Positions 1-64,000 of a stretch of DNA of 64,000 bases are shown here, piece by piece. The stretch lies in contig NZ_CP145732.1 of NCBI RefSeq assembly GCF_036884845.1, forward strand, positions 3,162,001 through 3,226,000. Direction: 5' to 3'. The stretch's first letter is position 1. Every line of letters starts with the position of its first letter. Made by a program: the position numbers and the translations under genes. The stretch comes from Pseudomonas sp. MAG733B. GTDB taxonomy: Bacteria > Pseudomonadota > Gammaproteobacteria > Pseudomonadales > Pseudomonadaceae. The notes beneath the pieces are model-generated. The model searched no databases. It was not told the origin of the DNA and saw nothing but the letters and a program-made list of their open reading frames with translations.

Positions 1-908
1 AAGGATTGGCTCTGGTCCTCGTCGGCAACGAAGCGGCCACGCACGGTTCCGGTCTGGTTCAGCGGGCCACCGGCATCCACTTGCAGGCCGTAGTGATCCC
101 AGGAACCGGCCTTGCCGGTGACGGTCACGGTCGGGGCGTTCTGGCCGCGCTTGCGTACCAGGTTGATCGCGCCGCCGGGGCTGCCGGTGCCTTGAAGCAG
201 GCCGGACGCACCGCGCAGCACTTCCATGCGATCGAAGAAAATCAGGTCCTGTGTGGCCCAGTTACCCAACGCATAGGTGTTGCGCGGGATCGGCACGCCG
301 TCGTACTGCCAGTCATCGATCTGGAAACCGCGCGAGGTCACGATCAGGCCTTTGCCGACGCCCTGAACGCCGACCAGGCCGGTGGTCTGGTTGACCGCAT
401 CTTTGAGATCGACCAGGTTCTGGTCGTCCATCTGTTTGCGCGTCATCACCGTGACCGACTGCGGAATTTCCTTGAGGGTATGGGTGCCCTTGCCGATCGT
501 CACCGCTTTGGCCGCGTAAGAACCCGAGCCTTCGGTGGTGGCGTCGGCGCTGTTTTCGATGATGTTGGTCGCGCCCAGTTGCAGCGCAGCGGTGTTGGTC
601 GTGGCCGGCTCGACGCTGAAGTTGCCCTGTTCGGTCACTCGCAGTTGCAGGCCGCTGCCGCTCAGCGCTTTTTGCATGGCTTCTTCAGGGGACAACTGGC
701 CGATGACCGCCGGTGCCTGTTTGCCCTGTACCAGCGAAGGCTCCAGCGAGACGATGTGCCCGCTCTGGCTGGCGATGGCATTCAGCGTGCTGGCGAGCGG
801 GCCGGCGGGCAGGTTGAAGGGCAGGGTTTGCGCCTGCGCCAGGGTAGGGCCGGCCAGGGCTGCCAGGGCAACGGCGACGGAAAGCGAGTGGGACCACGGG
901 TTGAACAC
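1..908 (-). CDS. TonB-dependent siderophore receptor, signalling type (3' end outside window)
   Basis: Outer-membrane receptor for a ferric chelate, of the class that also signals to a sigma factor. The first 302 codons are present. The GTG start at 908 follows AGGAG at a good distance; an ATG at 913 is in another frame. A signal peptide ending near AQA is followed by an STN domain (about residues 27-100), a TonB-box region, then the plug domain with SRGF, RMEVLRG and GSPGGAIN motifs. The beta-barrel lies beyond position 1. It sits downstream of the FecR/FecI-like pair on the same strand, so ligand binding probably activates that sigma factor. Ligand unknown. Family assignment is firm; symbol not assigned. 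Confidence 0.93.
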   Translation of the reverse strand, partial: MFNPWSHSLSVAVALAALAGPTLAQAQTLPFNLPAGPLASTLNAIASQSGHIVSLEPSLVQGKQAPAVIGQLSPEEAMQKALSGSGLQLRVTEQGNFSVEPATTNTAALQLGATNIIENSADATTEGSGSYAAKAVTIGKGTHTLKEIPQSVTVMTRKQMDDQNLVDLKDAVNQTTGLVGVQGVGKGLIVTSRGFQIDDWQYDGVPIPRNTYALGNWATQDLIFFDRMEVLRGASGLLQGTGSPGGAINLVRKRGQNAPTVTVTGKAGSWDHYGLQVDAGGPLNQTGTVRGRFVADEDQSQS

Positions 909-995
909 AGCATTCTCCTGAAGGTGTAAGTGTCAGGAGATAGGTGGGATGAGAAATGAAAACCGGACACAAATAAGAGTCATTTTCAAAAAAAA

Positions 996-1976
996 TTATT
1001 GTTTGGGTGTTTTTGCCCGGATCAACGTCAGCCACGGACTGTAGTGATCGACCCGGATCGGCAGGGTTTCCGCCAGCGCCGCGAAAGTCCGGGCGGGGTC
1101 ATTGAGGGGAAATACGCCCTGGACCCGCAAGTCGCGGACTTCAGGGGATACGCGCACAAATCCACGGCTGTAGGGACGCAAGGCTTGCACGACATTTTCC
1201 AGCGGTTCGTCCAACACGTTGAGACGGCCGCTGAGCCAGTCGGCGCGATGTTGCTGATCGCCGCTGACAGGTTCGATGCGCCGCGCGTAGAGCAGGGCCG
1301 ATTGGCCTTCCTGCAAGACACGTTGAGTGCCATCAAAGAGCCTGGCCTCGACGGAATGTTCCAGCACCACCACGCGACTGGCGTCTTGCTCCTGGGACAC
1401 CAGAAAACGCGTACCCAATGCGCGCACTTCGCCCTGGGCGGTGCGCACGCGCAGGGGGCGTCGGGGATCGGGCGCCACCTGAATGACCAACTCGCCCCGA
1501 CGCAGGATGACCAGCCTTTGCTGGTCGTCGAAATGCAGATCCACCGCGCTGTCGGCATTCAGGCTCAGGCGGCTGCCGTCGGCCAGATTGAAACTTTCGC
1601 GTTGCCCGCGCCCGGTGTGCAGATCAGCAAGCAACGAGTCGCCCAGCGGGCTGCGCGCACCAATCCACATACCGCCTCCAAGCAGACCAAGACCGGCGAT
1701 CACCCGCAGCGCATCACGCCGCGAAGCGTGAGGCTGCAAGAGAATCTGCCGTGCGTGCTCGCTCTGGCCCGGCAAGCGTCGATCGAGGGCACGAACCGTA
1801 TTGAACGAACCACCGAGGCGTTCCTGCAAACGTGCCCAAGCCTGGACGTGCGCAGGGTCCATGGCCAGCCAGGCATTAAAACGTTCCTGCATCGCGGCGG
1901 TGGGCGTACCGGCGCGCAGACGCACCATCCAGTCGATGGCCTGCTCGCTGACAGGGTCCAGGCGCGGCGTGCTCAT
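996..1976 (-). CDS. FecR-family sigma-factor regulator
   Basis: Inner-membrane anti-sigma/pro-sigma regulator that relays the state of the TonB receptor to the ECF sigma factor. 326 residues from the ATG at 1976, which overlaps the sigma stop codon as ATGA, a coupled start; eight further in-frame codons upstream lie inside the sigma gene and are unlikely. An N-terminal cytoplasmic DUF4880 region (about 12-55) is followed by one membrane segment near 90-108 (VIAGLGLLGGG), a FecR domain (about 113-210) and a C-terminal STN-like part that would contact the receptor. The 87 bases to the receptor gene carry no gene and should hold its sigma-dependent promoter; I could not fix it. Confidence 0.93.
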   Translation of the reverse strand: MSTPRLDPVSEQAIDWMVRLRAGTPTAAMQERFNAWLAMDPAHVQAWARLQERLGGSFNTVRALDRRLPGQSEHARQILLQPHASRRDALRVIAGLGLLGGGMWIGARSPLGDSLLADLHTGRGQRESFNLADGSRLSLNADSAVDLHFDDQQRLVILRRGELVIQVAPDPRRPLRVRTAQGEVRALGTRFLVSQEQDASRVVVLEHSVEARLFDGTQRVLQEGQSALLYARRIEPVSGDQQHRADWLSGRLNVLDEPLENVVQALRPYSRGFVRVSPEVRDLRVQGVFPLNDPARTFAALAETLPIRVDHYSPWLTLIRAKTPKQ

Positions 1977-2479
1977 GGCGCCATCTCGCTCAGATAGCAC
2001 TGGCGCAACGCTTGTTTCATGTAGCGGCTGACCGTGCGTTCCGACAGGCCCAGTTTGCCGGCGATGGCCACGTAACTCATGCCGTCCAGTTGGCTGTAGA
2101 GGAAGGTCGCCTTGACCACCATCGGCAAACCATCCAGCGCCCGGTCAATGGCCACCAGCGCCTCGATCAGTTGCAATTGCTCTTCCGGCGAAGGCGCCAC
2201 CATTTCGGACAAGGTAGACAGGCGTTCCAGATACGCCAACTCCAGTTTTCGCCGACGATGCCGGTCGAAGATGAGCCGACGGGCGATGGTCGAGAGGTAA
2301 GCTCGAGGTTGTTCGATGCTGTCGGGATCGACCCGGGCCATCAGCATCTGGCAGAACGTATCGGCGGCAGTGTCCTCGGCATCCGCATGATTGCGCAGCC
2401 GTCGCTGGATATGCTGCAGCAGCCAACGGTGGTGATCGCTGAAAAAGAAACTCAGCTTGCTGGTCGAGGGAGGTTGCAC
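1973..2479 (-). CDS. ECF sigma factor, FecI type
   Basis: Group 4 sigma factor of 168 residues that probably transcribes the downstream receptor gene. It has region 2 (DAEDTAADTFCQML, then the FDRHRRRK basic stretch) and region 4 with a helix-turn-helix near the C terminus (LGLSERTVSRYMKQAL). The start is a GTG at 2479 with only a weak ribosome site; no better in-frame start fits the conserved N terminus. Its stop overlaps the fecR-like start. A Fur-box-like dyad lies about 20 bases upstream, so iron repression is expected. Known FecI systems work with an anti-sigma partner and an STN receptor, and both are present here. Confidence 0.93.
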   Translation of the reverse strand: MQPPSTSKLSFFFSDHHRWLLQHIQRRLRNHADAEDTAADTFCQMLMARVDPDSIEQPRAYLSTIARRLIFDRHRRRKLELAYLERLSTLSEMVAPSPEEQLQLIEALVAIDRALDGLPMVVKATFLYSQLDGMSYVAIAGKLGLSERTVSRYMKQALRQCYLSEMAP

Positions 2480-2498
2480 CGGTTGTCTTTCCAGATGT

Positions 2499-2521
2499 TA
2501 GTGAGAGTCGTTCTCAATACT
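2499..2521 (-). promoter_or_regulatory. Fur-box-like operator upstream of the ECF sigma gene
   Basis: The minus strand reads TTGAGAACGACTCTCA, a dyad with the GAGAA/TTCTC-type half sites typical of Pseudomonas Fur boxes. It lies about 20 bases before the sigma start codon, where it would block the promoter in iron-replete cells. Assignment is by motif and context only. Confidence 0.6.
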
Positions 2522-2839
2522 ACCTTTGGGATGACGGGTGCTGCAATCTCCGGTTTCGTTTGCTGCTGCGCGAAAGACTTTTCGCCTGTTCCTTGTTTAT
2601 CAAGGCGTTAGTTTCAGCGGGCAGAAATTCAGCAGGGAAACTGTGATTGATCCGCCATTTTCGACCTGACCGGAGTGGCGGATGCACGGGCCGTCCACTA
2701 GCCTCCCCACGCTTTGTTGGAAGAAGTCTGGATCTCGCGCCAAGTGGTCGAGCAACGCAGTTGTGCTCCGTAGTCCATATCGAGCGGGTACTGACGCATG
2801 AGCCTCGCCGGCTTGCCCGGCACTATCGGAGATACAACT
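2522..2839. other. Non-coding gap with one hairpin
   Basis: About 320 bases without a supported gene between the sigma gene and the hypothetical gene at 2840. It holds a perfect 8-base inverted repeat (ATCCGCCA at 2650-2657 and TGGCGGAT at 2676-2683, 18-base loop). There is no T-run after it, so it looks more like an operator or RNA element than a terminator. The promoters of both flanking divergent genes must lie here. Confidence 0.4.
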
Positions 2840-3343
2840 GTGAACGAATCACTCGATCCAAAAAACCTCGCGCCACTGGCTGCACCTGTGGGCACTGTTT
2901 CCCGCCAGGACCAACCTGATCTGAAAAGCACCAGCGCGTGGGGCAACCCTTTCAAGATCAAGATCAGCCTGCCGGGCAAGGACATCGGCGGCCAGTGGTT
3001 GTGCCGCAACGGTGGCGACGCAATGGCTTACCAGAACTACTGCGTACCCGGGTCGAGGGCGGCGGTTCTCAAGCCTTACACCCACACCGACGGCAAAATC
3101 TATTTACAGGATGAGCAGGGCGACTGGGTGTCCTACGAGAGTCTTTGGAACCTGCTCTACATGTCGTACTGGAATTACGCCGTCGCCTGGAAATTTGAGG
3201 GCAATCGCTTGGTTCGCGATTCGGACGGCGCCGTCCTGACCTGGTTTTACAACGCTCGTTGGCCACTGGCTGACCGGAAGAACTGGTTGTCGGCCAGCGC
3301 CCCTTCTGTGGATGCCTTGACCGTGGAAAAGGTCGATGCCTGA
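2840..3343 (+). CDS. Hypothetical protein, Trp/Tyr-rich, 167 residues
   Basis: I do not recognise this protein. It is soluble-looking with no signal peptide or membrane segment. The central half is rich in aromatic residues (repeated W, Y and F around YESLWNLLYMSYWNYAVAW) and Gly, suggestive of a beta-rich fold such as a lectin-like or surface-binding domain, but no family is claimed. I prefer the GTG start at 2840 because GGAG sits eight bases upstream; an in-frame ATG at 2798 would add 14 residues but has a poor ribosome site. It stands alone and is followed by a strong terminator. Confidence 0.7.
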   Translation: MNESLDPKNLAPLAAPVGTVSRQDQPDLKSTSAWGNPFKIKISLPGKDIGGQWLCRNGGDAMAYQNYCVPGSRAAVLKPYTHTDGKIYLQDEQGDWVSYESLWNLLYMSYWNYAVAWKFEGNRLVRDSDGAVLTWFYNARWPLADRKNWLSASAPSVDALTVEKVDA

Positions 3344-3384
3344 GTCTTTCACCAGATAAGGTTCGCAACGCAGAGCAGTAAAAA

Positions 3385-3419
3385 GCCCCGAGCCGTTAAG
3401 GCTCGGGGCTTGTTTTTTT
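3385..3419 (+). terminator. Rho-independent terminator
   Basis: Perfect 10-base stem GCCCCGAGCC/GGCTCGGGGC with a 5-base loop, followed by TTGTTTTTTT on the plus strand. It ends the hypothetical gene at 2840-3343 and separates it from the convergent EamA gene. Confidence 0.9.
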
Positions 3420-3443
3420 ACGGTTGGATAACTGTTTTCAACG

Positions 3444-4427
3444 TCAGGATGACGCTCGGCTCCGGGCGCTGGCGGGACGCGTCACACCTGATGGGGAGGC
3501 GGCCTTGCGGTACGTCAGCAGCACGATACCGGTCACCACGATCACACCTCCCATTACCTGACCGGCGCTGAGCATCTGGTCGAGCACGAGCCAGCCCATC
3601 AGCAGCGTGGCCAGCGGTTCGATGTTCATCACCGGGGCGTTGCGTGGCATGTCCAGGCGCGGCACGGAAATGAACAGCACGATAAAACCAGTGCCGTACA
3701 GGACGACCAGCGTCGCCAGTGCCAGCCAGCCGGTTTGGGTCGCTGGCAGGTTCAAGCCGCCGGGAATGGCGCCGGTCATGCCGGCGAGGTTGATGCTGCT
3801 GAACACGATGAAGATCGTCAGCAAGCTGCGGACCGAGCCACGTACCTCAGACAGTTTGTGATCGGTAATCCACAGCGCACAGGCAAACACACTGGCGGCG
3901 CAGAAGGCCAGGGTCACGCCCAGCCACCATTGCGGTCCGACGCTGGCGTTGTCTGCGAGGCGGCCCGGAACATCCAGTACAAACACCAGCCCCAGCAGAA
4001 TCAGGCCCATCAATGCGGCAGTGCGTGCAGTGGGTCGCGCGCCGCCCAGTGCCCAGGTGAGCAACGCCAACAGGATGGGGAACACGTTGGCCACCAGCAG
4101 CGCCAGTGCCACCGGCACTCGGGCAACAGCCGAGTACAGGCACAGGCTTTGGGTGGCGATCAGCAAGCCCAACAGCAACTGCCAACGCCAGGCGCCCGAC
4201 GGCAGGCGCAGAGACTGGCGTTGCCAAAGGACCAACGCGGCCAATACCAATAACGTCCCGCCCGAACGCATCAGAATCGCCAGCAACACGCCGGCGCCGT
4301 CATCGAACGCCACTCGCGCCGCCACATGGTTACCGGCGAAGGCGCAGCCCATGCACAACAAAATCAGTACGGCGAGGTGGCGAGGGAAGGGCGCGTGCGC
4401 TTCTTGCCGAGAGGTCGGTTGGGTCAT
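3444..4427 (-). CDS. EamA/DMT-family transporter
   Basis: Inner-membrane carrier of the drug/metabolite transporter superfamily, 327 residues with about ten hydrophobic segments arranged as two EamA repeats (roughly 18-150 and 165-305). The second repeat ends in the usual LATLLMGWLVLDQ...GGVIVVTG pattern. Family members export amino acids, metabolites or drugs; the substrate cannot be read from the sequence. The start codon is preceded by GAG at normal distance. It is a single gene between a terminator and a LysR gene of the same strand. Confidence 0.88.
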   Translation of the reverse strand: MTQPTSRQEAHAPFPRHLAVLILLCMGCAFAGNHVAARVAFDDGAGVLLAILMRSGGTLLVLAALVLWQRQSLRLPSGAWRWQLLLGLLIATQSLCLYSAVARVPVALALLVANVFPILLALLTWALGGARPTARTAALMGLILLGLVFVLDVPGRLADNASVGPQWWLGVTLAFCAASVFACALWITDHKLSEVRGSVRSLLTIFIVFSSINLAGMTGAIPGGLNLPATQTGWLALATLVVLYGTGFIVLFISVPRLDMPRNAPVMNIEPLATLLMGWLVLDQMLSAGQVMGGVIVVTGIVLLTYRKAASPSGVTRPASARSRASS

Positions 4428-4587
4428 GGCAGAGTCTCAAATCCAAGTGCGCCACCCTAAAGCATGGCGGTGAGTTTTTATTATGTTGTCGTACAACTAG
4501 GTAGGGTTTTAGCGCATTTGGCGAGGATGGACAAGGTTGAAGGCTTCATTTAAGGGCTTGTCGCAAGCGGTGCTCGATGAAGATACG

Positions 4588-5508
4588 TTAAGAGATCGTA
4601 TGACTTAGCGTGGATTGTCCACCCAGGCGATACAACTCCTGCTGCACAAAATCCGCAAACAGTTTGATCCGGATCGGCGTCAATGCGCCAAAGGCATGCA
4701 GCGAATGAATCGCCAGCGAAGGCAGCCGATGATCGGCAAGCACTTGCACCAACGCCCCTGAATCCAGGTCTTGTTGCACCGTACATTTCATCAGGTAGGC
4801 GACACCCATGTGGCCAAGCGCGGCGGCACGCAGGCCGAATCCCGAGTCGAGGCCGATGCGGCCACGGGGCACCAGGGTTTCACCGTCGGCAAAGACGATG
4901 GGCAAGGTTCGACCCTTCAGTTGATAGCGCGCGAAGGGCAGAGCGCGCAGTTCCTCGATTGTGCTTGGGGTGCCCCATTCGCCGAGGAATGCCGGGGACG
5001 CGACCAGCGCCATGTCGAGCTGCGCGAGTGTGCGGCTTTTCAAGTCGCTGTCGGTGAGGCTGCCGCCGCGAAAAATCACGTCGTAGCCTTCACGAATCAG
5101 GTCCACGTGGTGATCGACCAAGGTCAGGTCCAGCTCCACGTCCGGATGATCGGTGAGGAACACCGAATGGATCCTCGGCATCAGCAATCGTCCGAGGTCG
5201 CTGGGCATGCTGACTCGCAGGTGACCGCGCGCGCCACCGGTGTGGCGCAGCGCATCGGCGGAGTCATCGATCGCCTGCAGCAGCGGCGCTACGCGCTCGA
5301 AAAATGCCTGACCCTCGGGCGTGAGGCTGAGCATCCGCGTGGAGCGGCGAAACAGCTTGGCGTTCAGCTCCGTTTCCAGTCGGGCGATGCTTTTGGAAAT
5401 CGCCGAAGGCGTGGTCCCGGCGTTGCGCGCCGCGGCACTGAACGACCCGGCTTCCACCGCGCGGATAAAGGCAATCAGGCTGGCCGACTGGTTCAACAGG
5501 CTGGGCAT
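4588..5508 (-). CDS. LysR-family transcriptional regulator
   Basis: DNA-binding regulator of 306 residues from the ATG at 5508. The N-terminal winged helix (about 8-66, AARNAGTTPSAISKSIARLE) is followed by a LysR substrate-binding domain (about 92-295). A longer reading frame from 5595 would add 29 residues that run across the promoter gap to the divergent SDR gene, and the LysR family begins near the chosen Met. The divergent placement, 100 bases from the SDR, makes that gene the likely target. Inducer unknown. Confidence 0.9.
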   Translation of the reverse strand: MPSLLNQSASLIAFIRAVEAGSFSAAARNAGTTPSAISKSIARLETELNAKLFRRSTRMLSLTPEGQAFFERVAPLLQAIDDSADALRHTGGARGHLRVSMPSDLGRLLMPRIHSVFLTDHPDVELDLTLVDHHVDLIREGYDVIFRGGSLTDSDLKSRTLAQLDMALVASPAFLGEWGTPSTIEELRALPFARYQLKGRTLPIVFADGETLVPRGRIGLDSGFGLRAAALGHMGVAYLMKCTVQQDLDSGALVQVLADHRLPSLAIHSLHAFGALTPIRIKLFADFVQQELYRLGGQSTLSHTIS

Positions 5509-5608
5509 CTTGTGACTCCGAAGCACAACAGATGTGCCTTTTTCTGGACTGGTTGGCGCTGGGACGCGCGACATAATACTGCGCTCCTTCAACAAGCGGA
5601 GTCAGCAA

Positions 5609-6358
5609 ATGCAACGTCTTCAAGGAAAGGTCGCGGTGATCACCGGCGGCAACAGCGGCATTGGCCTGGCCGCGGCGTGCCTGTTCGCCAAAGAGGGGGC
5701 GCAGGTGATTATCACGGCGCGTCGGCAAGAGGTGCTGGACGAAGCCGTGCGCTACATCGGCCACGGCGCGATTGGCATCAAGGGCGATGTCGCCAGCCTC
5801 GAGCATCATGCCGAGGTTGCCGAGCAAGTTCGGGAGCGTTTCGGTGTGTTGGACATCTACATGGCGAATGCCGGGGTCATCACGCTGACGCCCTCACATC
5901 AAGTGACGCCAGAGGAGTTCGACGCGCAATTCAACATCAACACCCGTGGTGTGTTCTTCGGTGTGCAGTCGATCGTGCCGTTGCTGCGCGATGGGGCCAG
6001 CATCATCCTGACCAGTTCCCTGGCCGCGACCAAAGTGCTCGACGGGCATGCGGTGTACGCCGGCTCAAAAGCGGCCATCGCCGCATTTGCGCGCAATTGG
6101 GCGCTGGAACTGCGCGCGCGGCGCATACGCGTCAACGTACTGAGCCCCGGCCCGGTGGATACCGCAATCATCGGCAAACTCGGCGTTTCAGAAGCAGATC
6201 GCCCCGGCTTTGAGCAAATGATGGCGGACATGATTCCTGCCGGTCGACTGGGCGAGGCCGATGAACTGGCGCAAGCGGCGCTGTACCTGGCATCCAGCGA
6301 CAGTTCGTTCGTCAACGGCATCGAAATGCACGTGGACGGCGGCATGTCGCTGGTCTGA
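5609..6358 (+). CDS. SDR-family oxidoreductase
   Basis: Short-chain dehydrogenase/reductase of 249 residues using NAD(P)(H). The cofactor motif TGGNSGIG is at 12-19, NAG follows, and the catalytic Ser is followed by YxxxK in AVYAGSK. The C-terminal DGG motif is present. The start at 5609 follows a GCGGAG site; the longer frame from 5534 overlaps the promoter of the divergent LysR gene and lacks family similarity. Probably controlled by that LysR. Many such pairs reduce quinones or aldehydes, but no substrate is evident here. Confidence 0.92.
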   Translation: MQRLQGKVAVITGGNSGIGLAAACLFAKEGAQVIITARRQEVLDEAVRYIGHGAIGIKGDVASLEHHAEVAEQVRERFGVLDIYMANAGVITLTPSHQVTPEEFDAQFNINTRGVFFGVQSIVPLLRDGASIILTSSLAATKVLDGHAVYAGSKAAIAAFARNWALELRARRIRVNVLSPGPVDTAIIGKLGVSEADRPGFEQMMADMIPAGRLGEADELAQAALYLASSDSSFVNGIEMHVDGGMSLV

Positions 6359-6366
6359 TCCCAGCC

Positions 6367-6645
6367 TCAGAACGTGCAGACTGCATCGGTGAACACCACC
6401 CGGCCGAACTGCGCATCGGCGTCTAGCGGCGTGATGGCCAGCAGTTGATCCAGACGGATCTCCTGTTCGCCATCAGCCGTTTCAAGGCTGAGGAATTCTT
6501 CCTTGTCGGCGGAGGTCCGCGTGGTCAGCGCCTTGGCCTCCAGACGAGCGCCGTCCTTCAGTTCGATATCCAGTCGATAACCGCGCATGCAGGCGATCTC
6601 AAGATAGTCGTACAGGTCGCAGTTCATGGGCTGGTAGGTGTTCAT
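6367..6645 (-). CDS. rof: Rof-like Rho-binding antiterminator
   Basis: Small cytoplasmic protein of 92 residues related to E. coli Rof (YaeO), which binds Rho hexamers, competes with RNA and reduces Rho-dependent termination. The opening TYQPMNCDLYDYLEIAC closely follows the E. coli protein, as do the LELKDG-type strand (here DIELKDGARLEAKA) and the EIRLDQL strand. AGGAG stands seven bases before the ATG. It is transcribed alone and converges with the SDR gene. Identification is by recalled similarity and fold length. Confidence 0.88.
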   Translation of the reverse strand: MNTYQPMNCDLYDYLEIACMRGYRLDIELKDGARLEAKALTTRTSADKEEFLSLETADGEQEIRLDQLLAITPLDADAQFGRVVFTDAVCTF

Positions 6646-6789
6646 GGCGTTACTCCTGGCTTGGGAGGTGTTCGATTAGGCAATATCTTCCTTCTGAGCG
6701 TGTTTTGCATCCACGAACCGACGGCGCATTGCTGGTCAATAGTCGTGAATTAGACTAAACACGGGTATCAAATCGAAGGAGTGCACTCC

Positions 6790-6816
6790 ATGGCAGGACT
6801 GCGATGGACTCGCTGA
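6790..6816 (+). other. Eight-codon upstream ORF overlapping the next gene start
   Basis: ATG at 6790 has the best ribosome site of the region (GAAGGAG, eight bases upstream). It opens only eight codons, MAGLRWTR, before TGA at 6814, which lies 10 bases past the ATG of the 6804 gene in another frame. Ribosomes finishing here could re-initiate at 6804. It may be a translational-coupling leader or simply part of the untranslated region. Confidence 0.35.
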
Positions 6817-8024
6817 TCACCGCCGCCGCTCAGGCGCTGGCGGCCGGTGATCCGCTCGGCGCGCTGGACCGGGTCGCCTTGCGCGACGATGCGCCGGCGC
6901 TGGCACTGCGCGGTATCGCCATGGCGCAACTGGGTGATCTGGTGCGGGCCAAGGCGTTGGTTCGTCGCGCGGCGCGGGCGTTCGGGCCGAAAGAAACGGT
7001 CGCGCGGGCACGCTGCATCGTCGCCGAAGCGGAGATCGCATTGGCTTCACGAGACCTCGGCTGGCCGGTGAAAGCGCTCGACGCGGCGCGGATCACACTG
7101 GAGGCTCACGGCGATTGGGCGAACGCGGCCCATGCGCGGTATCTGGATATCCGCCGCCTGTTGCTGATCGGGCACCTCGATCAGGCGCAGGAAAAACTCG
7201 CTCAACTTGACCCGGCCACATTACCTGCGCCACTGCGCGCGACCCATGAACTGGTGGCGGCCGGCATCGCCATGCGTCACCTGCAATCGCAAGCGGCGCG
7301 GGCCGCCCTCGCCAGAGCCGAACTTGCCGCGCAGCAATCCGGCATTCCCGCGCTGGTAGCGGAAGTGGAAAGCGCAGTGCAGATGCTCAATAGCCCCGCC
7401 GCACACTTGATGAGCAATGGAGAATCGCGACCCTTATTGCTCGATGAAGTGGAAGCGTTGCTGGCCTCGACGTCGCTGGTGGTCGATGCCTGTCGATACG
7501 TCGTGCGTGGTGCGGGCATGTCGGTCTCCCTGTCGAAGCGTCCGGTTTTATTCACCCTCGCGCGGACCTTGGCCGAAGCCTGGCCAGCCGATGTGCCGAG
7601 GGAAACCCTCATCGCCAGGGCCTTTCGTTTGAAGCTCAGCGACGAGTCCCATCGCGCCCGGCTTCGGGTGGAAATCGGCCGATTGCGCGCGGCACTCAAA
7701 CCCTTGGCCAATGTGATCGCAACCAAGCGCGGGTTTGCGCTGGTCACGCAGGTTTCACCCGAAGTTGTGCTGCTGACGCCACCGGTCGAAGAAAAATTTG
7801 CCTCGGTGTTTGCCATGCTCGGCGACGGTGAGTCGTGGTCGAGCTCGGCGCTCGCGCTGGCGCTGGGTAACAGCCAGCGCAGCGTGCAACGGGCGCTCGA
7901 AATGCTGGCAGCCAAAGGCAAGGTGCAGTCGTTCGGGCATGGCCGGGCACGGCGCTGGATGACGCCGCCGGTGCCCGGTTTCGCGACGACCTTGTTACTC
8001 CCGGTTCCGCTGCCCGGTGGCTAG
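6804..8024 (+). CDS. TPR-like and winged-helix regulator
   Basis: Cytoplasmic protein of 406 residues. The N-terminal half (about 1-205) is an Ala/Leu-rich helical-repeat region like TPR units. Residues about 225-320 resemble an OmpR/PhoB-type winged helix (SKRPVLFTLARTLAEAW, then RLRVEIGRLRAAL and a KRGFAL wing). Residues 330-395 look like a second helix-turn-helix (SSSALALALGNSQRSVQRALEMLAAKGKV). No receiver domain, so not a two-component regulator. The gene 36 bases downstream is probably in the same operon. Exact role unknown. An overlapping short upstream ORF may affect its translation. Confidence 0.82.
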   Translation: MDSLITAAAQALAAGDPLGALDRVALRDDAPALALRGIAMAQLGDLVRAKALVRRAARAFGPKETVARARCIVAEAEIALASRDLGWPVKALDAARITLEAHGDWANAAHARYLDIRRLLLIGHLDQAQEKLAQLDPATLPAPLRATHELVAAGIAMRHLQSQAARAALARAELAAQQSGIPALVAEVESAVQMLNSPAAHLMSNGESRPLLLDEVEALLASTSLVVDACRYVVRGAGMSVSLSKRPVLFTLARTLAEAWPADVPRETLIARAFRLKLSDESHRARLRVEIGRLRAALKPLANVIATKRGFALVTQVSPEVVLLTPPVEEKFASVFAMLGDGESWSSSALALALGNSQRSVQRALEMLAAKGKVQSFGHGRARRWMTPPVPGFATTLLLPVPLPGG

Positions 8025-8060
8025 GATGAACGCCACCAACCCCTTTCGAGGAACACCAAG

Positions 8061-8690
8061 ATGAAACAGTCAGCCGCTGAAATTCTCCGTGAGTATGGGC
8101 CTTTTGAAGGTGTCGACACTGTGCACGGCCTGACTTGGGACGGTCAGCAGGTGTGGTTTGCCAGTGGCGAAAAACTCAATGCCCTCGATCCGGAAAGCGG
8201 AAAGACATTGCGCTTCATCGATGTCGCCGCCCATGCCGGCACCGCCTTCGATGGCAAGCATCTGTTCCAGATCGCCGAAGACCGCATCCAGAAAATCGAC
8301 CCGCAGACGGGGCGCGTAATGTCCACGATTCCGGCCCCAGGTGGGGGCAACGACTCGGGGATGACATGGGCGGAAGGCTCGTTGTGGGTGGGGCAGTATC
8401 GCGAGCGGAAGATTCACCAGATCGATCCGGAGAACGGCAAGATCCTGCGAACGATTGAATCGAACCGCTTTGTCACGGGCGTGACCTTCGTCGAAGGCTC
8501 GCTGTGGCATGGCACGGGGGAGGGCGATGAGAGCGAACTGCGCCGCATCGACGCGCAAACCGGCGAAGTGCTGGAAAGTCTCAAACTGCCAGCCGGTATT
8601 GGCGTGTCGGGGCTTGAGTCCGACGGCGGCGAGCGGTTTTTCTGTGGCGGAGGCAGTAGCGGGCGGGTGAGGTCGGTGCGTCGGCCCTGA
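8061..8690 (+). CDS. Glutamine-cyclotransferase-like beta-propeller protein
   Basis: 209 residues made of repeated blades of the form LNALDPESGKTL, IQKIDPQTGRV, IHQIDPENGKIL and LRRIDAQTGEVL, typical of the glutaminyl-peptide cyclotransferase-like/NHL propeller group. No signal peptide is visible, so it should be cytoplasmic. The start has CGAGGA seven to eight bases upstream. It follows the TPR/winged-helix regulator by 36 bases and may bind the ligand sensed by that protein, which is inference. Enzymatic activity is not established for this short form. Confidence 0.75.
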   Translation: MKQSAAEILREYGPFEGVDTVHGLTWDGQQVWFASGEKLNALDPESGKTLRFIDVAAHAGTAFDGKHLFQIAEDRIQKIDPQTGRVMSTIPAPGGGNDSGMTWAEGSLWVGQYRERKIHQIDPENGKILRTIESNRFVTGVTFVEGSLWHGTGEGDESELRRIDAQTGEVLESLKLPAGIGVSGLESDGGERFFCGGGSSGRVRSVRRP

Positions 8691-8695
8691 ATGAC

Positions 8696-9097
8696 TCAGT
8701 CCGTTTGTGGATGTCGATCTTCAATCGCGTACCAACTCGCTTTCGAGCCGACGCAGCCATGTTTTTGCTTTTTCGGCGAGAACGGTGAGTCCAGCGTAGC
8801 GATGGCAATCGACATCCACTGCGAATACGATCCCTTTGCGTCAGACCAGAACAGCGAAGAACCGCAGTTGCAACAGAACTGACGCAAGACACCTTCCGAC
8901 GACTCATAACCCTTGAGCATCTGCGCACCGGCCACGATGGAAACCGCCGACGCCGGAGCACTCGCATAGGTTGCGAACGCTGCACCATGGCTTTTTCGGC
9001 ACATGCTGCAATGGCAGTGAGTGACGGCTTTCAGTTCGGTCGATACGCAGTATTTGACCGTGCCGCAAAGGCAACTGCCCTGATGTAACTCATCCAT
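8696..9097 (-). CDS. GFA (CENP-V/GFA domain) family protein
   Basis: 133-residue zinc-binding protein of the family named after glutathione-dependent formaldehyde-activating enzyme. The metal-binding cysteines are present: GSCLCG near residue 9-12, CHCSMC near 28-33, and FCCNCG in the C-terminal half. AAGGA precedes the start. It ends 5 bases from the convergent propeller gene. Members bind S-hydroxymethylglutathione or related adducts; most have no proven function, so the family name is all that is claimed. Confidence 0.9.
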   Translation of the reverse strand: MDELHQGSCLCGTVKYCVSTELKAVTHCHCSMCRKSHGAAFATYASAPASAVSIVAGAQMLKGYESSEGVLRQFCCNCGSSLFWSDAKGSYSQWMSIAIATLDSPFSPKKQKHGCVGSKASWYAIEDRHPQTD

Positions 9098-9231
9098 GCT
9101 TGGAAATTCCTTGAAGTGTGTCGCTACTGTAGCGGCTAGTGTCAGGTAGAAGAAATACGCACGCTCAGACTTGGGTTGCTACCGGGTACTTCGGTGGTAT
9201 CTTTCGCAAAGAGCGTGAGAACAGCACCTGA

Positions 9232-10158
9232 ATGAGCCCCATGAACACAAATCGTGATCAATTTCCCTTGCCCGAAGACCTCAAGGTTTTCCTCACCGTC
9301 GTGCGTAAAAATGGCTTCGCCAGCGCCGCTGAAGAGCTGGGCTACTCGCCGGCTTACATCAGCAAACGCATTTCGGTGCTGGAAACCACGCTGTCGACCC
9401 GGTTGTTGCACCGCACCACACGCCGCATCGCGCTAACCGACGACGGTGAGCGGGTGCGGGTGTGGGCCGAGAAGTTGTTGGGCGATTTCGATGATTTTGT
9501 CGGTGAGATTTCCGAAGCACGCCAGCAGCCCATGGGCTCGTTGCACATTTGTAGCAGCTTCGGTTTCGGCCGCAATCATGTGGCGCCGGCGATCTGCAAA
9601 CTGTCGCAGACCTACCCGAAACTCGAGATTCGTCTGGACGTTTTTGATCGCGTGGTGGATATCGTCGGCGAAGGCTTCGATCTGGAGATTCGGGTGGGCG
9701 ATGACCTGCCGGGTCAGCATCTGGGTCGCAAACTGGTGAGTAACCGTCGCGTGCTGTGTGCAACGCCGGAGTACCTGGCGCGGCGCGGCACGCCGCGATC
9801 GCTGGCTGATTTGAAAGACCATGATTGTTTGGTGCTGAAAGAACGCAACAACGCTTTTGGCGTGTGGAACCTGACCCGTGATGGGCAGGAGGAATCGGTG
9901 CGCGTCAGTGGCCCGTTGTCTTCCAACAGCGGCGAGATTGTTCTGGAGTGGGCGTTGAGCGGCGGCGGGATTCTGTTGCGTTCGATGTGGGACGTTCGAC
10001 CGATGCTGGAGCAAGGGCGACTGGTGCAAGTGCTGCACGACTACACCGAGAGTGCCAATGTCTGGGCGGTCTATCCGACTCGCCTCAGTCAGTCGGCGAA
10101 ACTGCGGGTGTGCGTCGAGTTTCTGGAAGAGTACTTTCGCGGTCTCTCGGTTGAATGA
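9232..10158 (+). CDS. LysR-family regulator, DmlR-like
   Basis: 308-residue regulator with an N-terminal winged helix (about 15-75, AAEELGYSPAYISKRISVLE) and a C-terminal effector domain. The sequence style (LHRTTRRIALTDDGE, GRKLVSN, LCATPEYL) is that of DmlR/TtuA-type regulators that control malate- or tartrate-related enzymes. The start could be Met1 at 9232 or Met4. It is convergent with a leuD/leuC-like pair across a REP hairpin, and may control that pair, since both deal with hydroxy-diacids; this is inference. Confidence 0.88.
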   Translation: MSPMNTNRDQFPLPEDLKVFLTVVRKNGFASAAEELGYSPAYISKRISVLETTLSTRLLHRTTRRIALTDDGERVRVWAEKLLGDFDDFVGEISEARQQPMGSLHICSSFGFGRNHVAPAICKLSQTYPKLEIRLDVFDRVVDIVGEGFDLEIRVGDDLPGQHLGRKLVSNRRVLCATPEYLARRGTPRSLADLKDHDCLVLKERNNAFGVWNLTRDGQEESVRVSGPLSSNSGEIVLEWALSGGGILLRSMWDVRPMLEQGRLVQVLHDYTESANVWAVYPTRLSQSAKLRVCVEFLEEYFRGLSVE

Positions 10159-10166
10159 CGAACTCG

Positions 10167-10251
10167 TGTAGGCGCTGCCGCAGGCTGCGATCTTTTGATC
10201 TTGTTTTTAAGAAGCAATATCAAAAGATCGCAGCCTGCGGCAGCTCCTACA
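10167..10251. repeat. REP-type inverted repeat (group with GCTGCCGCAGGCTGCGATC)
   Basis: Two nearly perfect inverted arms of about 33 bases each (10167-10199 and 10219-10251) containing the GCCGCAGGCTGCGATC core, with a 19-base spacer. The same arms recur at 47707-47789. It lies between two converging genes, the usual place for a Pseudomonas REP pair, and could also stop transcription. Confidence 0.85.
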
Positions 10252-10262
10252 GGTAAAGCATT

Positions 10263-10874
10263 TTACAACCAGGGATTCTCCGCCAGATGCTTTGCTTCAA
10301 ACTGGCGAATCTGCTCCGCACGTTGCAGCGTGGTGCCGATGGCATCGAGCCCCAGCAACAGCGATTGCTTGCGCAGTTGATCGATTTCGAACGGGATCAC
10401 GCTGCCGTCCGCCAGTTCGAGGGTTTGCTCCGGTAGATTGACGCTGATCTGTGCCGTCGTTGCGACGCTGACCACATCGGCAATCTGCTTGAGCTGAGCT
10501 TCGGACAGCTGAATCGCCAACACCCCGTTACGCTGGCAGTTGTCGTAAAAGATCCCGGCAAAACTGGTGCCGATCAAGGCTCTGATCCCCACTTGCTTGA
10601 GACCCCACACCGCATGCTCACGACTTGACCCGCAACCAAAGTTCGGACCGACAACCAGAAAAGCGGCGTCGTTCCAGGCCGGTTGGTTGAGGATGAAATC
10701 CGGGTTGGGCTCGCCTGATTGCAGAAACCGCACATCGAAGAACAATCCGCGATCCAGTCCCTTGCGATCAATGCCCTTGAGAAACTGCTTGGGCATGATC
10801 ACATCGGTGTCGATGTTGCCTGCGAGAAGTGGGGCGGCGCTGCCGCTGACGTTAGTGAAAGGTTGCATGCTCAA
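10263..10874 (-). CDS. leuD: 3-isopropylmalate dehydratase small subunit (LeuD family)
   Basis: 203-residue small subunit (swivelling domain) of an aconitase-superfamily isomerase. The GNIDTDVIMPKQFL opening and the FGCGSSREHAVW motif are typical of LeuD. It starts inside the stop codon of the large subunit (ATGA), so the two are coupled. LeuCD converts 2-isopropylmalate to 3-isopropylmalate in leucine synthesis. This copy is not followed by leuB or asd as in the main Pseudomonas leucine locus, so it may be a paralogue acting on a related substituted malate. Family certain, substrate open. Confidence 0.9.
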   Translation of the reverse strand: MSMQPFTNVSGSAAPLLAGNIDTDVIMPKQFLKGIDRKGLDRGLFFDVRFLQSGEPNPDFILNQPAWNDAAFLVVGPNFGCGSSREHAVWGLKQVGIRALIGTSFAGIFYDNCQRNGVLAIQLSEAQLKQIADVVSVATTAQISVNLPEQTLELADGSVIPFEIDQLRKQSLLLGLDAIGTTLQRAEQIRQFEAKHLAENPWL

Positions 10875-12292
10875 GCCTCCAGAGCGAACGAGCGGACGTC
10901 AGTCAAATGCCCGGTGATCGCCGCAGCCGCGACCATGGCCGGGCTCATCAGATGGGTGCGCGCACCGGCGCCTTGTCGACCTTCAAAGTTGCGATTGGTA
11001 CTCGAAGCGCAACGATCGCCGGGGGCGAGCACGTCGTCGTTCATCGCCAGGCACATCGAGCAACCCGATTGCCGCCACTCGAAACCGGCATCCAGGAAAA
11101 TCTGCGCCAGCCCCTCGCTTTCAGCTTGATTGCGCACCAGCGTCGAACCCGGAACGATCATCGCCCGTACGTGGGATGCAACGCGTTTGCCGCGCACGAC
11201 GCGGGCAACGTCACGCAAGTCTTCGATGCGCGCATTGGTGCAGGAACCGATGAAGGCATGGCTGATCACCACATCACTCAGCGGCATGCCGGGCGTCAGG
11301 CCCATGTAGTCGAGGGCACGCTGCATCCCTTGGCGCAGGATGAGGTCGGGCTGGCTTGCCGGGTCCGGCACGTGACTGCCCACCGGCGCGGCCTGATCGG
11401 GACTGGTGCCCCAAGTGACCATGGGTTCCAGGTCCGCGACATCGAGGATGACTTCGCGATCAAACACGGCGCCTTCATCGCTGTGCAGTGCCTGCCATTT
11501 AGCGACTGCCCGGGTCCACAACTCACCTTTGGGCGCGCGCGGTTTGTCTTGCAGATAGGCAAAAACCTTGGCATCCGGCGCCATGAACGCGCCCCTGGCG
11601 CCAGCCTCCACGGCCATGTTGCAAATGGTCATGCGCGCCTCGACGCTGAGGTCGGTGATCGCCGGGCCGGTGAACTCAATCGCATAACCGGTGGCGCCCG
11701 AGGCACCGATTTTCTCGATCAGGGCCATGATGATGTCCTTGGACGTCACGCCGCTGCCGAGCAAACCGTTGACGGTCACGCGCATGGTTTTCAGGCGTTT
11801 GTAGACCAGGGTTTGCGAGGCCAGCAGATGCTCGATTTCCGACGTGCCGATGCCGAACCCAAAAGCCCCGAGGGCACCGTAAGTGGTGGTGTGGCTGTCA
11901 CCGGCGGCCACCACCATGCCGGGCAGGATAAAGCCCTGTTCGGGGGCGACGACGTGTTCGATCCCCTGGCGTTTATCCAGCACATCGAACAGCTCGATGC
12001 CGAAATCGCGGCAGTTCTCTTCGAAGTAAGACACCTGACGGGCGCCACCGGCATCCGGCATCGTGGCGATGCGATTGGGAGCGGTTGGATTGACATGGTC
12101 GACCACGGCCAGCGTCGCACTCGGACGCCAGACTTTTCGTCCCGATTCGCGCAGGCCGCTGAAGGCTTGCGGGCTGGTGTATTCGTTGGCGACCTGGCGA
12201 TCGATGTACAGCAGCACATGGCCCTGATCGTCGAGCGCGCAAACGGTGTGGCTGTCGATGTGCTTTTGGTAGAGCGTTCTTGGGCGGGTCAT
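10871..12292 (-). CDS. leuC: 3-isopropylmalate dehydratase large subunit (LeuC family)
   Basis: 473-residue large subunit with the iron-sulfur ligands FIGSCTN near residue 350 and GCSMCLAMN near 410, plus the GDSHTTTYGA substrate-loop motif. Length matches bacterial LeuC. From memory of the Pseudomonas biosynthetic LeuC, this sequence is clearly different in the first 150 residues (for example DHVNPT where the housekeeping form has DHNVPT), which fits a second, divergent copy. It forms an operon with the overlapping leuD-like gene. The 238-base gap upstream, shared with the NIPSNAP gene, should carry its promoter. Confidence 0.9.
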   Translation of the reverse strand: MTRPRTLYQKHIDSHTVCALDDQGHVLLYIDRQVANEYTSPQAFSGLRESGRKVWRPSATLAVVDHVNPTAPNRIATMPDAGGARQVSYFEENCRDFGIELFDVLDKRQGIEHVVAPEQGFILPGMVVAAGDSHTTTYGALGAFGFGIGTSEIEHLLASQTLVYKRLKTMRVTVNGLLGSGVTSKDIIMALIEKIGASGATGYAIEFTGPAITDLSVEARMTICNMAVEAGARGAFMAPDAKVFAYLQDKPRAPKGELWTRAVAKWQALHSDEGAVFDREVILDVADLEPMVTWGTSPDQAAPVGSHVPDPASQPDLILRQGMQRALDYMGLTPGMPLSDVVISHAFIGSCTNARIEDLRDVARVVRGKRVASHVRAMIVPGSTLVRNQAESEGLAQIFLDAGFEWRQSGCSMCLAMNDDVLAPGDRCASSTNRNFEGRQGAGARTHLMSPAMVAAAAITGHLTDVRSFALEA

Positions 12293-12530
12293 GGAGTGGG
12301 CTCTTTATTCGTCTTGTGCGAGATCACGGGTACAACGTACCAACAGCATATTCGTCGCGAATATCGCATCAAGCGTCATTAAGTGAAGGCATTGCCCACG
12401 ATTTGTGAATAGTCAGAAAGGTCAGCGCCCATCGATAAAGAAATTACCTAGCGCACGGCTGTTCCTCTCAATATCTCGACCCCGAACGCTGGCATAGGCT
12501 GTGCCCGAGCTGATAATTGCCGGAGTCTTT

Positions 12531-13154
12531 ATGCGTTTTTTTGAACTGATTACCTTGACGGTGCGTGTGCGAACCGTCGCCGATGCGCTGGTGCGAATCG
12601 AGGCTGCGCTGGATAGCCCGGATGTCGGCGGCACGTTGATGGGGTGCTGGGCTTCGGAGCTCGGGCAGTTGAACCAGATTGCCGTGTTGCGCGGCTATGA
12701 AGATGAACGTACCAGGCAAGCCGAGCGCGAGCGCTTTCTGTTGAGCGGCGAGGCGTTCGGCATCAACGAGTTCATCACCGATCTGCGCATCGAAAATTAC
12801 ACACTGTTTCCCTTTCTTGAGCCTTTGAGTGCAGGCAAACATGGCCCGTACTACGAGCTGCGCGTCTACGATCTGATCAGCAGCGGCTTGCAACCCACCC
12901 TCGACGGCTGGAACAAAGCCATCGGGCCGCGAACCGCCGAGCAGTATTCGCCGGTATATGCCGCGTTCTACGCCACCGACGGTTCACTGCCGCGCTATCT
13001 GCATATCTGGCCGTGGGCTTCATTGGAACAGCGCCAACGAGTGCGCGCCGAGGCGGTGACCGATGGCGTCTGGCCGCCGGAAAACTCCGGCCCGCAACTG
13101 CGCGACATGCGCTCGACGATCTGCTTGCCCGCGCCGTTTTCGCCTTTGCAATGA
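12531..13154 (+). CDS. NIPSNAP-family protein
   Basis: 207-residue soluble protein. The second half opens with YYELRVYDLISSGLQ and continues to YLHIWPWASLEQRQRVRAEA, the pattern of a ferredoxin-like NIPSNAP domain (about 108-207). The first half (MRFFELITLTVR) looks like a second, more divergent copy. The ATG at 12531 has GGAG seven bases upstream and is preferred over an in-frame start at 12501. A terminator follows. Biochemical role of bacterial NIPSNAP proteins is mostly unknown. Confidence 0.85.
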   Translation: MRFFELITLTVRVRTVADALVRIEAALDSPDVGGTLMGCWASELGQLNQIAVLRGYEDERTRQAERERFLLSGEAFGINEFITDLRIENYTLFPFLEPLSAGKHGPYYELRVYDLISSGLQPTLDGWNKAIGPRTAEQYSPVYAAFYATDGSLPRYLHIWPWASLEQRQRVRAEAVTDGVWPPENSGPQLRDMRSTICLPAPFSPLQ

Positions 13155-13229
13155 TTGGGTGCTGAACGCCTTAGCCTACTGTCGATGGAAGACCCACTTG
13201 CTCACGGGTTTCAACAGGCGTAAACAGAG

Positions 13230-13265
13230 CACGCGCGCCCAGCATCCGCAGGCGCGTGTTTTTTT
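13230..13265 (+). terminator. Rho-independent terminator
   Basis: GC-rich stem (CACGCG...CC with GGCGCGTG, a 2-base bulge and an 11-base loop) followed by TTTTTTT on the plus strand. It lies 75 bases past the NIPSNAP gene and ahead of the next plus-strand gene. Confidence 0.8.
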
Positions 13266-13351
13266 GACGCGTAATAAGGCGTTGAATCACACCCCATCAA
13301 CACGACCAAGCGAGGCGAGCGTTGGTAGAGCGACGTCAGTTCAGCGGTGCC

Positions 13352-14332
13352 ATGAAGGGTAAAAACCTTCGCTACCTCAATGAACATGAAGGCCAATCAG
13401 TAAAGGCCCGGGCAGGGTTCTTGCTGCTGGAGCATTTCTCGTTGCCGGCGTTTACCCAGGCACTCGATACGATTATCACCGCCAATCTGCTGCGGCCTGA
13501 GCTGTTTTCCACGAAGACCTTCGGGTTGACTGAAGGGGAAGTGATCAGCGACTTGGGCCTGGTCATTCGTCCCGATGCCTGCCTCAGTCAGGCCGCGATT
13601 CAAGACCTGGACTTGTTGGTTGTTTGCGGTGGTTACCGCACGGCCCTCAAGGCCGACGATACGCTGATCAGTCTCTTGATCAGTGCCGCCGAACTGGGTG
13701 TCAAGTTGGCTGGCGTGTGGAATGGCGCCTGGTTCCTCGGGCGAGCTGGTTTGCTCGACGGCTATCGTTGCGCGGTTCACCCGGAACACCGTCCCGCGCT
13801 GGCGGAAATCGCCAAACTGGCCCAGGTCACCAGTGAAACCTTTGTGGTCGATCGCGACCGCCTGACGGCGTCCAGCCCAAACGGCGCGTTTTATATGGCG
13901 CTGGAGTGGATCAAGGGCTTGCACGACAAAGCGCTGACTGACGGCATCGAAGACATTCTGGCGTTTGAAGCTTCGCGTTACCGGCGCATCAAACCCACGC
14001 TCAATGTGTCGGTTTGTGGTCCGCTGAGGGAAGTGGTCAACCTGATGGATGCCAATCTGGAGGAGCCGCTGGAGATGGACGCCCTCTGTCTCTACGCCGG
14101 TCGGTCGCGCCGGCAGATCGAGCGTCTGTTCAAAGAGCAGCTGGGGACGACACCCCAGCGCTATTACATGGACTTGCGGATCACCGAAGCCCGCCGACTG
14201 CTGCAGCACACCACGTTGACCATCGTTGAAGTCTCGGTTGCCTGTGGTTTCGTTTCACCGAGCCATTTCAGCAAGTGCTACAGCGCCTATTTCGGCTATC
14301 GGCCGTCCAAGGAAACCCGACTGGTCAAGTAG
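13352..14332 (+). CDS. GlxA-family transcriptional regulator (DJ-1/PfpI plus AraC domain)
   Basis: 326 residues from the ATG at 13352. The N-terminal part (about 20-190) is a class-I amidotransferase-like DJ-1/PfpI ligand-sensing domain (GFLLLEHFSLPAFTQALD, LLVVCGG, AGVWNGAWFLGRAGLLDG). The C-terminal part (about 225-320) has two AraC helix-turn-helices. This is the architecture of Pseudomonas ArgR, GbdR, CdhR and related regulators of amino acid, betaine or carnitine catabolism. A TTG at 13322 would add ten residues. No obvious target operon adjoins it, so its effector is unknown. Confidence 0.9.
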   Translation: MKGKNLRYLNEHEGQSVKARAGFLLLEHFSLPAFTQALDTIITANLLRPELFSTKTFGLTEGEVISDLGLVIRPDACLSQAAIQDLDLLVVCGGYRTALKADDTLISLLISAAELGVKLAGVWNGAWFLGRAGLLDGYRCAVHPEHRPALAEIAKLAQVTSETFVVDRDRLTASSPNGAFYMALEWIKGLHDKALTDGIEDILAFEASRYRRIKPTLNVSVCGPLREVVNLMDANLEEPLEMDALCLYAGRSRRQIERLFKEQLGTTPQRYYMDLRITEARRLLQHTTLTIVEVSVACGFVSPSHFSKCYSAYFGYRPSKETRLVK

Positions 14333-14363
14333 CCGCCTGATGAGGTGTCGCGAATCAGGCCAA

Positions 14364-15224
14364 TCATTTCGCCCCGAACAACATCGTCCAGTAAACCCCT
14401 TCGTCGCTGCGCGCCTCGGTCGCATAACCTGCACCGACCTGGGTGAACATCGGATTCATCAGGTTGGCGCAATGTCCGGGACTAGCGAGCCATCCGGCCA
14501 TCGCCTTATTCGGTGAACCCTGGCCGGCGGCGATGTTTTCACCGATCTGCCGGCCACGGTAACCAGCCGCTCTTGCCCGGTCGGCCGCGGTGTCGCCATC
14601 GGGATCGCGGTGAGCGAAATAGTTGCCGTAGGCCATCGCTTTACTGTGCCCTTGTGCGGCAGCGCCAAGGCTCGCGTTCCAGGCCAAGGGCCGAGCGGCG
14701 GCGAAGCGCTGGCGACCGCACATTCGCGGTTTGGCGCGGGCGGCGTTGACCTGTGCCAGCAAGGTTTTGCCGACGCTGCGTGTGTCGCCCATCTGTCGGT
14801 CGAGCACCGGCTGCGCCAACACAACTTGCCACTCACCGCGACTGCGACTGACGCCAATGTCGGCGTACTGGCTATCGAGCAACGCGGCACAATGGTCGTC
14901 CAGCAGCAGGTCGAAAGCCTCTTCGGCATCCTGCGCACCCACCACGCGGATAGAGCGCACGGCCACCGCCTGATACCCCGAATCTTTCAAACGCTCCCGC
15001 AAACCGCCGCCATAACCGATCGGCAGCGCTAAATTGGACTTCAGTGCCAGCGGCGACAGGCGTTGGGCGGGACGCCGCGAACAGTTTTCCGGGTGGGCTC
15101 GATAATCGTTGATGGCTTCCACCAGTTCTCGCTCCGCGCCGGCGTGGGCTGGGCTGGCGAAAAGAGGGATCGAGGTCAACAGGCACAGCGAAGTGAAGCG
15201 CAAGGCGAGGGCGGTTTGGCGCAT
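14364..15224 (-). CDS. Secreted CAP-domain protein
   Basis: 286 residues with a clear signal peptide from the Met at 15224 (hydrophobic segment, cleavage near AHA-GAE); an upstream frame to 15302 would bury the signal and is unlikely. The C-terminal CAP/SCP domain (about 155-285) shows HSKAMAYGNYFAHRDPDG, GENIAAG and GHCANLMNP with the conserved His/Glu pair. The first half, about 30-150, may be a degenerate duplicate (AINDYRAHPENC also fits the CAP start). It is exported, probably periplasmic or secreted. Function of bacterial CAP proteins is poorly known. Confidence 0.88.
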   Translation of the reverse strand: MRQTALALRFTSLCLLTSIPLFASPAHAGAERELVEAINDYRAHPENCSRRPAQRLSPLALKSNLALPIGYGGGLRERLKDSGYQAVAVRSIRVVGAQDAEEAFDLLLDDHCAALLDSQYADIGVSRSRGEWQVVLAQPVLDRQMGDTRSVGKTLLAQVNAARAKPRMCGRQRFAAARPLAWNASLGAAAQGHSKAMAYGNYFAHRDPDGDTAADRARAAGYRGRQIGENIAAGQGSPNKAMAGWLASPGHCANLMNPMFTQVGAGYATEARSDEGVYWTMLFGAK

Positions 15225-15369
15225 GGTGCGGACAGCTCTGATGAGATGACAACGATAGGGGGGAGAAATATTCGCCGCTCTATGACTAACGCCCCGGAAC
15301 AAGGTTCACGGGGCGCGAGGGCTTATTTGCTCATGAGGCCCGCTGTCCGACGGACGTATCAGTGGCCCA

Positions 15370-15867
15370 TCAGACTTTGCGCATGTCGTTGAACAATATG
15401 CGCTGCACATCCTCTTTCAACAGGTAGATGGATACCGCGAGCAGAACGACGTCCTTCATAAGGAACGGAATGTTGCCGACCATCGCAGGAAAGCCGCCAG
15501 CCGATTCAGCCCATCCGTCAGGCATGAATGGAATGATCGTCACGGTGCCCAGGAAGGTGATGATCGAACCGAATGCACCAAGTGCTCCGAGCTTCCTGCT
15601 CCAGAAACCGGCGAACAGCAACGCGCCGAACGTCCACTCCGCCACGCCGAGAAACCAGCTTGCGCCACGCACACCGAAGGCCGGGTACATCCAGGAAACC
15701 AATGGGCCGTTGCTGATATAGGGAATCAGTACATCGGCTTCGTACTGGAACCATTTCTGGTAACCAAAGAACAGGAAGATGATCACCATCGAGGCTCGCA
15801 CCAGATGAAAGTCCAGGTCTCGTTTGAGCAGGCCGGAATTGGCGAGGGTGTTGAATAAAGCGTTCAT
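15370..15867 (-). CDS. DUF417-family inner-membrane protein (RclC/YkgB-like)
   Basis: 165-residue membrane protein with four hydrophobic segments (MVIIFLFFGYQKW, then about 60-80, 85-105 and 120-145). The FGYQKWFQYEA and LIPYISNGPLVSWMYP motifs mark the DUF417 family, which includes E. coli RclC of the reactive-chlorine resistance locus. The chosen ATG at 15867 follows a normal gap; upstream codons run into the promoter. It lies 141 bases downstream of an RclR-like AraC gene on the same strand, so it may be part of that regulon. Molecular function of the family is unresolved. Confidence 0.85.
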   Translation of the reverse strand: MNALFNTLANSGLLKRDLDFHLVRASMVIIFLFFGYQKWFQYEADVLIPYISNGPLVSWMYPAFGVRGASWFLGVAEWTFGALLFAGFWSRKLGALGAFGSIITFLGTVTIIPFMPDGWAESAGGFPAMVGNIPFLMKDVVLLAVSIYLLKEDVQRILFNDMRKV

Positions 15868-16008
15868 GACTGACTGATTCCTTGGTTCACTTAAAAGAAT
15901 GTTCTTGATGTCAGTGCGTGATTTGGCTGATCGCAATGACCAGCCCACTTTACGATGGGTAATTGAAATTATCGGGATCGTGAATTCTCAAATAGATGCT
16001 CTATCGTC

Positions 16009-16962
16009 TCAAACTGGATTACGCCGATTTGACCGCCGCCACTCACCGGGCGTCATGCCCATGTGCTGGCTGAAGGCGCGCCTGAACGCGGCCACCGATT
16101 GGTAACCCACCGTCTCCGCGACGGCTTCGGTCGATGCATTGGGGTTCTTCAATTCGTTGGCGGCCAGCGTCATGCGAATCCCGGTCAAGAGATCGTTGGC
16201 CGATCGCCCGACCTTTTCCTGAAAGTGGCGGACCAGCGTTGCGCGCGACATGTTGCAGAGCCCCGCCAGTTCCGGAAGTGTCCAGGGGTGCGCCGGGTCA
16301 TTGAACATGGCCGTCAGTGCGGGAGCCAGGCGGGGGTGCCCGACCAAAGCCAGTAATCCGATTGGGGCCTCATCCGACTCGCTCGCCATGCGCAACGTCA
16401 GGGTAAAGAGCGCTGCCGAAAGCGCATTCAACATTGCATGGCCGCCCAGTTGGCTGGTGTTGGACTCGGCACGCATCAACGCCAGCAAACCCGCCAGTTG
16501 AGTGGAGGTTTCACTGCGTCGCGAATCGTCTCTCGAGGTCCTGACGACGAGCCGCGTAGGCAAGTAATCACGAATGAAACGATCATGCGGTGGCGCGAGG
16601 ATGAAGCGTCCGCAGAGCATGTCCAGACGTTCGCCTGTCCCCGTATTCTCGCTGTATGTCAGATTGAGGTCGCCAAGGTAATGTGCCGGGGCAGGGGATA
16701 CACCACTGCCGTCATGCAGAACATGCCCCGAGCCATGAGGAAACATCACGATGTCACCCGCACCGAGTTGCTGCGCTCGCCCGGTACCCGGACTCTCCAG
16801 TAATGCAGTTCCACTGAGGACGACGTGGTAGGGCATTTCACCTGCATTCGATTCGTCGTAGACCACTTCCCACGGTGCGCCGTAGGAGCAGCGCAGCTCC
16901 AGCTGACCCCGGACCGTCATCATGCTTATCAGGCGACTGAGCCAATCTGATTGAGGATTCAT
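16009..16962 (-). CDS. AraC-family regulator, RclR-like with cupin domain
   Basis: 317 residues: an AraC cupin-type sensor domain (about 8-190) and a C-terminal pair of helix-turn-helices (about 215-310, ending GMTPGEWRR). By alignment from memory, two cysteines fall where RclR has its redox pair: C25 (LRCSYGAPWEV) and C117 (DMLCGRF). RclR senses hypochlorous acid and N-chlorotaurine. The flanking DUF417 gene and the divergent AhpD-like gene resemble members of rcl loci. I infer activation by reactive chlorine or other electrophiles; without experiment this remains an inference. Confidence 0.85.
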   Translation of the reverse strand: MNPQSDWLSRLISMMTVRGQLELRCSYGAPWEVVYDESNAGEMPYHVVLSGTALLESPGTGRAQQLGAGDIVMFPHGSGHVLHDGSGVSPAPAHYLGDLNLTYSENTGTGERLDMLCGRFILAPPHDRFIRDYLPTRLVVRTSRDDSRRSETSTQLAGLLALMRAESNTSQLGGHAMLNALSAALFTLTLRMASESDEAPIGLLALVGHPRLAPALTAMFNDPAHPWTLPELAGLCNMSRATLVRHFQEKVGRSANDLLTGIRMTLAANELKNPNASTEAVAETVGYQSVAAFRRAFSQHMGMTPGEWRRSNRRNPV

Positions 16963-17074
16963 ATTCGTTCATCATTGAGACGTTAGAGCACTATATTGAT
17001 AATTATGAGACTGAACAAGCTCAAAAACTTGTCCTAAAGTGGCGACTCCTAACCACTGCTGAAGGATTCCCACC

Positions 17075-17614
17075 ATGAGCCGTATCACTGTTCCAGCTGT
17101 TGCCTCCGCTACCGGTGCAACCGCCGTTGCCTATGCCGAAGTCAAGAAAATCGCAGGCGGCACCGTGCCTAATTTGTTCGCAGCAATCGGTCATCTGAAC
17201 CCGGCTCTTTTGACGGCAGTGCTGAATGCCGAAGCAACACTCGCGTCCGGCAGCCTGAGCAAACAGGACCTGGAAACCATCAAGTTGTTGATCAGCGAGC
17301 GGACCGGTTGCGACTACTGTGTGGCGGCGCACGTCATGCTGGGCAAGATGGTGGGTTTGACGACAGACACCCTCAAGAAAATCCGTCTGGGTCAAAGCAC
17401 CGGCGACGCCAAGCGTGATGCGCTGGTGCACTTCGTGCTGAATCTGCATGAGACTAACGGGACGATCAAGGATCAGGAGTACAACGTTATTCGCGCCGCG
17501 GGCTACACCGAGGGGCAACTGCTCGAGATCTCCCTGGCGGTTGCGATGACCATCTTCACCAACACCTTCAACCGTATCAATGACACCGATATCGATTTTC
17601 CTTCGGTGAATTGA
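17075..17614 (+). CDS. AhpD/carboxymuconolactone decarboxylase-family protein
   Basis: 179 residues with the alkylhydroperoxidase signature: E75 followed by C79-D-Y-C82 and H86, the redox CxxC and proton relay of AhpD-like enzymes. It is therefore likely a disulfide-based peroxidase or reductase rather than a true decarboxylase. It lies 112 bases from, and divergent to, the RclR-like regulator. P. aeruginosa has a similar AhpD-like gene beside rclR, as I recall. The gap between them is AT-rich and should hold both promoters. Cytoplasmic; no signal peptide. Confidence 0.9.
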   Translation: MSRITVPAVASATGATAVAYAEVKKIAGGTVPNLFAAIGHLNPALLTAVLNAEATLASGSLSKQDLETIKLLISERTGCDYCVAAHVMLGKMVGLTTDTLKKIRLGQSTGDAKRDALVHFVLNLHETNGTIKDQEYNVIRAAGYTEGQLLEISLAVAMTIFTNTFNRINDTDIDFPSVN

Positions 17615-17661
17615 TTCGGGGTTGCAGGCGGATGCACCCTCGCATCCGCCTGACCTTTCAC

Positions 17662-18546
17662 TTACACAACGTCGCCAAGCTCTTCGATGATGCGCTTGGC
17701 GATGTAATCGACATGCGTCTCCAGCGCAAAGTGCCCGGTATCCAGCAATTCAACGATGGCGTTGGGGTTATCGCGTTTGAACGCCTCGGCGCCCGGCGGG
17801 ATGAAAAACGGATCGTGTTTGCCCCAGATCGCCAGCGTCGGAATTTGCCGCTCGCGGAAAAAACGCTGGAATTGCGGGTAGCGTTCGAGGTTGTTCGCGT
17901 AATCGAGGAACAGATCGAGTTGAATGTCCTTGTTGCCGGGCCGTTCCAGCAGCAAGGCGTCGAGGGTGTAGGACTCGGGGGCGATAGCTTCCGGCGTGCT
18001 GACACCGTGTTCGTACTGCCAGCGAGTACCGGCCAAATGCAGGACCGCATCGGCAATCGCCTGACGATTTTCGGCTGACGGCTCTGCCCAGTAGGCCTTG
18101 ATCGGCGCCCACGCATCGCCCAGTCCCTCAAGGTAGGCATTGCCATTTTGTGAGACGAGACCGGTCATTCGTTCGGGATGCTTCACCGCCAGCCTCAGGC
18201 CGGTCGGTGCGCCGTAGTCGAATACATACATGGCATAGCGCGTCAGGCCCAGGGCGTCGACGAAATGCTCCAGCGTTTGCGCCAGTGCATCGAAGTTGTA
18301 CACGTACTGACGCTGATCGGGCACTTCGGTGAAACCAAAACCCGGCAGGTCCGGCGCGACGATATGGAAGTGTTCGGACAGCAGGGGAATGAGCTGGCGA
18401 AACTGGTGGGATGAACTTGGAAAGCCATGCAACAGCAACAGGGTTGGATTGGCCCGGTCGCCCGCTTCCCGGTAGAAGACGCGGACGCCGTCAACGTCGG
18501 CAAATGTGTAGCTGATGGATGCAATGCCTGGAGTCATGTTGGCCAT
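17662..18546 (-). CDS. Alpha/beta hydrolase, haloalkane-dehalogenase/epoxide-hydrolase-like
   Basis: 294-residue soluble hydrolase. HGFPSSSHQFR is the oxyanion-hole motif, D110 in YVFDYGAP sits at the nucleophile elbow where epoxide hydrolases and haloalkane dehalogenases have Asp, WGKHDPFF supplies the acid and TGHFALE the catalytic His. A cap region spans about 135-225. An Asp nucleophile argues against an ordinary esterase. It converges with the AhpD-like gene, leaving 47 bases between them. The substrate cannot be read; detoxification is plausible given the neighbours. Confidence 0.88.
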   Translation of the reverse strand: MANMTPGIASISYTFADVDGVRVFYREAGDRANPTLLLLHGFPSSSHQFRQLIPLLSEHFHIVAPDLPGFGFTEVPDQRQYVYNFDALAQTLEHFVDALGLTRYAMYVFDYGAPTGLRLAVKHPERMTGLVSQNGNAYLEGLGDAWAPIKAYWAEPSAENRQAIADAVLHLAGTRWQYEHGVSTPEAIAPESYTLDALLLERPGNKDIQLDLFLDYANNLERYPQFQRFFRERQIPTLAIWGKHDPFFIPPGAEAFKRDNPNAIVELLDTGHFALETHVDYIAKRIIEELGDVV

Positions 18547-18617
18547 GATGGATTACCTCGTAACCGCTTTGGTGGTGTTTAAGTGGTTTGCAAGGATGAC
18601 TTTTGCACGCGAATAAA

Positions 18618-18646
18618 TAACCCGTCAAGTGTATTTTGACGGGTTA
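18618..18646 (-). terminator. Terminator downstream of the CGNR gene
   Basis: Perfect 11-base stem TAACCCGTCAA/TTGACGGGTTA with a 7-base loop. On the minus strand it is followed by TTATTTATT, and it lies just beyond the end of the CGNR gene. On the plus strand it is followed by TATTTTTT, so it may work both ways. Confidence 0.75.
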
Positions 18647-18681
18647 CTATTTTTTGAGGGAGAGGGGATGGATTTGGCGTA

Positions 18682-19314
18682 TCAGGAGCCGGATGCGTTT
18701 TTCTGCCGCTCGCGGTGCGCGGCCGCTTTGGCTCTGTTGCCGCAGACAGCCATGCTGCACCAGCGACGTTTTCTACCACGGGTGTGGTCAACGAACATCA
18801 GCGTGCAACTGGGGCCTTCGCAGCATTTCACATCGGAAAAGTCTTCGGTGCAGACAAACTCCGCGAGGACTTCGCCTAGGGGCAGCAGCAGGGAGTCCGG
18901 GCCACGCCAACGTCGTTGGAACTGCCATGCGAGCTTGGGCGAGTCGCCGTCCTGCAGGGCGATCCGGGTAAATTTCTCGTCCCGTTCGAGCAGGCGATTC
19001 AAGGGCTCCAGCTCCGCGAGGGCCGAAGCGTCCAGCGGTTTGCCTTTGTATTTGACGACGAAGCCACGAAACCATTCCCGCAGCGACCGGGCCTGTGTCG
19101 CGACCATTTCCAGCTCGCCCGGCATGGCCTGCGCTTGCATCCGCTGGAGAATTTCGGGCTCTACCCAGCCGGCCTGTTTCAGCCATTCCAGCCAGCCGGC
19201 GCCATCGTCGATCCAGTCCACCGGCTCATCGATGGGCGTCGCGATCGAGTTCAGGTAGTCCAGGGCGGCGGCATCGGCCAGGAACATCGCCGGGCCACGG
19301 GGTGTGCTGCTCAT
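18682..19314 (-). CDS. CGNR zinc-finger protein (ABATE domain)
   Basis: 210 residues. The N-terminal part is the helical ABATE domain and the C-terminal part is a CGNR zinc finger, with CTEDFSDVKCCEGPSC followed by RRWCSMAVCGNRAKAAAHRER, which supplies the CxxC...CxxxCGNR ligands. Proteins of this type are thought to be stress-linked transcriptional regulators. It is divergent from the quinone-oxidoreductase-like gene with about 138 bases between the starts, so it may regulate that enzyme. Confidence 0.9.
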   Translation of the reverse strand: MSSTPRGPAMFLADAAALDYLNSIATPIDEPVDWIDDGAGWLEWLKQAGWVEPEILQRMQAQAMPGELEMVATQARSLREWFRGFVVKYKGKPLDASALAELEPLNRLLERDEKFTRIALQDGDSPKLAWQFQRRWRGPDSLLLPLGEVLAEFVCTEDFSDVKCCEGPSCTLMFVDHTRGRKRRWCSMAVCGNRAKAAAHRERQKNASGS

Positions 19315-19452
19315 GAGAGTGTCCCTTGAAGGGGTGATTGGATACCGGTCAGCGTAACCACTCTAATGTGTGTTGACAAGTTATTGCCTTGCTCGTAACC
19401 TCTAAATCGTGTTCGGTATGGTTACTTATCAGCTCGACTTGGGACAGACATC

Positions 19453-20427
19453 ATGAAAGCAATCGTTCTGGAAAAATTCGGCGGCATTGATAGCCTTGTC
19501 TACAAAGACATCCCTGAGCCCGAAGCGATGGCGGGCCATGTGGTGATCGAAATCAAGGCCTTCGGTATCAACCATGCGGAAATGCACATGCGCCGCGGGG
19601 AATGGGCTGAAGCTGCACCGGTTTCAGGTATCGAATGCGTTGGACTGGTCAAGTCATGCCCGGGTGGCGAGTTTCCGGTCGGTGCCAAAGTCGCTGCTCT
19701 GATGGGTGGTTTGGGCCGGACGATCAACGGCAGCTACGCGCAATACACTCGGGCCCCAGTGTCGAATGTGGCGTTGATCGAGGCCGATTTGCCATGGTCA
19801 GAACTGGCCGCCATTCCGGAAACCTATGCGACCGCCTGGACCTGCCTGTTTCGTAATCTTGAGCTGGCGCCAGGGCAAAAATTGCTGATCAGAGGCGCAA
19901 CCTCTTCTTTCGGTCAGGCAGCGGTGAAACTGGCCGTCAACGCCGGTGCACACGTGGTCGCGACATCGCGTAACGCTGAGCGCTTTGCCATGCTCGAAGC
20001 GTTGGGCGCCGTGCGCGTGGAGCTGGAGGGCGCCGGGTTGTCCGGTCGAATTGTCGACTCGGGACAGTTCGACGCGGTACTGGATCTGGTCGGCAACAGC
20101 ACAGTGATCGATTCATTGTCGATCGTGCGCCGGGGCGGCAAAGTGTGCCTGGCGGGATGGTTGGGTGGGCTGGCACCGATCGCTGAGTTCAATCCACTGC
20201 TACAAATGGCGAGCGGGGTCTACCTCACCTTTTTCGGCAGTTTCGTGTTCGGCACCGCCGGGTTCCCACTGGCGGACGTGCCCTTGCAGGCCATCGCCCA
20301 GGACGTGGCGGCAGGGCGCCTGGATGTCAAACCATCGCGGGTCTTCCGGTTTGAAGAGATCCATGAGGCGCATCGCGTGATGGAAGCGAACGAGGCGGGC
20401 GGGAAAATGGTGGTCGTGCACGCTTGA
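19453..20427 (+). CDS. Zinc-binding-type alcohol dehydrogenase / quinone oxidoreductase
   Basis: 324-residue medium-chain dehydrogenase/reductase. The N-terminal GroES-like domain (about 1-120) carries FGINHAEMHMRRG and lacks the structural zinc lobe, as in NADPH:quinone oxidoreductases. The Rossmann domain follows (GATSSFGQAAVKLA, about 148-161). The C terminus has the typical FEEIHEAHRVMEANEAGGKMVV tail. It probably reduces quinones or enals with NADPH. A CGNR regulator is divergent and a strong terminator follows. Confidence 0.9.
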   Translation: MKAIVLEKFGGIDSLVYKDIPEPEAMAGHVVIEIKAFGINHAEMHMRRGEWAEAAPVSGIECVGLVKSCPGGEFPVGAKVAALMGGLGRTINGSYAQYTRAPVSNVALIEADLPWSELAAIPETYATAWTCLFRNLELAPGQKLLIRGATSSFGQAAVKLAVNAGAHVVATSRNAERFAMLEALGAVRVELEGAGLSGRIVDSGQFDAVLDLVGNSTVIDSLSIVRRGGKVCLAGWLGGLAPIAEFNPLLQMASGVYLTFFGSFVFGTAGFPLADVPLQAIAQDVAAGRLDVKPSRVFRFEEIHEAHRVMEANEAGGKMVVVHA

Positions 20428-20446
20428 GCGTCATCCAGCCAATGAA

Positions 20447-20485
20447 AATCCCTCAGGGTTATTGAACCCTGAGGGATTTTTTGTT
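20447..20485 (+). terminator. Rho-independent terminator
   Basis: Perfect 14-base stem AATCCCTCAGGGTT/AACCCTGAGGGATT with a 4-base loop and a T-rich tail (TTTTGTTTTTT). It ends the quinone-oxidoreductase-like gene. Confidence 0.93.
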
Positions 20486-20721
20486 TTTTCGGTCGGCCAT
20501 CGAAGCTGTTCAGAATGTCCCTTTAAGATCTCATGATGTCTGGTATTGATCTTTGAATCCGCCAGATTCTCGCTAGTATCGCCTCGTGAAAAAACAGTCG
20601 ATGAAGGTTTGGCAGCGTCAATCAACGACGCCTGGCCAACGCGAAGTTGCGCCTGGAAAAAGGCCATCGACGGTCCTGGCAACACCTGCAAGCTCCCAAT
20701 AAAAATAAAAGAGAGTCCCCC

Positions 20722-21987
20722 ATGCGATATTGCGCCCTGATCAATACGAAGACTGTTTCGACGTCGTTGAAGCTTCTGGCACTCAGTGGTTCGTTAACCA
20801 GTCTTCCTGCTTTTGCGGAAGGCATTTTTGAAGATGCCCACGTCAACGCCAACCTGCGCAACTACTACATCAACCGCAACTTTACCGAGAGCGCCTATCC
20901 TCAGGCCAAGGCCGAGGAGTGGACGCAAAGTGTGATCCTCGATGCCCGCTCGGGGTTTACCTCGGGCACGGTCGGCTTTGGCCTTGATGCGCTGGGGCTG
21001 TATTCGCAAAAACTCGATGGCGGGAAAGGCACCACCAATACGCAACTGCTGCCCGTGCATGATGACGGCCGGCCAGCGGACGATTTCGGGCGCCTGGCGG
21101 TGGCGGCGAAAGTACGTTTTGCCAAAACCCAGGCGAAGATTGGTGAGTGGGTCGTTGCATTGCCGGTGATTCGCTCCGATGACGGTCGCTCACTGCCGCA
21201 AACGTTTCGCGGTGCGCAAATCACTTCAAAAGACCTGGACAACTTCACGTTCTACGGCGGTCAGTTTCGCGGTAACAGCCCGCGTAACGATGCGAGCATG
21301 GAGCGGATGTCGATGTTCAATCGTCCGGGCGTGACATCCGACCGTTTCAACTTTTCCGGTGTGGAATACGCCTTCAATGACAATCAAAGTCAGGTCGGCG
21401 CGTGGTATGCGCAACTGGAAGACATCTACCACCAGCGCTATTTCAATTTCACCCATAGCCAGAAAGCAGGCGATTGGGTATTGGGGGCGAACCTGGGGTT
21501 TTTCAGCGGCGAGGATGACGGGAAAAAACTTGCCGGCGAACTGGATAACAAAACCTATTCGGCGTTGCTGTCGGCACGTTTTCAGGCCAGCACTTTTTAT
21601 CTCGGGCTGCAAAAGGTCGATGGCGATAACTGGATGCGCTTGAACGGGACGAGCGGGGCGACGCTGGCCAACGACAGCTTCAGCAACAGCTATGACTTCG
21701 CTGACGAGCGCTCCTGGCAATTGCGCCACGACTTCGATTTCGTCGCGCTGGGCGTACCGGGCCTGACCTTGATGAACCGCTACATCAGCGGCTCGAATGT
21801 TCACTCCGGTGGCGTTACCGATGGCAAGGAGTGGGGGCGCGAGTCCGAGCTGACCTATGTCTTGCAAAGCGGCGCGCTGAAAAACCTGTCCCTGCGCTGG
21901 CGCAACTCGGTGATCAAGCGTGATTTCAGCCTGGCGGACTTCAACGAAAACCGCTTGATCGTCAGTTACCCGGTGTCGATTTTCTAA
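20722..21987 (+). CDS. OprD-family outer-membrane porin
   Basis: 421 residues with a signal peptide cleaved after PAFA (about residue 32), then the OprD opening FEDAHVNANLRNYYINRNF. The rest is alternating beta-strand with the family motifs WTQSVILDARSGFTSG, VGFGLDALGLYSQK and a C terminus ending in Phe. OprD-type channels admit specific small carboxylates, amino acids or amides. The ATG at 20722 follows GAGAG; the longer frame from 20647 precedes the signal peptide. It lies tail-to-tail with the AraC gene that borders the BKACE operon and may feed that pathway. Confidence 0.92.
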   Translation: MRYCALINTKTVSTSLKLLALSGSLTSLPAFAEGIFEDAHVNANLRNYYINRNFTESAYPQAKAEEWTQSVILDARSGFTSGTVGFGLDALGLYSQKLDGGKGTTNTQLLPVHDDGRPADDFGRLAVAAKVRFAKTQAKIGEWVVALPVIRSDDGRSLPQTFRGAQITSKDLDNFTFYGGQFRGNSPRNDASMERMSMFNRPGVTSDRFNFSGVEYAFNDNQSQVGAWYAQLEDIYHQRYFNFTHSQKAGDWVLGANLGFFSGEDDGKKLAGELDNKTYSALLSARFQASTFYLGLQKVDGDNWMRLNGTSGATLANDSFSNSYDFADERSWQLRHDFDFVALGVPGLTLMNRYISGSNVHSGGVTDGKEWGRESELTYVLQSGALKNLSLRWRNSVIKRDFSLADFNENRLIVSYPVSIF

Positions 21988-22021
21988 GCTGCCAAACCCA
22001 CGTCAGGGATGAAGCATGACT

Positions 22022-23050
22022 TCAGCCCTGGCGATATTCCTTTGTGGTTTTCCCGGTCCAGCGCTTGAAGGCTCGTCGAAAGTTCGTAGGCTCTGAGAAG
22101 CCCAGCAACAGGGCGATATCGTCGGTGCTCATGATCGTTGTCTTGAGATATTCCATGGCCAGCGAGCAACGCACGTCATCGGTAATCGCCACGAACGAGG
22201 TGTCTTCTTCCTGGAGTTTGCGGCGCAGGCTGCGGGTGGTCATGTGCAGCTTGTCAGCCACCGCTTCCATGCTCGGGAATTCGCCGGGCGTCTGCATCAT
22301 CATCTGGTACACCTCGCCGGAAATCCCCGAAGACACCTTCGCCTGACCAATCAACCGGTCGCAGGTCTCTTGCAGCACCGTCGCGGTAAGGCGGTGGGCC
22401 AGATGTGGTTTTTGATCGAGGATCGAGCTGTCGTAATGCAGCTCGCACTGATCATGATCGAAAATGCACGGGCATCCCAGGTATTGCGGATAGATGTCTG
22501 CGTGGGCCGGCGCGGGATAGGAAAAACAGGCTTTGGTCGGCGGGCAACTCTGGCCGAACACATCCTGCAGATGAGTCACGTGCTGGGTGAACTGCTGCTC
22601 GATCAGGAACTGTTTGATCTCCCGCGAAGGGCTCGGGTTGGACGCATCCGGGAACGTCCACACGGCCTCGTCTTCGTACTCGTGCCATTCGATGGTCAGC
22701 GTGGGCGTGGCCAGCGAGTGGTACTTCACGCCGAGCCGGAAATAGTCGCGCAGCGACAGGCATGACATCAGCGCATAGCCATACATGCCGTAAGCGGACA
22801 GATGCAGGCGCGACCCGGTCTTGAACGGCGTGGCCGGATCTTTGGACAGCGACAGCGCATTGCCGCACACCGTCGCGTATTGGCGCACCGAGGTCAGCGC
22901 CGTGGCGTCGTAGATTTTGTCCTCGTCGACACCGCTGCCTCTCAAACTGTCTGCAGGCGCGATGCCCTGTTCGCTGAGCACTTCCACCAGCGCGGCAATC
23001 TTGTAAGGGGCGTAGATGCGTTCATTGAACAACGGCATTTTCGGTGGCAT
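22022..23050 (-). CDS. AraC-family regulator, OruR/arabinose-binding-domain type
   Basis: 342 residues. The N-terminal part (about 20-215) resembles the arabinose-binding-domain region found in OruR- and ArgR-like Pseudomonas regulators, and the C-terminal about 240-340 holds the AraC DNA-binding unit (MEAVADKLHMTTRSLRRKLQEE, LLGFSEPTNFRRAFKRWTG). It is divergent from the BKACE-MFS-SDR operon with a 159-base gap and tail-to-tail with the porin gene, which makes it the likely activator of that catabolic set. Inducer unknown. Confidence 0.9.
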   Translation of the reverse strand: MPPKMPLFNERIYAPYKIAALVEVLSEQGIAPADSLRGSGVDEDKIYDATALTSVRQYATVCGNALSLSKDPATPFKTGSRLHLSAYGMYGYALMSCLSLRDYFRLGVKYHSLATPTLTIEWHEYEDEAVWTFPDASNPSPSREIKQFLIEQQFTQHVTHLQDVFGQSCPPTKACFSYPAPAHADIYPQYLGCPCIFDHDQCELHYDSSILDQKPHLAHRLTATVLQETCDRLIGQAKVSSGISGEVYQMMMQTPGEFPSMEAVADKLHMTTRSLRRKLQEEDTSFVAITDDVRCSLAMEYLKTTIMSTDDIALLLGFSEPTNFRRAFKRWTGKTTKEYRQG

Positions 23051-23209
23051 GGGGGCTCCTGACGCTGTCCCTTAGGGATCTATAGGTGTCCGATAATGAT
23101 CTTACCTGAGCGCTGAAAATTCAATAAGCTTCATCCCACAAGCAGTGGCTGCGAATCTCTTCGATCTTCATCGCACTTGCCAAATCCAATAACAAGACAG
23201 GTCACCTAC

Positions 23210-24148
23210 ATGAGTCAGCCGAGCCGCAAAGTCATCATTTCCTGCGCGATCACAGGTGCGACGCACACACCATCGATGTCCGAATATCTTCCGCTGACGC
23301 CGGCCGACATCGAGCAGCAATCCATTGAGGCCGCTGAAGCCGGCGCGGCGATCCTGCACCTGCATGCACGCGATCCTCTGGATGGTCGACCGACCCCGGA
23401 CCCGGCGGTATTCAGCCAGTTCGTTCCGGCCATCGCCCAGGCCACCGATGCGATCATCAACATCACTACCGGTGGCAGCACGCGCATGACCCTGGCGCAG
23501 CGTCTTGCCTATCCGCTGATCGCCAAACCGGAACTGTGTTCGCTGAACATGGGCTCGATGAACTTTTCGATCCACCCGATCGCCCGCAAGATTTCCACCT
23601 GGAACCATGATTGGGAGCAGGAGCACATCGAAGGCATGGAAGACGTGGTGTTCAAGAACACCTTCAAGGACATCAAGGCGATCATGCTGGAGCTCGGTGA
23701 GTACGGCACCCGATTCGAGTTTGAATGCTACGACGTCGGCCATCTCTACAACCTGGCCTATTTCGTCGAGCAAGGCCTGGTCAAGCCGCCGCTGTTCATC
23801 CAGTCATGCTTCGGCATCCTCGGCGGCCTCGGCGCCGACCCGGAAAACCTGGCAATCATGCGCACCACGGCGGACCGCTTGTTCGGTCGCCAGAACTACG
23901 AATTTTCGATCCTCGGCGCGGGCCGGCATCAACTGCCGTTCGTGACCATGGGCGCGATCATGGGCGGTAACGTGCGCGTCGGTCTCGAAGACAGCATCTA
24001 CCTCGCCAAAGGCGTGAAGGCCAAGACCAACGCCGAGCAGGTGCGCAAGATCCGCCACATTCTCGAAGAGCTGTCCTATGAAATCGCCACGCCCGACGAA
24101 GCCCGGCAGATGCTCGGCCTGAAGGGCAAACACAACGTTCACCTGTAA
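23210..24148 (+). CDS. Beta-keto acid cleavage enzyme (BKACE, 3-keto-5-aminohexanoate cleavage family)
   Basis: 312 residues of the DUF849/BKACE family. These zinc enzymes condense a beta-keto acid with acetyl-CoA and release acetoacetate plus a new acyl-CoA. The metal-binding H50 and H52 lie in ILHLHARDP; ITTGGS, NMGSMNF and FGILGGLGADPENL are family motifs. The ATG at 23210 is chosen over a start 11 codons upstream because family members begin near it. First gene of an apparent operon with an MFS carrier and an SDR. Substrate specificity is not predictable from the residues I can compare. Confidence 0.93.
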   Translation: MSQPSRKVIISCAITGATHTPSMSEYLPLTPADIEQQSIEAAEAGAAILHLHARDPLDGRPTPDPAVFSQFVPAIAQATDAIINITTGGSTRMTLAQRLAYPLIAKPELCSLNMGSMNFSIHPIARKISTWNHDWEQEHIEGMEDVVFKNTFKDIKAIMLELGEYGTRFEFECYDVGHLYNLAYFVEQGLVKPPLFIQSCFGILGGLGADPENLAIMRTTADRLFGRQNYEFSILGAGRHQLPFVTMGAIMGGNVRVGLEDSIYLAKGVKAKTNAEQVRKIRHILEELSYEIATPDEARQMLGLKGKHNVHL

Positions 24149-24192
24149 GTGTTCTGCCAGAACCCAAAAAAATAACAAAAAGAGGTTTCACC

Positions 24193-25515
24193 ATGACGAT
24201 CATGCTCAGTACCGCTGAGACCCATTGGCTTGCCACTCGGCGGGCGATGGCTCGACTCATCCCGCTGATGTGCGCCATCTACTTCATGTCGTATCTGGAC
24301 CGCACCAACGTTGCGCTGGCCAAAGCGGCACTGAACGCCGACCTTGGCATCAGCGCCGCTGCCTACGGGCTGGGCGCGGGGATTTTCTTTCTTGGCTACG
24401 CGTTGCTGGAAGTGCCGAGCAACCTGTTGGCCCACCGTATCGGGCCGCGGCGCTGGATCGCACGGATCGCCGTGACCTGGGGAACATTGTCTTCGGCGAT
24501 GATGTTCGTCCAGGGTGAGTGGTCGTTCTACCTGCTGCGGGTGTTGCTGGGTATCGCCGAGGCCGGTCTGTTTCCTGCGCTGATGTACATGGTCACTTTG
24601 TGGTTTGCGCCCAAGGACCGAGCCATCGCCATTGGCTGGATCTACCTCGCGCCAGCGCTGGCACTGGTCATCGGCAATCCCATCGGCGGTGCGCTGATGA
24701 AAATGGACGGCATCGGCGGCTTGCACGGTTGGCAATGGATGTTTTTGCTTGAAGGGCTGCCGAGCATCATTGTCGGGGTGATCCTTTGGTTCAAGCTCCC
24801 GGAGCGTCCGCGTGATGCCCGCTGGTTGACCAAGGCCGAGGCCGATTCCCTTGAAGCCCATGCGCTGCTGCCGGGCCATGCCAACTCCCATGAATACTCG
24901 GGCCATTGGGTCAAGGCGCTGAAGCGCCCGACAACGATCCTGATCGGCTTGATCTATTTCCTCAACCAGGTCGCGTTCGTGGGGCTGGTGTTCTTCACGC
25001 CGTCGATCATCCAGCAGATGCAGATTACTTCGCCGCTGACCGTCGGCCTGCTGTCCAGCAGCGTCGGAATCGGTTTCCTGGCCGGGGTGTTGGTGCTGCC
25101 GAGGATTCATCGCAAGATCGCCCGCGACTGCTACTGCCTGGGGCTGTTCACCTGCGGTCTGATCGCCAGTTCCGTGGCATTCACCCTGATTGATGACGCC
25201 TCGGCGCGCATTGCGCTGTTCACCGCCACCGCGTTCTTCGCCGGTGGAGTTTTGCCGATCTACTGGGCCATTGCCATGAAGCGCCTGCAGGGCATTCAGG
25301 CGGCGGCAGGTTTGGCGTTCATCAATACCATCGGTTTGCTCGGTGGCTTTGCCGGACCTTACCTGTTCGGACTGGCGGAAAAGGCTTCGGGCTTGAGTTC
25401 ATCAGGTTTCTACGTGATCGTGGGCGCCGCGATTCTGGGGCTGCTGCTGGTGCCGTTGCTGGCCAAAGCGATCAATGCCGAACCGGTTCTGGTGGCGCAG
25501 CCGGTGACTGAATAA
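24193..25515 (+). CDS. MFS transporter, anion:cation symporter type
   Basis: 440-residue inner-membrane carrier with twelve expected helices. The YLDRTNVALAKAALNADLG signature in helix 1 and the LGYALLEVPSNLLAHRIG block in helix 2 place it in the ACS family, which imports organic acids such as tartrate, glucarate, hydroxyphenylacetate or phthalate. RBS AGAGG is seven bases before the ATG. It lies 44 bases after the BKACE gene and 12 before the SDR gene, so the three are one operon and the cargo is probably the BKACE pathway substrate. Confidence 0.93.
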   Translation: MTIMLSTAETHWLATRRAMARLIPLMCAIYFMSYLDRTNVALAKAALNADLGISAAAYGLGAGIFFLGYALLEVPSNLLAHRIGPRRWIARIAVTWGTLSSAMMFVQGEWSFYLLRVLLGIAEAGLFPALMYMVTLWFAPKDRAIAIGWIYLAPALALVIGNPIGGALMKMDGIGGLHGWQWMFLLEGLPSIIVGVILWFKLPERPRDARWLTKAEADSLEAHALLPGHANSHEYSGHWVKALKRPTTILIGLIYFLNQVAFVGLVFFTPSIIQQMQITSPLTVGLLSSSVGIGFLAGVLVLPRIHRKIARDCYCLGLFTCGLIASSVAFTLIDDASARIALFTATAFFAGGVLPIYWAIAMKRLQGIQAAAGLAFINTIGLLGGFAGPYLFGLAEKASGLSSSGFYVIVGAAILGLLLVPLLAKAINAEPVLVAQPVTE

Positions 25516-25527
25516 GAGGAGAGCATC

Positions 25528-26319
25528 ATGAAGATTGTTGATTTGCTGACACCGCCGCCGGGTCTGAAGGTGGTGATCACCGGGGGCGCAGCCGGCATCG
25601 GTGCGGTCATCGCCAAGGCGTTTCATGAAGTCGGTGCGCGGGTCTACATCTGCGACATCAACGCCAGCGCCGTTGACCGCATGAAGCTTGAATTCCCCGG
25701 CATGCACGGTGGTGTGGTGGATGTCGGCATCAAGCAACACGTCGACCGGATCATGGACGAGGCGATATCACTGCTCGGCGGCCTCGACATCCTGGTCAAC
25801 AACGCCGGAATTGCAGGGCCCACCGGAAACATCGAGGCGCTGGATGCAGAGGCGTGGGAACAGACGATTTCCACCAATCTGAACAGCCAGTATTACTTCC
25901 TCAGTAAGGCGGTGCCGTATCTGAAGCAGTCCGGTCAGAACCCGCACATCATTGCCATGTCCTCGGTGGCCGGTCGGTTGGGTTATCCGTTCAGAACGCC
26001 CTATGCCTCGACCAAATGGGCGATTGTCGGGTTGATGAAGTCGCTGGCGGGCGAACTGGGGCCGCACAACATTCGGGTCAACGCCATCCTGCCCGGCGTG
26101 GTCGCGGGGGAGCGCATGGATCGGGTGATCGATGCGCGGGCCAAGACGCTGGACATCAGTTTCGAGTCCATGCGCGATCAGTACCTGGAAAAAATCTCGC
26201 TGCGCCGGATGGTCACGATGGAAGACGTGGCGGCGATGACGCTGTTCCTGTCTTCCCCGGCGGCAGGGAATATCACGGGTCAGGCGATCAGTGTCGACGG
26301 GAACGTCGAGTACCTCTGA
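25528..26319 (+). CDS. SDR-family oxidoreductase, BKACE operon
   Basis: 263-residue short-chain dehydrogenase. The cofactor motif ITGGAAGIG is near residue 18-26, NNAG near 90, catalytic Ser in MSSVAG, then YASTK for Tyr/Lys. GAGGAG precedes the start, 12 bases after the MFS stop. In this setting it would oxidise a 3-hydroxy acid to the 3-keto acid that BKACE cleaves; that order of steps is inferred from the operon. No competing dehydrogenase is present nearby. Confidence 0.92.
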   Translation: MKIVDLLTPPPGLKVVITGGAAGIGAVIAKAFHEVGARVYICDINASAVDRMKLEFPGMHGGVVDVGIKQHVDRIMDEAISLLGGLDILVNNAGIAGPTGNIEALDAEAWEQTISTNLNSQYYFLSKAVPYLKQSGQNPHIIAMSSVAGRLGYPFRTPYASTKWAIVGLMKSLAGELGPHNIRVNAILPGVVAGERMDRVIDARAKTLDISFESMRDQYLEKISLRRMVTMEDVAAMTLFLSSPAAGNITGQAISVDGNVEYL

Positions 26320-26333
26320 CTCGATACAACCCC

Positions 26334-26412
26334 TGTAGGAGCGAGCCTGCTCGCGATGGCCTATCAGTCGACACCGATGCGATTGACACACCTTCGCAAG
26401 CAGGCCCGCCGC
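26334..26412. repeat. REP-type inverted repeat
   Basis: Left arm TGTAGGAGCGAGCCTGCTCG and an imperfect right arm near 26391-26412 (CTTCGCAAGCAGGCCCGCC). It lies between the converging SDR and nitrate reductase genes. More degenerate than the other copies in the window. Confidence 0.6.
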
Positions 26413-26421
26413 CCCAGGTTT

Positions 26422-29400
26422 TCAGTAGACATCCCGCAAATAGCGCTTCTGCTCACTCAACTGGCGCCAGTAATCCGCAGCGCCTTCCGTGCACAGCCCA
26501 CCGTGATCCTGCGCGACCCGGCGCAAGGCCTGATCGACATCCTTGGCCATGCAACTGGCATCGCCGCAGATGTACAACTGCGCACCCTCCTGCAGCCAAT
26601 GCCACAACTCGGCACCTTGTTCGCGGATGCGGTCCTGCACGTAGATTTTCTGCGCCTGATCGCGGGAGAACGCCAGGCTGAGTTCCGTCAGCAGGCCATC
26701 GCGCTGCATGCCTTGCAGTTCGTCGCGATAGTAGAAATCGCTGGCCGCGTGTTGTTCGCCGAAGAACAGCCAGTTCTTGCCCGCGTCACCCCGTGCGCGG
26801 CGTTCTTGCAGGAAGGCGCGAAAGGGCGCCACGCCAGTGCCGGGGCCGATCATGATCATCGGCAGGTTGCCATCGGCCGGTGGGCGAAAGTACTTCGACG
26901 GCTGGACGAACACCGGCACGTCTGTGCTCTGCGCACGGTCGGCGAGGAAGGTCGAGGACACGCCTTTGCGTTTGCCGTAGCGCACGGCGGCCACGGTGAG
27001 ATGGACTTCCTGCGGGTGTGCCTTGGGGCTGGAGGCAATCGAATACAGCCGCGGTTGCAGGCGCTTGAGGGTGCCGAGCAATTCACTGGCCGAGCAGTCG
27101 ACCGGAAACTCCTGCAACACGTCCGCCAGTTGCCGGCCCCAGAGCCAGTCTTTCAGTTCAGCCTTGTGCTCACCGCCCAGCAACTGTTTCAACGCCGGGT
27201 TGCGGCTGCGTTCAGCGATGAACGCCAGGGTGTCGCTGTTGGGTCGGGCGATCTCGAAATGCTCGGTCAATGCCTGACGCAAAGGCAGTTCACCGACCTT
27301 GTCGACCTTGACCAGCGTGTCGGCGCCAAGGCTCGTCAGCTGCAGCATTTCACCGACCAGTTCCGGGCAGTTGCGAGGCAATACACCCAAGGCATCGCCC
27401 GCCTCATAGCTCAACCCGGAGTCGCCTAGCGCCAGGGAAAACATGCGGGTTTCCTTGTTCGCGCTCTGCTGGTTCAGGTGCAGGTTGTTCAGTAATCGAG
27501 AGGCAAAAGGTTTGGCCTTGCACGGCGTCGAAACAGGGCTGACGACAACGTTCGGAGTCGGTTCGACCGCGACCGGTTGCAGGGTTTTCTGGAGTTCCGC
27601 CAACCACTGGTCCGCACGCGCTTCGAATTCGGTATCGCAATCGACCCGTTCCAGCAGCCGCGTGGCGCCCAACTCCTGGAGACGCTGATCGAGTTTTTTT
27701 CCGTGCTGGCAGAACTGGTCGTAGTTGGGATCACCCAGCGCCAGCACTGCATAACGCAGGGACTCCAAGCGGGTTTCTGTGCGGTTCAAGGTCTGCCAGA
27801 AACCTTCACCGTTGTCCGGCGCATCGCCGTCGCCGAAGGTGCTGCTGATCAGCGCCAGGGTTTGCGTATTGGCGAGTTTGCTCGCGGGGAAATCGGCCAT
27901 CGCGCTCAGTTCGACAGCGATTCCACTTTCGCGCAAACGTGCGGCAAAACGCTCGGCCAACGCTTCCGCATTGCCTGTTTGCGAGGCCCACAACAGTGTC
28001 AGGGTCGGTTGGCTGTCGATCACTGAGAGTGTCGCGTCAGTGCTATCCATCCGGCTGAACAAGCCACCCAACACACCGTCCAGCCAAAGCCGGGTGTCGG
28101 CCGCCAGCGGCGCGTTGGCAGGCAGCACCGGAACGCCCAACGCCTGCCGGCCCGCCGTCGATTGCAGGCCACTGACAAAACCAGCCAGATAAAGACGCTC
28201 ACGATCATTGAGCGCAGGAGAGGGCAGGCGACTGATGCCGGCGATATCGGCAAAGGCTTCGATACTCGACATGACGGGCTCCTCGGGTAAGGGGGAAAGG
28301 TTGTCGGCGACAGGTTCCGGGATTTCGAGAAACTGATGCTCGATCAGCTCGACCCGTTGCAGGGCGACCGCGCAAAACTTGAATTCAGGCTGCAGCGAAA
28401 TTGGGTCGACCGCGTCATGGGTCACCGCGTTGATCGCCAGGTTTTCCCCGAACACATCGTTCCAGTGGAAAGGCGCAAAGCAGTTGCCCTGGCGCACCCG
28501 GTCGGTGACCACGGCCGGCAATACGGCGCGGCCACGTTGAGAGCGCACCTCCACGTGGTCGTTGTCGCGAATGCCGAGGCTGGCGGCGTCTTCCGGATGG
28601 ATCTCGACGAAGGGGCCGGGGTTGAGCTTGTTCAGGGTCGCGACCTTGCCGGTCTTGGTTAGCGTGTGCCACTGGTGCTGCAAGCGCCCGGTGTTGAGGA
28701 CAAAGGGGAACGCTTCATCCGGCATTTCCGCAGGCGGCATGTGCGGGCGGGCGAGGAATATGCCCTTGCCGCGCTCGGTGGCGAAAACGATGGCGGAACG
28801 GCTGCCATCGGCCTCGACCTTGAGTGACTGACTCACGCCGTTGTTCAGGTAGCGAATTGGATGGCGATCCTCGGCATCGTTTTCCGCGCACGGCCATTGC
28901 AGCGGTTTTTCCCGCAGGCGCGTGTAACTCGCGCCACGGATGTCATAGCCGGTCTTGGGATTCCAGGCCTGTTTGATCTCTTCGAACACCTCGGAGGCGC
29001 AGCTGTAGGTGAACGCCTCGGCGAAGCCCATTTCACAAGCGACCCGGGCGATGATCTGCCAGTCGGCGAGCGCCTCGCCGGGCGGCTCCACGGCTTTTTG
29101 CATCAGCGTCAGGTTGCGCTCGGAGTTGATCATCACCCCTTCTGCTTCGGCCCAGAGGGAGCCGGGCAGGAGGATGTCGGCGTAGCGGTTGGTCTCGGTG
29201 TCGAGGTAGGCGTCCTGGGTGATGACCAGTTCGGCAGCCTGCAAGCCTTCGATCACTTTGCGCCGGTTAGGCACCGACGCCACGGGGTTGGTGCAGATGA
29301 TCCAGCAGGCCTTGATCCGGCCGGCGGCCATTTGCTCGAACATGTCGACGGTGCCAGCGCCCACCGTGCGCGGTAGGCTGTCGGCGGGGATGCTCCACAT

Positions 29401-30498
29401 GTTCTCGATGAACGCCCGATCTCCCTCGACCAGCACCGAACGCTGACCGGGCAGGCCTGGGCCCATATAGCCCATTTCCCGTCCGCCCATGGCGTTCGGT
29501 TGCCCGGTCAGGGAGAACGGACCGCTGCCCGGCCGGCAGATCGCGCCGGTAGCCAAGTGCAAGTTGCACAGGGCATTGGTGTTCCAGGTGCCGTGGGTGC
29601 TTTGGTTGAGCCCCATCGTCCAGCAACTCATCCACTCGGCCGCTTCACCGATCCATTGCGCCGTTTGGCGAATGTCGGCTTCGGCGAGACCGGTAAGGGC
29701 GGCGACCTTGTCCGGTGCGTAGTCTTCGAGGAACTCGGGCATCACCTCCCAGCCTTCGGTGAACGAGGCGATGAAGTCCGGGTCGGTATGGCCGTTTTTC
29801 ACCAGCAGGTGCAGCAAGCCATTGAGCAGCGCCAGATCGGTGCCGGGGCGGATTTGCAGGAACAGGCCGGCCTTGTCTGCCGTGGCGCTGCGCCGTGGAT
29901 CGACCACGATCAGTTTTGCCCCGGCCTTGACCCGGTCCATCATGCGCAGGAACAGGATCGGGTGACAGTCGGCCATGTTCGCACCGATCACGAAGAACAG
30001 GTCCGCGCGGTCGAAGTCTTCGTAGGAACCGGGTGGCCCGTCGGAACCCAGCGAGAGCTTGTAGCCGCTGCCTGCGCTGGCCATGCACAGGCGCGAGTTG
30101 GACTCAATGTTGTTGGTGCGGACGAAACCCTTGGCCAGTTTGTTGATCAGGTATTGCGCTTCCAGCGACATCTGTCCCGACACATAAAAGGCCAACGCAT
30201 CCGGCCCGTGGAGGTCGAGCATGTCGCGCAGTCTGCTGGCGGTTTCGCTGATGGCCTGGTCCATGGCAACCCGCACCGGGTCGCGGTCACGCGCCTGGCG
30301 CAAGTAAGCGTTTTCCATCCGGCCGGAGTCGGCAATCGCTTGCCCGCAGGTCGTACCCTTGGTGCAGAGTCGGCCAAAGTTCGTCGGGTGCGTCTTGTCT
30401 CCGGAGACCTTGACCACCCGATTACCTTCGACCTGCATGACAATGCCGCAGCCCACACCACAATAGGGGCACACGCTGCGTACGGTTTTGTCGGCCAT
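26422..30498 (-). CDS. Assimilatory nitrate reductase fused to a sulfite-reductase-type flavoprotein
   Basis: 1358-residue cytoplasmic enzyme reducing nitrate to nitrite. Residues 1-60 bind a 4Fe-4S cluster (C10, C13, C17, C45); about 60-720 form the molybdenum bis-MGD catalytic domain with C138 in NSRLCMAS as likely Mo ligand. About 830-970 is a flavodoxin-like FMN domain (WASQTGNAEALAERF), about 1000-1358 a CysJ-like FAD/NADPH reductase (RLYSIASS, GPGTGVAPFRAFLQERR, terminal YLRDVY). Electrons can thus flow from NADPH in one chain. The ATG at 30498 is preferred over a frame opening at 30543, which overlaps the leader hairpin. nirBD is not adjacent. The product name is established for Pseudomonas. 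Confidence 0.93.
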   Translation of the reverse strand: MADKTVRSVCPYCGVGCGIVMQVEGNRVVKVSGDKTHPTNFGRLCTKGTTCGQAIADSGRMENAYLRQARDRDPVRVAMDQAISETASRLRDMLDLHGPDALAFYVSGQMSLEAQYLINKLAKGFVRTNNIESNSRLCMASAGSGYKLSLGSDGPPGSYEDFDRADLFFVIGANMADCHPILFLRMMDRVKAGAKLIVVDPRRSATADKAGLFLQIRPGTDLALLNGLLHLLVKNGHTDPDFIASFTEGWEVMPEFLEDYAPDKVAALTGLAEADIRQTAQWIGEAAEWMSCWTMGLNQSTHGTWNTNALCNLHLATGAICRPGSGPFSLTGQPNAMGGREMGYMGPGLPGQRSVLVEGDRAFIENMWSIPADSLPRTVGAGTVDMFEQMAAGRIKACWIICTNPVASVPNRRKVIEGLQAAELVITQDAYLDTETNRYADILLPGSLWAEAEGVMINSERNLTLMQKAVEPPGEALADWQIIARVACEMGFAEAFTYSCASEVFEEIKQAWNPKTGYDIRGASYTRLREKPLQWPCAENDAEDRHPIRYLNNGVSQSLKVEADGSRSAIVFATERGKGIFLARPHMPPAEMPDEAFPFVLNTGRLQHQWHTLTKTGKVATLNKLNPGPFVEIHPEDAASLGIRDNDHVEVRSQRGRAVLPAVVTDRVRQGNCFAPFHWNDVFGENLAINAVTHDAVDPISLQPEFKFCAVALQRVELIEHQFLEIPEPVADNLSPLPEEPVMSSIEAFADIAGISRLPSPALNDRERLYLAGFVSGLQSTAGRQALGVPVLPANAPLAADTRLWLDGVLGGLFSRMDSTDATLSVIDSQPTLTLLWASQTGNAEALAERFAARLRESGIAVELSAMADFPASKLANTQTLALISSTFGDGDAPDNGEGFWQTLNRTETRLESLRYAVLALGDPNYDQFCQHGKKLDQRLQELGATRLLERVDCDTEFEARADQWLAELQKTLQPVAVEPTPNVVVSPVSTPCKAKPFASRLLNNLHLNQQSANKETRMFSLALGDSGLSYEAGDALGVLPRNCPELVGEMLQLTSLGADTLVKVDKVGELPLRQALTEHFEIARPNSDTLAFIAERSRNPALKQLLGGEHKAELKDWLWGRQLADVLQEFPVDCSASELLGTLKRLQPRLYSIASSPKAHPQEVHLTVAAVRYGKRKGVSSTFLADRAQSTDVPVFVQPSKYFRPPADGNLPMIMIGPGTGVAPFRAFLQERRARGDAGKNWLFFGEQHAASDFYYRDELQGMQRDGLLTELSLAFSRDQAQKIYVQDRIREQGAELWHWLQEGAQLYICGDASCMAKDVDQALRRVAQDHGGLCTEGAADYWRQLSEQKRYLRDVY

Positions 30499-30541
30499 CC
30501 TCGTCCCTCGAAACTTTGCCAGCTGATCGGCCCGGAAACGC

Positions 30542-30592
30542 AAAAGGCGCCATGCGGCCCTCCGTCGAAACGGGGGCTACACGGCGCCTTTG
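30542..30592 (-). promoter_or_regulatory. Leader hairpin before the nitrate reductase gene
   Basis: The minus-strand transcript can fold with AAAGGCGCC (30591-30583) against GGCGCCTTT (30551-30543). An inner GCCCCCGT/ACGG(A)GGGC stem is capped by TTCG. It ends 43 bases before the start codon and is followed by a weak T-rich run. Hairpins in nas leaders of Azotobacter and Pseudomonas are controlled by NasT-type antitermination; this position and form fit that scheme. No protein-binding data can be read here. Confidence 0.6.
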
Positions 30593-30770
30593 TCGTATAG
30601 GGTGCAATCTGCGTTGACTGCGTAACGGGTGTTTGCAAGCAGCGGGCCAGAACGGGGGAGGCCTTGCTGTCGGGGCTTTCGAGATGGCGAGTGGTTACGG
30701 AACAACCGCGATGTGCACTTTTTTATTGCGAGGTTCAGTCTCGGTGCACCAGCCCAAGGCGAGACTCAAA

Positions 30771-31673
30771 CTACGATCCCCACCCCTCACGCACCGCCCG
30801 CCGAATCCCTTCCAGCAACATGGCGAACGCCGGGTTGTCGTTGTTCTCGCGCCAGATCAGGTGCAGTTCGCTTTGCACGCCTTCACCCAGGTCGATATCG
30901 CGGAACACCACATTCTTGAACACCACACTGGTCGCGCAGCGCGGCACCAGGGCCAGGCCCATGGCGGCGTTGACCAGCGCGAGGATGGTCAGGGAGGAAC
31001 CTAGCCACTGCACGTAATCCGGGGCGACGCGGGCCGAGCGCAGCATGCCGGTCAGCAATTCGTTGAACGGCGGGTAGGCGGCGTGGGAATACATCAGGAA
31101 CGGTTGGCCGTCGAGGTCCTGGACCCACACGCTGGCGGCCGTTGCCAGAGGGTGGGTGCTGGGCACCGCCAACACGAACGGTTCACGCACCAGGCATTCG
31201 GTGGAGTATCCGGGCTCCAGCAACGGTGCGCGAGCGATACCCAAATCGATGCGGCGGGCGCGCAGGGCTTCATGTTGCTGGTAGGTGTTCATCTCCGACA
31301 GGTCGATCTTGACGTGCGGCTGCGTCAGACGCGCCTCGGCAATCACCTTGGGCAGGAACTCATACACCGCGCTGCCGACAAAACTGATATTGACCGAACC
31401 AATGTCGCCCTCGGCGAACCGTCGGGCAGTGACTGCCGCCTGCTGAGCGCGCTCCAGCAGGTTCTGCGCTTCGATGAAGAACGCCCGGCCGGCAGCGGTG
31501 AGGGCGACGCTGCGAGTACTGCGGGTTAACAGCGCGACGCCGAGGTGATGTTCGAGCAATTGAATCTGCCGACTGAGCGGCGGCTGGGTCATGTTCAACC
31601 GTTCGGCGGCGCGGCGAAAATTCAGTTCAGTGGCGACGGTGGTGAAGCAGCGCAGTTGAGTCAGCTCGAACAT
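30771..31673 (-). CDS. LysR-family regulator of the MFS/glucarate-dehydratase-like operon
   Basis: 300 residues from the Met at 31673 (MFELTQLRCFTTVATELNF), the usual LysR length; the frame open to 31748 would extend across the divergent promoter. Helix-turn-helix at about 18-37 (AAERLNMTQPPLSRQIQLLE), effector domain about 90-295. The divergent MFS gene starts about 120 bases away, so this protein is the likely sugar-acid-responsive regulator of that operon. The 270-base gap downstream separates it from the nitrate reductase gene of the same strand. Confidence 0.9.
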   Translation of the reverse strand: MFELTQLRCFTTVATELNFRRAAERLNMTQPPLSRQIQLLEHHLGVALLTRSTRSVALTAAGRAFFIEAQNLLERAQQAAVTARRFAEGDIGSVNISFVGSAVYEFLPKVIAEARLTQPHVKIDLSEMNTYQQHEALRARRIDLGIARAPLLEPGYSTECLVREPFVLAVPSTHPLATAASVWVQDLDGQPFLMYSHAAYPPFNELLTGMLRSARVAPDYVQWLGSSLTILALVNAAMGLALVPRCATSVVFKNVVFRDIDLGEGVQSELHLIWRENNDNPAFAMLLEGIRRAVREGWGS

Positions 31674-31792
31674 TGATCTAATCCAGGTATCAATCGAATG
31701 CCAAGTTAGATTAGACGGGATCAATGTCGGCGTCCATGATCGGCCCACGCCTCAAGCAATCCCTATAAAAACAAATGATCGGGAGTCGCCCC

Positions 31793-33190
31793 TTGAAAAC
31801 CCTGCAGAGTCCACCCGACCCGAATGTGCTGGCCCGCGCGGCGGCCAAAGTCAAACGCCACGTGTTGCCGCTGTTCGTGGTGATGTTCATCGTCAACTAC
31901 ATCGACCGGGTCAACATCGGTTTCGTCCGTAGCCACATGGAAACCGACCTCGGTATTGGCGCTGCCGCTTATGGCTTGGGTGCCGGGCTGTTCTTCGTCG
32001 GTTACGCGATCTTCGAAGTGCCGTCCAACATGCTGCTGCAACGCTACGGCGCACGGGCCTGGCTGACCCGAATCATGTTCACCTGGGGCGCGGCGGCGAT
32101 GGCGATGGCCTTCGTGCGCGGTGAAACCAGCTTCTATGTACTGCGCTTCATCCTCGGCGCCGCCGAAGCCGGCTTCTTTCCCGGCATCATTTACTACTTC
32201 ACCCAATGGCTGCCATCGACCGAACGCGGCAAGGCCATGGCGATTTTCCTCAGCGGTTCGGCCATCGCCTCGGTGATCTCCGGCCCGGTGTCCGGCGCGT
32301 TGCTGCACATCAACGGCTTGAGCCTGCACGGCTGGCAGTGGATGTTCCTCATCGAAGGCTTTGCGTCGATCGTGCTCTGCGGTTTTGTCTGGTTCTGGCT
32401 GCAATCCCATCCCCGTGAAGCGAAATGGTTGAGCGATGAAGAAAAGACTGCGCTGACCACCGCCATCGCGCAGGAGCAACAGGCCCGCGAAGCCACGCAG
32501 ACGGTCAAACCGTCGATGTTCAAGTTGCTGGCCGACAAGCAGATCGCGCTGTTCTGCTTCATCTATTTCTCCATCGCCCTGACCATCTACGGCGCCACGT
32601 TCTGGCTGCCGAGCATGATCAAGAAAATGGGCAACCTCGGTGACTTCCAGGTCGGCCTGTTCAACTCGATCCCGTGGATCATCTCGATCATCGCGATGTA
32701 CGGCTTCGCTGCGATGGCCAGCAAGTGGAAATACCAGCAGGCGTGGGTCGCGGTGACGCTGGTGATCGCTGCGTTCGGCATGTTCATGTCCACCACCGGC
32801 GGGCCGGTGTTCGCCTTCGTCGCCATCTGTTTTGCCGCGATCGGTTTCAAGGCTGCGTCGGCATTGTTCTGGCCGATCCCGCAAGGCTATCTGGATGCAC
32901 GCATCGCGGCGGCGGTGATCGCCTTGATCAACTCCATCGGCAACCTCGGCGGCTTCGTCGCGCCAACCGCGTTCGGTTTCCTCGAGCAGACCACCGGCTC
33001 CATCGAAGGTGGTTTGTATGGCCTGGCCGCGACATCGCTGGTGGCCGCCGTGGTGATCTTCTTCGCCCGAACCGCACCTCGCGGCGACAGCCTCCTTGCG
33101 TTGACCGGCGCATCGCCAGAAGGCGTCGCCGCAAAAAAGCCAGTCAGTCATCAAGCCCTGAAATCTGATCCAACGGGAGCAGCCTCTTGA
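31793..33190 (+). CDS. MFS transporter, ACS family, probable sugar-diacid importer
   Basis: 465-residue twelve-helix carrier. The NYIDRVNIGFVRSHMETDLG signature marks the anion:cation symporter family. I prefer the TTG at 31793 because GGGAG lies seven bases upstream; an ATG at 31775 in frame would add six residues but has no ribosome site. The stop codon overlaps the TTG start of the dehydratase-family gene, so they are translated together. The cargo is therefore probably an acid sugar such as glucarate or galactarate. Confidence 0.9.
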   Translation: MKTLQSPPDPNVLARAAAKVKRHVLPLFVVMFIVNYIDRVNIGFVRSHMETDLGIGAAAYGLGAGLFFVGYAIFEVPSNMLLQRYGARAWLTRIMFTWGAAAMAMAFVRGETSFYVLRFILGAAEAGFFPGIIYYFTQWLPSTERGKAMAIFLSGSAIASVISGPVSGALLHINGLSLHGWQWMFLIEGFASIVLCGFVWFWLQSHPREAKWLSDEEKTALTTAIAQEQQAREATQTVKPSMFKLLADKQIALFCFIYFSIALTIYGATFWLPSMIKKMGNLGDFQVGLFNSIPWIISIIAMYGFAAMASKWKYQQAWVAVTLVIAAFGMFMSTTGGPVFAFVAICFAAIGFKAASALFWPIPQGYLDARIAAAVIALINSIGNLGGFVAPTAFGFLEQTTGSIEGGLYGLAATSLVAAVVIFFARTAPRGDSLLALTGASPEGVAAKKPVSHQALKSDPTGAAS

Positions 33191-34461
33191 AAATCAAACG
33201 AGTCACCGTCACCCCCATCGCCTTCCGTGATCCGCCATTGCTCAACGCCAGCGGCATTCACGAACCCTTTGCGCTGCGCTCGATCATCGAGGTCGAAAGC
33301 GACAATGGCTTCATTGGTCTGGGTGAGAGTTACGGCGACGCTCCGGCGCTGGCGATCCAGCAACAGCTGCAAAGCCAGCTGATTGGCCTTGACCCGTTCA
33401 ACCTCAATCAACTGCGCGCCATCGTTCAGGCGACTGTGGCGGCGAACAAACCGGTGAGCCTTGCCGGCGCGGAACTGGCCCCCGGTTCCCATGCGAGCAA
33501 AGCGGTGAGCAACGCTTACTCGGCGTTCGAAGTGGCGTTCCTCGATTTGCAGGCGCATTCGTTGAACGTGCCGTTGGTGGACTTGCTGGGCGGGGCGATT
33601 CGCGACGAGATTCCGTTCAGCGCTTACCTGTTTTTCAAATACGCGCAGCACGTCGACTCACCCTACAAACCAGACAGTTGGGGCGAGGCGCTGAACGAAG
33701 AGCAGATCGTTGCCCAGGCGCGGCGGATGATCGAGGCCTACGGTTTCAAGAGCATCAAGCTCAAGGCCGGCACGCTGCCGCCGGAGCATGAAGTGTCGTG
33801 CATCAAGGCGCTGAAAAAAGCCTTCCCGGGCTACCCGCTGCGCATCGATCCGAACGGCAACTGGTCGCTGGAGACTTCGATCCGCATGGCCGAATTGCTC
33901 GGCGATGACCTGCAATATTACGAAGACCCGACGCCAGGCCTGGACGGCATGGCCGAACTGCACAAACGCACCGGGCTGCCATTGGCGACCAACATGGTGG
34001 TCACCGACTTCGACGAGTTCCGCCGCAGCGTGGCGCAGAACAGCGTGCAGATCGTGCTCGCAGACCACCACTACTGGGGTGGTCTGCGCGACACCCAGGC
34101 GCTGGCGAAAATGTGCCAGACCTTTGGCCTCGGCGTGTCGATGCATTCCAACTCGCACCTGGGCATCAGCCTGATGGCCATGGCCCATGTCGCCGCTTCG
34201 GTGCCGAACCTCGATTACGCTTGCGACACCCATTACCCATGGCAGGAACCGGACGAAGAGGTGATCAAGGGCGGCAAACTTCCGATCGTCGATGGCTGCG
34301 TGAAGATTACCCGGGCTCCGGGATTGGGCCTGGAATTGGATCACGATCAACTGGGCAAGCTGCATGACCAATACCTGACCTGCGGCATTCGCCAGCGCGA
34401 TGATGTGAAGCAGATGCAGCGTTACAAGCCGGAATGGAAAGCGGTTAAACCGAGATTCTGA
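33187..34461 (+). CDS. Glucarate dehydratase-family enolase-superfamily enzyme
   Basis: 424 residues starting at a TTG (33187) inside the preceding stop, with GGGAG upstream. Active-site residues of the glucarate-dehydratase group are in place: K191-L-K193, D221-P-N223, E246 in YYEDP, N269, and H320 in SMHSNSHLGISL. Such enzymes remove water from D-glucarate or L-idarate to give 5-keto-4-deoxyglucarate. Genes for the next steps (kdgD-type dehydratase, ketoglutarate semialdehyde dehydrogenase) are not beside it, so it may be a GlucD-related paralogue. A strong terminator follows. Confidence 0.9.
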   Translation: MKIKRVTVTPIAFRDPPLLNASGIHEPFALRSIIEVESDNGFIGLGESYGDAPALAIQQQLQSQLIGLDPFNLNQLRAIVQATVAANKPVSLAGAELAPGSHASKAVSNAYSAFEVAFLDLQAHSLNVPLVDLLGGAIRDEIPFSAYLFFKYAQHVDSPYKPDSWGEALNEEQIVAQARRMIEAYGFKSIKLKAGTLPPEHEVSCIKALKKAFPGYPLRIDPNGNWSLETSIRMAELLGDDLQYYEDPTPGLDGMAELHKRTGLPLATNMVVTDFDEFRRSVAQNSVQIVLADHHYWGGLRDTQALAKMCQTFGLGVSMHSNSHLGISLMAMAHVAASVPNLDYACDTHYPWQEPDEEVIKGGKLPIVDGCVKITRAPGLGLELDHDQLGKLHDQYLTCGIRQRDDVKQMQRYKPEWKAVKPRF

Positions 34462-34477
34462 TTGCGTGTTGTCCTTT

Positions 34478-34518
34478 GGTCCGGGAAGCGTGGGCGCGCT
34501 TGCCCGGACCGTTTTTTT
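34478..34518 (+). terminator. Rho-independent terminator
   Basis: Long stem made of GGTCCGGG/CCCGGACC and an inner AAGCG/CGCTT, then GTTTTTTT on the plus strand. It ends the MFS/dehydratase operon, just before the convergent hydrolase gene. Confidence 0.9.
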
Positions 34519-34522
34519 GTCG

Positions 34523-35311
34523 CTACAACCCATCCCCCAGCGCCTTGAAATACTCAGGGCTGTCACTGATCGAATTGTGTCCCGTGCCCTTGATCACCTG
34601 CATAGATGCCATGCCCTTGGCGAAATGGCCGTACAGCCGCTGCGTGCTTGAACCCGGAATCACCTCGTCATGTTCGGCAGCAATCAGCCGCGTCGGCACC
34701 GTGATGTGCGAGGCGTAGCGCCAGGATTCGAATTTGTCTTTCAACAACCATTGCACCGGAAACCAGCGAAACTGGCGGGCGGCGAGTTCTTCGAGGCTGT
34801 TGTAAGGCGTGACCAGCAACAGTCGCGTGGCCGGACGGGAACTGGCCAGACGCACGGCAACTCCCGAACCCAGGCTGCGGCCGACCACGGTAATTTGCGG
34901 ATGATCGGCGTAGACCTTGTCGAACAAGGTCATGGCATCACGGGCAATCGCCTCCTCGGAGGGCGAGCCGCTGCTACCGCCATAGCCTCGGTAATGCATG
35001 AAGTACAGCGCATGATCAGGAAAGGCTTCGGCGAACCCCGGCAGGCTCCGCGAGACGTCCTCGGCATTGCCGCCAAAGTAAATCAGCGCCTTGGGGCCAT
35101 CGTACGGTCTGACTGAAACCAGCACTTGCGCGTCATCGACGGGCAGCGTGAGCAGCGTTTCGGCTGAGCCGATGGCGCGGGGTTGCGGGTAGTAAATGAG
35201 CGAACGCTGAAAGACGAACAGCGCAACACAAAGCGCCACGTAAACCGCTGCGGGGATGACGACGAGTAACACCAGGGTTCGAGACATTCGGCTAACGTTA
35301 GTGGGCGGCAT
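34523..35311 (-). CDS. Membrane-anchored alpha/beta hydrolase (BEM46-like)
   Basis: 262 residues. One N-terminal hydrophobic segment (about 12-34) anchors it in the membrane, followed by an alpha/beta hydrolase domain with GRSLGSG as nucleophile elbow, HYRGYGGSSGSPSE before it, an Asp in AAEHDEVIPG and the His in KGTGHNSIS. This matches the BEM46/ABHD13 type. GGAG precedes the ATG. It is a single gene divergent from the NTP-carrier-like gene. Substrate unknown. Confidence 0.87.
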   Translation of the reverse strand: MPPTNVSRMSRTLVLLVVIPAAVYVALCVALFVFQRSLIYYPQPRAIGSAETLLTLPVDDAQVLVSVRPYDGPKALIYFGGNAEDVSRSLPGFAEAFPDHALYFMHYRGYGGSSGSPSEEAIARDAMTLFDKVYADHPQITVVGRSLGSGVAVRLASSRPATRLLLVTPYNSLEELAARQFRWFPVQWLLKDKFESWRYASHITVPTRLIAAEHDEVIPGSSTQRLYGHFAKGMASMQVIKGTGHNSISDSPEYFKALGDGL

Positions 35312-35362
35312 TGACGGCTCCGGGTGCTGTCAGAGTGTAGCTGCCGCTAGAGGAGGGCGCCG

Positions 35363-36616
35363 ATGCCCATCGGTCTCAAGTGGCTCAATGTATTGCCATC
35401 GGAAAGAGCGGCCCTGGCCTTGGGTTTCGCCTTTCATTTCTGTGTGCTCGCCAGCTACTACCTGGTGCGCCCGTTGCGCGATGCCCTGGGTCTTGAAGGT
35501 GGCGCCGACAAGTTGCAGTGGCTGTTTACCGCCACCTTCGTGGTGATGCTGCTGATGGTGCCGGTGTTCGGTGCGTTGGCCTCGCGGCTGCCGGCCACGC
35601 GATTCGTGCCGTTGATCTACCGCGTGATTGCCGCGTCGATGCTGGTGTTCGGCGTGCTGATCGCCAACCACGTCGCGCCGGTGATGGTCGGTCGGGTGTT
35701 CTTCGTCTGGATCAGTATCTACAACCTGTTCATCGTCTCGATTTTCTGGAGTGTGCTGGTCGACCGTTTTTCTAGCGAACAGGGGCGGCGGCTGTTCGGT
35801 TGCATCGCGGCGGGTGGCACCCTCGGCACGTTTATCGGGCCGTTGCTGGCGGCGACCATGGCCACCCGGCTAGGCCCGGTGGCATTGACCGTCGCCGCAG
35901 CACTGTTGCTGGAAATCGCCGTGCGTTGCTATCGGGCGTTATTGCTGCGTACGCAATCGCAGTCGGGCAATCCACTACTCGACGAACGGCGCCTGGGCGG
36001 CGGCATGCTCGCCGGCATCACCCTGATCCTGCGCTCTCCGTACCTGTTGGGGCTGGTGCTGTTCATGCTGCTGCACACCAGCGCCGCGACCTTGTTGTAT
36101 TTCGAGCAGGGTCGGATCGTCGCTGGCAGCTACGCTGATACGGGCAGCCGGACGCAATTTTTCGCCGTCGTCGATTTGATCGTGTCGGCACTGACCTTGA
36201 CGCTGCAACTGCTGCTGACGGCGCCGTTGATCCGTTTTGTGGGCATTGGCGGAGCCCTGATTGCGATGCCACTGGCGACCATCGTCGCGTTTGCCGCCAT
36301 GGCACTGGCGCCGGTGCCGGCCACTGTGGCGCTGGCCCAAGGGCTGCGCCGCGCGGTGGAATTCGCCATCGTGCGCCCGGCGCGGGAAGTGTTGTGGACG
36401 GTGGTCAGCCGCGAAGAGAAATACAAGGCCAAGAACGTGATCGAGACCCTGGTCTATCGCGGTGGCGATGCCGCCAGTGGCTGGTTGTCCGCCGGTTTGA
36501 CGACGATGGGCGCAGGGTTCGGCCTGGTGGCGCTGTTCATCGTGCCGTTTGCCGGGCTATGGGCCGGGTTATGTCTGTGGCTGGCCCGGCGACAGGCGCA
36601 ACAAGTCGAAACCTGA
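35363..36616 (+). CDS. NTP/NTP exchange transporter-like MFS protein
   Basis: 417-residue inner-membrane protein with about eleven or twelve hydrophobic segments. The YYLVRPLRDALGLEGGADKLQ opening resembles ATP:ADP antiporters (TlcC/Npt type) known from intracellular bacteria and plastids, but free-living Pseudomonas carry such genes as orphans and no nucleotide transport is shown for them. GAGGAGG precedes the ATG. The Tat-dependent aldo/keto reductase starts 21 bases after its stop, so the two are co-transcribed. Confidence 0.82.
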   Translation: MPIGLKWLNVLPSERAALALGFAFHFCVLASYYLVRPLRDALGLEGGADKLQWLFTATFVVMLLMVPVFGALASRLPATRFVPLIYRVIAASMLVFGVLIANHVAPVMVGRVFFVWISIYNLFIVSIFWSVLVDRFSSEQGRRLFGCIAAGGTLGTFIGPLLAATMATRLGPVALTVAAALLLEIAVRCYRALLLRTQSQSGNPLLDERRLGGGMLAGITLILRSPYLLGLVLFMLLHTSAATLLYFEQGRIVAGSYADTGSRTQFFAVVDLIVSALTLTLQLLLTAPLIRFVGIGGALIAMPLATIVAFAAMALAPVPATVALAQGLRRAVEFAIVRPAREVLWTVVSREEKYKAKNVIETLVYRGGDAASGWLSAGLTTMGAGFGLVALFIVPFAGLWAGLCLWLARRQAQQVET

Positions 36617-36637
36617 TTGGCGGGCGAGGGACGATTT

Positions 36638-37582
36638 ATGAGCCATCCTGTGGGTTACACCCGTAGAGAAATACTCACGCTGGCTGCCGGTGTTTCGGCG
36701 GTCTTCACGTTCGGTCCGACCGGCGCGCAAACCCCGCCGTCGACGGGAACAGGAGGCAAGACCATGCAGACCCGCGTCATTCCTTCCAGCAAAGAGTCGC
36801 TGCCCATCGTCGGGCTGGGCACCTATCGCGGTTTTGATGTGGCCCCCGAAGATCCGGCCTACAAACAACTGCCCGCCGTGCTGCACGCGTTGTTCGAGAA
36901 GGGCGGGACGGTGATCGACAGCTCACCGATGTACGGCCGTGCCGAACAGACCACCGGTGAACTGCTGTCGATCCACGAGCCGCGCTCGCCGGCGTTCCTG
37001 GCGACCAAGGTGTGGACCCGGGGCCGCGAAGAAGGCATCGCGCAGATGGAAGAGTCCTTCAGGCTGTTGCAGACCGACCGCATCGACCTGATGCAGATTC
37101 ACAACCTGCTGGACTGGCAAATCCATTTGCCGACCTTGCGTCACTGGAAGGAAGAGGGCCGAGTCCGCTACATCGGCATCACTCATTACACCGCGTCGGC
37201 GTATGAAGAAGTGGAAGCGGTGCTCAAGGCCGAGCCGCTGGATTTCCTGCAAATCAACTATGCGCTGGATGATCGCGGTGTCGAGAAACGCATCCTGCCG
37301 CTGTGCCGCGAGCGCGGCGTGGCGGTGATCTGCAACCGGCCATTCGGCGGCGGTGGCTTGCTCGGTCGATTGAAAGACAAACCGCTGCCGGGCTGGGCCG
37401 CGCAAGTCGGGGTCAAGAGCTGGCCGCAACTGGCGCTTAAATTCCTCTTGTCGCATTCGGCGGTGACTTGCGTCATTCCCGGCACTGGCAACCCGCGCTA
37501 CATGGCGGAAAACGCCGGGGCCGGTTTCGGCCCGATGCTCACCGATGCCCAGCGGCATCAGTTGATCGCATTGGTGGAATAG
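36638..37582 (+). CDS. Aldo/keto reductase with Tat signal
   Basis: 314 residues. The N terminus YTRREILTLAAG carries a twin-arginine motif and hydrophobic stretch ending near TGAQT, so the enzyme should be exported folded. The AKR domain follows with catalytic Asp and Tyr in VIDSSPMYGRAE, Lys in ATKVWT and His in MQIHNLLDW, and the C-terminal CVIPGTGNP cofactor loop. The ATG at 36638 follows GAGGG. It is co-transcribed with the NTP-carrier-like gene. A periplasmic NADPH enzyme is unusual; the physiological reductant is unclear. Confidence 0.88.
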   Translation: MSHPVGYTRREILTLAAGVSAVFTFGPTGAQTPPSTGTGGKTMQTRVIPSSKESLPIVGLGTYRGFDVAPEDPAYKQLPAVLHALFEKGGTVIDSSPMYGRAEQTTGELLSIHEPRSPAFLATKVWTRGREEGIAQMEESFRLLQTDRIDLMQIHNLLDWQIHLPTLRHWKEEGRVRYIGITHYTASAYEEVEAVLKAEPLDFLQINYALDDRGVEKRILPLCRERGVAVICNRPFGGGGLLGRLKDKPLPGWAAQVGVKSWPQLALKFLLSHSAVTCVIPGTGNPRYMAENAGAGFGPMLTDAQRHQLIALVE

Positions 37583-37726
37583 CCAACGAATCCGGGGCTT
37601 TCATGCTGATTTCGCCGTTCGCCGGCGTGTCATGAAAGCTCTCCTATACTGTTTCGCGAAGATCAGTTCCTGACTGTCCGCAGCATGGCGCGGGCGCCCC
37701 TGTTCACTACTGCAAGGAGATCGATT

Positions 37727-38380
37727 ATGGCAATTCGTATTGGCGACGAAGCTCCGGATTTCACTGCTGACACCACCGAAGGCACGCTGAATTTTCACCA
37801 GTGGATCGGTGACGGCTGGGCCATCCTGTTTTCCCATCCGAAGGATTTCACTCCGGTTTGCACCACTGAACTGGGCTATCTGGCCAAACTCAAGCCAGAG
37901 TTCGACAAGCGCAACACCAAGATCCTCGGGCTGAGCATCGACCCGGTCAGCGACCACAACAAGTGGGTCGGTGACATCGAGGAAACCCAGGGCAACGCCG
38001 TCAACTATCCGCTGATCGGCGATGAAAACCTGGTGGTGGCCAAGCTCTACGACATGATTCACCCGAACGCCAGCGGCGGCTCGCGCACTGCCGTGGACAA
38101 TGCCACGGTGCGTTCGGTGTTCCTGGTCGGCCCGGACAAGAAGATCAAGGCGATGCTGATCTACCCGATGAGCGCCGGGCGCAACTTCGATGAAGTGCTG
38201 CGTTTGCTTGACTCGCTGCAACTCAATGCCAAGCACACCGTGGCCACGCCGGTGAACTGGCGTCCGGGCGAAGACGTGATTATTCCGACGTCGGTGTCTG
38301 ACGAGGATGCGAAGAAGAAATATCCGGATGGGTTCAAGACTCACAAACCGTATCTGCGGACTGTGGCGCAACCGAAATAG
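37727..38380 (+). CDS. 1-Cys peroxiredoxin, Prx6/LsfA type
   Basis: 217-residue cytoplasmic peroxidase. The peroxidatic C45 lies in DFTPVCTTE. The C-terminal Prx extension (NWRPGEDVIIPTSVSDEDA...KPYLRTV) is the 1-Cys Prx6 form and no resolving Cys is evident. It reduces hydrogen peroxide and organic peroxides. AAGGAGA lies upstream of the ATG at 37727. It differs from what I recall of LsfA of P. putida in the region before NATVRSVFLVG, so it may be a paralogue; symbol left blank. Confidence 0.92.
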   Translation: MAIRIGDEAPDFTADTTEGTLNFHQWIGDGWAILFSHPKDFTPVCTTELGYLAKLKPEFDKRNTKILGLSIDPVSDHNKWVGDIEETQGNAVNYPLIGDENLVVAKLYDMIHPNASGGSRTAVDNATVRSVFLVGPDKKIKAMLIYPMSAGRNFDEVLRLLDSLQLNAKHTVATPVNWRPGEDVIIPTSVSDEDAKKKYPDGFKTHKPYLRTVAQPK

Positions 38381-38402
38381 ATTGGTAAATCTTGATGCCG
38401 CC

Positions 38403-38468
38403 ATCGCGAGCAAGCTCGCTCCCACAAGGTTCAACTCGATACCTGTGGGAGCGGGCTTGCCCGCGATG
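38403..38468. repeat. REP-type inverted repeat (GCGGGCTTGCCCGC group)
   Basis: Left arm ATCGCGAGCAAGCTCGCTCC..., right arm TGTGGGAGCGGGCTTGCCCG..., inverted, about 24 bases each with a 17-base spacer. Lies between the converging peroxiredoxin and dienelactone hydrolase genes. Confidence 0.88.
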
Positions 38469-38488
38469 AGGCCGGCCCTGCCGACCGA

Positions 38489-39376
38489 TCAAACCAGATA
38501 CTTGCGAAACCACTCCACCGTCCGATCCCACGCCAGTTTCGCCGCCGCCTCGTCATAACGCGGTGTCGAATCATTATGAAAACCATGATTGGCGCCGGGG
38601 TAGATAAAGGCCTCATAGGTCTTGCCTCCAGCTTTCAACGCCTGCTCATAGGCCGGCCAGCCTTCGTTGATGCGCGTGTCCAGTTCGCCGTAGTGCAGCA
38701 TCACCGGTGCCTTGATTCGCGGCACATCCTTGGCTTCTGGCTGACGCCCATAAAACGACACCGCTGCACCCAGTTCCGGGTAGGCCACGGCGGCCGCATT
38801 GGTGACACCGCCGCCGTAGCAGAACCCGGTGATGCCCACTTTGCCGCTGCCAGCGGGGTGTTTCATCATGAATTCGACGGCGGCGAAGAAGTCATTCATG
38901 AGCTTTTCCGGGTCGACTTTTTCCTGAAGCGCGCGGCCCTTGTCGTCGTTTCCGGGATAGCCGCCGACCGAACTCAGCCCGTCCGGGGCGAGAGCGATGA
39001 AACCAGCCTTGGCCACGCGCCGGGCGACATCTTCGATGTATGGATTGAGCCCGCGATTTTCATGCACGACCACCACCGAGGCGACTTTGCCGGTGGCCTT
39101 GGCCGGACGAACCAGATAGGCGCGAACCTCGCCGTGGCCCTTGGGCGAAGGGTAGGTGATGTACTCGGCGATGATGTCCGGGTCGGTGAACTCGACCTGC
39201 TCGGCGAGGGCATAGTTCGGGCTCAGGGAGGCCAATAGCGCACTGGCCGTCAACCCGCCGAGGGTGAACAACGCCGCCCGGTCGAGAAACTCGCGCCGGT
39301 TGATCAGGCCATGGGCGTAATAGTCGTAGAGCTCCAGCAATTCGGGGGCAAAGTCTTTCGCAGTGAGACGGGGCAT
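38489..39376 (-). CDS. Dienelactone hydrolase-family protein with Tat signal
   Basis: 295 residues from the Met at 39376; upstream codons fall in a REP arm. After a 26-residue soluble lead, [16 protein letters not shown] is a twin-arginine signal, so export is expected. The hydrolase domain (about 80-295) shows the Cys nucleophile elbow GFCYGG, acid Asp in HYGELDTRI and His in GANHGFHND, the dienelactone hydrolase triad. The gene is monocistronic, flanked by REP repeats on both sides. Substrate unknown. Confidence 0.9.
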
Positions 39377-39413
39377 CTGTGCGTTTCCTTTTCGGCTGGT
39401 TTGACGCGGACCT

Positions 39414-39502
39414 TGTGGGAGCGGGCTTGCCCGCGATGACGGAGTATCAGACACATGGATGCTGGATGTGCCGCCGCCTTCGCGGGCAAGCCCGCTCCCA
39501 CA
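39414..39502. repeat. REP-type inverted repeat
   Basis: Arms TGTGGGAGCGGGCTTGCCCG... (from 39414) and its inverted complement ending at 39502, with a longer spacer of about 40 bases. Sits between the dienelactone hydrolase and glcG genes. Confidence 0.88.
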
Positions 39503-39536
39503 GGGATCTATGGTGGAGGATAGATTTGCATTCTGC

Positions 39537-39938
39537 TCACTTTAGACACTGCGCCCCGGCTTTCGCCACTTGCGCATCCTGCTCGGCCTTGACTCCGGAC
39601 ACCCCGACCGCGCCAATCACCTGGCCGTCGACGATGATCGGTACGCCGCCTTCAAGCGACGTCAGCAACGGCGCCGAGACAAAAGCAGTGCGCCCGCCGT
39701 TGATCATGTCTTCGTAGCCTTTCGACTCGCGTCGTCCGAGGGCTGAGGTGCGGGCCTTTTCGGTGGCGATGTAGGCGCTGATGGGCGCGGCGCCGTCGAG
39801 GCGTTCGAGGGCCAGCGGGTGGCCGCCGTCATCGACGATCGCGATGGTCACCGGCCATTGATTGTTTTGCGCTTCGGTCCGCGCCGCAGCGAGGATTCGG
39901 GTCACTTCGGTCTGGCTCAGCACGGCTTTGCTTTTCAT
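39537..39938 (-). CDS. glcG: GlcG/HbpS-family heme-binding-like protein
   Basis: 133 residues of the GlcG (DUF336) family, with the typical [28 protein letters not shown] and [20 protein letters not shown] blocks. The start at 39938 lies 17 bases after the glcF stop, so it is the last gene of glcDEFG; a longer frame into glcF is unlikely. Its role in glycolate oxidation is unclear, and homologues bind heme. Position in the operon is the basis for the name. Confidence 0.92.
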
Positions 39939-39955
39939 GGGCGTTCTCCAGGGCG

Positions 39956-41176
39956 CTATTGCGACAATGCGGCTTCGACCACTTCGATCCAGTGCCGGAC
40001 CGGCGTGCGGCCCGCGCCGTCGAGGTGGGACTGACAGCCGATATTGGCCGTGACGATGACTTCGGGGTAACCGCTTTCCAGGGCATTCATCTTGTTGTCG
40101 CGCAGTTGCCGGGACAGTTCCGGCTGGGTCAGCGAGTAGGTGCCCGCCGAGCCACAGCACAGATGGCCGTCGGGCACGAAGGTCAGGTTGAAGCCCAGAC
40201 GCTCCAACACCGTCTCCACCGCGCCACCGAGTTTTTGCGCGTGCTGCAAGGTGCAGGGGCAGTGGAAGGCCAGACGCTGGGCACTGTGGATGCCGAGCTG
40301 TTCCAGGGGTTCAGCGCGCAACACTTCAACCAGATCCCTGGCCAGCGCACTGACTTTCTTGGCCTTCTCTGCGTAAGCCGGATCGCGCTCCAACAGATGT
40401 CCATAATCCTTGATAAACGCCCCACAACCACTGGCCGTCTGCACGATGGCTTCGGCGCCTTGTTCGATGCTCGGCCACCAGACATCGATGTTGTGGCGGG
40501 CGCGATCAAGGCCGGCGGCCTGGGCGTCCAGGTGATAATCCACGGCACCGCAGCAACCGGCTTCGCGGGCCGGGGTGACGCTGATCCCGAGGCGATCCAG
40601 CACCCGCGCGGCGGCTACGTTGGTATTGGGCGACAGGCCCGGTTGCACGCAGCCTTCAAGCATCAACACGTGCCGCGCATGGCGGGTGGCGGGGCGCGGC
40701 TTGGTCTGTGCTGCGCGGCGCGGCAGTTTGCTTTGCAGTGCATCGGGCAGCAGCGCGCGGAATATCTGACCGCTGTTGACCAGGCCTTTGAACAGGTCCG
40801 GATGGGGGACTAGCGTACGCAAGCCTTCGCGCAACAAACGCTGGCCGATTGGCCGCGGTACCGCCGCATCGACCACCGCGCGGCCGATATCCAGCAAGTT
40901 GTGATAGTCGACGCCGGACGGGCAGGTGGTTTCGCAGTTGCGGCATGACAGGCAGCGGTCCAGATGCTGCTGGGTCTTTTGTGTGACCTCGTTGCCTTCC
41001 AGCACTTGCTTGATCAGGTAGATGCGCCCGCGCGGGCCATCCAGCTCATCGCCGAGCAACTGATAGGTCGGGCACGTGGCGTTGCAGAAACCGCAGTGCA
41101 CGCAGGTGCGCAGGATGCTGTCGGCTTCTTCGGCGCGGGGTAATCGGCGGGCGCTTTCGCTCAAGGTGGTTTGCAT
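39956..41176 (-). CDS. glcF: Glycolate oxidase iron-sulfur subunit
   Basis: 406 residues. Two 4Fe-4S motifs lie near the N terminus ([12 protein letters not shown] about 25-36 and [12 protein letters not shown] about 75-86), followed by two cysteine-rich CCG domains ([11 protein letters not shown] and [12 protein letters not shown]). It passes electrons from the flavin subunits toward the quinone pool. Only three bases separate it from glcE, so expression is coupled. Length and motif order fit GlcF. Confidence 0.95.
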
Positions 41177-41179
41177 GGT

Positions 41180-42244
41180 TCAAAGCTCCGCGTACAGGCG
41201 ACCGGGGTTGAAGATGCCCCGGGGATCGAGTTGTTGCTTGAGGCTTTGGTGATAGCGCAGCAACGGGCCGGGCAACGGCTGGAAAGGGCAGTCGATCAGG
41301 CCGTGGCTGTAGCAGGTCACGTGGCCGCCGACTTCCTCGACCACCTGGCGAATGAACGTCGCTTCGGCGTCGGATTTGAGCCAGCGCTGGGCGCCGCCCC
41401 AGTCGATCAGTTGCAGACCGGGCAGGGACAGTTTAGGTGTGTTGTGCGGCAAGGACAGACGCCATAGAGGCTGATCCTCATCGAAGAAACTCAAGCGCTG
41501 CTCGTTGAGGTCGGCCCAGTAGGCGTTGTCCAGCCATTGACCGCCCAAACGATCCTGGGCCGCCGACACCGAACCTCTGCCACCTTCAAGACGCAGGTGC
41601 AGGTTCTCTCCGTCGTGACAGGCGGCGCTGATCGGCAAGGGTTGCTGGCCCCACTGCGCCAGATGCTGCAAGGCGCGCTCGCTGTTCATCTCCAGGCTGA
41701 TGCTCAACGATTGCCGGGGTTTGGGCAGGACCTTGAGCGAGACTTCCGTGATCAGCCCCAGCGTCCCGTAGCTGCCGGCCATCAGGCGCGACACATCGTA
41801 GCCGGCGACGTTTTTCATCACCTCGCCGCCGAATCGCAAATGCTTGCCGAGACCGGTGATCACCCGAGTGCCGAGGACAAAGTCGCGCACCGACCCCGAC
41901 CACGGCCGTCGTGGTCCCGACAGCCCGCAGGCAATCATGCCGCCCACGGTGGCGCCATCGCCGAATGACGGCGGTTCGCAGGGCAGCATCTGTTGCGCGG
42001 CGTCCAGCACTTGCATCAGTTCGGCTAGCGGCGTGCCGCAGCGCACGGTGACCACCAGTTCCGTCGGGTCATAGCTGACGATGCCGCGATGCGAACGGGT
42101 ATCGAGTATTTCCCCCGCAGTCACCCGGCCAAGAAACGCCTTGCTGTTGGAGCCCTGGATGCGCAACGGCGTGGCGTTTTCCAACGCCTGATTGACTTGC
42201 TCCAGCAGCGCGCCGCTTTCATCGAAATCGCCTGTGCCGTGCAT
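41180..42244 (-). CDS. glcE: Glycolate oxidase FAD-binding subunit
   Basis: 354-residue FAD_binding_4 (PCMH-type) protein. The FAD region is seen in TPLRIQGSNSKAFLGR and in the GGMIACGLSGPRRPW and GKHLRFGGEVMKNVAGYDVSRL blocks. It is shorter than GlcD, as is normal for GlcE. Its ATG overlaps the glcD stop by one base. Works in a complex with GlcD and GlcF to oxidise glycolate to glyoxylate. Confidence 0.95.
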   Translation of the reverse strand: MHGTGDFDESGALLEQVNQALENATPLRIQGSNSKAFLGRVTAGEILDTRSHRGIVSYDPTELVVTVRCGTPLAELMQVLDAAQQMLPCEPPSFGDGATVGGMIACGLSGPRRPWSGSVRDFVLGTRVITGLGKHLRFGGEVMKNVAGYDVSRLMAGSYGTLGLITEVSLKVLPKPRQSLSISLEMNSERALQHLAQWGQQPLPISAACHDGENLHLRLEGGRGSVSAAQDRLGGQWLDNAYWADLNEQRLSFFDEDQPLWRLSLPHNTPKLSLPGLQLIDWGGAQRWLKSDAEATFIRQVVEEVGGHVTCYSHGLIDCPFQPLPGPLLRYHQSLKQQLDPRGIFNPGRLYAEL

Positions 42245-43743
42245 CAGAAACGCTCCAGGTCAGGGAAGGGCAACTGTCCGGCGTGTACATGCATCGCGCC
42301 GAATTCGGCACAGCGGTGCAGGGTCGGAATGTTCTTGCCGGGGTTGAGCAGGCCGCTCGGATCGAATGCCGCTTTGACCGCATGAAACAGGGTCAGCTCG
42401 TCACTGTTGAACTGCGCACACATCTGATTGATCTTCTCGCGGCCCACGCCGTGTTCGCCGGTAATGCTGCCACCGACCTTCACGCACAATTCCAGGATCT
42501 TGCCGCCCAGGGTTTCGGCGCGCTCAAGTTCGCCCGGCGTATTGGCGTCGAACAGAATCAGCGGGTGCATGTTGCCGTCACCGGCGTGGAACACGTTGGC
42601 CACCCGCAGGCCGTATTCGGCCGACAACTCTTTGATGGCGTGCAGTACGCCGGGCAAGGCGCGGCGTGGAATGGTGCCGTCCATGCAGTAATAGTCCGGC
42701 GACAAACGGCCAACGGCCGGGAACGCATTCTTGCGCCCGGCCCAGAAACGCACGCGCTCGGCCTCATCTTTGGCCAAGCGTACTTCCGTGGCGCCGGCCT
42801 GTTCCAGTACTTGGCGCACACAGTCGCAATCGTCATCAACGTCAGCTTCGACGCCATCGAGTTCGCACAGCAAAATGGCTTCGGCGTCCACCGGGTAACC
42901 GGCGTGGATAAAGTCCTCGGCGGCGCGGATCGCCAGGTTGTCCATCATTTCCAGGCCACCGGGGATGATGCCGGCGGCAATGATGTCGCCGACCGCGCGA
43001 CCGGCCTTTTCCACGGAGTCGAACGCCGCCAGCAGCACTTTGGCGGACTGCGGTTTGGGCAGCAATTTGACCGTGACTTCGGTGATTACCCCGAGCATGC
43101 CTTCGGAGCCGGTGAACAAGGCCAGCAGATCGAGGCCGGGTGAATCGAGGGCGTTGGAGCCAAGCGTCAGGTGTTCGCCGTCGACGGTGAGAATGTCCAC
43201 CTTGAGCACGTTGTGCACGGTCAGGCCGTACTTCAGGCAATGCACGCCGCCGGCGTTTTCCGCGACGTTGCCGCCGATGGAACAGGCGATTTGCGACGAC
43301 GGGTCGGGCGCGTAGTACAAACCATGCGGCGCGGCGGCCTGGGAAATCGCCAGGTTGCGCACTCCCGGCTGGACCCGTGCGGTGCGGGCGGCGGGGTCGA
43401 TGTGCAGAATCTGGTTGAAACGCGCCATCACCAGCAGCACGCCTTTTTCCAGAGGCAGGGCGCCACCGGACAATCCGGTGCCGGCACCCCGGGCAACCAC
43501 CGGCACTTGCCGCTCATGACACAGGCGCAGCACGCCTTGAACCTGCGCGATGTCCCGAGGCAGCACCACCAGCATCGGCGTGGTGCGATACGCCGACAGG
43601 CCATCGCATTCGTAAGGCTTGAGTTCTTCCTGCTGATGCAGGATTTCCAGCTCCGGCATCTGCGTTTGCAGGGCTTGCAGCAACGCGTTTTTGTCGACGT
43701 CAGGCAGGGCGCCGTCAACGCGTTCATCGTAGAGAATGTTCAT
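42244..43743 (-). CDS. glcD: Glycolate oxidase catalytic subunit
   Basis: 499-residue flavoprotein that oxidises glycolate (and D-lactate in homologues) to glyoxylate. The FAD loop VARGAGTGLSGGALP is near residue 85-100, and the C-terminal domain has NVFHAGDGNMHPLI and GEHGVGREK, both conserved in GlcD and D-lactate dehydrogenases. First gene of glcDEFG, with an overlap into glcE. No divergent glcC-type GntR gene is present here, so regulation is from elsewhere or from the permease side. Confidence 0.95.
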   Translation of the reverse strand: MNILYDERVDGALPDVDKNALLQALQTQMPELEILHQQEELKPYECDGLSAYRTTPMLVVLPRDIAQVQGVLRLCHERQVPVVARGAGTGLSGGALPLEKGVLLVMARFNQILHIDPAARTARVQPGVRNLAISQAAAPHGLYYAPDPSSQIACSIGGNVAENAGGVHCLKYGLTVHNVLKVDILTVDGEHLTLGSNALDSPGLDLLALFTGSEGMLGVITEVTVKLLPKPQSAKVLLAAFDSVEKAGRAVGDIIAAGIIPGGLEMMDNLAIRAAEDFIHAGYPVDAEAILLCELDGVEADVDDDCDCVRQVLEQAGATEVRLAKDEAERVRFWAGRKNAFPAVGRLSPDYYCMDGTIPRRALPGVLHAIKELSAEYGLRVANVFHAGDGNMHPLILFDANTPGELERAETLGGKILELCVKVGGSITGEHGVGREKINQMCAQFNSDELTLFHAVKAAFDPSGLLNPGKNIPTLHRCAEFGAMHVHAGQLPFPDLERF

Positions 43744-43891
43744 TGGCGCTCGACCCTCGCTTTGTTGTTATGTGAGGTCTGTTTTCGCGATCCACTGTCT
43801 TAATCATTGGCCCGCCAGGCTCAGCTGTCCATGGGATCTTTGTCTGCTCGATGGACGATTCATTCAATAAAACCATCAGCCATGTATAACG

Positions 43892-43920
43892 CCACGCCCG
43901 GGCAATGAGCCCGGGCGTGG
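43892..43920 (-). terminator. Hairpin between the permease and glcD
   Basis: Perfect 12-base stem CCACGCCCGGGC/GCCCGGGCGTGG with a 5-base loop, 34 bases beyond the end of the permease gene. The minus-strand tail (GCGTTATAC) is poor in T, so it may only weaken read-through into glcDEFG. Confidence 0.65.
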
Positions 43921-43953
43921 ATAAGATTTATGCAAGAAAGCGCTGTGCTGGAA

Positions 43954-45717
43954 TCAATGGCCGCCCACCACCATATGGCTGAAGGGCGCGACATACGCCT
44001 GCAACGTCACCAGCCCACCGACCAGGATCGCCAGGATGATCGAGTGGAAGAACACGTAGCGCAGGATTTCCCCTTCGTGGCCGTACCAGCGCGTAGCGGT
44101 GGAGGCGACCACGATGGATTGGGCATCGACCATCTTGCCCATGACCCCGCCAGAACTGTTGGCAGCGGCCATCAGCACCGGGCTCAGGCCCAATTGCTCG
44201 GCGGTGACCCGTTGCAAGCCGCCGAACAGCACGTTGGACGCGGTGTCGGAGCCGGTCAGCGCTACGCCGAGCCACCCAAGTAACGTGCCGAACATGGGGT
44301 AGAAAATCCCCGTCGCGGCAAAGGCCAGCCCCATGGTCGCATCCAGCCCCGAGTAACGCGTGAGGAACCCGAGGGCGAGCATCGCGGTGATGGTAATCAA
44401 GGAGTAACGCACCACCCACAATGTCCGCAGATACTGATGGATCAGTTGCGGGATGGAGTAACCCATCAGCAATCCGCCGACAATCGCTGCCAGCAGGATG
44501 CCGCTGCCGGTGGCGGTGAACCAGGTGAATTTGTACACCGCTTCTTCGACTTTTGGTGCAGGCACTACCGGCGGCACTTTCTCGATCTGCTGGTGAATGG
44601 TGGTGAAGGTCAGCACGGGGGCGAACACCGGGTTGGCTTCGCGCATTGGCTTGCCCTGCGGGTCGAGCTTGGCCGAATTGGTGGCCGGATCAATCGCCGG
44701 GCGGGTGTCGAACATGTTTTTGAAGCCCTGGGTGCCCCAGGCGAATACGAACACGGTGAGGATGATCCACGGCATCCACGCGCGCATCACAGCCTTTTTC
44801 GAGTCGCCGGAAAAGGCCGCGGTGGGCTCGGTTTTCGATTCATATTCAGCGTCGATTTTCGAATCGTCGACCCGACCGGTCAGGGCCGCGGAGGTATGTA
44901 TGGTGGCCGGTTTCCACACTTTCAGGAAACCGGTCAGGCAAGCCATGGAAATCAGCGCGGCGATCACGTCCACCAGCATTGGCCCGTGATAGTTGGAAAC
45001 GAGGAATTGCGGGATGGCAAAACTGACCCCAGCGACGAGGATTGCCGGCCAGATCTCCAGCATCTTGCGCCAACCCGCAAACGCCCAGATCAGCCAGAAC
45101 GGCACGATTACCGAGAAGAACGGCAGTTGCCGACCGACCATCATCGATAGCTCCATTTCATCCAGCCCGGTGACTTTGGCCAGGGTAATGATCGGCGTGC
45201 CCAGCGCGCCAAAAGCCACCGGCGCGGTGTTGGCGATCAGCGCCAGGCCCGAAGCGGCCAGCGGGGAGAAGCCCAGACCGATCAGAATCGCCCCGGTCAC
45301 TGCCACCGGCGTACCGAAGCCGGCCGCGCCCTCGAAGAAGGCGCCGAAGCAGAAGGCGATCAGCAAAAGTTGCAGGCGCCGGTCGTCGGTGATCCGCGCC
45401 AGGGAATCCTGCAGCACTTTGAACGAACCGTTCTCGGTGGTGAGACGGTGCAGAAAAATGATGTTCAACACAATCCAGCCAATCGGCAGCAGGCCGTTGG
45501 CGGCGCCATAAAGCGCAGCGGAACCGGCCATGTTGGCGGGCATGCCGAACGCGAAGATGGCGATCACCAGCGCCGAGGCCAGGGCGAGCAGCGCCGCCAG
45601 GTGTGCCTTGACATGGAAGAACGCCAGCGCGGCCAGCATCACCACTACCGGCACGGCGGCCATGAGGGTGGATATGACCGGGTTACTGAACGGATCGTAG
45701 ATTTGCTGCCAAACCAT
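43954..45717 (-). CDS. L-lactate/glycolate permease, LctP family
   Basis: 587-residue inner-membrane carrier with about twelve to fourteen helices. AFCFGAFFEGAAGFGTPVAVTGA and ALTGSDTASNVLFGGLQ are signatures of the LldP/GlcA family, which import lactate and glycolate with protons. It is upstream of glcDEFG on the same strand, separated by about 210 bases and a hairpin. No lactate dehydrogenase gene adjoins it, so the glycolate role (GlcA-like) is favoured, though LldP cannot be excluded by sequence. AGGTGGA precedes the ATG. Confidence 0.92.
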   Translation of the reverse strand: MVWQQIYDPFSNPVISTLMAAVPVVVMLAALAFFHVKAHLAALLALASALVIAIFAFGMPANMAGSAALYGAANGLLPIGWIVLNIIFLHRLTTENGSFKVLQDSLARITDDRRLQLLLIAFCFGAFFEGAAGFGTPVAVTGAILIGLGFSPLAASGLALIANTAPVAFGALGTPIITLAKVTGLDEMELSMMVGRQLPFFSVIVPFWLIWAFAGWRKMLEIWPAILVAGVSFAIPQFLVSNYHGPMLVDVIAALISMACLTGFLKVWKPATIHTSAALTGRVDDSKIDAEYESKTEPTAAFSGDSKKAVMRAWMPWIILTVFVFAWGTQGFKNMFDTRPAIDPATNSAKLDPQGKPMREANPVFAPVLTFTTIHQQIEKVPPVVPAPKVEEAVYKFTWFTATGSGILLAAIVGGLLMGYSIPQLIHQYLRTLWVVRYSLITITAMLALGFLTRYSGLDATMGLAFAATGIFYPMFGTLLGWLGVALTGSDTASNVLFGGLQRVTAEQLGLSPVLMAAANSSGGVMGKMVDAQSIVVASTATRWYGHEGEILRYVFFHSIILAILVGGLVTLQAYVAPFSHMVVGGH

Positions 45718-45895
45718 GTTCCACCTCTGCTTTTTATTGTTGGATATGCAGACCCCGGAGGGGCGGTGGCTTCTAGTATAGGTGGCATTTCGCCGCTGTC
45801 AGGTTGAGTGGTCAGACCTGCGAACCAGCGCAATTTCGCGGCTGAGCTAGCATTGCCAGTAAGGTCGAAAATCCTGCGACGGAAGGAAAATTGCC

Positions 45896-46132
45896 ATGAC
45901 TGAGCGCCATCTGGAGCACAAGGAGACGCTGTCGAACGGATGCAGCATTCGGGTCAAAGCCGAAATATTGAAGGACGGTTCGCTGGGGATGTTTATCGGT
46001 GTCTACTGGCCGGACGGCACGCCAATCGACGAAAACCACGATCCAAAACCGCACATGCTGGACATGGAGGCGGCGATGGATTGGGGCATTGATATCGCCA
46101 AGGGCATCGGCAATAGTCAGCGAACGTTGTAG
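45896..46132 (+). CDS. Small hypothetical protein, 78 residues
   Basis: Soluble, acidic protein of unknown function. The strong GAAGGA ribosome site before the ATG and the coding-like base composition support translation. It has an antiparallel-strand-like centre (GMFIGVYWPDGTPID) and a helical C terminus (MEAAMDWGIDIAKGI). No family is recognised. Single gene between the permease (divergent) and the REP element before patD. Confidence 0.7.
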   Translation: MTERHLEHKETLSNGCSIRVKAEILKDGSLGMFIGVYWPDGTPIDENHDPKPHMLDMEAAMDWGIDIAKGIGNSQRTL

Positions 46133-46160
46133 CGCAAGGCTGGGGATTTGAAGTGACGCC

Positions 46161-46224
46161 ATCGCTGGCAAGCCAGCTCCCACAGGGATTGCGGTGATCA
46201 TGTGGGAGCTGGCTTGCCAGCGAT
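46161..46224. repeat. REP-type inverted repeat
   Basis: Arms ATCGCTGGCAAGCCAGCTCC... (46161-46184) and its perfect inverted complement (46201-46224) with a 16-base spacer. Between the converging small hypothetical gene and patD. Confidence 0.9.
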
Positions 46225-46231
46225 GCTCTTC

Positions 46232-47656
46232 TTAGTGTTTGAACATCACATGCCTTACGACGGTGTAATCCTCGAGTCCATACATGGACATGTCCTTGCC
46301 ATACCCGGACAGTTTCTGACCGCCGTGCGGCATTTCGCTGACGAGCATGAAGTGTGTGTTCACCCAAGTGCAGCCGTATTGCAACCGCGCCGACAGGCGA
46401 TGGGCGCGGCCGACGTCGGCGGTCCACACGGAAGATGCGAGGCCGTAGTCCGAATCGTTGGCCCAACCCAGCACCTGCGCTTCGTCGCTGAACTTGGTCA
46501 CTGACACCACCGGCCCGAAGACCTCGCGACGGACGATTTCGTCGTCCTGCTGCGCGTCGGCCAGCACGGTCGGTTCGAAGAAGAAACCATTGCCCTCAAC
46601 CGCTTTGCCGCCAGTAATCAAGCGGATGTGCGGCTGCGCCACGGCGCGCTCGACGAAACCGGCCACGCGGTCGCGGTGTTGCGCGGTGATCAACGGGCCG
46701 AGTTCGGTGGCCGGATCCTCCTGCAAACCGTACTTGATGCTGCTGACCGCCGCGCCGAGCTTCTCGACGAATTTGTCGTAGATACCTTCCTGCGTGTAGA
46801 TGCGGCAGGCAGCGGTGCAGTCCTGCCCGGCGTTGTAGAAGCCGAAGGTGCGAATACCTTCGACGGCGGCATCAATGTCGGCGTCGTCGAAGATGATCAC
46901 CGGGGCCTTGCCACCGAGTTCCATGTGCATGCGTTTGACGGTGTCGGCGGTGCTGGAAATGATGTTCGAACCGGTGGCGATCGAACCGGTCAGCGACACC
47001 ATGCGCACTTTCGGGTGAGTGACCAGCGGACTACCCACGGATGGACCACGACCAAACACCAGATTGAGTACGCCGGCCGGGAAAATCTCCGACGCCAATT
47101 GCGCCAGGCGCAGGGCGGTCAGCGGGGTTTGTTCCGACGGCTTGAGCACGACCGTGTTGCCGGCGGCGAGGGCCGGGGCGATTTTCCAGGCGACCATCAT
47201 CAGCGGGTAGTTCCACGGCGCGATGGAAGCGATCACGCCCACGGGATCGCGGCGGATCATCGAAGTGTGGCCCGGCAGGTATTCGCCACCGGCCGACCCG
47301 CTCATGCAACGGCTGGCGCCGGCGAAGAAGCGGAACACATCGGCAATCGCCGGGATCTCGTCGTTCAGCGCGGCGCTGTAGGGTTTGCCGCAGTTGTCTG
47401 ATTCCAGTTTGGCCAGCTCTTCGCCGTGGGCTTCGATGGCGTCAGCGAGTTTGAGCAGCAACAGCGAACGTTCTTTCGGCGGGGTTTGCGACCAGCCGTC
47501 GAACGCGGCATCGGCGGCACGCACAGCGGCATCGACCTGGGCTTCGCTGGCTTCGTTGATTTCCACCAGCACACGGCCCAGCGCCGGGTTGAATACCGGT
47601 TGGGCGGGGCCCTCGCCGTCGAGCAGTTGGCCGTTGATCAGGAGCTTGGTTTGCAT
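46232..47656 (-). CDS. patD: Gamma-aminobutyraldehyde dehydrogenase
   Basis: 474 residues, the same length as E. coli PatD (YdcW), which it follows closely along its whole length as I recall it: [12 protein letters not shown] start, [35 protein letters not shown] with the catalytic Cys, [16 protein letters not shown], and an almost identical C terminus ([19 protein letters not shown]). It oxidises 4-aminobutanal, from putrescine, to GABA with NAD. Here it follows an APC permease and the N-demethylase genes instead of polyamine genes. It may oxidise an aminoaldehyde or a related product of that pathway. Confidence 0.9.
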
Positions 47657-47706
47657 GGTTCTGTCCTCTTCGGAACTGTTGTTTTTTCTCTGGGGAAACC
47701 GGGCCC

Positions 47707-47789
47707 TGTAGGAGCTGCCGAAGGCTGCGATCTTTTGATCTTTATCTTCAAAAAAAATCAAAAGATCGCAGCCTGCGGCAGCTCCTACA
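47707..47789. repeat. REP-type inverted repeat (group with GCTGCCGCAGGCTGCGATC)
   Basis: Arms of about 33 bases, nearly identical to those at 10167-10251, with a short A/T-rich spacer. It lies between the permease and patD genes of the same strand and may trim or stabilise the transcript. Confidence 0.88.
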
Positions 47790-47803
47790 GGGGTAATGAG
47801 TTG

Positions 47804-49327
47804 TCAGTTACCGACCACGACTCTTTGCGACGCTTTGCTCTGCGGCTTGGAAAACTTCCACGCATCACCCGCCGGTGCCGTGCCTTTGTCGTAAGGCTTG
47901 CCCAGCAGCATGTAGACCAGGCCTGCACCCATCACCACCAGAGTGGTCAGAATCATTGAGTAGTTGATGTACCACGGCGCATCCGGCGAGCGCGGCCAGA
48001 CCATGTTGATGATGGCGCACACGCCGTAAATCAGCGCCGCCAGGTTGATCCACAGACCCCAGGCACCTAGGGTGAATTGACCGTTCGGGCGCCAGCCCTT
48101 GGCGCGGGCGATCAACGCGGCGACTACGATCAGCTGGAACGCCACGTAAATACCAATGGCCGCAAAGCCGACGATGGTGGCCACCGCGTCGGCCATGAAC
48201 ATGCCGAGGCAGACAATCGCCGCCGGAACCAGACCACTGACCAACAGCGCGAACGATGGCACATGGTTTGCCGATAGACGCTTGAACAGCGAACTGCCGA
48301 CGATCATTTCGTCCCGGGCATAGGCGAACAGCAACCGGCTGGCGGCCGCTTGCAGGCTCAACACGCAAGAAATGAACGAGACCATCACCACCGCCATTAC
48401 CAGGCGCGAACCCACGGGGCCAAACGCGTTGGCCAGGATGGTGGCAACCGGGTCGGTGTCTTCGCCGGCCAGGACCTTGGCCATGTCCGGCACCGAAAGG
48501 ATCAGCGCCAGGCACGCGAACATCGCCGCAGCGCCGCCAATGTAAATGGTCATGCGCATGGCTTTGGGAATGCGCTTGCCCGGGTTCGGGGTTTCTTCGG
48601 CGACATCGCCGCACGCCTCGAAGCCGTAGTACTGGAACAGACCGGCCAGGGACGCCGCGAGGAACGCCGGCAAGTACGAGCCATTGACCTCAAGGTTGAA
48701 GGTGTCAAACAGTACACTGATCGGCTGATGACGCTCGAAGATCAGCAGATAGCCACCGACGAGGATCGCCCCGACCAGTTCGCAGAGAAAGCCGAACATC
48801 GCCACCCGCGCCAGCAACTTGGTGCCCACCAGGTTCAACGCGGTGGACAGCAGGATGATTGCCAGGGCGATGTAGATGTTTGCCTCGGGACCGGGGCTGA
48901 AGCCCATCATGATCGCCAGATACGGCCCGGCACCCACCGCGACACCGGCGATGGTGGCGCACAGGGCCCAGGCATACACCCAGCCGACCATCCACGCCCA
49001 GCGCTTACCCACCAGGCGACGGGCCCAAGGGTAAACACCACCGGAAATCGGGAACTGCGAAACCACTTCACCAAAAATCAGGCACACCAGCATTTGCCCG
49101 GCGCCGATCAACAGGTAAGACCAGAACATCGGCGGGCCGCCGGCAGCCAGGCACAAACCGAACAGGGTGTAGACGCCGACGACCGGCGACAAGTAGGTAA
49201 AGCCCAGGGAAAAGTTCTCCCACAGGCTCATGCTGCGATTGAAATCGGAGCTGTAGCCGAGGGCGCGCAGTTGTTCCGCATCCTGGTCGGCGCTGGTGCT
49301 TGCACGCGTGTCAGATGAGCCACTCAT
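47804..49327 (-). CDS. APC-family permease, amine/choline-type
   Basis: 507-residue inner-membrane carrier with about twelve helices. The N-terminal LGYSSDFNRSMSLWENFSLGFTYLSPVVGVYTLF is typical of the amino acid/choline transporter group of the APC superfamily, whose members carry choline, GABA and related amines. GAGGAAATAAC precedes the ATG. It is followed by patD across a REP element and preceded by the N-demethylase genes, so it probably imports the substrate of that pathway. The exact cargo is not predictable. Confidence 0.9.
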   Translation of the reverse strand: MSGSSDTRASTSADQDAEQLRALGYSSDFNRSMSLWENFSLGFTYLSPVVGVYTLFGLCLAAGGPPMFWSYLLIGAGQMLVCLIFGEVVSQFPISGGVYPWARRLVGKRWAWMVGWVYAWALCATIAGVAVGAGPYLAIMMGFSPGPEANIYIALAIILLSTALNLVGTKLLARVAMFGFLCELVGAILVGGYLLIFERHQPISVLFDTFNLEVNGSYLPAFLAASLAGLFQYYGFEACGDVAEETPNPGKRIPKAMRMTIYIGGAAAMFACLALILSVPDMAKVLAGEDTDPVATILANAFGPVGSRLVMAVVMVSFISCVLSLQAAASRLLFAYARDEMIVGSSLFKRLSANHVPSFALLVSGLVPAAIVCLGMFMADAVATIVGFAAIGIYVAFQLIVVAALIARAKGWRPNGQFTLGAWGLWINLAALIYGVCAIINMVWPRSPDAPWYINYSMILTTLVVMGAGLVYMLLGKPYDKGTAPAGDAWKFSKPQSKASQRVVVGN

Positions 49328-49444
49328 GTTATTTCCTCATTATCAATGGCAGTGGATTAGTGCTGGCGGGTTGGCCCGCCGATGCCCGGTTTGGGCTTGT
49401 TGTTTTTTAGAAAACCGGTTGCGACCTGAAGCCATGTGCCGTCC

Positions 49445-49539
49445 TGTGGCGAGCGAGCTTGCTCGCGCTTGAGTGCGCAGCACTCACAAAAATGCCGGGG
49501 CCGCTTCGCAGCCCAGCGCGAGCAAGCTCGCTCGCCACA
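49445..49539. repeat. REP-type inverted repeat
   Basis: Arms TGTGGCGAGCGAGCTTGCTC... and its inverted complement (49515-49539) with a spacer of about 45 bases. Lies in the 227-base gap between the DUF3445 gene and the permease. A second small hairpin, GGCGGG/CCCGCC, is at 49365-49380, closer to the permease start. Confidence 0.88.
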
Positions 49540-49554
49540 TAAGCCCGGGCAGGT

Positions 49555-50595
49555 TCACGCCTGCTTTTTTGCCTCGTTATCTCGCCCATCGTCGTACTGC
49601 GAAAGCCACTCCACAGCCGCATCGCGGTAACGGCTGAAACCCTTGTAGTCGACCAGTTGCTGGTTCAAGTCGCGCAACACGCGGTGCATGCGCCGAGCCC
49701 ACGCCGGGTTGGTGGCGATATCTTCAAGGCTCAACAGGTAGGTGCGAATCGGAAAGACGATGGCGTTGCTGCGTGGCAGGCGATGCAGCGGTTGCAGTTC
49801 GATGCGCAGGTACACCAGCTTGCCGGCGTTTTCGGCGGTGACGATGGTCCGGTCCGGTGCCCATTCCGGCAGGCTTTCGGCCGACACTTCGAGGCGCGGG
49901 TTGACCGTCAGCGACCAGTTCAGACGCCGCACCGGGTGGCCGATCCGCAGACGCAGCAGGAACTTCAGGGCACGGTCGAGCATGCCGATTTCTTTCACCA
50001 GCGGTACCGGGCCGTGGAATTCTTCCCAGCTCATGCCGAGGTTGAAGCGCAGCGAGTAGTCCGCACGCTGAGTGGCGATGCCTGCACCCCAGTACAACGT
50101 TCCGTCGCGTTCTTCCTGCAAGACCCAGTCGCCCTGAGCCTGACGGGTCACATATTCCATCGGCTCATAGGGCAGAGTGGTCGGGTCGCCAAAGGTGAAA
50201 CGGTCGTCGATGCCCAGTAGCCGGTTGGTCCAGTGCCATTGGCGACCGTCCCGCTCCAGGCTGAAGTATTGCGGGTAATCCCGGGCATAGGATTCCATGA
50301 TCAATTCCAGCAGGTCCCATTGCGCCTCCATCATGTGCGGTGCCGAGACGTAGTGCATGCCCGGGTCTTTCTCCAGGGTGATGGCGCGATCGCGGCACTC
50401 GCTGATGTAGTGCTCGTCGATATCGAACGCGGCGCGGAACGCACCGTCGCCCACCGGGACATGAGGTTCGAGGTTCATCGAATACATGTAGTCATCATCG
50501 GGAAACGGGAAGGGCGCGCGGGCAATCGTTTCCGGGCTGTTGGCGAAGGTGTAGTCGTCGCGGTAGGTTTCGTCGGGATTGAATTTTATGTTCAT
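49555..50595 (-). CDS. Heme-dependent oxidative N-demethylase family protein (DUF3445)
   Basis: 346 residues of the DUF3445 family. The best known members are the heme subunit of dimethylamine monooxygenase and the HODM enzyme of P. mendocina. The opening FPFPDDDYMYSMNLEPHV and DWVLQEERDGTLYWGAGIA blocks fit. The heme iron oxidises an N-methyl group to formaldehyde plus a demethylated amine. It is the third gene after a DmmA-like protein and a PDR/VanB reductase, so the enzyme set is complete. GGAG precedes the ATG at 50595. Confidence 0.9.
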   Translation of the reverse strand: MNIKFNPDETYRDDYTFANSPETIARAPFPFPDDDYMYSMNLEPHVPVGDGAFRAAFDIDEHYISECRDRAITLEKDPGMHYVSAPHMMEAQWDLLELIMESYARDYPQYFSLERDGRQWHWTNRLLGIDDRFTFGDPTTLPYEPMEYVTRQAQGDWVLQEERDGTLYWGAGIATQRADYSLRFNLGMSWEEFHGPVPLVKEIGMLDRALKFLLRLRIGHPVRRLNWSLTVNPRLEVSAESLPEWAPDRTIVTAENAGKLVYLRIELQPLHRLPRSNAIVFPIRTYLLSLEDIATNPAWARRMHRVLRDLNQQLVDYKGFSRYRDAAVEWLSQYDDGRDNEAKKQA

Positions 50596-50612
50596 TGTTT
50601 TTTCTCCGTCGA

Positions 50613-51581
50613 TCAGAGGTCGATGACCAGGCGATTGCATTTGGCGCGGGATACGCAGGGCATGATTTTCTTGCGGCTGGTCTTGTCGTCGTCGGACAGC
50701 CAGTCGTCGCTGTGCAGCAGCTCGCCGTCGAGTTCCAGCACTTGGGTTTCGCAATGACCACAGGCACCGCCACGACACAGGTAAGGCATGCTGAAGCCTG
50801 CGGCTTCGACCGCTTCGAGCATGGTCTGGTCGGGTGAGACTTCGATGGTTGCGCCGCTGCGGCCGAGGGTGAAGCTGAAGGCTTCGCCGCCGCTGCTTTG
50901 CTCCAGAAAGCGTTCGAAGTGCACATGACTGTCGGTCCAGCCAAGGTCGTGAGCGCACGCCAGGGTGGCATCGATCATGCTATCCGGGCCGCACACGTAG
51001 ACGTGACTCCCCAGCGCGCGGTCGGCCAGAATCTTGCCGATTTCCATGCGCGATTCGACACCCTTGCGGTAGAGATGAACCTGCTGGCCATAGATGGCCT
51101 GCAACTCTTCGCCCAATTGCGCATGTTCTTCGCCACGCACTGCGTAATGCAGCTCGAACGGCACCTTGCTCAGGCGCAGTTCTTCCAATTGCGAAATCAC
51201 CGGCGTAATGCCGACACCGCCGGCGATAAACAAATGCAGGCGCGCCTGTTTGATCAACGGGAAGAGGTTGACCGGCGGTGTAATCTCGATCAGGTCCCCT
51301 TCGTTGACCGAGTCGTGCAGCGCAACCGAACCGCCGCGACCGCTTTCTACCCGGCGCACGGCAATCTGGTAGCTGCTGGTGTCGTAGGGCGAGCTCAGGA
51401 GCGAGTAGGGGTTGCGCAAGGTGTTGCTTTGATTGGCGATCAACACCACGACGTGACTGCCGCCGGAGAACGCCGGCAAGTGTGCGCCGGTCGGCGAGAC
51501 CAGGGTGAAGCGCTTGATTTCCGGGGTCACCGCTTCGATCCGGGCCACGCGCAGATTCATCGTCCCATTGTTCTGGCTCAT
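50613..51581 (-). CDS. PDR/VanB-family ferredoxin reductase
   Basis: 322 residues with three modules: a flavin-binding barrel (about 10-105, NPYSLLS and RGGSVALHD), an NAD-binding fold (FIAGGVGITPVISQL, YVCGPDSM), and a C-terminal plant-type 2Fe-2S domain with CRGGACGHC and a fourth Cys in MPCVSRA. It carries electrons from NAD(P)H to the heme protein encoded next. Its ATG overlaps the stop of the DmmA-like gene (ATGA); GGAG is upstream. Corresponds in position and type to the reductase subunit of dimethylamine monooxygenase. Confidence 0.92.
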   Translation of the reverse strand: MSQNNGTMNLRVARIEAVTPEIKRFTLVSPTGAHLPAFSGGSHVVVLIANQSNTLRNPYSLLSSPYDTSSYQIAVRRVESGRGGSVALHDSVNEGDLIEITPPVNLFPLIKQARLHLFIAGGVGITPVISQLEELRLSKVPFELHYAVRGEEHAQLGEELQAIYGQQVHLYRKGVESRMEIGKILADRALGSHVYVCGPDSMIDATLACAHDLGWTDSHVHFERFLEQSSGGEAFSFTLGRSGATIEVSPDQTMLEAVEAAGFSMPYLCRGGACGHCETQVLELDGELLHSDDWLSDDDKTSRKKIMPCVSRAKCNRLVIDL

Positions 51582-52183
51582 GTATCGAGCTCCTCGGCAG
51601 GGGGTAATTCGCCCGGGACTTCGGCGTCGGCCTTGACCGCCTGAAACGCCGCCAGGCGCCGGGAATAGTGATCGCGCACCACGAGCGTCACGCCACAGCC
51701 GGGGCAGTCGTAGACGCGTTGGGTGACGTTCTCGGTGTAGGTGTCGCAGTGCACGCACCAGACCCGGCGCACGAGGGTGCCGGAGTGCTCGCGCAGGACT
51801 TCGTCGCGGTTCAGGTCGAAATGCGTGGCCACTTGCATGGCGCTGCCGAGGAAACTTTCGGAACCGGCCAGATAGAGGCGGGTGCCCATGCGGGCATCTG
51901 CGAGCAGCACCTTGAGCGCGTCGATCAACGCCTGATTCGTCTCAACGACCTGCAATGGCAGGTTGGGGTGTTGCTGCTGCAATGGTGCGAGGAAATCCTG
52001 CCCGGAAAAGGATTCGCGGGAATACAGCAAGGTGATGGGGCAATCCAGCCCCTCCATCTCGTCCAGCAAACGCAACATGGCACGACCGCCGCTGCCTTGC
52101 CCGGCAACGATGTGTCGCCTGCCTCCCGGCAGTGGTTGCAACCGGTCATAAACCGGTCGGCTTTTGATCCCGGTGATCAACAT
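51578..52183 (-). CDS. Dimethylamine monooxygenase subunit DmmA family protein
   Basis: 201 residues. The N-terminal 120 resemble a nucleotide-binding or reductase-like fold (GQGSGGRAML, LYLAGSES). The C-terminal part has a rubredoxin-like metal site, WCVHC followed 15 residues later by CPGC. It is named after the DmmA-type subunit of dimethylamine monooxygenase, and stands first in the apparent operon, 88 bases downstream of a sigma54-type promoter. The individual role of this subunit is not well defined. The name rests mainly on gene context and the zinc-ribbon motif. Confidence 0.82.
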   Translation of the reverse strand: MLITGIKSRPVYDRLQPLPGGRRHIVAGQGSGGRAMLRLLDEMEGLDCPITLLYSRESFSGQDFLAPLQQQHPNLPLQVVETNQALIDALKVLLADARMGTRLYLAGSESFLGSAMQVATHFDLNRDEVLREHSGTLVRRVWCVHCDTYTENVTQRVYDCPGCGVTLVVRDHYSRRLAAFQAVKADAEVPGELPPAEELDT

Positions 52184-52269
52184 TCTTATTATTCCTCCTG
52201 GCTAGCGAGCCGGCGGATGGAAGCCGGCTCCGATGCAAAGCCCAACGATGGTGGGTTGCAGATAGCAGG

Positions 52270-52286
52270 AGCATAGGTCGTGCCAA
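52270..52286 (-). promoter_or_regulatory. Sigma54 (-24/-12) promoter of the N-demethylase operon
   Basis: Minus strand reads TTGGCACG-ACCT-ATGCT. The GG and GC pairs are exactly 12 bases apart as in the TGGCAC-N5-TTGC consensus. It sits 87 bases before the first gene. A sigma54-dependent activator is the next gene upstream. One base (A for T) differs in the -12 box. Confidence 0.8.
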
Positions 52287-52391
52287 GTATTTAACTTGTT
52301 GAATTATAAGAAAATAGTATTTGTGATGGTCTGTGATGCAGGCAAAAGTAAACAAATGTGTAGGCGTTTTTGCAGCGCCTGGTTTGTTTCC

Positions 52392-52432
52392 GGTTAGCGC
52401 ACAATCCCCTGTGCAACCGCCTGTCGGCGGTT
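52392..52432. promoter_or_regulatory. Inverted repeats upstream of the sigma54 promoter
   Basis: GGTTaGCGCACA/TGTGC-AACC (52392-52403 and 52410-52418) and the perfect AACCGCC-tgtc-GGCGGTT (52415-52432). They lie about 115-150 bases upstream of the -24 box, the usual place for an activator binding site. They may instead be part of the activator gene's 3' end, whose stop codon they touch. Confidence 0.45.
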
Positions 52433-53867
52433 AATCGCGCTGCAACTTGCGAATCAGCGTGCCGATGTCGATGCCCAGGTGCTGCGCAGCCTTGCGCTTG
52501 CTGCCGCACAGGTCCACGGCCTGGAGGATCACTTGGCGTTCGAACTGTTGAACCTGAAGTTTGAGGTTTTGCTCCGGGTTGTCTTGCGGCTCGTCCTCCA
52601 CGATGGAAGGTCTCGAGTGCGGCGGCGAGCGCTGCGGCTCTAGCAGTTCGGCCGGCAAGTGATGCTCCTGCGCTTCATCGTCGGCAAGCACCGCCAGCCG
52701 CTCGAAGATGTTCACCAGTTCCCGAATATTGCCCGGAAAGTCATAGCTCATCAGACGCTTGCGGCAGCCGGTCGACAGGCTCAGCGACGGCTCGCGGTCG
52801 CCATTGATGCGGCTCAGGAGAATATCGATCAGAAACGGCAAATCATCCCGGTGCTGGCGCAGCGGCGGAATTTCAACGGGCAGCACGGCGAGGCGATAGT
52901 AAAGGTCGGCACGAAACTCGCCGGTGCTCACCAAGTGGCGCAGGTCTTTGTTGGTGGCGGCGATGACCTGCACCTGTACGGTCTTGCTCAGGGGCGAGCC
53001 GACTGACTGGATGGTGCTGTCTTCGAGAAACTTCAATAACTTGGCCTGGACATGCAGGGGGATTTCGCCGATTTCGTCGAGAAACAATGTCCCGCCCGAG
53101 GCCGCCTCGATATAGCCTTGCTTGCCGCCCTGCAAGGCGCCGGTGAACGCGCCGCGCTCGTAGCCGAACATCTCCGATTCGAAAAGGCTCTCGGGAATGC
53201 TCCCGCAATTGACGTGAATGAACGGCCGGTCACCCCAACCGGCCGCCCGATGAATATGCCGGGCGATGGCGGTCTTGCCGACCCCCGGTTCACCCAGCAG
53301 CAACAACCGCGCGCGCCGGCGAAAAGCACGCACGCCGGTATCGGCGATGCTCGACAGTTGCGGGGAAAGATGCAGGGCATTGTCCTGAGGATCACGCAGG
53401 CCCTGGGGTTCCACCGGTCGGCTGCCAAGGGAGGTTCGACGCTGTGGCTGGCTGCCGTCGAAGTCTTTCTGGGTCAACATGCGGAACGGTTTTTCGTAAG
53501 CACCCGTGGGAATCGCATGCGTGCTGCTGAGCAGGACGCGACCTTCCCGCGAGCGGGTCAACGCGCTGTTGCCACCGCGATTCAACGCAGCCAGCAGATC
53601 ATCGTAATTCAAGGCCGAACGCTGGAAAAAATCACTTTCCGACAGCCCGACGGCTTGCTGTTTGGAGAGCCGGTTGACACGTTCGGCGGCCAGATTGAGA
53701 AAGCGCACCTGGCCTTCGCCGTCCGTCACGATCAACGCTTCGCTGAAGCTGTCGAGCAAGGCGTGCAGCGCTGGAGTTTGCAGCAGTGCACCCAGCACTT
53801 CAGTGCTGACATTGACCGAAGAACGCATGCCCATCTGCATGGTTGGGGGCAGGTTGGTATCTTTCAT
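52431..53867 (-). CDS. Sigma54-interacting transcriptional activator
   Basis: 478 residues. A PAS-like sensor (about 30-130) precedes an AAA+ domain with Walker A GEPGVGKT at 192-199, the sigma54-contact loop GAFTGA at 239-244, Walker B in GGTLFLDE and FPGNIREL near 377. A Fis-type helix-turn-helix ends the protein (KRKAAQHLGIDIGTLIRKL). No receiver domain, so activity is probably set by ligand or by its partner PAS protein. Its ATG overlaps that partner's stop (ATGA). It most likely drives the sigma54 promoter at 52270-52286. Confidence 0.93.
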   Translation of the reverse strand: MKDTNLPPTMQMGMRSSVNVSTEVLGALLQTPALHALLDSFSEALIVTDGEGQVRFLNLAAERVNRLSKQQAVGLSESDFFQRSALNYDDLLAALNRGGNSALTRSREGRVLLSSTHAIPTGAYEKPFRMLTQKDFDGSQPQRRTSLGSRPVEPQGLRDPQDNALHLSPQLSSIADTGVRAFRRRARLLLLGEPGVGKTAIARHIHRAAGWGDRPFIHVNCGSIPESLFESEMFGYERGAFTGALQGGKQGYIEAASGGTLFLDEIGEIPLHVQAKLLKFLEDSTIQSVGSPLSKTVQVQVIAATNKDLRHLVSTGEFRADLYYRLAVLPVEIPPLRQHRDDLPFLIDILLSRINGDREPSLSLSTGCRKRLMSYDFPGNIRELVNIFERLAVLADDEAQEHHLPAELLEPQRSPPHSRPSIVEDEPQDNPEQNLKLQVQQFERQVILQAVDLCGSKRKAAQHLGIDIGTLIRKLQRD

Positions 53868-54994
53868 GGGTGCAACTCTTCGGTGCGGCGAACGCCCTGG
53901 CTTTGGCGGAACACCGCAACCCGCCAGGCCACGCCTTCACGGATCAGGATGCGCGAACAATGCACATTGAACTGCCGTTCGCGCCCGCCAAGGCCCGGCA
54001 GGGGCAGGCTTTGCCAGGTGCGTTCGGGCAGTGCGTTGTCCAGCAACAGTCGAGCGATGCCTGCACCTTGGGTGATACCAAAGGTTTCTTCGAAGGCTGC
54101 GTTGCGCCATTGCGGTTGCAGGTGTTCATCGATCACCAGCACCGCGTCAGGCACTGCATCGAACACCCGGCGCAGGGCATCGATGCGTTGCTCGGCGTCG
54201 TGCTGCATGCGCAGTTCCTGGCTGACGTCGCGAATGCTGCCCCACATCCGCAACAACTGGCCGTTAACGATGGTCGCCCGTACGTCGTTTTCCACGTAGG
54301 CGGGCGAACCGTCATGGCGACGGTCCACCGACAGTGCGCAATCGACGCTGAACCCGGCTTCGATCAACCGCCGCACGAACTCTTCGTTGGCCGGGCTGCG
54401 CGGCCAGTACAGTCGCACGGGTTGCTGGTTGAAATCGACATCGGACGGCATCTCGTAGACATCGGCCATAGCACGGTTGCACAGGCGCCAGTGGGAGTCG
54501 TTTTCGAATACCTGGCGGACGATTTCATCCGGTGAATTGTTGATGTCCACCGCCTCGGCGAACTCGATGCACCAGTAGGCGACCTTGGCGCTCTGCAGCA
54601 TCTGGCTCATCACCTCATTGGCGTTGTGCATTTCCCGTAGCCGATGACCCAGAACCCCAAGCGGGATTTTCAATAGATGAAGACGTGCCGGTTGCACTGT
54701 CCGCCATTCCAGCAAGCCACTGGCAATCACGTGCAACAGCCCGCCGTTGTGGCGAATCAGGGTCAATTCCAGGCTGTGGATCTGTTCATCGGCAGGTGGG
54801 TTGGCAAACAGCGATTGCACAGTACGCATCGAGTCGACGCTGAAGATGCGTTCGATCGGCTGGTCGAGCAGTTCGTCGGGTGCATAACCCAATTGATCGC
54901 TCAGGCTGGCGGAAAGGTTGAGCAGGTGCCCGTCGGCACTCAGGGTACTGGCCAGAGGCTGGGCTTTTCTGGCCAGCAAATTCAGGATATCCAT
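53864..54994 (-). CDS. PAS-domain sensor protein without output domain
   Basis: 376 residues with three PAS-like units (about 5-110, 130-255 and 265-365). Seen motifs include LLNLSASLSDQLGYAPDELLDQPIERIF and WRNAAFEETFGITQGAGI. No kinase, cyclase, methyl-accepting or DNA-binding domain is present and no membrane segment. It is translationally coupled to the sigma54 activator, which also bears a PAS-like domain, so it is probably a cytoplasmic co-sensor acting on it through PAS contacts; that is inference. The 614-base gap upstream carries its promoter. Confidence 0.85.
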   Translation of the reverse strand: MDILNLLARKAQPLASTLSADGHLLNLSASLSDQLGYAPDELLDQPIERIFSVDSMRTVQSLFANPPADEQIHSLELTLIRHNGGLLHVIASGLLEWRTVQPARLHLLKIPLGVLGHRLREMHNANEVMSQMLQSAKVAYWCIEFAEAVDINNSPDEIVRQVFENDSHWRLCNRAMADVYEMPSDVDFNQQPVRLYWPRSPANEEFVRRLIEAGFSVDCALSVDRRHDGSPAYVENDVRATIVNGQLLRMWGSIRDVSQELRMQHDAEQRIDALRRVFDAVPDAVLVIDEHLQPQWRNAAFEETFGITQGAGIARLLLDNALPERTWQSLPLPGLGGRERQFNVHCSRILIREGVAWRVAVFRQSQGVRRTEELHP

Positions 54995-55349
54995 CGTTGG
55001 GTTGGCTCAATCTGGTTTATTGGGTTCCTGGATGAAAACCACAGGCAATAAAAAGCGGGCATTTCGCATGCCAACTCAAAAGCCTGTGAACAGGGAGCAA
55101 CGCAAGACAGGCGCTTCGTTGAGTGCTGTGATATTGCAGCGAAATGTGCATTTATGCAGCGCATGAGTCGAGCTTAATGCCCGTGAACTGGAGGCGGTTG
55201 GCATTCCGATGAGTGACTTGATGCGCATAGCATTTTTCAATCCAGCGGTATTTGCGACAGGATGAAATCGGTCTAAAAACAGCGGCCCACACCCCGGGTG
55301 TTTTGCTACTCTGAAGGTGTAGGTGAAAACGCAGACTGATGCGCAAGCG
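54995..55349. other. Non-coding gap, 5' part
   Basis: About 350 bases upstream of the PAS gene without a supported gene; it should carry that gene's promoter. The reading frames crossing it look like chance open frames: basic or atypical residue content and no ribosome sites. The plus-strand RNA candidate begins within or just after it. Confidence 0.4.
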
Positions 55350-55593
55350 GATAGCGAGGACGCGTGGGGCGCGCTCCGAAGGGTACACGGTTAGAAAGAT
55401 CTCCGCGCTGAGATCCAGCCCTTATGCCGTGTGAAGCAGGACAGTGCATATAGCTGTTTCTGTGAGAGTCCTGATAAACCTCGTAAGCCAGAGACCAGCG
55501 CTGGCCACCTACTAGGCTCTCGAAGCCTGCTTGTGCAGCTGTGCAATTTCAGCTCGCCAAGATCAAATGCCCCGCCTGCCGGGGCATTTGTTT
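55350..55593 (+). ncRNA. Candidate structured small RNA
   Basis: No gene is supported, yet the plus strand carries a chain of stems: GGACGCG/CGCG(c)TCC (55358-55377), ACACGG/CCGTGT enclosing GATCTC/GAGATC (55385-55432), CAGGAC/GTCCTG (55437-55473) and AGGCT/AGCCT (55514-55528). A strong terminator closes it at 55565-55589. The next plus-strand gene is about 640 bases away, so it would be a free-standing RNA. I could not match it to RsmX/Y/Z, CrcZ, 6S or tmRNA. The start point is uncertain. Confidence 0.4.
55565..55593 (+). terminator. Bidirectional hairpin terminator
   Basis: Perfect 10-base stem AAATGCCCCG/CGGGGCATTT with a 5-base loop, T-rich after it on the plus strand (TTTGTTTG). On the minus strand it lies just beyond the end of ohr and could end that gene too. 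Confidence 0.8.
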
Positions 55594-55608
55594 GTCCGCG
55601 CTATGCCA

Positions 55609-56028
55609 TCAAACCAGATTGATCGTCACGTCGATGTTGCCACGGGTAGCCTTGGAATACGGGCAGGTCTGGTGAGCGGCGTCCACCAGCGTGCGCGCCA
55701 GCACCGGGTCCACGCCCGGCAGGCTGACGTTCAGACGCGCCTGGAGGAAAAACGCATTGTCGGTCTTGCCCAGGTCTATCTCGGTTGCAACGCTGGTATC
55801 AGCCGGCAAACTGACTTTCAACGCGACCGCTGCCTTGCCCAGCGCACCGATGAAACAGGCCGACCAACCGGCACCCAGCAGTTGCTCGGGATTGGTGCCG
55901 CTGCCGGCAGAACCAGGCGGGGACAGCTTGATTTCCAGACGCCCGTCATCACTGCGCGATTCGCCCTGACGGCCGCCAGTGGTGACGGTCTTGCCGGTGT
56001 ACAGCACGGTTTCGATTTGATTGATCAT
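55609..56028 (-). CDS. ohr: Organic hydroperoxide resistance protein
   Basis: 139-residue OsmC/Ohr-family thiol peroxidase. The two redox cysteines are C58 (GWSACFIGAL) and C122 (HQTCPYSKATRGNIDV), both in the positions typical of Ohr. It reduces organic hydroperoxides using lipoylated or thiol partners. The ATG at 56028 has CAGGAG six bases upstream, better than the Met five codons before it. No ohrR gene is adjacent in the window. Confidence 0.93.
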   Translation of the reverse strand: MINQIETVLYTGKTVTTGGRQGESRSDDGRLEIKLSPPGSAGSGTNPEQLLGAGWSACFIGALGKAAVALKVSLPADTSVATEIDLGKTDNAFFLQARLNVSLPGVDPVLARTLVDAAHQTCPYSKATRGNIDVTINLV

Positions 56029-56232
56029 GAATGGCTCCTGCAAAGGTTGAACTTCGACCCGCGCACTTTTCCACCTTCATGTACGCCGTATGTGTCTTGA
56101 ACCGTCGGTTGTGTATCGCCGTGTAAGCGCGCCTGTCGTGAATACACAGCGATACAAATCATCAGCTGTTCACACAACGCCTGAGAGGCTTTTGTTAGGC
56201 TGCTGAGCCCGTTATTCAGCAGGCCAAAACCC

Positions 56233-56667
56233 ATGTTCAATATCCGTGTGATGACCCAGGACGACTACGATGCGGTCATCGATCTCATGCGCAGCACGCC
56301 GGGCATCTCATTGCGCGATGCCGACTCCCGCGAATCGACTGCGCGATATCTGCAACGCAATCCCGGCATGAGCTTCGTGGCTGAAGTCGACGGCACATTT
56401 TGCGGCTGCGTGATGTGCGGGCATGACGGTCGTCGGGGTTATCTCCAGCATTTGCTGGTGCTTCCCGAATTTCGTCGGCAGGGCGTCGCCAACGCACTGG
56501 TTGAGCGTTGCCTGTCGAGCCTTGAGCGCGAAGGCATCTTCAAATGTCACCTTGACGTGTTCAAGACCAACGAGGCAGCAGCCCGGTATTGGCAGGGGCA
56601 GGGGTGGCAGTTGCGCACGGATATTGATCGGTATTCGTTTATCCGTTCGGGGAATGCAAATGCGTAA
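56233..56667 (+). CDS. GNAT-family N-acetyltransferase
   Basis: 144 residues. The acetyl-CoA loop EFRRQGVANALV (about 78-89) and the hydrophobic strand LQHLLVLP before it are diagnostic of GNAT. The ends (NEAAARYWQGQGWQLR) are also typical of small-molecule or amine acetyltransferases of this type. The acceptor is unknown. It stands alone between ohr and a cupin gene. Confidence 0.88.
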   Translation: MFNIRVMTQDDYDAVIDLMRSTPGISLRDADSRESTARYLQRNPGMSFVAEVDGTFCGCVMCGHDGRRGYLQHLLVLPEFRRQGVANALVERCLSSLEREGIFKCHLDVFKTNEAAARYWQGQGWQLRTDIDRYSFIRSGNANA

Positions 56668-56688
56668 TGAGTTAGGTGCTCAAGCGCG

Positions 56689-57183
56689 TCACCAGTATTG
56701 CGTCAACGCGCCATCCACACCCTCCACCGGATCCTGTTCGGGAAACGGCAGTTTCGCGATGTTCGCCAGTTGTTCAGCGCTCGGCGCTTCTCGGCAAATA
56801 TCAGGACGCTGGCCCGGCGGGTAAGCCCCAACCACTAGAAAATCATCGCTCGCGCCCAGGTTGCAGTGACCGGTGCCGGCAGGCAGCAACACCACATCAC
56901 CCGGACCGACTTCCAGCACGTGTCCCTCCGGGCCACCGAGCATCAACCGTGCATGACCGCTGGCGATGCCCAGCACTTCATGACCCTCGGTGTGATAGTG
57001 GTGATAGCTGTAAACCCCGTCCCGCCACTGCGGCGGCCAGCCATTGGCGCTGAAGGTTTTCTCGAACAGCGCCGCCGGGTCGCTGCCTTCAATGACAATG
57101 GCCTTCGGGTAAACCAGCACCGGCAGGCGTGGGTTGTTGGGCACCCAGCCGTTGCGTTCAAGCAGCAAGATTTGAGCAGTCAT
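56689..57183 (-). CDS. Cupin-domain protein, YjlB-like
   Basis: 164 residues with a single cupin barrel. Metal ligands lie in HYHTEGHEVLGI (motif 1) and LPAGTGHCNLG (motif 2). Resembles the YjlB-type cupins of unknown catalytic role. AGGAGG lies seven bases before the ATG. Likely cytoplasmic. It ends 21 bases from the GNAT gene (convergent) and starts 33 bases downstream of the PLD-type membrane protein, so the latter two may be co-transcribed. Confidence 0.85.
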   Translation of the reverse strand: MTAQILLLERNGWVPNNPRLPVLVYPKAIVIEGSDPAALFEKTFSANGWPPQWRDGVYSYHHYHTEGHEVLGIASGHARLMLGGPEGHVLEVGPGDVVLLPAGTGHCNLGASDDFLVVGAYPPGQRPDICREAPSAEQLANIAKLPFPEQDPVEGVDGALTQYW

Positions 57184-57216
57184 GAGCGACCTCCTGAGCC
57201 TGGTGCATGTCTCGGG

Positions 57217-57435
57217 TTATTGCCGGGCCTGCGCCGACTGCGGGTTGTTCGCGATGTGCTTCGGCCCGGCCAAGGCCCAGGCGATCAACCCCAGCAACGG
57301 CACGAACACGATCACCACCATCCAGACGCCTCGGGTGCTCGCCTTGCCGTCGCTCTTGCGCAGCCGATTGATCGCCCACAATTCAATCAGTAGAAGAACA
57401 GCCGCGAGCACGATCCACGTTGTTTCAAATTGCAT
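57217..57435 (-). CDS. PLD nuclease N-terminal domain protein
   Basis: 72-residue membrane protein with two hydrophobic helices (WIVLAAVLLLIELWAI and VWMVVIVFVPLLGLIAWAL), the PLDc_N domain often found fused to cardiolipin synthases but here alone. AGGAGG precedes the ATG. It lies upstream of the cupin gene on the same strand. Function unknown. Confidence 0.85.
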   Translation of the reverse strand: MQFETTWIVLAAVLLLIELWAINRLRKSDGKASTRGVWMVVIVFVPLLGLIAWALAGPKHIANNPQSAQARQ

Positions 57436-57544
57436 GTGTCACCTCCTGATGGTCATTCAGTTAGGTGAGTGTGGGCGCGCAGGGTTCATTAAATTTGCGG
57501 ATTGCTGTGGCCGATCATGTCCTTACGACCGGCGTAGCAAACCC

Positions 57545-60001
57545 TTAGAAATCCACCGTCGCCGACAATTTCAGCGTCCGTGGTTCGCCCTGGGTCAGGT
57601 AATTGTTGGACGTAGAGGCCGAAGACCAGTACGCCTTGTTTGCCACGTTTTCGACGTTGGCGCGCAGGGTGATGTATTTGTCGTCGGCCTTGAAGCCGTA
57701 GCGGGCGCCGAGGTCGACGCGGGTCCAGGCCGGGATGCTCAGGCTGTTGGCGGCGTTCACGTATTCGCCGCCGGTGCGCAGCATGCGTCCGCTGAGGGCC
57801 GCGCCCTGGATGCCCGGCACGTCCCAGTCGGCGCCGAGGTTGTACTGGAAGCGCGGCACGCCTGCGGCGCGGTTGCCGTCGTTGAGGCCGTTGGAGGTTT
57901 TCTTCTGTTCGGTGTCCATCCAGGTCGCCCCGGCCAGCACACGCAGACCATCGAGCGGCTCGCCGAACACGTTCAGCTCAACGCCTTTGTTTATTTGCTC
58001 GCCGTCGACGCTGAAGGTCGGCAAGCGGTTGCCGGTGACGGTCGAGGTCGAGCTGTTCGGCATCTCGATGCGGTACACACCCAGCGTCGCGCCGAAGCTG
58101 TTCCAGTCCAGTTTTACCCCGGCCTCGGTCTGTTTGCTGCGGTTGGGGGCGAACACTTCGTTGGGGTTGGTGATGCCGGTGGACGGCGAGGTCGGGCCTT
58201 GTTGCAGGCCTTCGATGCGGTTGGCGTAGAAAGACACATGCTCCCACGGCTTGATCACCAAACCGTAGACCGGTGTGGTGATCGACTCTTCGTAGTTGGC
58301 GGTACGTGCACCGCTGGTGGTGTTCCACGCATCGGCTTCGATGGTCTGGCGGCGCACGCCGAGGGTCAGCAGGACGCGGTCGTCGATGAAGCCCAGGGTG
58401 TCGGAAACGGCGGCACTCTTGACTCGGGTTTTGCCGACGATGCGCGGGTCATGGATATCGCTGCCGAAATAGGTATTGGTCGGGCGCGGCACCTGGACCG
58501 GGTTGTACAAATTTCCGTTGACGCGGTTGGCCACCAGGATCGCTTCGAATGCCGAGCGCTGTTCACCCCAAGTGCCGGACAAACCGAAGTTCATCTGGTG
58601 CGTGACCGGGCCGGTATTGAAATGACCGTTCAAACCGGCGATCGCACTTTTGTTGTCTTCGTCGTGGGGCGAGTAGAGGAAGCCGACTTTGCCGCTGCCG
58701 TCGTTGGCGACGTACAGCGACGAATACTGGCCGTTTTCCCGGGTGTGCTTGGCGCCACCGCCAGCGTAGGCGGTCCAGTTGTCGTTGAGGTCGTACTCGG
58801 CGTTGACCATGCCGTAGGTGTCTTCGAGCTCCGACCAGGTCCAGTCCTGGGCGTAGTTGTCCTTGGCTGACGGTGCGTGCGGGACTTTGGTGCCGGTGGG
58901 GTAGACCACTGAGCGACCGTTGTTGATGCGTTGTTTTTGGTAGCCGAGGTCGGTGGAGACGCGCAGGCGCTCACCGCGATAATCCAGGCCGACAGCGATC
59001 AGCTGTGAGTGTTCGCTTTCATCATCCACGGCAGTATCGCCACCGTGCTGGGCGAGGTTGACCCGCGCGCCGAAGCGGTTGTCTTCACCGAAGCGCTGGC
59101 CGAGATCGATGTGCCCGCCGACCTGACTGTCACTGGCGTAATCGAGGGTCACGCTGCGGGTCGGGATGTCCTGCGCGCGCTTGGGCACCAGGTCGACGCT
59201 ACCGCCGATACCGCTGCCGCCCGGCGCGACACCGTTGATGAACGCGTTCGGGCCCTTGAACAGCTCGACCCGCTCCAACGCTTCGGTGGTGATGATCTGC
59301 CGTGGCAGCACGCCGTACAGGCCATTGAACGAAATGTCGTCGGTGGTCAACGGCAGACCGCGGATGGTGAACACCTGTGAGAAGTTGCCGAAGCCCGCGG
59401 ACTGGCGCACCGACGAGTCGTTGAGCAACACATCACCGACGGTTCGCGCCTGCTGATCCTCGATGGTCTTGGCGGTGTAGCTGACCACGCTGAACGGCAC
59501 GTCTTTGATATCGCGATTGCCCAGCACGCCCAGGCGCGCCGAACGGGCCACCTGACCACCGGCGTAGGTATCGGCTTCGGTGGCGATGCCACTGACCGTG
59601 GTGGCGCCCAGCTCCAGCGCCGCGCCGCTGTTGACCTGGGGCGCCACGGTGTAGCTGTCGGCGCCGGTGGCGATCAGCGAATAGCCGCTGCCTTGCAGCA
59701 ACCGGGCGAAACCGGACTGCACGGTGAAATTGCCTTGCAGGCCCTGGCTGTTTTGATCCTTCAGCAAACCTGCATCGAAAGACAACAACACGCCTGACTG
59801 CGCCGCGAACTGCGCCAATACGCTGGACAGCGAACCGGCGCCGATGGCGTAAGTGCGCGAAGCAGCGCTTTGGCTGGCTTCGGCGGCCCAGACGCCATGC
59901 GCGGGGGCCATAGCGGACAGGGCGATGGCCAGGCTCAGCGCATTCATGGGGATGCGGGCCGGACGGAGTTTGCTGCGGTTCGGGAGCGATCGGGAAGTCA
60001 T
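57545..60001 (-). CDS. TonB-dependent siderophore receptor with STN domain
   Basis: 818 residues. Signal region ends near VWA-AEA. An STN domain spans about 45-115 (YAIGAGSLSSVLAQFAAQSG), a plug about 140-250 (TIRGLPLTTDDISFNG, VELFKGPNAF, GGSVDLVPKRA), then the 22-strand barrel ending LKLSATVDF. Such receptors import ferric siderophores through TonB. The STN domain usually serves sigma/anti-sigma signalling, but no FecI/FecR pair lies beside this gene. The start at 60001 is chosen; Met19 at 59947 is an alternative. Ligand unknown. Confidence 0.93.
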   Translation of the reverse strand: MTSRSLPNRSKLRPARIPMNALSLAIALSAMAPAHGVWAAEASQSAASRTYAIGAGSLSSVLAQFAAQSGVLLSFDAGLLKDQNSQGLQGNFTVQSGFARLLQGSGYSLIATGADSYTVAPQVNSGAALELGATTVSGIATEADTYAGGQVARSARLGVLGNRDIKDVPFSVVSYTAKTIEDQQARTVGDVLLNDSSVRQSAGFGNFSQVFTIRGLPLTTDDISFNGLYGVLPRQIITTEALERVELFKGPNAFINGVAPGGSGIGGSVDLVPKRAQDIPTRSVTLDYASDSQVGGHIDLGQRFGEDNRFGARVNLAQHGGDTAVDDESEHSQLIAVGLDYRGERLRVSTDLGYQKQRINNGRSVVYPTGTKVPHAPSAKDNYAQDWTWSELEDTYGMVNAEYDLNDNWTAYAGGGAKHTRENGQYSSLYVANDGSGKVGFLYSPHDEDNKSAIAGLNGHFNTGPVTHQMNFGLSGTWGEQRSAFEAILVANRVNGNLYNPVQVPRPTNTYFGSDIHDPRIVGKTRVKSAAVSDTLGFIDDRVLLTLGVRRQTIEADAWNTTSGARTANYEESITTPVYGLVIKPWEHVSFYANRIEGLQQGPTSPSTGITNPNEVFAPNRSKQTEAGVKLDWNSFGATLGVYRIEMPNSSTSTVTGNRLPTFSVDGEQINKGVELNVFGEPLDGLRVLAGATWMDTEQKKTSNGLNDGNRAAGVPRFQYNLGADWDVPGIQGAALSGRMLRTGGEYVNAANSLSIPAWTRVDLGARYGFKADDKYITLRANVENVANKAYWSSASTSNNYLTQGEPRTLKLSATVDF

Positions 60002-60268
60002 TCGGCAATGCCTGTGGGTACAAAGGAAAAAGGAGAATTTCCCTACACACCGAACGACCGCGAAAAAGGTATCAGCAAAAGTTGAAAATATTATCGAGCG
60101 TCGCTCACCGGCCCGTGTATCTGAACGTATCTCCCTTGCCAACCGCTACTTGCGCATACAAAACAGCCCCGGGAGGACACGAACGTGATACACGCCGGCC
60201 GCGTAATGGGGCTGCCGCACAACGGCATCCCGCGCATTTTTTTACCCCGCGCTCATTGGAGAATTGCG

Positions 60269-60736
60269 ATGTCCCGAAATAACAAAACCAACGCCGCCAG
60301 CCTGCTCGGCGTCGCCATCGTCGCCGCGGCACTCACCGCTTTCGCTGGTTTGTCTCAGGCCCAAGAGACCAAACCAGCCGCCGACGCCGGCCAGGCTCCC
60401 GCCAAGAGTTGGCAGACCGGCATCAAGCGTACCGATCTGGTGCGTCATGACCTCGATGTAGAAGGTCGGGAAGTGATTCAGGTGCTGGTCGATTTCGATC
60501 CGGGTGTCGCGTCGCCGAAGCACTCGCACCCGGGTGTCGAAGTCGCCCACGTGATTTCCGGGACCTTCGAGTACGAACTTGAAGGTCAGCCGAACGTGAC
60601 GCTCAAGGCCGGCGACTCGTTGTACATCCCGGCCGGCACCGTGCACAAGGCGAAGAACGTCGGCACCGTCAAGGCTTCGGAGCTGGCCACCTACATCGTC
60701 AAGAAAGACACGCCGCTGTTGAAAATCGAGCAGTAA
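60269..60736 (+). CDS. Periplasmic cupin-domain protein
   Basis: 155 residues from the ATG at 60269, which has GGAG seven to eight bases upstream. A signal peptide (LLGVAIVAAALTAFAGLSQA) is followed by one cupin domain with HSHPGVEVAHVISGTFEYEL (motif 1) and YIPAGTVHKAKN (motif 2). Exported, metal-binding fold; function unknown. Divergent from the receptor across 267 bases, so the promoters of both lie there. Confidence 0.88.
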   Translation: MSRNNKTNAASLLGVAIVAAALTAFAGLSQAQETKPAADAGQAPAKSWQTGIKRTDLVRHDLDVEGREVIQVLVDFDPGVASPKHSHPGVEVAHVISGTFEYELEGQPNVTLKAGDSLYIPAGTVHKAKNVGTVKASELATYIVKKDTPLLKIEQ

Positions 60737-60750
60737 GCGCTCGGGACTGC

Positions 60751-62163
60751 TTAGCGCTGATCACGCCCCGTGGTCAGCGCATGGCTGCCCACCGCGATCA
60801 GGCAGGCAATGCCAATCAACCCCAGCGCGACGGTAAACGTCAGGCGCATGCCACTGGCAATCGCGTCGGGTTGTGCGGTACTCAGGTCGACCGTTGCCGA
60901 AGCCATGGCGAACACCGCGCCCAACACCGAAGCTCCGGTAATCAACCCCAGATTGCGTGACAGGTTGAGCAGTCCGGATACCACGCCCCGTTGCTCCGGC
61001 TGGACATCGGCCATGACCGCCGTGTTGTTGGCGGTCTGGAACACTGCATAGCCCAACGTGATCACCACTATCGGCGCGATGTAGCCGCCAATGCCGTAGC
61101 TGCTCGGTAGCACCGACAACAGGAAACAGCCGAGTGCGATGGCGATCAGGCCAGCGAAGGTCATGCGTCGTGCGCCGAAACGGTCGGCAATGCGTCCGGC
61201 AGGTACGCCGGTCAGCGCGGCAACCAATGGCCCGACGGACATCACCAGCCCGACCCCGATGGCGTTCAACCCAAGCGCCTGGGACAAATAGAACGGCCCG
61301 ACCACCAGGGTCGTCATCAATACCGTTGTCACCAACAGGCTCATGACCAGGCTGCCACTGAGTTGCGGATCGCGGAACATTGCCAGGCGAATCAACGGGG
61401 CGGCCACGCGATCTTCAACCCACACAAACACACCGACGCCGACGCAAGCTGCCAACAGCAGGGCGATATTCAGCGCGCCGAAATGACCGCGTCCGAGGGT
61501 CATGGCCAGCGCGTAGGCACCGAGCGTCAGGGCCAGCACCAAAGTGCCCAGCGGATCGAAAACGGCGCGTTTTGCTGTCTGCCGATCAACGGGCAAGTAG
61601 CGGTGGGCGAGCAGCAGGGTCAGCAGGCCCAAGGGCACGGTGATCAGGAAAATCGCCTGCCAGCCGAATGTGGCAATCAGCACACCTCCGAGCGATGGCC
61701 CCATCGCCGTACCGATGGCCGACATGGTGCCGAGCAGGCCCATGGCGCTGCCGGTCTTTTCTTTGCTCACGGTCTCACCGACGAACGCCAGCGTCAGCGC
61801 CATCATGATCGCCGCGCCGAGGCCTTGCAGCGCCCGGGCGCCGATCAGTAGATCAAGGGTCGGCGCCAGACCGCACAGGGCTGAAGCGAGCGTGAACAAA
61901 CCGATCCCGGACAACAGCAGGCGACGCCGTCCGATGAGATCACCGAGGCGACCGACGCTGACGATCAGGGTGGTAATGGCCAGCAAGTAGGCGAGGACGA
62001 TCCACTGCACCTGCTGAAAAGACGCATCGAACACCTCGGCCAGTGTCGGCAAACCCACGTTGGCGATACTGGTGCCGAGCGATGACAGCAGCATCGACAG
62101 TGACAGGCTGAGCAGTGCCCATCTGACTGACAGCGCAGGTGTGACGGCTGTTGTGGATTGCAT
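60751..62163 (-). CDS. MFS transporter, DHA2 (EmrB/QacA) type
   Basis: 470-residue carrier with about fourteen helices. GRLGDLIGRRRLLLSG is the MFS A motif and the VLAYLLAITTLIV helix precedes it. The DHA2 group exports drugs, dyes, organic acids or detergents using the proton gradient. The divergent LysR gene 134 bases away is its probable regulator. Substrate not known. Confidence 0.92.
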   Translation of the reverse strand: MQSTTAVTPALSVRWALLSLSLSMLLSSLGTSIANVGLPTLAEVFDASFQQVQWIVLAYLLAITTLIVSVGRLGDLIGRRRLLLSGIGLFTLASALCGLAPTLDLLIGARALQGLGAAIMMALTLAFVGETVSKEKTGSAMGLLGTMSAIGTAMGPSLGGVLIATFGWQAIFLITVPLGLLTLLLAHRYLPVDRQTAKRAVFDPLGTLVLALTLGAYALAMTLGRGHFGALNIALLLAACVGVGVFVWVEDRVAAPLIRLAMFRDPQLSGSLVMSLLVTTVLMTTLVVGPFYLSQALGLNAIGVGLVMSVGPLVAALTGVPAGRIADRFGARRMTFAGLIAIALGCFLLSVLPSSYGIGGYIAPIVVITLGYAVFQTANNTAVMADVQPEQRGVVSGLLNLSRNLGLITGASVLGAVFAMASATVDLSTAQPDAIASGMRLTFTVALGLIGIACLIAVGSHALTTGRDQR

Positions 62164-62296
62164 GCGGACTCTCTTTTGTGGCCACTCCCGATTGGAGCTA
62201 CCGCAAATCTACGCCCGGGCCTAACATGGCGGAAGGCGCACTGATTGCACTTAATACGTGCGTAAAACGCCACTTCACCCAAGCACGGTGCGATCC

Positions 62297-63205
62297 ATGT
62301 CCGCTCCCGATTTCAACTTGTTGATTACCCTGGATGTATTGCTGACCGAAGGCAGCGTGGCGCGGGCCGCCAAGCGCTTGCGCCTCAGTCCGTCAGCGAT
62401 GAGTCGGGCGCTGGCGCGTCTGCGCGAAACCATGGGCGATCCGCTGCTGGTCCGGGCCGGGCGCGGCCTGGTGCCGACGCCGCGAGCACTGGAGCTGCGT
62501 GAGCGTGTCAGTCAACTGGTACAAGAAGCAGAGGCGGTGCTGCGCCCGGCCGAGCAACCCGACCTCATGCACCTGGAACGCACCTTCACCATGCGCACCA
62601 GCGAAGGCTTCGTCGAAAACTTCGGTGCTGCGCTGATCGCCCTCGTCGCTGCACAGGCACCAGGCGTGCGCCTGCGTTTCGTGCACAAACCCGACAAGGA
62701 CAGCACGTCACTGCGCGACGGTACGGTCGATCTGGAAACCGGTGTAGTCGGGAAGGCCGCCAGCCCGGAGCTGCGCACTCAAGGCTTGTTCCGCGACCGT
62801 TTCATCGGCGTGGTGCGCCTGGGACATTCGCTGGGTGATGACGCGATCACGCCCGCGCGTTATGCGGCGGGCAGCCATATCAGTGTGTCACGACGGGGAT
62901 TGGAAAAAGGGCCGATTGATGAGGCACTGGAGCCGCTCGGATTGAAGCGTCAGATCGCGACGATCGTCGGCGGTTTTTCGACGGCGCTGGCATTGGCTCG
63001 CGGCAGTGACCTGATCGCCAGCGTGCCCGAACGCCATACCGCCAATCTGCGCACCGGCATGCACAGCTTTGCGCTACCGCTGGACCTGCCGGAATTTACC
63101 GTGGCGATGCTCTGGCATCCGCGGCTGGATGCTGACCCGGTGCATCGCTGGTTGCGGGGCTGCTTGCGTGAAGTGTGCGGGCAAGCAGCAAACGGGGCGC
63201 TCTAG
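62297..63205 (+). CDS. LysR-family regulator of the DHA2 exporter
   Basis: 302 residues from the Met at 62297 (MSAPDFNLLITLDVLL), the normal LysR start; 13 codons upstream are unlikely coding. Helix-turn-helix about 20-40 (VARAAKRLRLSPSAMSRALA), effector domain about 88-295. Divergent from the MFS gene, so it probably controls that exporter. Its stop overlaps by four bases the stop of the convergent small gene. Confidence 0.9.
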   Translation: MSAPDFNLLITLDVLLTEGSVARAAKRLRLSPSAMSRALARLRETMGDPLLVRAGRGLVPTPRALELRERVSQLVQEAEAVLRPAEQPDLMHLERTFTMRTSEGFVENFGAALIALVAAQAPGVRLRFVHKPDKDSTSLRDGTVDLETGVVGKAASPELRTQGLFRDRFIGVVRLGHSLGDDAITPARYAAGSHISVSRRGLEKGPIDEALEPLGLKRQIATIVGGFSTALALARGSDLIASVPERHTANLRTGMHSFALPLDLPEFTVAMLWHPRLDADPVHRWLRGCLREVCGQAANGAL

Positions 63206-63471
63206 AAGGTGAACGAACGTGCCGAGCGTGGGGCGTTCTGGGCCATCTCGATTTCCAGCAAATGCTCGGCCAGCACATCATTCAAAAACCGGAACTGATC
63301 GTTGAGCCCGACCACTTCGTTGTTGAAGTGATGACCGGCTGACGGAATCAGCAACGCTTCGAATTTTTCGTCGAACATCAGGGTCAACACCTTACGAGAC
63401 TCGAATTGCTGCGAGTAGTAGTTGTTGCCGAATACCGGGAAGCTCACGGACAGGGTGACTTCAGTGATCAT
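63202..63471 (-). CDS. Hypothetical protein, 89 residues
   Basis: Soluble protein with no recognisable family. It has two strand-like blocks (EVTLSVSFPVF and KVLTLMFDEKFEALLIPSAG) and an acidic C-terminal helix (FLNDVLAEHLLEIEMAQ). The ATG at 63471 overlaps the stop of a 30-residue membrane peptide (ATGA), so translation is coupled. Its 3' end overlaps the LysR gene by four bases. Function unknown. Confidence 0.7.
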   Translation of the reverse strand: MITEVTLSVSFPVFGNNYYSQQFESRKVLTLMFDEKFEALLIPSAGHHFNNEVVGLNDQFRFLNDVLAEHLLEIEMAQNAPRSARSFTF

Positions 63472-63560
63472 GACGTGCGCTCCTCGGACAGGAGGAACCA
63501 GGCAAATGCGCTCAACGTGAAGGCCGTCAGGGCCAGGCAGGTCAGGAGATGGATCAGCAT
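63468..63560 (-). CDS. Small membrane peptide, 30 residues
   Basis: One predicted membrane helix (HLLTCLALTAFTLSAFAWFL) with a short charged tail (SEERTS). GGAGGG lies eight bases before the ATG at 63560, a strong site for so short a gene. It is coupled by ATGA to the 89-residue gene, which argues for real translation. Such peptides often regulate or bind a membrane complex, but no partner is evident. Confidence 0.6.
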   Translation of the reverse strand: MLIHLLTCLALTAFTLSAFAWFLLSEERTS

Positions 63561-63886
63561 GGTTCGACCCTCCGCTACAGGGTTTCGTGTTGGGTTGAAA
63601 TTGATCCTACGCTGACGGTTTTGGAGCGGAAGGCATTCGTGGCGATGGTGAATATCGATGGGAGTGATGGTCGGGTTTTGTGCTGTTCTCACGGGCCTCA
63701 TCGCTCGCAAGCCAGCTCCCACAATGGACCGGGTTGGCCAATAACCTGTGGGAGCGGGCTTGCCCGCGATGGCGGCATCAGGGACACCATCAATTTCCAG
63801 CAGGCAAGGACCGCCACCTATACTCAAATCAGGGCCTTTTGAGCGCCGGGCACTCGGTTCGGCGCAGACTTTTGGGAACCGCGATC
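63561..63886. other. Non-coding gap with a REP element
   Basis: About 325 bases with no supported gene. Apart from the REP repeat at 63700-63771, it holds the promoter for the coupled small genes (minus strand) and that of the lipoprotein gene (plus strand). I see no RNA gene in it. Confidence 0.5.
63700..63771. repeat. REP-type inverted repeat
   Basis: Arms ATCGCTCGCAAGCCAGCTCC... and TGTGGGAGCGGGCTTGCCCG..., inverted, with a 23-base spacer. The arms differ at several bases, so they belong to slightly different REP subgroups. Confidence 0.85.
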
Positions 63887-64000
63887 TTGAACCTGCGTTC
63901 GCTGATCGTCGCCGTGCTCTTGGTGTTGGCGGGATGCGTCACGGCACCGCGCGCGCCGGTGGAAGTGCCGCAGGTGATGATATCGCCGAGCACCTGGCAG
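63887..64000 (+). CDS. Hypothetical lipoprotein (5' part only)
   Basis: 38 codons are present. A lipoprotein signal with the lipobox LAGC follows a hydrophobic stretch (SLIVAVLLVLAGC), so Cys17 should be lipidated and the protein exported. After this it reads VTAPRAPVEVPQVMISPS. I take the TTG at 63887 as start, with GGGA nine bases upstream; a TTG at 63872 in frame is an alternative. The family cannot be told from this much. Confidence 0.65.
   Translation, partial: MNLRSLIVAVLLVLAGCVTAPRAPVEVPQVMISPSTWQ

Follow-up and report, generated by a model that had tools for sequence, protein, structure and literature searches.

An HODM-type oxygenase locus of Pseudomonas sp. MAG733B associated with an APC permease and PatD, and pyrrolidine as its tentative leading substrate

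A 64,000-nucleotide stretch of Pseudomonas sp. MAG733B (contig NZ_CP145732.1, positions 3,162,001 to 3,226,000), here called the window, carries genes resembling dimethylamine monooxygenase next to a permease gene and an aldehyde dehydrogenase gene. Which amine is oxidised by an enzyme encoded in such company, and what becomes of the product?

Gene content and control of the locus

Seven genes were open on the minus strand within 46232-54994. Their order and coordinates in the preliminary description (PAS protein, sigma54 activator, DmmA, reductase, DUF3445 protein, APC permease, PatD) were verified for all of them. The features are as follows.

53864-54994, minus strand: PAS-only regulatory protein, 376 aa; PAS 47.6 bits; 4-nt overlap with the sigma54 activator gene
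52431-53867, minus strand: sigma54-dependent activator; Sigma54_activat 194.8 bits; HTH_8 and HTH_50 (Fis-type HTH)
52338-52365, minus strand: putative activator site; direct repeats GCCTAC (52365-52360) and GCCTGC (52343-52338), 22 bp apart
52270-52286, minus strand: predicted -24/-12 (sigma54) promoter TTGGCACGACCTATGCT, GG-N10-GC; precedes dmmA; conserved in branch I
51578-52183, minus strand: DmmA-like subunit, 201 aa; DmmA-like_N (PF22290) 118 bits, DmmA-like_C (PF22289) 72.7 bits
50613-51581, minus strand: reductase with flavin, NAD(P) and C-terminal 2Fe-2S domains (FAD_binding_6, NAD_binding_1, Fer2)
49555-50595, minus strand: HODM alpha subunit (haem-binding PAS oxygenase, DUF3445); PF11927 230 bits, cut-off 25
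47804-49327, minus strand: APC-superfamily permease, 507 aa; AA_permease_2 (PF13520) 168 bits
47707-47789, unstranded: REP-like palindrome between permease and patD; two inverted copies, 0 expected by chance
46232-47656, minus strand: PatD-type 4-aminobutyraldehyde dehydrogenase; Aldedh 561 bits; nearest PDB entry 1wnb, 800 bits
46160-46225, unstranded: REP-like palindrome after patD; two inverted copies, 0 expected by chance

The three middle genes had been assigned to a DmmABC/HODM-type oxygenase, and the profile searches agreed. A PF11927 alpha subunit, a DmmA-like subunit and a flavin/2Fe-2S reductase were present together, the same three kinds of component as in DmmABC(D) and the solved HODM of P. 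mendocina (5lte), to which the alpha subunit aligned with 447 bits across residues 1-336. DmmA scored 116 bits with NF041259 (cut-off 60) and carried a CxxC..CxxC motif at its C-terminus. Its gene overlapped the reductase gene by 4 nt, and the 2Fe-2S cysteines of the reductase were spaced C-x4-C-x2-C-x31-C. The enzyme is a variant of the known HODM family and not a new family. Because the window's DmmA bears the name 'dimethylamine monooxygenase subunit' in model libraries, loci of this kind will probably be taken for those of dimethylamine degraders.

PatD passed the subfamily model NF010000 (834 bits, cut-off 615) and stayed below the equivalog cut-off of TIGR03374 (ABALDH; 878 versus 909 bits). 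Its nearest solved chains were 1wnb and 6c43. A betaine aldehyde route was rejected, as two betaine aldehyde dehydrogenase models scored 480 and 447 bits and missed their cut-offs of 669 and 593. The PatD protein was 99.6% identical to a second copy elsewhere in the genome. The other patD stands in a run with ABC-transporter genes, similar to the E. coli ydc operon, and adjoins a permease gene whose product is 75% identical to that of the window; the window's patD adjoins the oxygenase genes instead. The label of a choline/GABA-type permease was not established because no NCBIfam permease model passed its cut-off (TIGR00907, 180 versus 598 bits).

The PAS-only protein had no kinase domain in the Pfam profile scan and no relatives at E 0.01 in the PDB sequence search. 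The activator carried GAFTGA and Walker A motifs and, at its N-terminus, a weak PAS match of 21.5 bits, slightly below the cut-off. T-GG-N10-GC occurred in 54 of 55 upstream regions of branch I, to which the window belongs, and in 2.5% of shuffles; this pattern was set after inspection of the alignment (an earlier one matched 5 of 55 rows) and the shuffle control was run afterwards. The pattern built from TTGGCACGACCTATGCT and its relatives had no second match in the window with up to one mismatch allowed, and its exact match was the only one genome-wide. The direct repeats, a putative activator site, were visible in an alignment of 22 branch-I upstream regions and were recovered as a pair by a loose pattern in 33 of 55 (2.8% in shuffles). 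With a GG-N10-GC promoter and a GAFTGA activator both present, the operon is probably under sigma54 control, as had been proposed. Genes for the PAS protein and activator were found upstream in 51 of 52 sufficiently long branch-I loci, and 52 of 53 had the APC permease gene downstream of alpha, which rules out a chance gene order. Locus L108 was the exception for the promoter pattern, the regulators and the permease alike.

Two types of HODM locus

The comparison set held 146 related loci. Relatives were sampled as the best 80 of 108 named and 19 of 34 further strong matches, hand-picked for spread; the other 15 strong matches and all weak matches were left out. Neighbour-gene counts were based on tblastn. 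The loci fell into two types, the classical one and that of the window. DmmD is a tetrahydrofolate protein thought to capture formaldehyde. Its gene (GCV_T) was near 41 of 42 classical loci and near none of the 102 loci of the window's type. Where at least 5 kb was available on both sides, DmmD was found within 5 kb in 40 of 41 classical loci versus 0 of 80. Tmm-, Tdm- and FolD-like genes split in the same way, and none was found at the 80 loci of the window's type with 5 kb or more on each side. What accompanies the oxygenase of this type is a permease, PatD and regulators of the sigma54 or GntR/dCache kind. A DmmD located elsewhere in the window's genome was ruled out, the best GCV_T match there reaching just 126 bits, whereas the 41 linked DmmD proteins all scored 242 or more.

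Loci without DmmD also occur outside the window's clade, and linkage of DmmD is not universal, as M. silvestris and loci L208, L263 and L264 show. Eleven further Burkholderiales loci (57-61% identity) had DmmD within 3 kb in eight cases, only at a distance of 9 kb in L267, and not at all in L263 and L264. In M. silvestris, growth did not depend on dmmD, and this gene was not an immediate neighbour of dmmABC; in E. coli, dmmABC was active without it (PMC5520151).

The alpha subunits of the window's type formed a single clade nested within the classical enzymes, with a support of 100/100 and a stem of 0.4; support was 91/89 in a tree with more rows. Both types coexisted in four of 40 Pseudomonas genomes with matches. 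DmmD versus PatD/permease neighbours, together with the separate clade, give a simple rule that tells the groups apart at most loci. A plasmid-borne cluster was also considered and rejected: all 148 matching plasmid records were below 60% identity, and the 30 of them listed lay at 55.7-58.6%, in the range of the classical enzymes.

Linkage of PatD and the permease

PatD and/or the permease accompanied the window's type in three arrangements and two phyla, and PatD was beside none of the 42 classical loci. In branch I, PatD followed the permease in 13 of 40 loci; two of these positives represent one frameshifted copy of Pseudomonas sp. Root562, where the other PatD is only a 62% paralogue. The remaining 27 had no downstream PatD, one of them (L108) having it upstream. 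In branch II, another Pseudomonas branch, patD immediately preceded dmmA at 36 of 37 loci. Lacisediminimonas also had PatD (65%) upstream, with an alpha subunit of branch I. The oxygenase genes of P. oleovorans and one relative came directly after a LysR/ABC-transporter/patD run. All seven actinobacterial loci with flank had a homologous APC permease (48-56%) no more than 3.3 kb from the alpha gene, in other gene orders and strands than in the window. A close PatD was not found in three actinobacterial genomes, and two actinobacterial loci had an SSADH-like dehydrogenase, the scanned one being under its model cut-off. PatD of at least 65% identity was present somewhere in 20 of 21 branch-I genomes tested, including all 15 without PatD at the locus; this indicates availability and not linkage, because all genomes counted carry HODM.

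The preliminary description had named independent variation of permease and patD with respect to the dmm genes as an argument against its reading. The permease proved nearly constant in branch I, whereas PatD varied within it, so the permease passes this check better. A plain dimethylamine monooxygenase without linked DmmD, with PatD and permease as incidental neighbours, would fit this labile PatD linkage, the two Burkholderiales loci without DmmD in the classical identity range, and the activity of dmmABC by itself in E. coli (PMC5520151). It is nevertheless distinctly unlikely, with the PatD and permease linkage recurring in different gene orders and phyla, a classical copy coexisting in four genomes and the clade having a long stem branch. 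The missing DmmD and the recurrent permease and PatD neighbours suggest that a small amine other than dimethylamine is probably broken down toward GABA, which upholds the earlier view of a system for more than dimethylamine alone.

The earlier choice of N-demethylation fared less well. In that reading the complex would demethylate a larger N-methylated amine, for instance N-methylputrescine. Housekeeping dehydrogenases would deal with the formaldehyde, and other enzymes would turn the released diamine into 4-aminobutanal, the substrate of PatD. The classical family, with its relative 5lte, demethylates dimethylamine (PMC5520151), and the ydc-like setting of the other patD also speaks for this reading. 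The DmmD counts, the missing Tmm-, Tdm- and FolD-like neighbours and the genome without a DmmD-like protein argue against it, as does a Pfam scan of 20 neighbours at other loci, which turned up no transaminase or diamine oxidase. N-demethylation of an N-methylated diamine is considered unlikely.

Proposed reaction and candidate substrates

The substrate of PatD is an amino-aldehyde of four carbons, which argues that the oxidation yields something other than formaldehyde. The reading preferred here, which we place somewhat short of an even chance, is that the HODM-type complex has moved away from dimethylamine demethylation and yields 4-aminobutanal for PatD, with pyrrolidine as the leading substrate. 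The haem alpha subunit, the flavin/2Fe-2S reductase and DmmA would form a haem-PAS monooxygenase complex that hydroxylates the carbon adjoining nitrogen in a small secondary amine with a C4 chain or ring. The unstable product would open to 4-aminobutanal, in equilibrium with 1-pyrroline, and PatD would convert this to GABA, which would enter central metabolism via the usual transaminase route. The APC permease may import the amine, and the PAS protein and sigma54 activator would turn on dmmA, reductase and alpha genes from the -24/-12 promoter. Pyrrolidine is favoured because one hydroxylation would give 4-aminobutanal, free of formaldehyde and ready for PatD without a further enzyme. N-methylputrescine and spermidine-like amines are possible alternative substrates.

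Sixteen alpha-subunit positions distinguished 18 representatives of the window's type from 34 classical rows, and 12 of them were in residues 155-290, listed as the HODM PAS domain (PMC8694187). Three changes shrink aromatics (W180Y, W193F, F206L) and some enlarge residues (N215R, G246A, V265I). The clade-defining Q162E puts an acid next to E161, and D170G and D185N remove two acids from the PAS domain. The added acid would suit a polyamine-cleaving enzyme, one that attacks spermidine or homospermidine at the secondary amine and, by oxidative dealkylation, releases 4-aminobutanal and a diamine. This would make the PatD substrate directly and without formaldehyde, and it is consistent with the ABC-transporter/patD run linked to the oxygenase genes of P. 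oleovorans and its relative. The two acids lost from the same domain and the much smaller substrate of the parent enzyme, dimethylamine, speak against polyamine cleavage, which appears very unlikely.

With less confidence than the yield of 4-aminobutanal, the haem-PAS clade may provide a P450-independent route for saturated N-heterocycles, hydroxylating pyrrolidine and perhaps piperidine, with the opened ring passing as an amino-aldehyde via PatD to GABA. In 1959, Jakoby and Fredericks reportedly described a pyrrolidine route in a pseudomonad; if the proposal is true, the haem-PAS oxygenase would be its missing first enzyme, and an enzymatic PAS domain would have a chemistry other than N-demethylation. 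To our knowledge, only demethylases have been described for the HODM fold, for which a testable substrate class is now offered. Among the matches listed from the open-licence literature, no paper linked the HODM family to pyrrolidine or PatD. The haem-PAS fold of HODM is unrelated to P450. A non-P450 route is conceivable for cyclic amines, which occur widely in drugs and industrial waste. The known cytochrome P450 route of mycobacteria, PipA/morpholine monooxygenase, acts on piperidine, pyrrolidine and morpholine by the same kind of ring hydroxylation as proposed for the window's complex (PMC9477822). PipA is a P450 with separate ferredoxin and reductase, unlike the complex of the window.

HODM locus, relatives and promoter

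The 6.65 Mb genome of Pseudomonas sp. MAG733B consists of one contig, which includes the window. The seven genes of the preliminary description were recovered in the order proposed, with refined starts.

54994 to 46232, minus strand: genes for a PAS protein, a sigma54 activator, DmmA, a reductase, the HODM alpha subunit, an APC permease and the dehydrogenase PatD
47656 to 46232, minus strand: patD, last gene of the series
52286 to 52270, minus strand: TTGGCACGACCTATGCT, matching GG-N10-GC

Overlaps of 4 nt join the PAS gene to the activator gene and DmmA to the reductase. Family and PDB searches identified the HODM alpha subunit, with 447 bits to the P. mendocina structure 5lte, and bore out the flavin/NAD/2Fe-2S reductase, DmmA-like protein, APC permease and PatD-type dehydrogenase; they detected no kinase domain in the PAS protein. 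Judging from the translations, the downstream flank presumably encodes a lactate permease and glycolate oxidase subunits, and the upstream flank OsmC, an acetyltransferase, a cupin and TonB receptors.

Alpha-subunit relatives were encoded by 40 of 199 genus genomes, own genome counted, and fell into three identity bands: I (89-100%, including the window's own protein), II (about 71-73%) and III (52-59%, the classical type). Four genomes held two copies, I and III in G126 and G136, II and III in G009 and G128. Neighbourhoods were fetched for 43 non-own places in the genus, the best 80 of 108 named loci and 19 of 34 further strong phylum matches. With four small loci from the search of the Pseudarthrobacter order, 146 loci were compared: 56 of band I, 46 of band II or an actinobacterial group, 42 of band III and two more distant. 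Some loci duplicate a genome that carries two names, and the number of distinct alpha proteins was 48/56 (I), 31/37 (II), 9/9 (actinobacterial) and 42/42 (III).

Within the genomes searched, the window's type (I, II and actinobacterial) is rare outside Pseudomonas. It was present in 3 of 396 genomes of the order of the Pseudarthrobacter locus, centre counted, with two more at 42-45%, and in the centre alone among 396 genomes of the Nocardioides phylum and 349 of the Lacisediminimonas order, where 12 had any strong match. The enterobacterium Shimwellia pseudoproteus carried a branch-I cluster at 86% identity, which suggests horizontal transfer.

Of 55 upstream regions from branch I, 54 kept the GG-N10-GC motif, against 2.5% of shuffled regions. 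The exception was the Lacisediminimonas locus L108, which likewise has no activator. A promoter pattern built from 22 aligned, inspected upstream rows had a single exact match in the own genome. With one mismatch allowed, eight matches in total stood against 11 in the reversed control, so the pattern is informative as an exact match only. Upstream of the promoter, a GCCTAC-like repeat pair 22 bp apart, found with a loose pattern in 33 of 55 regions versus 2.8% of shuffles, may be an activator site.

Gene neighbours and PatD copies

Classical loci paired the alpha gene with the GCV_T protein DmmD in 41 of 42 cases. Further neighbours were FMO-like (32/42), DUF1989-GCV_T (30/42) and FolD (20/42) genes; the first two we take to be Tmm and Tdm. 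PatD and the window-type permease occurred at none of these 42 loci. In the 80 window's-type loci with at least 5 kb on each side, no gene resembling DmmD, Tmm, Tdm or FolD was found; PatD was present in 49, an APC permease in 43 and an MFS transporter in 36.

Branch I followed the order PAS-activator-DmmA-reductase-alpha-APC, with PAS and activator genes in 51/52 and APC in 52/53 loci of sufficient length. PatD lay downstream in 13 of 40, a count in which a single frameshifted copy with two locus names appears twice, or in 11 of 35 after identical alpha proteins were dropped. Branch II read PatD-DmmA-reductase-alpha-MFS, with upstream PatD in 36, MFS in 37, GntR in 34 and dCache regulators in 34 of 37 loci. 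The sole branch II locus without PatD, L137, had no dmmA match and a reductase remnant of 33 residues. Actinobacterial loci with flank held APC (7/7), GntR (7) and dCache (5) genes, and no PatD was found at them; in both Pseudarthrobacter loci an SSADH-like dehydrogenase comes next. L108 read gamma-glutamyltranspeptidase-PatD-DmmA-reductase-alpha. Near the oxygenase genes of branch II and the actinobacterial group, GntR/FCD regulators were often accompanied by proteins of about 233-248 aa that match dCache-type sensor models (L043:14618-15361, L153:5133-5831).

The own genome had 45 ALDH-family matches, among them a second patD that shares 99.6% of its protein and 95% of its DNA sequence with the window's copy.

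C1:1762910-1764331: second patD, in a run of a LysR-like regulator, a PatD-like ALDH (62%), a solute-binding protein, an ABC permease, PatD and an APC paralogue

The regulator is presumably LysR. The APC paralogue is 75% identical to the window's permease; the binding protein and ABC permease match their counterparts at the P. oleovorans locus L119 at 77% and 84% identity, and the families of those L119 proteins were assigned by family search. In three of five genomes compared (the own genome G000, G127 and G997, not G996 or G998), the two patD copies were more alike within the genome (95-99% DNA) than were copies compared across these three genomes (about 90%). This pattern suggests that gene conversion took place or that the duplication is recent. 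REP-like palindromes border the window's patD on both sides.

PatD at 65% identity or more was present in 20 of 21 branch-I genomes tested; the exception, Pseudomonas sp. Root562 (L033, L083), carries a frameshifted patD at the locus and, elsewhere in the genome, no closer relative than a 62% paralogue. The same search found none in three actinobacterial genomes at E 1e-190. As this count was taken in HODM-bearing genomes alone, PatD may simply be common in such bacteria.

Proposed chemistry

According to PMC5520151, classical HODM oxidises a dimethylamine methyl, and the formaldehyde is thought to reach folate via DmmD. DmmD was linked to none of the 102 loci of the window's type and PatD was linked to many of them instead, which renders the preliminary reading as an N-demethylase locus doubtful. 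Given both observations, the simplest explanation is that the oxygenase reaction would itself yield 4-aminobutanal, the substrate of PatD. The cofactors of HODM are reportedly treated by Ortmayer (2016).

Pyrrolidine would give 4-aminobutanal in a single step, and is the leading candidate substrate. Spermidine or homospermidine would lead to 4-aminobutanal too, as would N-methylputrescine through butyl-side cleavage. A 1959 paper cited in PMC5550421 reportedly concerns, by its title, pyrrolidine, putrescine and aminobutyraldehyde dehydrogenase. Mycobacterial use of piperidine, pyrrolidine and morpholine is credited to P450 enzymes in PMC9477822. The joint oxygenase/permease/PatD system is a recurrent variant, of which the open-licence literature searched gave no account.

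Alpha-subunit phylogeny and residues

A tree was built from 53 alpha proteins chosen to represent 145. In it, the window's type formed a single clade inside the classical enzymes (support 100/100, stem 0.4), next to a row with DmmD. The clade persisted (91/89) when 11 Burkholderiales loci were added. Its sister (100/100) was L267, a long-branched second copy in genome G1520 whose nearest DmmD lies 9 kb off among Tmm/Tdm-like genes; the other copy, L269, has its own DmmD at -2.7 kb. This fast-evolving L267 adjoins a classical TMA/DMA-type cluster and is preceded by a small, presumably RidA-like protein.

Sixteen alpha positions distinguished 18 window's-type from 34 classical rows, the 11 added loci left out, and 12 of them fell within residues 155-290, the range stated for 5LTE (PMC8694187). 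Beside W180Y, W193F and F206L there were enlarging changes and one acid gained (Q162E), so the positions support remodelling rather than one given substrate.

Burkholderiales L263 and L264 and the further locus L208 also had no linked DmmD. The absence of a linked DmmD thus has more than one origin and, alone, is not diagnostic. L263 and L264 adjoin an APC permease of classical-cluster type, and the genes that follow at L263 look like hydantoinase subunits; the two loci possibly represent another substrate shift within the HODM family.
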